Translations under genes and position numbers: made by a program
Notes under the pieces: model-generated
Told to the model about the DNA's origin: nothing
What the model saw: only the letters and a program-made list of their open reading frames with translations
Database searches by the model: none
Source: Anaerolineaceae bacterium
GTDB taxonomy: Bacteria > Chloroflexota > Anaerolineae > Anaerolineales > Anaerolineaceae
NCBI GenBank assembly: GCA_011620445.1
Contig: WOZB01000287.1
Location: 1 to 6,813 of the forward strand
Reading direction: 5' to 3'
Length of the DNA stretch: 6,813 nucleotides
Shown: positions 1 to 6,813 of the stretch, one piece after another
Numbering within the stretch: the stretch's first letter is position 1
Layout: the number at the start of each line of letters is the position of its first letter

Positions 1-111
1 GTGCTATACCTGCCCGCTCTGCAGCTTATGGCATACTATCGCTCTCTCGCCAAGGGGCTTAACCCGGACCGTCCGCACAACCTAGAATCAGTTGTAAAGC
101 TTGTACTTTAA
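1..111 (+). CDS. SIS-domain sugar-phosphate isomerase/deaminase, C-terminal fragment (5' end outside window)
   Basis: The frame is open from base 1 and stops at the TAA at 109-111, giving 36 residues. The tail reads [20 protein letters not shown] followed by [11 protein letters not shown]. This resembles the C-terminal signature of the GlmS/FrlB/AgaS-like SIS family, where a Q-L-x-A-Y-x-R/V helix is followed by a G-x-(N/D)-x-D-x-P-x-N-L strand. These proteins isomerise, deaminate or deglycate phosphorylated (amino) sugars in the cytoplasm. It ends 17 bp before the LacD-like aldolase, so the two are probably cotranscribed, and an amino sugar or ketose phosphate is a plausible substrate. The visible part lacks the sugar-binding Ser/Thr loop, so GlmS-, FrlB- and AgaS-type roles cannot be told apart. 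The true start lies upstream of the window. The family call rests only on this tail. Confidence 0.7.
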
Positions 112-116
112 TTTTT

Positions 117-122
117 GGAGGA
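117..122 (+). promoter_or_regulatory. Ribosome binding site of the LacD-like aldolase
   Basis: GGAGGA lies 6 nt upstream of the ATG at 129. It is strong and well spaced, which fixes the start. It falls in the 17-bp gap after the SIS gene, and there is no room for a separate terminator and promoter. Confidence 0.8.
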
Positions 123-128
123 TTCACC

Positions 129-1076
129 ATGAAAAATCTAAGCATTGGTAAGCTTCGCGCTCTTCAGCGCTGCACCTCCCTTCGGGGCACGCTCACATGC
201 CTTGCGCTTGATCATCGTCAAAACCTCAGGAAGATCAATCCTCTCTTCGAAGACGGTGCAGAGCTCAGTAACTTCAAGATGGATGTGGTCAAATATGTGG
301 CCTCTTCTGGAACGGCAGTCCTGCTGGACCCTGAAGTGGCTGCGTCCCAGGCGATCGCAAATGGGATCCTACCGGGTGACCGGGGTCTGGTGGTTTCATT
401 GGAAGCCACGGGATATGTGGGCACAAGCGATGCGCGTGAAGTGACCATCCTCCCGGGTTGGAGTGTAGAAAAAGCTAAACGCATGGGCGCGGACATGGTC
501 AAACTCCTGGTTTATTACCACCCTGACTCGACCATGGCAGCTGAGATCGAAGAAAAAACGGCTCAGATTGGTGAGGAGTGCAATAAATATGACCTGGGTC
601 TGATTTTGGAACCTCTTTCCTATTCTCTGAGCCCAGAAAAATTAACCAGCGAAGAAAAACGGCAGGTTGTGATCAAGACGGCCAGAAGGCTCACCCGAAT
701 ACCTGGTATCGACGTTCTCAAGGCTGAGTTTCCGCTGGATTCGAGCGAGAAAAACCTTGATAAAGTACGTTCCGCCTGCCGTGAATTGAATGCTGCCTCC
801 ACAATACCCTGGATTATCCTTTCGGCAGCTGTAGGTTACGAAACTTACTTGCAGCAGGTCATGATTTGCTGTGAGGAAGGTGCCTCCGGGGCAGCTGCTG
901 GTAGAGCCATCTGGAAGGAAGCGATATTAATGTCGGCAGAGGAGCGCGTAAGTTTTCTTCAAACCACTGCCAGGGAGCGCCTGAGCCGCTTGAATGCGCT
1001 TTGTTTCTCTTTGGGGCGCCCAGTACAGGACTGGTATCGCGCGGATGCCCCTCTGGATTGGTATAAAACGTATTAA
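129..1076 (+). CDS. lacD: LacD-family class I tagatose-1,6-bisphosphate (or related ketose-bisphosphate) aldolase
   Basis: This 315-residue protein is close to the usual LacD length of about 325. LacD enzymes are TIM-barrel class I aldolases that split tagatose 1,6-bisphosphate into DHAP and glyceraldehyde 3-phosphate through a lysine Schiff base, without metal. Visible family landmarks are LALDHRQNLRKI (25-36, with Asp28), a K-M-D strand at 50-52, VKLLVYYHPD (124-133, with Lys125), LILEPLSY (158-165, with Glu161) and DVLKAEFP (195-202). Lys198 is the expected Schiff-base lysine. The C-terminal phosphate-binding part is WIILSAAVGYETY, then GASGAAAGRAIWKEA (251-265). No zinc-binding His pattern of class II aldolases is seen. 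The start is fixed by GGAGGA 6 nt upstream. The family is loose about sugar stereochemistry, and the related YihT acts on sulfofructose phosphate, so fructose 1,6-bisphosphate or other substrates are possible. No sugar kinase is visible in the window; one may lie upstream. The family is sure and the substrate is inferred. Confidence 0.88.
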   Translation: MKNLSIGKLRALQRCTSLRGTLTCLALDHRQNLRKINPLFEDGAELSNFKMDVVKYVASSGTAVLLDPEVAASQAIANGILPGDRGLVVSLEATGYVGTSDAREVTILPGWSVEKAKRMGADMVKLLVYYHPDSTMAAEIEEKTAQIGEECNKYDLGLILEPLSYSLSPEKLTSEEKRQVVIKTARRLTRIPGIDVLKAEFPLDSSEKNLDKVRSACRELNAASTIPWIILSAAVGYETYLQQVMICCEEGASGAAAGRAIWKEAILMSAEERVSFLQTTARERLSRLNALCFSLGRPVQDWYRADAPLDWYKTY

Positions 1077-1093
1077 TTTTGAAAGACTAAGCC

Positions 1094-2359
1094 ATGCATT
1101 GCATTGACGGCATTGTTAGCCAGCAAAAATCCGGCATGCCAGTAGGGATTGCCAGTGTCTGCTCTTCCCACCCTGTGGTTCTTGAAGCGGCTGTGAAGTT
1201 CAACAAGCAGCACGGAACTCACCTGCTGGTGGAGTCCACTTCCAATCAGGTCAACCAGTTTGGCGGCTACACCACTATGCAAGCGCCGGATTTTGTGCGC
1301 TTCATGCACCAACTGGCGCAAAAGCATGGCTTACCTCTCGAGCAATTAACTTTGGGCGGCGACCATCTTGGGCCCCTGGTCTGGCATAAGGAACCTTCCA
1401 GGCAGGCAATGGAAAAGGCAGTTGCCCTGGTCAGACAATATGTTCAGGCAGGCTACACCAAAATCCATCTGGATTGTTCGATGCCATTAGGTGATGATAC
1501 AGATTTGCCTCTTACACTTGTGGCTGAAAGAACTGCTCTATTGGCCAAAGCGGCTGAGGAAGCCGCCCAAGACCCAAACATTCTGCGCTATATCATTGGC
1601 AGTGAAGTGCCAGCTGCAGGGGGCACTAGAGAAGCTGAAGAAACAATGATGATCACCACCCCATCTTCAGCTCAAGATACCATCCAGGCAATCAAAGCCT
1701 CATTTGTTGAGCAGGGGTTGGAAGCTGCCTGGTCACGGGTGCGTGGCTTGGTGGTTCAGCCAGGCGTGGAATTTGGCGAAACCCAGATCCACGATTACGA
1801 CCGCGTTCAAACCCGGGAACTCAGTGCCATGATTTCCCAGGAAGCTGATCTGGTCTTTGAGGCGCATTCCACTGACTATCAAACCCGTTCTGCTCTTAAG
1901 GCCCTCGTGGAAGATCAGTTCGCCATCCTGAAGGTCGGCCCTGGGCTCACCTTTGCTCTTCGTGAAGGCCTGTTAGCCTTGGCACTGATCGAAACCCAGC
2001 TGATGCCTCATGATAATTCCCAGCTTTTGCTGGTCCTTGAAAACAGCATGGTTGAGAAACCAGCTTACTGGAAAGAGCATTACCATGGAACAGCGGACGA
2101 ACAACGGCTCTCCCGCCTATTCAGTTACAGCGACAGGGTGCGCTACTATTGGTCTCAACCAAGGGTCGAAGCTTCTGTAAGGCAATTAATAGACAACCTG
2201 GAAAGGGTGGCAATTCCCCTCCCCCTCCTAAGCCAATACTTGCCCAGGCAGTTTTGTAAAGTGCGCTCGGGGAAACTCCTCGCTGCGCCAATGCCTTTAA
2301 TTTGGGATAAGGTGATTGAGGTTTTAGAGAATTATGCATTCGCGGTGACTGCAGAATAG
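1094..2359 (+). CDS. GatZ/KbaZ-family protein (tagatose-bisphosphate aldolase accessory subunit or hexose-6-phosphate 4-epimerase)
   Basis: This 421-residue protein matches the normal length of GatZ/KbaZ and carries the family blocks in order: GIASVCSSHPVVLEAA (18-33), VESTSNQVNQFGGYT (46-60), GGDHLGPLVW (88-97), KIHLDCSM (123-130), EVPAAGG (171-177), FEAHSTDYQ (255-263), KVGPGLTFALREGLLAL (280-296) and LFSYSDRVRYYW (342-353). The conserved Asp90/His91 and His258 could bind a metal or take part in catalysis. In Escherichia coli, GatZ and KbaZ stabilise the class II aldolases GatY and KbaY. Here the neighbour is a class I LacD-type aldolase, which needs no such partner. Some stand-alone members from thermophilic bacteria, including Anaerolineae relatives as far as I recall, interconvert fructose 6-phosphate and tagatose 6-phosphate. 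That would fit this context, but it is inference. The start lies 17 bp after the aldolase stop. Its ribosome site is weak (GAAAG at 1081-1085), so translation may depend on the upstream gene. Confidence 0.88.
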   Translation: MHCIDGIVSQQKSGMPVGIASVCSSHPVVLEAAVKFNKQHGTHLLVESTSNQVNQFGGYTTMQAPDFVRFMHQLAQKHGLPLEQLTLGGDHLGPLVWHKEPSRQAMEKAVALVRQYVQAGYTKIHLDCSMPLGDDTDLPLTLVAERTALLAKAAEEAAQDPNILRYIIGSEVPAAGGTREAEETMMITTPSSAQDTIQAIKASFVEQGLEAAWSRVRGLVVQPGVEFGETQIHDYDRVQTRELSAMISQEADLVFEAHSTDYQTRSALKALVEDQFAILKVGPGLTFALREGLLALALIETQLMPHDNSQLLLVLENSMVEKPAYWKEHYHGTADEQRLSRLFSYSDRVRYYWSQPRVEASVRQLIDNLERVAIPLPLLSQYLPRQFCKVRSGKLLAAPMPLIWDKVIEVLENYAFAVTAE

Positions 2360-2498
2360 CACTGTCTGGAGCGCGGGCCAAAGCCAATCTGCCAAAGACC
2401 TTAACTGATAATCGTAAAGCAGGGTCTGAGCTACTTGAAAGCAACCTCCTCCAGCCCTTTAATTAGGTTCCCAGAATTTTGCTGGCCTCAGGTCTTCA

Positions 2499-2963
2499 TC
2501 AAAGCGAAGTCACCGCCAACCAGAGGGCTCCTGCCACGGCGATGATAATCCCAATAATGAGCGCGGGAGTAGCTCCAGCAGCAGCCACATCCAGACGCGA
2601 CTCTTTGGTATTCTTGGGGTTGTAATAAACCGGCACGGTGGCACCAACGGGATATTTATCCACAAATTCCTGGGCCTTCTCAAGCGGCAAGCGTGTCAAC
2701 CCAATCGCAATCCGATTTCCAGTTAGCATTTTTCCGTCTACCGTGTATCGATACTCAACCAGGGGTTCGTAAGAGCTGAATGTGGAAATGCGGTTCGTGG
2801 ACGTTTTTGTCTTGGTGATATGCTCAAACAGTTCGGCTTTCAGCATAATCCCAGAGGTCGATGGCCACTTGGCAGCCAAGTTTCCACGCAGCTTTTGGAT
2901 TAATCCAATAATCACAAATATTATGCCTACCAGGATTAAAATGACCGGCGCAATCTGTTGCAT
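2499..2963 (-). CDS. DUF3592-type membrane protein
   Basis: This is a small protein of 154 residues from the start chosen here. A hydrophobic helix lies at about residues 4-22 (IAPVILILVGIIFVIIG). A soluble middle follows, with WPSTSGIML (33-41), the strand EYRYTVDGK (70-78) and YPVGATVPVYYNP (104-116). A second hydrophobic helix lies at about 132-152. The two-helix frame with a V-x-Y-x-Y-x-V-(D/N)-G strand and a G-x-x-V-x-V-Y-Y-N-P turn is the DUF3592 layout. The function of this family is unknown; the middle part probably folds as a beta domain outside the membrane. On the minus strand GGAGGT lies 4 nt before the ATG at 2963, so this start is preferred over the in-frame ATG at 2975, which would overlap the ribosome site. 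It converges on the GatZ-like gene and diverges from the oxidoreductase gene, so it is probably transcribed alone. Confidence 0.8.
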   Translation of the reverse strand: MQQIAPVILILVGIIFVIIGLIQKLRGNLAAKWPSTSGIMLKAELFEHITKTKTSTNRISTFSSYEPLVEYRYTVDGKMLTGNRIAIGLTRLPLEKAQEFVDKYPVGATVPVYYNPKNTKESRLDVAAAGATPALIIGIIIAVAGALWLAVTSL

Positions 2964-2967
2964 GATT

Positions 2968-2973
2968 ACCTCC
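2968..2973 (-). promoter_or_regulatory. Ribosome binding site deciding the DUF3592 start
   Basis: Read on the minus strand, this is GGAGGT followed by AATC and ATG. The upstream in-frame ATG at 2975 overlaps the first G of this site, so initiation there would lack a ribosome site of its own. Confidence 0.7.
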
Positions 2974-3011
2974 ATGATTAAAGGAAGAAGGGGGATGATT
3001 TAACTGGATTA

Positions 3012-3017
3012 ATTATA
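3012..3017 (-). promoter_or_regulatory. Candidate -10 box for the DUF3592 gene
   Basis: The minus strand reads TATAAT exactly, about 50 nt upstream of the start at 2963. The region 17 bp further upstream has no good TTGACA match, and it borders the 11-bp tandem repeats at 3039-3060. The promoter may therefore need an activator, or may be another kind of promoter. Confidence 0.4.
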
Positions 3018-3038
3018 TTGCAGAGCGCCATTCCTTGA

Positions 3039-3060
3039 GGCACGAATTTGGCACGAATTT
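3039..3060. repeat. Two perfect tandem copies of an 11-bp unit
   Basis: GGCACGAATTT occurs at 3039-3049 and again at 3050-3060. A third, decayed start (GGCGTGGATT) follows at 3061-3070. The unit length is one DNA turn, so the copies face the same side of the helix. They sit just upstream of, and touching, the -35 region of the minus-strand TATAAT candidate. This could be a regulator binding site or simple slippage. Confidence 0.6.
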
Positions 3061-3158
3061 GGCGTGGATTCCATCCCAGAGAACATGACTGCCTTTCCGT
3101 GGAGAAGTAATCAAGTTCCGGCCAACTAATTCCCTTCTCATAGCTGCTCCTGAAAACT

Positions 3159-3172
3159 CTTAAGTTACAATT
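3159..3172 (+). promoter_or_regulatory. CTTAAGTTACAATT element, candidate promoter core for the Gfo/Idh gene
   Basis: This 14-mer matches CTTAAGATACAATT at 4359-4372 in 13 of 14 positions, and both copies lie upstream of + strand transcription units. TACAAT (3166-3171) matches the -10 consensus in 5 of 6 positions. No convincing -35 box is seen. If used, it would give a leader of roughly 100 nt before the ATG at 3277. Confidence 0.35.
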
Positions 3173-3213
3173 CTCTCGTCTCAAAGTGAATAGGAAAGTG
3201 CAACCAATCCTCA

Positions 3214-3241
3214 TTGAGAAATCACTAAAGTCTGGTAAATA
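3214..3241 (+). promoter_or_regulatory. Alternative candidate promoter for the Gfo/Idh gene
   Basis: TTGAGA (3214-3219) is followed after 16 bp by TAAATA (3236-3241). A TG pair one base upstream of the second box gives it an extended -10 character. The -35 box matches the consensus in 5 of 6 positions and the -10 box in only 3 of 6. The distance to the ATG at 3277 is suitable. It competes with the element at 3159-3172. Confidence 0.3.
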
Positions 3242-3266
3242 AACACTGGAACTGCACAATATAGAT

Positions 3267-3272
3267 GGAGGG
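3267..3272 (+). promoter_or_regulatory. Ribosome binding site deciding the Gfo/Idh start
   Basis: GGAGGG, then AATC, then ATG at 3277. The in-frame ATG at 3265 shares a base with this site and has no ribosome site of its own. The protein therefore most likely begins MNLAIIGVGE, which puts the Rossmann strand at the N-terminus as is usual for the family. Confidence 0.75.
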
Positions 3273-3276
3273 AATC

Positions 3277-4239
3277 ATGAACTTAGCCATCATCGGCGTT
3301 GGAGAAATTGCCCAAAAAGCATACTTGCCTCTTCTTAAAACGATGGAAGGTGTGCAGATTGCCTCAGTCATGAGCCGGACTGCCGCGTCTGTTGAAATTA
3401 CGCAAGCGCGCTGGCAGATCCCGACGGGCTTTACGCATTTGAAGGATGTGATCAAGAGCCGGCCGGATGCCTGCCTCGTTTTGACCACAACCACCGCACA
3501 TTACCAGGTTGCTAAGAGACTTTTGGAAGGCGGTTTGGATGTTTATCTCGAAAAACCAGCCACCGTCACGTCCGAAGAGATCAAAGCGCTTGCTAACCTT
3601 GCTGCTAAAAATAGTTGCATCCTTATGGTCGGGTATAACCGGCGCTTCGCGGATTTTTACATTCAGGCCAGGGAATTAATCAAAACTGATGAAATTCTGC
3701 AAATAACGCTTGAAAAACACCGCCCTTTTGCCAGCTACACTTCCCTCTACAGTCAATATTTGGATGACACCATTCACATCATCGATCTGCTGCGCTCCTT
3801 CGACCCCGACCCAGTGCCCCTCCAAACAGCTGTGACTATGCGCAATGGTATGGCCTGGAGCGCTGTCAGCACGCTACGGCTCTCAAGTGGCGGCATAGCT
3901 ACCATCCACTCTTGTCTGGGTGCGGGTGCCTGGCAGGAAAAGCTTTCCGTTCATGGCGCCAGGAAGTCTGTGATTGTCAATGCATATCGGGACCTTACTT
4001 ATATTACTGATGAAGGTTACAGGGTCTTTGGGCCAGAACGGCCGAGTTCGTGGAAGTCTGAGTTGACTGAGCGCGGCTTCACCGCGGAAGTTCAGCACTT
4101 TTTGGATTGCGTGCGCACCCGCAAGACACCGGTCATTGATGGTTTTGAAGCCTATAAGACCCAGCTACTGGTAGAACAGCTCACCCTCTTAGCCGGTGAA
4201 CCTTTGGAACATGAAGAACACGATCGCAACTTGAAGTAA
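3277..4239 (+). CDS. Gfo/Idh/MocA-family oxidoreductase
   Basis: This 320-residue cytoplasmic NAD(P)-dependent dehydrogenase has the two-domain form of the family. The N-terminal Rossmann fold starts with LAIIGVGEIAQKAYLP (3-18), including the G-x-G-x-x-A/G dinucleotide loop. The EKP motif is at 92-94 (Lys93), followed by VGYNRRF at 118-124. In the C-terminal alpha/beta domain, the stretch from Asp163 to Asp170 (D-D-T-I-H-I-I-D) has an Asp and a His four residues apart (Asp163, His167). This is the spacing of the catalytic Asp-His pair in inositol dehydrogenase. The key residues are all present, so the enzyme should be active on a sugar, cyclitol or sugar-like substrate, but the substrate cannot be named. 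It has its own upstream region and about 200 bp of non-coding DNA after it, so it appears monocistronic. A link to the sugar operon at the left is possible but unproven. Confidence 0.88.
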   Translation: MNLAIIGVGEIAQKAYLPLLKTMEGVQIASVMSRTAASVEITQARWQIPTGFTHLKDVIKSRPDACLVLTTTTAHYQVAKRLLEGGLDVYLEKPATVTSEEIKALANLAAKNSCILMVGYNRRFADFYIQARELIKTDEILQITLEKHRPFASYTSLYSQYLDDTIHIIDLLRSFDPDPVPLQTAVTMRNGMAWSAVSTLRLSSGGIATIHSCLGAGAWQEKLSVHGARKSVIVNAYRDLTYITDEGYRVFGPERPSSWKSELTERGFTAEVQHFLDCVRTRKTPVIDGFEAYKTQLLVEQLTLLAGEPLEHEEHDRNLK

Positions 4240-4306
4240 AACAACCCACCTAACGCCGCTGTACCTTTGAGCAGCCTTCCTGGGAGTTGTCTGCCTCCAT
4301 CAAGGT

Positions 4307-4342
4307 GTGCCCTCAACAATGCTTTCAACTGTGCCTTCAACA
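4307..4342 (+). repeat. Three degenerate 12-bp tandem repeats upstream of the NTF2-SDR-FAD operon
   Basis: Units are GTGCCCTCAACA (4307-4318), ATGCTTTCAACT (4319-4330) and GTGCCTTCAACA (4331-4342), with consensus RTGCYYTCAACW. Units 1 and 3 differ at one base. They sit just before the CTTAAG/TACAATT element and palindrome, so a regulator-binding array is possible. No convincing reading frame explains them. Confidence 0.5.
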
Positions 4343-4358
4343 CACGTTTTGAGGCGCG

Positions 4359-4372
4359 CTTAAGATACAATT
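4359..4372 (+). promoter_or_regulatory. CTTAAGATACAATT element, candidate promoter core for the NTF2-SDR-FAD operon
   Basis: This is nearly identical (13 of 14) to 3159-3172. TACAAT at 4366-4371 could be a -10 box, giving a leader of about 70 nt before the ATG at 4449. A clear -35 box at the right distance is not seen (TTGAGG at 4349-4354 is too close). The TACAAT overlaps the left arm of the palindrome at 4368-4385, as expected for a repressor-controlled promoter. Confidence 0.4.
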
Positions 4373-4385
4373 AACACATTAATTG
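4368..4385. promoter_or_regulatory. Perfect 18-bp palindrome, candidate operator
   Basis: CAATTAA (4368-4374), spacer CACA, TTAATTG (4379-4385): the seven-base arms are exact inverted repeats. The size and AT-rich arms resemble operators of dimeric MarR- or TetR-type repressors. It overlaps the candidate -10 TACAAT and lies about 65 bp before the first gene of the operon. RNA hairpin function is unlikely, because the stem is almost all A-U and no T-run follows. Confidence 0.5.
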
Positions 4386-4411
4386 TCTGAAATAATTGTG
4401 ATGTTCAATTG
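4381..4411 (+). repeat. AATTG motif three times at an exact 13-bp step
   Basis: AATTG occurs at 4381-4385, 4394-4398 and 4407-4411. The first copy is also the right arm of the palindrome. The second and third copies form a further loose dyad (AATTG...CAATT, 4394-4410). This may be an extended operator, or chance in AT-rich DNA. Confidence 0.35.
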
Positions 4412-4448
4412 CCAGGTGGTTTTTGAGAGATTTCGTAACAAGGATACA

Positions 4449-4916
4449 ATGGAAGAAGCTCAAATCACTGAGACTACTAACTTAGAGCCGCTAACCCCAG
4501 ACCTTATTCGTGAGCTTTGGTCAAGAACCTACAACAAAGAAGGCAAACCGGACTGGTCGCACATCTTCCCCTACTATCACGATCAAATCGTCTTCCAGGA
4601 TAGCATTCAGCGCATCGAGGGCATCGATGATTTCAAGGCCATGTGCAACCGTCTGACTAAACGCTGCGACCAGCTTAACATGGAAATTCAGACAGTCATC
4701 ATGGAAGGCAATATCGTTTTCATGCAATGGACCATGGTTATGCGCTTCAAAAAATACCCTTCCACCCCAGTGTACGGCTGCACCAATCTCAATATCGGCG
4801 ATGACAACCGCATTATGTATCAGCGGGATTATTTTGATATGTGGGGAGACATTTTTAACGGCATTCCTCATTTCAAGAAAGCTTACCGAAGATTCCTAAG
4901 AAACAAATTCGGGTGA
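4449..4916 (+). CDS. NTF2/SnoaL-like fold protein, first gene of redox operon
   Basis: From ATG 4449 this is a 155-residue cytoplasmic protein of the NTF2-like superfamily, a cone-shaped alpha+beta fold used by isomerases, cyclases, hydrolases and binding proteins. Visible landmarks are the helix and turn IFPYYHDQIVFQDSIQRIEG (39-58), where a Y/D/F pattern precedes an I-x-G turn. IVFMQWTMVMRF (89-100) is a core strand. YGCTNLNIGDDNRIMYQRDY (109-128) continues into FDMW, and a basic C-terminal tail (AYRRFLRNKFG) ends the protein. The R-D-Y-x-D motif (Arg126, Asp127, Tyr128, Asp130) recalls the NTF2 proteins found beside SDR, FAD and cyclopropane-synthase-like genes in some proteobacterial stress operons; that link is from memory. 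AAGGA at 4440-4444 precedes this ATG. Longer starts (TTG 4383, ATG 4401) would place the operator within the coding sequence and add an unrelated tail, so they are disfavoured. A small-molecule isomerase or lipid-binding role is possible; no reaction can be assigned. Confidence 0.75.
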   Translation: MEEAQITETTNLEPLTPDLIRELWSRTYNKEGKPDWSHIFPYYHDQIVFQDSIQRIEGIDDFKAMCNRLTKRCDQLNMEIQTVIMEGNIVFMQWTMVMRFKKYPSTPVYGCTNLNIGDDNRIMYQRDYFDMWGDIFNGIPHFKKAYRRFLRNKFG

Positions 4917-4929
4917 TGGAGAGCCAAAT

Positions 4930-5847
4930 ATGAAGATGCCTGAAGAACTGCAATTCATGGTCAACGCGCGGATGGTTCAAAAAACCACGAATGCCCGCAT
5001 GGACGGCCGCGTCTGTGTCATCACTGGGGCAACTTCAGGCGTGGGTTACCAAACCGCCAAACGCCTGGCCCAGGGCGGCGCGCACCTGGTTATTGTCTGC
5101 CGCAATCGCGATAAAGCTGACGGTGTTAAGCAAGAATTGGAAAACGCCAACCACACCCCGGTGGATGTCATCCAGGCCGATTTTTCCAAGCTCGCGGATG
5201 TGCGCAAGGCAGCCGCGGAGATATTGGCAAATTACCTCCACATCGACGTGCTCATTAACAACGCCGGCATCCACAATACCCGGCGCCCCCTCACTAAAGA
5301 TGGTATCGAAACCGTCTTTGCCGTCAATCATGTCGCTTCTTTCCTGTTCACCCGCCTCTTGCTGCCCAAAATGCTCGAAAGCGCCCCCTCACGCATTATC
5401 CAGATCAATTCGGAAGGCCATCGCTTTGGCGGCCTGGATATCAATGACCTAAACTGGGAGAAACGGCGTTATAAAGGATTGCAGGGCTACGGCGCAGCAA
5501 AGGTTGCCCAACTACTTACCGTTTGGGAACTGGCAGACCAGCTGAAGGGCAGCGGCGTCACCATCAACGCGGTGCACCCCGGTGAAGTAAGGTCTAATAT
5601 TGGCATGAATAATAATTGGTCCTACCGGCTTTATAAGCGCATTTTTATCCACTGGATGTTGAAGGACGCGGCGATATCTGGCAGTGCCATTTATTATGCA
5701 GCGGCGGCTCCCGAGATGGCTGAGGTCAGTGGCAAGTTTTTTAACCTAACCATTCCTGAAAAGCCGGCCGCTCACGCCCTTGATAGAGAACTTGGCAAAA
5801 AAGTATGGGCCATCAGTGAAAAGTTAGCTGGGTTAAGACATTCGTAG
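4930..5847 (+). CDS. Classical SDR oxidoreductase, retinol-dehydrogenase-like
   Basis: This 305-residue cytoplasmic NAD(P)-dependent oxidoreductase should interconvert an alcohol and a carbonyl. It shows the full classical SDR set: RVCVITGATSGVGYQTAKRL (27-46) with the TGxxxGxG cofactor loop, VCRNRDKA (56-63), where Arg58 suggests NADP(H), NNAG at 110-113, Asn133, catalytic Ser161 (IQINSEGHRF), Tyr187 and Lys191 (YGAAK) and the HPGEV turn at 216-220. The order and the spacing of these blocks are those of the retinol dehydrogenase/WW-domain oxidoreductase branch, whose members act on bulky hydrophobic alcohols or aldehydes. About 25 residues precede the fold and are not typical. Start ATG 4930 has GGAGAG at 4918-4923. 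ATGs at codons 10, 15 and 24 are alternatives with weaker support. It starts 13 bp after the NTF2-like gene and so shares its transcript. The true substrate is unknown; retinoids themselves are unlikely in a bacterium of this kind. Confidence 0.88.
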   Translation: MKMPEELQFMVNARMVQKTTNARMDGRVCVITGATSGVGYQTAKRLAQGGAHLVIVCRNRDKADGVKQELENANHTPVDVIQADFSKLADVRKAAAEILANYLHIDVLINNAGIHNTRRPLTKDGIETVFAVNHVASFLFTRLLLPKMLESAPSRIIQINSEGHRFGGLDINDLNWEKRRYKGLQGYGAAKVAQLLTVWELADQLKGSGVTINAVHPGEVRSNIGMNNNWSYRLYKRIFIHWMLKDAAISGSAIYYAAAAPEMAEVSGKFFNLTIPEKPAAHALDRELGKKVWAISEKLAGLRHS

Positions 5848-5869
5848 GTTTAATAAAGAGTTAGTTGGT

Positions 5870-5875
5870 GAGGAT
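5870..5875 (+). promoter_or_regulatory. Ribosome binding site of the FAD oxidoreductase
   Basis: GAGGAT (GAGG core, 5870-5873) lies 8 nt from the ATG at 5882, in the 34-bp gap after the SDR stop. It confirms the start of the truncated gene. Confidence 0.65.
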
Positions 5876-5881
5876 ATATTA

Positions 5882-6813
5882 ATGGATTACGACGCAATCA
5901 TCATCGGTGGGGGTCTTTCAGGCCTGACAGCAGCCAGTTTGTTGGCAAAGCGCAATTTACATGTTGCCCTGGTTGAGAAAAATTACAATCCGGGCGGTTC
6001 CTGTGGTGTCTTCAAGCGCGGCAAAGTTACCTTCGATAATGGAGCGGCCATGCTCTACGGCTTTGGCGAGAAGGGCTTTAACGCGCATCGCTTTGTCTTC
6101 AACTGCCTGGAAGAACCCATTGATATCATTCGCCACGATCTGCTTTATGTTGTAAATTTCAAAGGTCAGAGAATCCGCTTCTGGCCAGATGTAGACAAGT
6201 TCGCTGACGAACTCTCAGGCATTTTCCCTGCAGAAAAAGATAATATTCACCGTTTCTACCGCGACATGTTCAAGATGTACCAGCACGTTATGGTGGAAAA
6301 CCCCACCTACACCAGCGCGGATGAAACCGACCCCAAGATCGCGCTGAAGAGTATGCTCAAGCATCCCGGTTCGTATATACGCTTTTTGGGGTATTTGAAC
6401 CAAAGTGCCAAAGGGCTCTTAAGTAAATATTTCAAAGATCCTGAAATTTTCAAATTCTTTGACAAACTCACGTCAACGTACTGCTATGCCACCGTTGAAG
6501 AGGCCCCCGCAGTGCTGGCGGCGGTGATGTTCGTGGATAACCATGTGGGTGGCAGTTACTACCCTGCCGGTTCCACCTTGTTCCTACCGGGCAAACTTGA
6601 GAAAGTCATCGAGGAAAATGGCGGTGATATGCTGTTGGAAGCAGAGGCCGTCTCAATTATCTTTGAAAATGGCAAGCCGGCCGGGGTGGAACTCGCAGAT
6701 GGCCGCACCCTCAAAGCGAAAAACATCATCTATTCCGGCACCGTCTGGAACCTATACGGCAAACTATTAGACCCCGCCTTTACCACCCCTCACCGTAGGG
6801 ATTGGGCCAAAAA
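5882..6813 (+). CDS. Phytoene desaturase/carotenoid isomerase/retinol saturase-like FAD oxidoreductase, 3' end outside window
   Basis: The frame is open from ATG 5882 to the end of the window, giving 310 visible residues of a protein that usually has about 480-520. The N-terminus MDYDAIIIGGGLSGLTAASL has the GGGLSG (9-14) FAD-binding loop, and Glu32 (VALVEKN) should hold the ribose. PGGSCGVFKR (37-46) corresponds to the second conserved FAD-contact block. GGSYYPAGST (223-232) is the G-G-x-x-x-P-x-G motif of the CrtI/CrtISO/RetSat group (COG1233-like). AEAVSIIFENGKPAGVELAD (254-273) is the usual strand pair that returns to the FAD domain. These enzymes desaturate, saturate or isomerise long polyene or isoprenoid chains, often at membranes. 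Pairing with a retinol-dehydrogenase-like SDR suggests sequential redox steps on a hydrophobic substrate. The C-terminal FAD motif lies beyond the window. The family is well supported; the reaction and substrate are not known. Confidence 0.85.
   Translation, partial: MDYDAIIIGGGLSGLTAASLLAKRNLHVALVEKNYNPGGSCGVFKRGKVTFDNGAAMLYGFGEKGFNAHRFVFNCLEEPIDIIRHDLLYVVNFKGQRIRFWPDVDKFADELSGIFPAEKDNIHRFYRDMFKMYQHVMVENPTYTSADETDPKIALKSMLKHPGSYIRFLGYLNQSAKGLLSKYFKDPEIFKFFDKLTSTYCYATVEEAPAVLAAVMFVDNHVGGSYYPAGSTLFLPGKLEKVIEENGGDMLLEAEAVSIIFENGKPAGVELADGRTLKAKNIIYSGTVWNLYGKLLDPAFTTPHRRDWAK

Follow-up and report, generated by a model that had tools for sequence, protein, structure and literature searches.

The window, by which we mean the whole stretch of DNA analysed (6,813 bp of an Anaerolineaceae genome that is 91% complete), ends in an operon of three genes on one strand, with a Gfo/Idh gene upstream of the first. 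The features are as follows.

4240..4448, + strand: intergenic stretch of 209 bp between the Gfo/Idh gene and the operon, a possible control region
4449..4916, + strand: NTF2-fold (SnoaL_2) gene, ATG at 4449, 155 aa, Pfam SnoaL_2 9.9e-11
4930..5847, + strand: SDR gene, ATG at 4930, 305 aa, Pfam adh_short 6e-38
5882..6813 (window end), + strand: 5' part of the flavoprotein gene FAD1, ATG at 5882, 310 of 614 aa, Pfam Amino_oxidase 2e-12

These coordinates bear out a sequence-only reading of the window, which had described three same-strand genes with gaps of 13 bp (NTF2-SDR) and 34 bp (SDR-FAD1), and the Pfam match agrees with its assignment of the first product as NTF2/SnoaL-like. ATG 4449 is a likelier start for the NTF2 gene than TTG 4383, because numerous homologues are likewise 155 aa long and align with 100% of the protein. 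The same reading gave the operon its own control region, for which the 209-bp gap is the sole basis: a promoter scan of 4230-5900 returned 3 promoter-like sites against a mean of 2.2 in shuffled sequences, which is not above chance, and the best of these overlaps the NTF2 start codon. FAD1 is truncated by the end of the contig. A further contig from this genome (G000:C190; locus L004, minus strand), which overlaps the window's contig by 138 bp (95%), supplies the rest of the 614-aa FAD1 and, after it, the gene of a second flavoprotein, FAD2 (522 aa), followed by a DUF2804 gene on the opposite strand; no GT2 or CrtO gene lies downstream at this locus.

NTF2-SDR-FAD2 as the recurring gene set

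A locus search with the NTF2 alignment yielded 245 contigs, the best 80 of which were kept. Among these best 80 of 245 loci, 79 have a called NTF2 gene, 69 have SDR, 58 have FAD2 and 51 have all three, with SDR and FAD2 fused in two further loci (L076 and L093); FAD1 was found in one locus besides the window (L022, identical to the G045/L013 locus), where it lies between SDR and FAD2. Likewise, apart from the window's genome there are six NTF2-positive relatives, and in six of six NTF2, SDR and FAD2 form one run. The recurring unit has FAD2, rather than FAD1, as its flavoprotein (NTF2-SDR-FAD2). The trio visible in the window, proposed earlier as the unit to be found conserved, is therefore not the one that is kept: FAD2 accompanies NTF2-SDR elsewhere, and here it lies on the next contig. 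What does recur across genomes, as that proposal anticipated, is a group of several enzymes from families whose substrates are hydrophobic alcohols and polyenes. The presence of NTF2, SDR and a flavoprotein together in many genomes indicates co-location beyond chance. Pairwise protein distances of NTF2, SDR and FAD2 also correlate over 50 loci (r 0.37, 0.60 and 0.43; 0 of 1000 permutations each), a correlation that could also come from vertical descent alone. Searches of the open-licence PMC literature found no description of an NTF2-SDR-FAD2 cassette.

Judged by record titles, the carriers belong to Chloroflexota, Firmicutes, Bacteroidales, Spirochaetes, Cloacimonadota, Marinimicrobia and others, and judged by names only, they are mostly anaerobes. 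Youngiibacter fragilis (L083) is a cultured carrier of all three genes, with no heliorhodopsin match; Trichococcus palustris (L092) has NTF2-SDR. For the genome-wide comparisons below, a set of 50 trio genomes was assembled from the 51 three-gene loci and the two fusions, minus L022, L024 and L032, which are in the relatives G045, G014 and G041. The distribution of NTF2 is patchy (7 of 101 relatives, 12 of 298 genomes of the class, many phyla), as for a horizontally moved accessory function, and 10 of 83 clustered loci contain a hydrolase cluster, one scanned member of which is an Abhydrolase_3 protein of the hormone-sensitive-lipase type. Both observations would fit a role in catabolism or detoxification, in which unsaturated xenobiotics or lipids are hydrogenated as an electron sink and neither anabolism nor light is involved; high conservation of NTF2 across phyla (of 158 alignment columns, 36 are invariant over 59 sequences), together with the heliorhodopsin association described below, suggests instead a specific role, and we consider the catabolic explanation decidedly unlikely.

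Protein families and their nearest relatives

Modelling predicts that the NTF2 protein has a fold like that of ketosteroid isomerase and limonene-epoxide hydrolase (NTF2-like), at sequence identities to ketosteroid isomerase, limonene-epoxide hydrolase and SnoaL of 11-20% among the matches listed. Tyr28, Asp35, His38, Asp51, Arg126, Asp127 and Asp130 are invariant in 59 of 59 aligned sequences. Limonene-1,2-epoxide hydrolase possesses a catalytic Arg-x-Asp pair, which is absent from NTF2 in spite of the common fold: the positions of the Arg and Asp are occupied by Trp94 and Met96 in 59 of 59 sequences, the ERTD of 5aif aligning with QWKM. The catalytic set of ketosteroid isomerase, with which the fold is also common, is Tyr/Asp/Asp; Tyr28 and Asp51 are invariant in NTF2, and the position of the second Asp is seemingly Thr/Ser112, a correspondence drawn by eye only. 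A set for the conversion of steroids or triterpenoids, in which the SDR would be a hydroxysteroid dehydrogenase, NTF2 a 3-keto isomerase and the flavoprotein a double-bond reductase, is one that we rate highly improbable.

The SDR carries TGATSGVG at residue 32, NNAG at residue 110 and YGAAK at residue 187, which match TGxxxGxG, NNAG and YxxxK; the complete active site ascribed to it from sequence is thus confirmed. Its nearest NCBIfam model is PRK06197 (200.8 bits), whose group resembles retinol dehydrogenases; the subfamily cut-off of 268 is not reached.

FAD1 (GGGLSG at residue 9) and FAD2 are homologous over most of their length to the CrtISO, CrtI and CrtD carotenoid flavoproteins, and the nearest solved relative by sequence is a gamma-carotene desaturase (4rep). 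The best model for FAD1 is carotenoid isomerase TIGR02730, and the best for FAD2 are TIGR02730 and crtI_fam. The scores fall far under the cut-offs: against TIGR02730 (586.9 bits), the two pieces of FAD1, scanned apart and not as one protein, score 180 and 110.1, and FAD2 scores 83.3; against TIGR02734 of the CrtI family (238.1 bits), the 5' part of FAD1 scores 73.2, the 3' part 42.2 and FAD2 74.1. Neither protein reaches the cut-off of any carotenoid model. FAD1 further differs from these enzymes in a C-terminal extension with four invariant Cys (13 of 13), which has no Pfam match and is a candidate GltD/DPD-type Fe-S domain; a FAD1 model built on 13 close homologues was unfit for fold search because its pLDDT was 51. 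FAD1 is a family separate from FAD2. The lower identity limit for FAD1-positive relatives was 70% (G014 a fragment; G051, at 48%, excluded). In a tree of FAD2, for which fused proteins were represented by the last 540 residues and only FAD2 frames longer than 400 aa were used, the window's FAD2 clusters with five FAD2 of FAD1-FAD2 tandems (support 100/100).

A cluster in Salinivibrio (NZ_CP114585.1; Vibrionaceae) shows the same gene order, NTF2-SDR-FAD; photolyase and MerR-regulator genes adjoin it, and DUF1365 and cyclopropane-synthase genes come after it. The Salinivibrio NTF2 is a homologue (31% identity, E 2e-9 in a search of a plasmid collection; 120 aa aligned in a further comparison) and has the RDYFD motif, and the FAD protein of the cluster gives a weak score with a FAD2 profile (27 bits in a search of three sequences). 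PMC7380195 describes UfaD, a fatty acyl desaturase of furan fatty acid synthesis, as having an NAD/FAD-binding domain like that of phytoene dehydrogenases. Thus, the cassette might serve a light- or oxidant-responsive modification of membrane fatty acyl chains, desaturated or isomerised by the flavoprotein in the manner of UfaD with SDR and NTF2 as partners. The Salinivibrio SDR, however, is 25% identical, and for the FAD protein the pairwise alignment extends over no more than about 50 N-terminal residues; the DUF1365, cyclopropane-synthase and DUF2878 genes of that cluster are absent from the window's locus, where none of the 12 proteins scanned (window and L004) is a member of the cyclopropane-synthase family or is a DUF1365 protein (UfaO) or SAM methyltransferase such as a furan fatty acid cluster would have nearby. 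The UfaD product 11Me-10t,12t-18:2 accumulated only with O2 according to the same paper, in contrast to the mostly anaerobic carriers, as named, of the cassette. We regard this acyl-chain role as unlikely.

Carotenoid genes and heliorhodopsin

In three relatives of the same genus (G025, G005 and G007), FAD1-FAD2 is followed by GT2 and CrtO-type (glycosyl-4,4'-diaponeurosporenoate) acyltransferase genes, as are FAD1 alone in G017 and FAD2 alone in G016. These neighbourhoods, and the grouping of the window's FAD2 with the tandem FAD2, favour a glycosylated (diapo)carotenoid pigment route in which FAD1 and FAD2 would perform CrtN/CrtP-like desaturase and oxidase steps and the trio would be accessory. 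This route is quite unlikely in our assessment: among the best 80 of 245 NTF2 loci, CrtO matches occur in none and a GT2 match in one (L086); the window's own genome has the opposite-strand DUF2804 gene where GT2 and CrtO would stand; and phytoene/squalene synthases (SQS_PSY) have no match in the 29 genus genomes searched, the window's included. Downstream genes forming a plain carotenoid cluster had been set as a refuting condition for the earlier proposal, and the outcome is mixed: the genes are carotenoid-like in relatives, but none of the 29 genus genomes searched has an SQS_PSY match. The lack of a visible phytoene synthase, remarked upon for the window, extends to its whole genome. The SQS_PSY search was positive in 37 of 101 genomes and 7 of 14 controls; matches were found in none of the seven NTF2-positive relatives and in 9 of 50 trio genomes, with 6 of 11 Bacteroidales-type carriers positive, 0 of 18 Firmicutes, and no match in 20 of the 22 heliorhodopsin-positive trio genomes. 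Blh/BCD (PF15461) and type-1 rhodopsins (PF01036) were each found in 0 of 50 trio genomes, but the control genomes were also without matches, so that these zeros do not establish absence.

A heliorhodopsin gene is divergent to FAD1-FAD2 in G025, G005 and G007 and to FAD2-GT2-CrtO in G016, lies one gene away from FAD1 in G013, and is 5.6 kb from NTF2-SDR-FAD2 in G340; the heliorhodopsin frame of G045 carries a stop. Among the best 80 of 245 loci, heliorhodopsin falls within the retrieved stretch in only two, about 7 kb off in L028 and beside NTF2, with a broken frame, in L053. Within the window's class, heliorhodopsin is found in 8 of 12 NTF2-positive genomes and 25 of 286 others (Fisher p 3.6e-6), although related genomes are not independent and a shared habitat could cause the association. 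It is also found in 14 of 18 Firmicutes trio genomes (classes unsorted); the background in the class of G117 is 37 of 198, trio carriers G117 and G123 included. A Fisher test on seven of seven carriers was set aside, as these are related carriers grouped by title and G117 and G123 were counted twice. The window's genome has no heliorhodopsin match, nor do the 20 trio genomes titled Bacteroidales/Bacteroidetes/Prolixibacteraceae, Spirochaetes, Cloacimonadota, Marinimicrobia or WOR-3, from which it follows that heliorhodopsin is not the sole purpose of the cassette; conversely, NTF2 is missing from 25 of the 33 genomes in the class that have heliorhodopsin, so the cassette is not required for heliorhodopsin. 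The main text of a study of heliorhodopsin-carotenoid gene neighbourhoods (Bulzu et al. 2021, PMC8612252) does not contain the term SnoaL, and the window's genus differs from the neighbourhoods presented there in having no SQS_PSY match in any genome searched.

A possible polyene substrate and its fate

Our tentative prediction, held with somewhat less than even confidence, is that the cassette converts the alcohol or aldehyde form of a hydrophobic polyene obtained from outside the cell, the likeliest candidates being apocarotenoids and retinoid-like compounds; the substrate, the direction of reaction and the tie to heliorhodopsin are what we infer. Using NAD(P), the SDR would interconvert allylic alcohol and aldehyde; FAD2, which at this locus would have the help of FAD1, would add, remove or isomerise conjugated double bonds through FAD; and NTF2, with its invariant Asp51, Tyr28 and Asp127 and no epoxide-hydrolase pair, may enolise a carbonyl compound and shift a double bond like ketosteroid isomerase. 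In carriers with heliorhodopsin, the product could supply or adjust a light-sensing chromophore; it would have another use in carriers without heliorhodopsin (among those tested, Bacteroidales, Spirochaetes and Cloacimonadota, as well as the window's genome as assembled). The leaning toward polyenes derives from the best scores to TIGR02730 and crtI_fam, an RPE65-family gene in six loci, and the association of FAD1-FAD2 with GT2/CrtO; a scavenged substrate is suggested by the lack of an SQS_PSY match in seven of seven NTF2-positive relatives and 41 of 50 trio genomes. Because the NTF2, SDR and PF01593-type folds are promiscuous and no carotenoid-model cut-off is reached, the substrate is not fixed. 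Of the stepwise lipid or isoprenoid conversion first proposed for this locus, a recurring polyene/alcohol-type enzyme set and the lack of a phytoene-synthase match survive, with a different trio as its core.

The final known step of retinal synthesis (Blh/BCO) needs O2, and we know of no established account of how heliorhodopsin-bearing anaerobes get retinal. NTF2-SDR-FAD2 might conceivably be an oxygen-independent supply of retinal or apocarotenal for heliorhodopsin, drawn from scavenged carotenoid breakdown products or retinol in anaerobes without phytoene synthase and Blh, with an RPE65-family enzyme in place of FAD2 in some Anaerolineae and a light or redox signal as the use in carriers without heliorhodopsin; we regard this as a long shot. 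Recurrence over phyla, the heliorhodopsin link in one class, the SDR-FAD2 fusions and a cultured carrier make the question of the retinal source testable, and even without a retinoid link the cassette would still be a widespread, uncharacterised set of enzymes that modify lipids or polyenes.

The RPE65-family gene follows NTF2-SDR in 6 of the 22 loci without FAD2 (L055, L062, L063, L065, L066 and L079, a 96-aa frame intervening in L065), and no FAD2 was found within the retrieved stretch of these six. The six genes form one cluster, and its three scanned members (L055, L062 and L066) belong to the RPE65 family by Pfam; a PDB sequence search with the protein returned nothing at E 0.01. Common to both kinds of locus is a 265-aa membrane protein with no notable Pfam or NCBIfam match, TspO-like by eye only.

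A flavoprotein operon that probably continues onto a second contig

The sequence-only reading described three genes, encoding an NTF2-fold protein (NTF2), a short-chain dehydrogenase (SDR) and a CrtISO-like flavoprotein (FAD1). All three are real, NTF2 and SDR being complete and FAD1 not, with spacings of 13 bp (NTF2-SDR) and 34 bp (SDR-FAD1). Their Pfam/NCBIfam assignments are:

4449-4916, NTF2-fold gene, SnoaL_2
4930-5847, SDR gene, short-chain dehydrogenase
from 5882, incomplete in the window, FAD1 gene, amine-oxidase/CrtISO-like flavoprotein

The best model for the SDR is PRK06197, at 200.8 bits under a cut-off of 268. Tagatose-bisphosphate-aldolase-like genes, a DUF3592 gene (opposite strand) and a Gfo/Idh gene precede NTF2-SDR-FAD1 and have no visible link to it. 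The aldolase-type genes (129-2359) are an adjoining pair, one LacD-like and one GatZ/KbaZ-like.

In a 1.92 Mb genome of 299 contigs, the window makes up contig C192. Its last 138 bases (6676-6813) match the end of contig C190 (locus L004, 6705-6842) at 95% and in fitting orientation, as would strain variants within an assembly, and the operon seems to continue onto C190. Read across the two contigs, FAD1 has 614 aa and is followed by a gene for another flavoprotein, FAD2 (522 aa), the start of which overlaps the FAD1 stop codon. We infer the junction from the overlap, but it is matched by FAD1-FAD2 tandems on single contigs in the same genus (L130, L131, L132, L133 and L140), with FAD2 56-61% identical. 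Past FAD2 on C190 are PfkB and lipoate-ligase genes, preceded by a gene for which no relative was found in the 80 other loci:

L004:2961-4052, opposite strand to the adjoining FAD2, DUF2804 gene

Recurrence of NTF2, SDR and FAD2

NTF2 homologues occur in 7 of 101 relatives, counting the window's genome; across the class, 12 of 298 searched genomes have one. The other six NTF2-positive relatives carry NTF2-SDR-FAD2 in a single run; only in one, G045, does this locus include FAD1, between SDR and FAD2. A scan of named genomes with NTF2 gave 245 contigs, of which the best 80 were retained. These include 79 with a called NTF2, 69 with SDR, 58 with FAD2, 51 with the full set and one with FAD1, counts that are lower bounds because several contigs stop within a few kb. 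The observed grouping of an NTF2-fold protein, an SDR and a flavoprotein is borne out, with the recurring unit redrawn as NTF2-SDR-FAD2; the earlier interpretation is supported in part. The cassette is widespread, uncharacterised and made of known enzyme kinds. Of the full loci, 30 have a same-strand FAD2 downstream and 8 a same-strand FAD2 upstream, and the remaining 13 encode it on the opposite strand; SDR and FAD2 form one polypeptide in L076 and L093. Pairwise distances of the three proteins co-vary, as for a unit moving together, although vertical descent would give the same pattern. Judged by record titles, carriers are mostly from groups that we take to be anaerobes (Anaerolineaceae, Bacteroidales, Spirochaetes, Cloacimonadota, Erysipelotrichaceae and Clostridia).

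Twenty-two of the 80 loci yielded no FAD2. Six of them (L055, L062, L063, L065, L066, L079) have, after NTF2-SDR, a member of one gene cluster, RPE65-family in all three members scanned by Pfam; L064, cut by the contig end, is a seventh such locus. A hydrolase gene cluster, of hormone-sensitive-lipase type in the one member scanned, lies near NTF2-SDR-FAD2 in L020 (8824-9711) and nine other clustered loci, and a SOUL-type gene cluster recurs in five loci.

FAD1 as a separate family

FAD1 is a family separate from the flavoprotein recurring in NTF2-SDR-FAD2. A homologue search scored 7999 candidates and returned 1519 matches; the 120 listed have 73-98% identity to the FAD1 of G045. All 13 aligned FAD1 proteins are extended at the C terminus by a segment in which four cysteines are invariant, C-x2-C-x4-C and one more 44 residues on (alignment A3 columns 541-593; protein P0123 residues 538-590), possibly an Fe-S site. 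Downstream of FAD1 in relatives are genes for FAD2, a glycosyltransferase (GT2) and a glycosyl-4,4'-diaponeurosporenoate acyltransferase type (CrtO-type) in L130, L131 and L132; GT2 and CrtO-type genes without FAD2 in L134; and FAD2 and UvdE in L133. Because in the FAD2 tree the window's FAD2 clusters with the five FAD2 of the tandems (100/100 support) and the G045 FAD2 (L022) is placed among those of NTF2-SDR type, the window appears to unite two modules having a FAD2-type enzyme in common. Near both kinds of locus are membrane-like proteins of 250-290 aa, one family without Pfam assignment:

L130:8060-8854
L026:7969-8727
L071:5883-6743
L037:2032-2886

Heliorhodopsin and the candidate substrate

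Within the window's genus, heliorhodopsin is encoded divergently from FAD1 in L130, L131 and L132, one gene from FAD1 in L137, and divergently from FAD2-GT2-CrtO in L217. Heliorhodopsin occurs in 24 of 101 relatives: 5 of 7 NTF2-positive versus 19 of 94 NTF2-negative (p 0.008), and 8 of 11 FAD1-positive (one a fragment) versus 16 of 90 others (p 0.0004); in the class sample it is found in 8 of 12 NTF2-positive genomes versus 25 of 286 others (p 3.6e-6), all p values being from species samples uncorrected for descent. NTF2 is absent from 25 of the 33 heliorhodopsin-positive genomes of the class. Among 50 genomes with the NTF2-SDR-FAD2 trio, 22 have heliorhodopsin (by title, Firmicutes 14/18, Chloroflexota 7/11, Actinomycetota 1/1, others 0/20); sampled as background, one Firmicutes carrier's class has it in 37/198. 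A phytoene/squalene-synthase family gene is present in nine of the 50, together with heliorhodopsin in two, and the window's genome gave no match for either. Broken heliorhodopsin frames were seen in a Clostridia MAG (L053:162-2176), divergent from the adjoining NTF2 at ~300-470 bp, with the following SDR and FAD2 frames likewise broken, and in G045 (C25:16261-16936, interrupted by TAG), which has FAD1 and the trio.

A polyene is the leading candidate for the substrate, judging from the kinship of FAD1 and FAD2 to CrtISO/CrtI, the RPE65-family genes standing where FAD2 is missing, the CrtO-type neighbours of FAD1/FAD2 in relatives and the heliorhodopsin association. This reading, weakened by carriers lacking heliorhodopsin and by the low specificity of the enzyme families, would have the SDR interconvert an allylic alcohol and aldehyde, FAD2 alter conjugated double bonds and NTF2 move a double bond in the carbonyl intermediate. 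A bolder, testable but improbable version would make NTF2-SDR-FAD2 a source of retinal or an apocarotenal that needs no oxygen. The closest experimental analogue is UfaD, a NAD/FAD-binding-domain protein that desaturates membrane acyl chains (PMC7380195). Comparable acyl-chain modification would be the main rival to polyene modification, because a cluster on a Salinivibrio plasmid (NZ_CP114585.1, 5705-13992; L099) keeps the NTF2-SDR-FAD order of the cassette, its genes running MerR-photolyase-NTF2-SDR-FAD-DUF1365-cyclopropane synthase-DUF2878-DUF3833.
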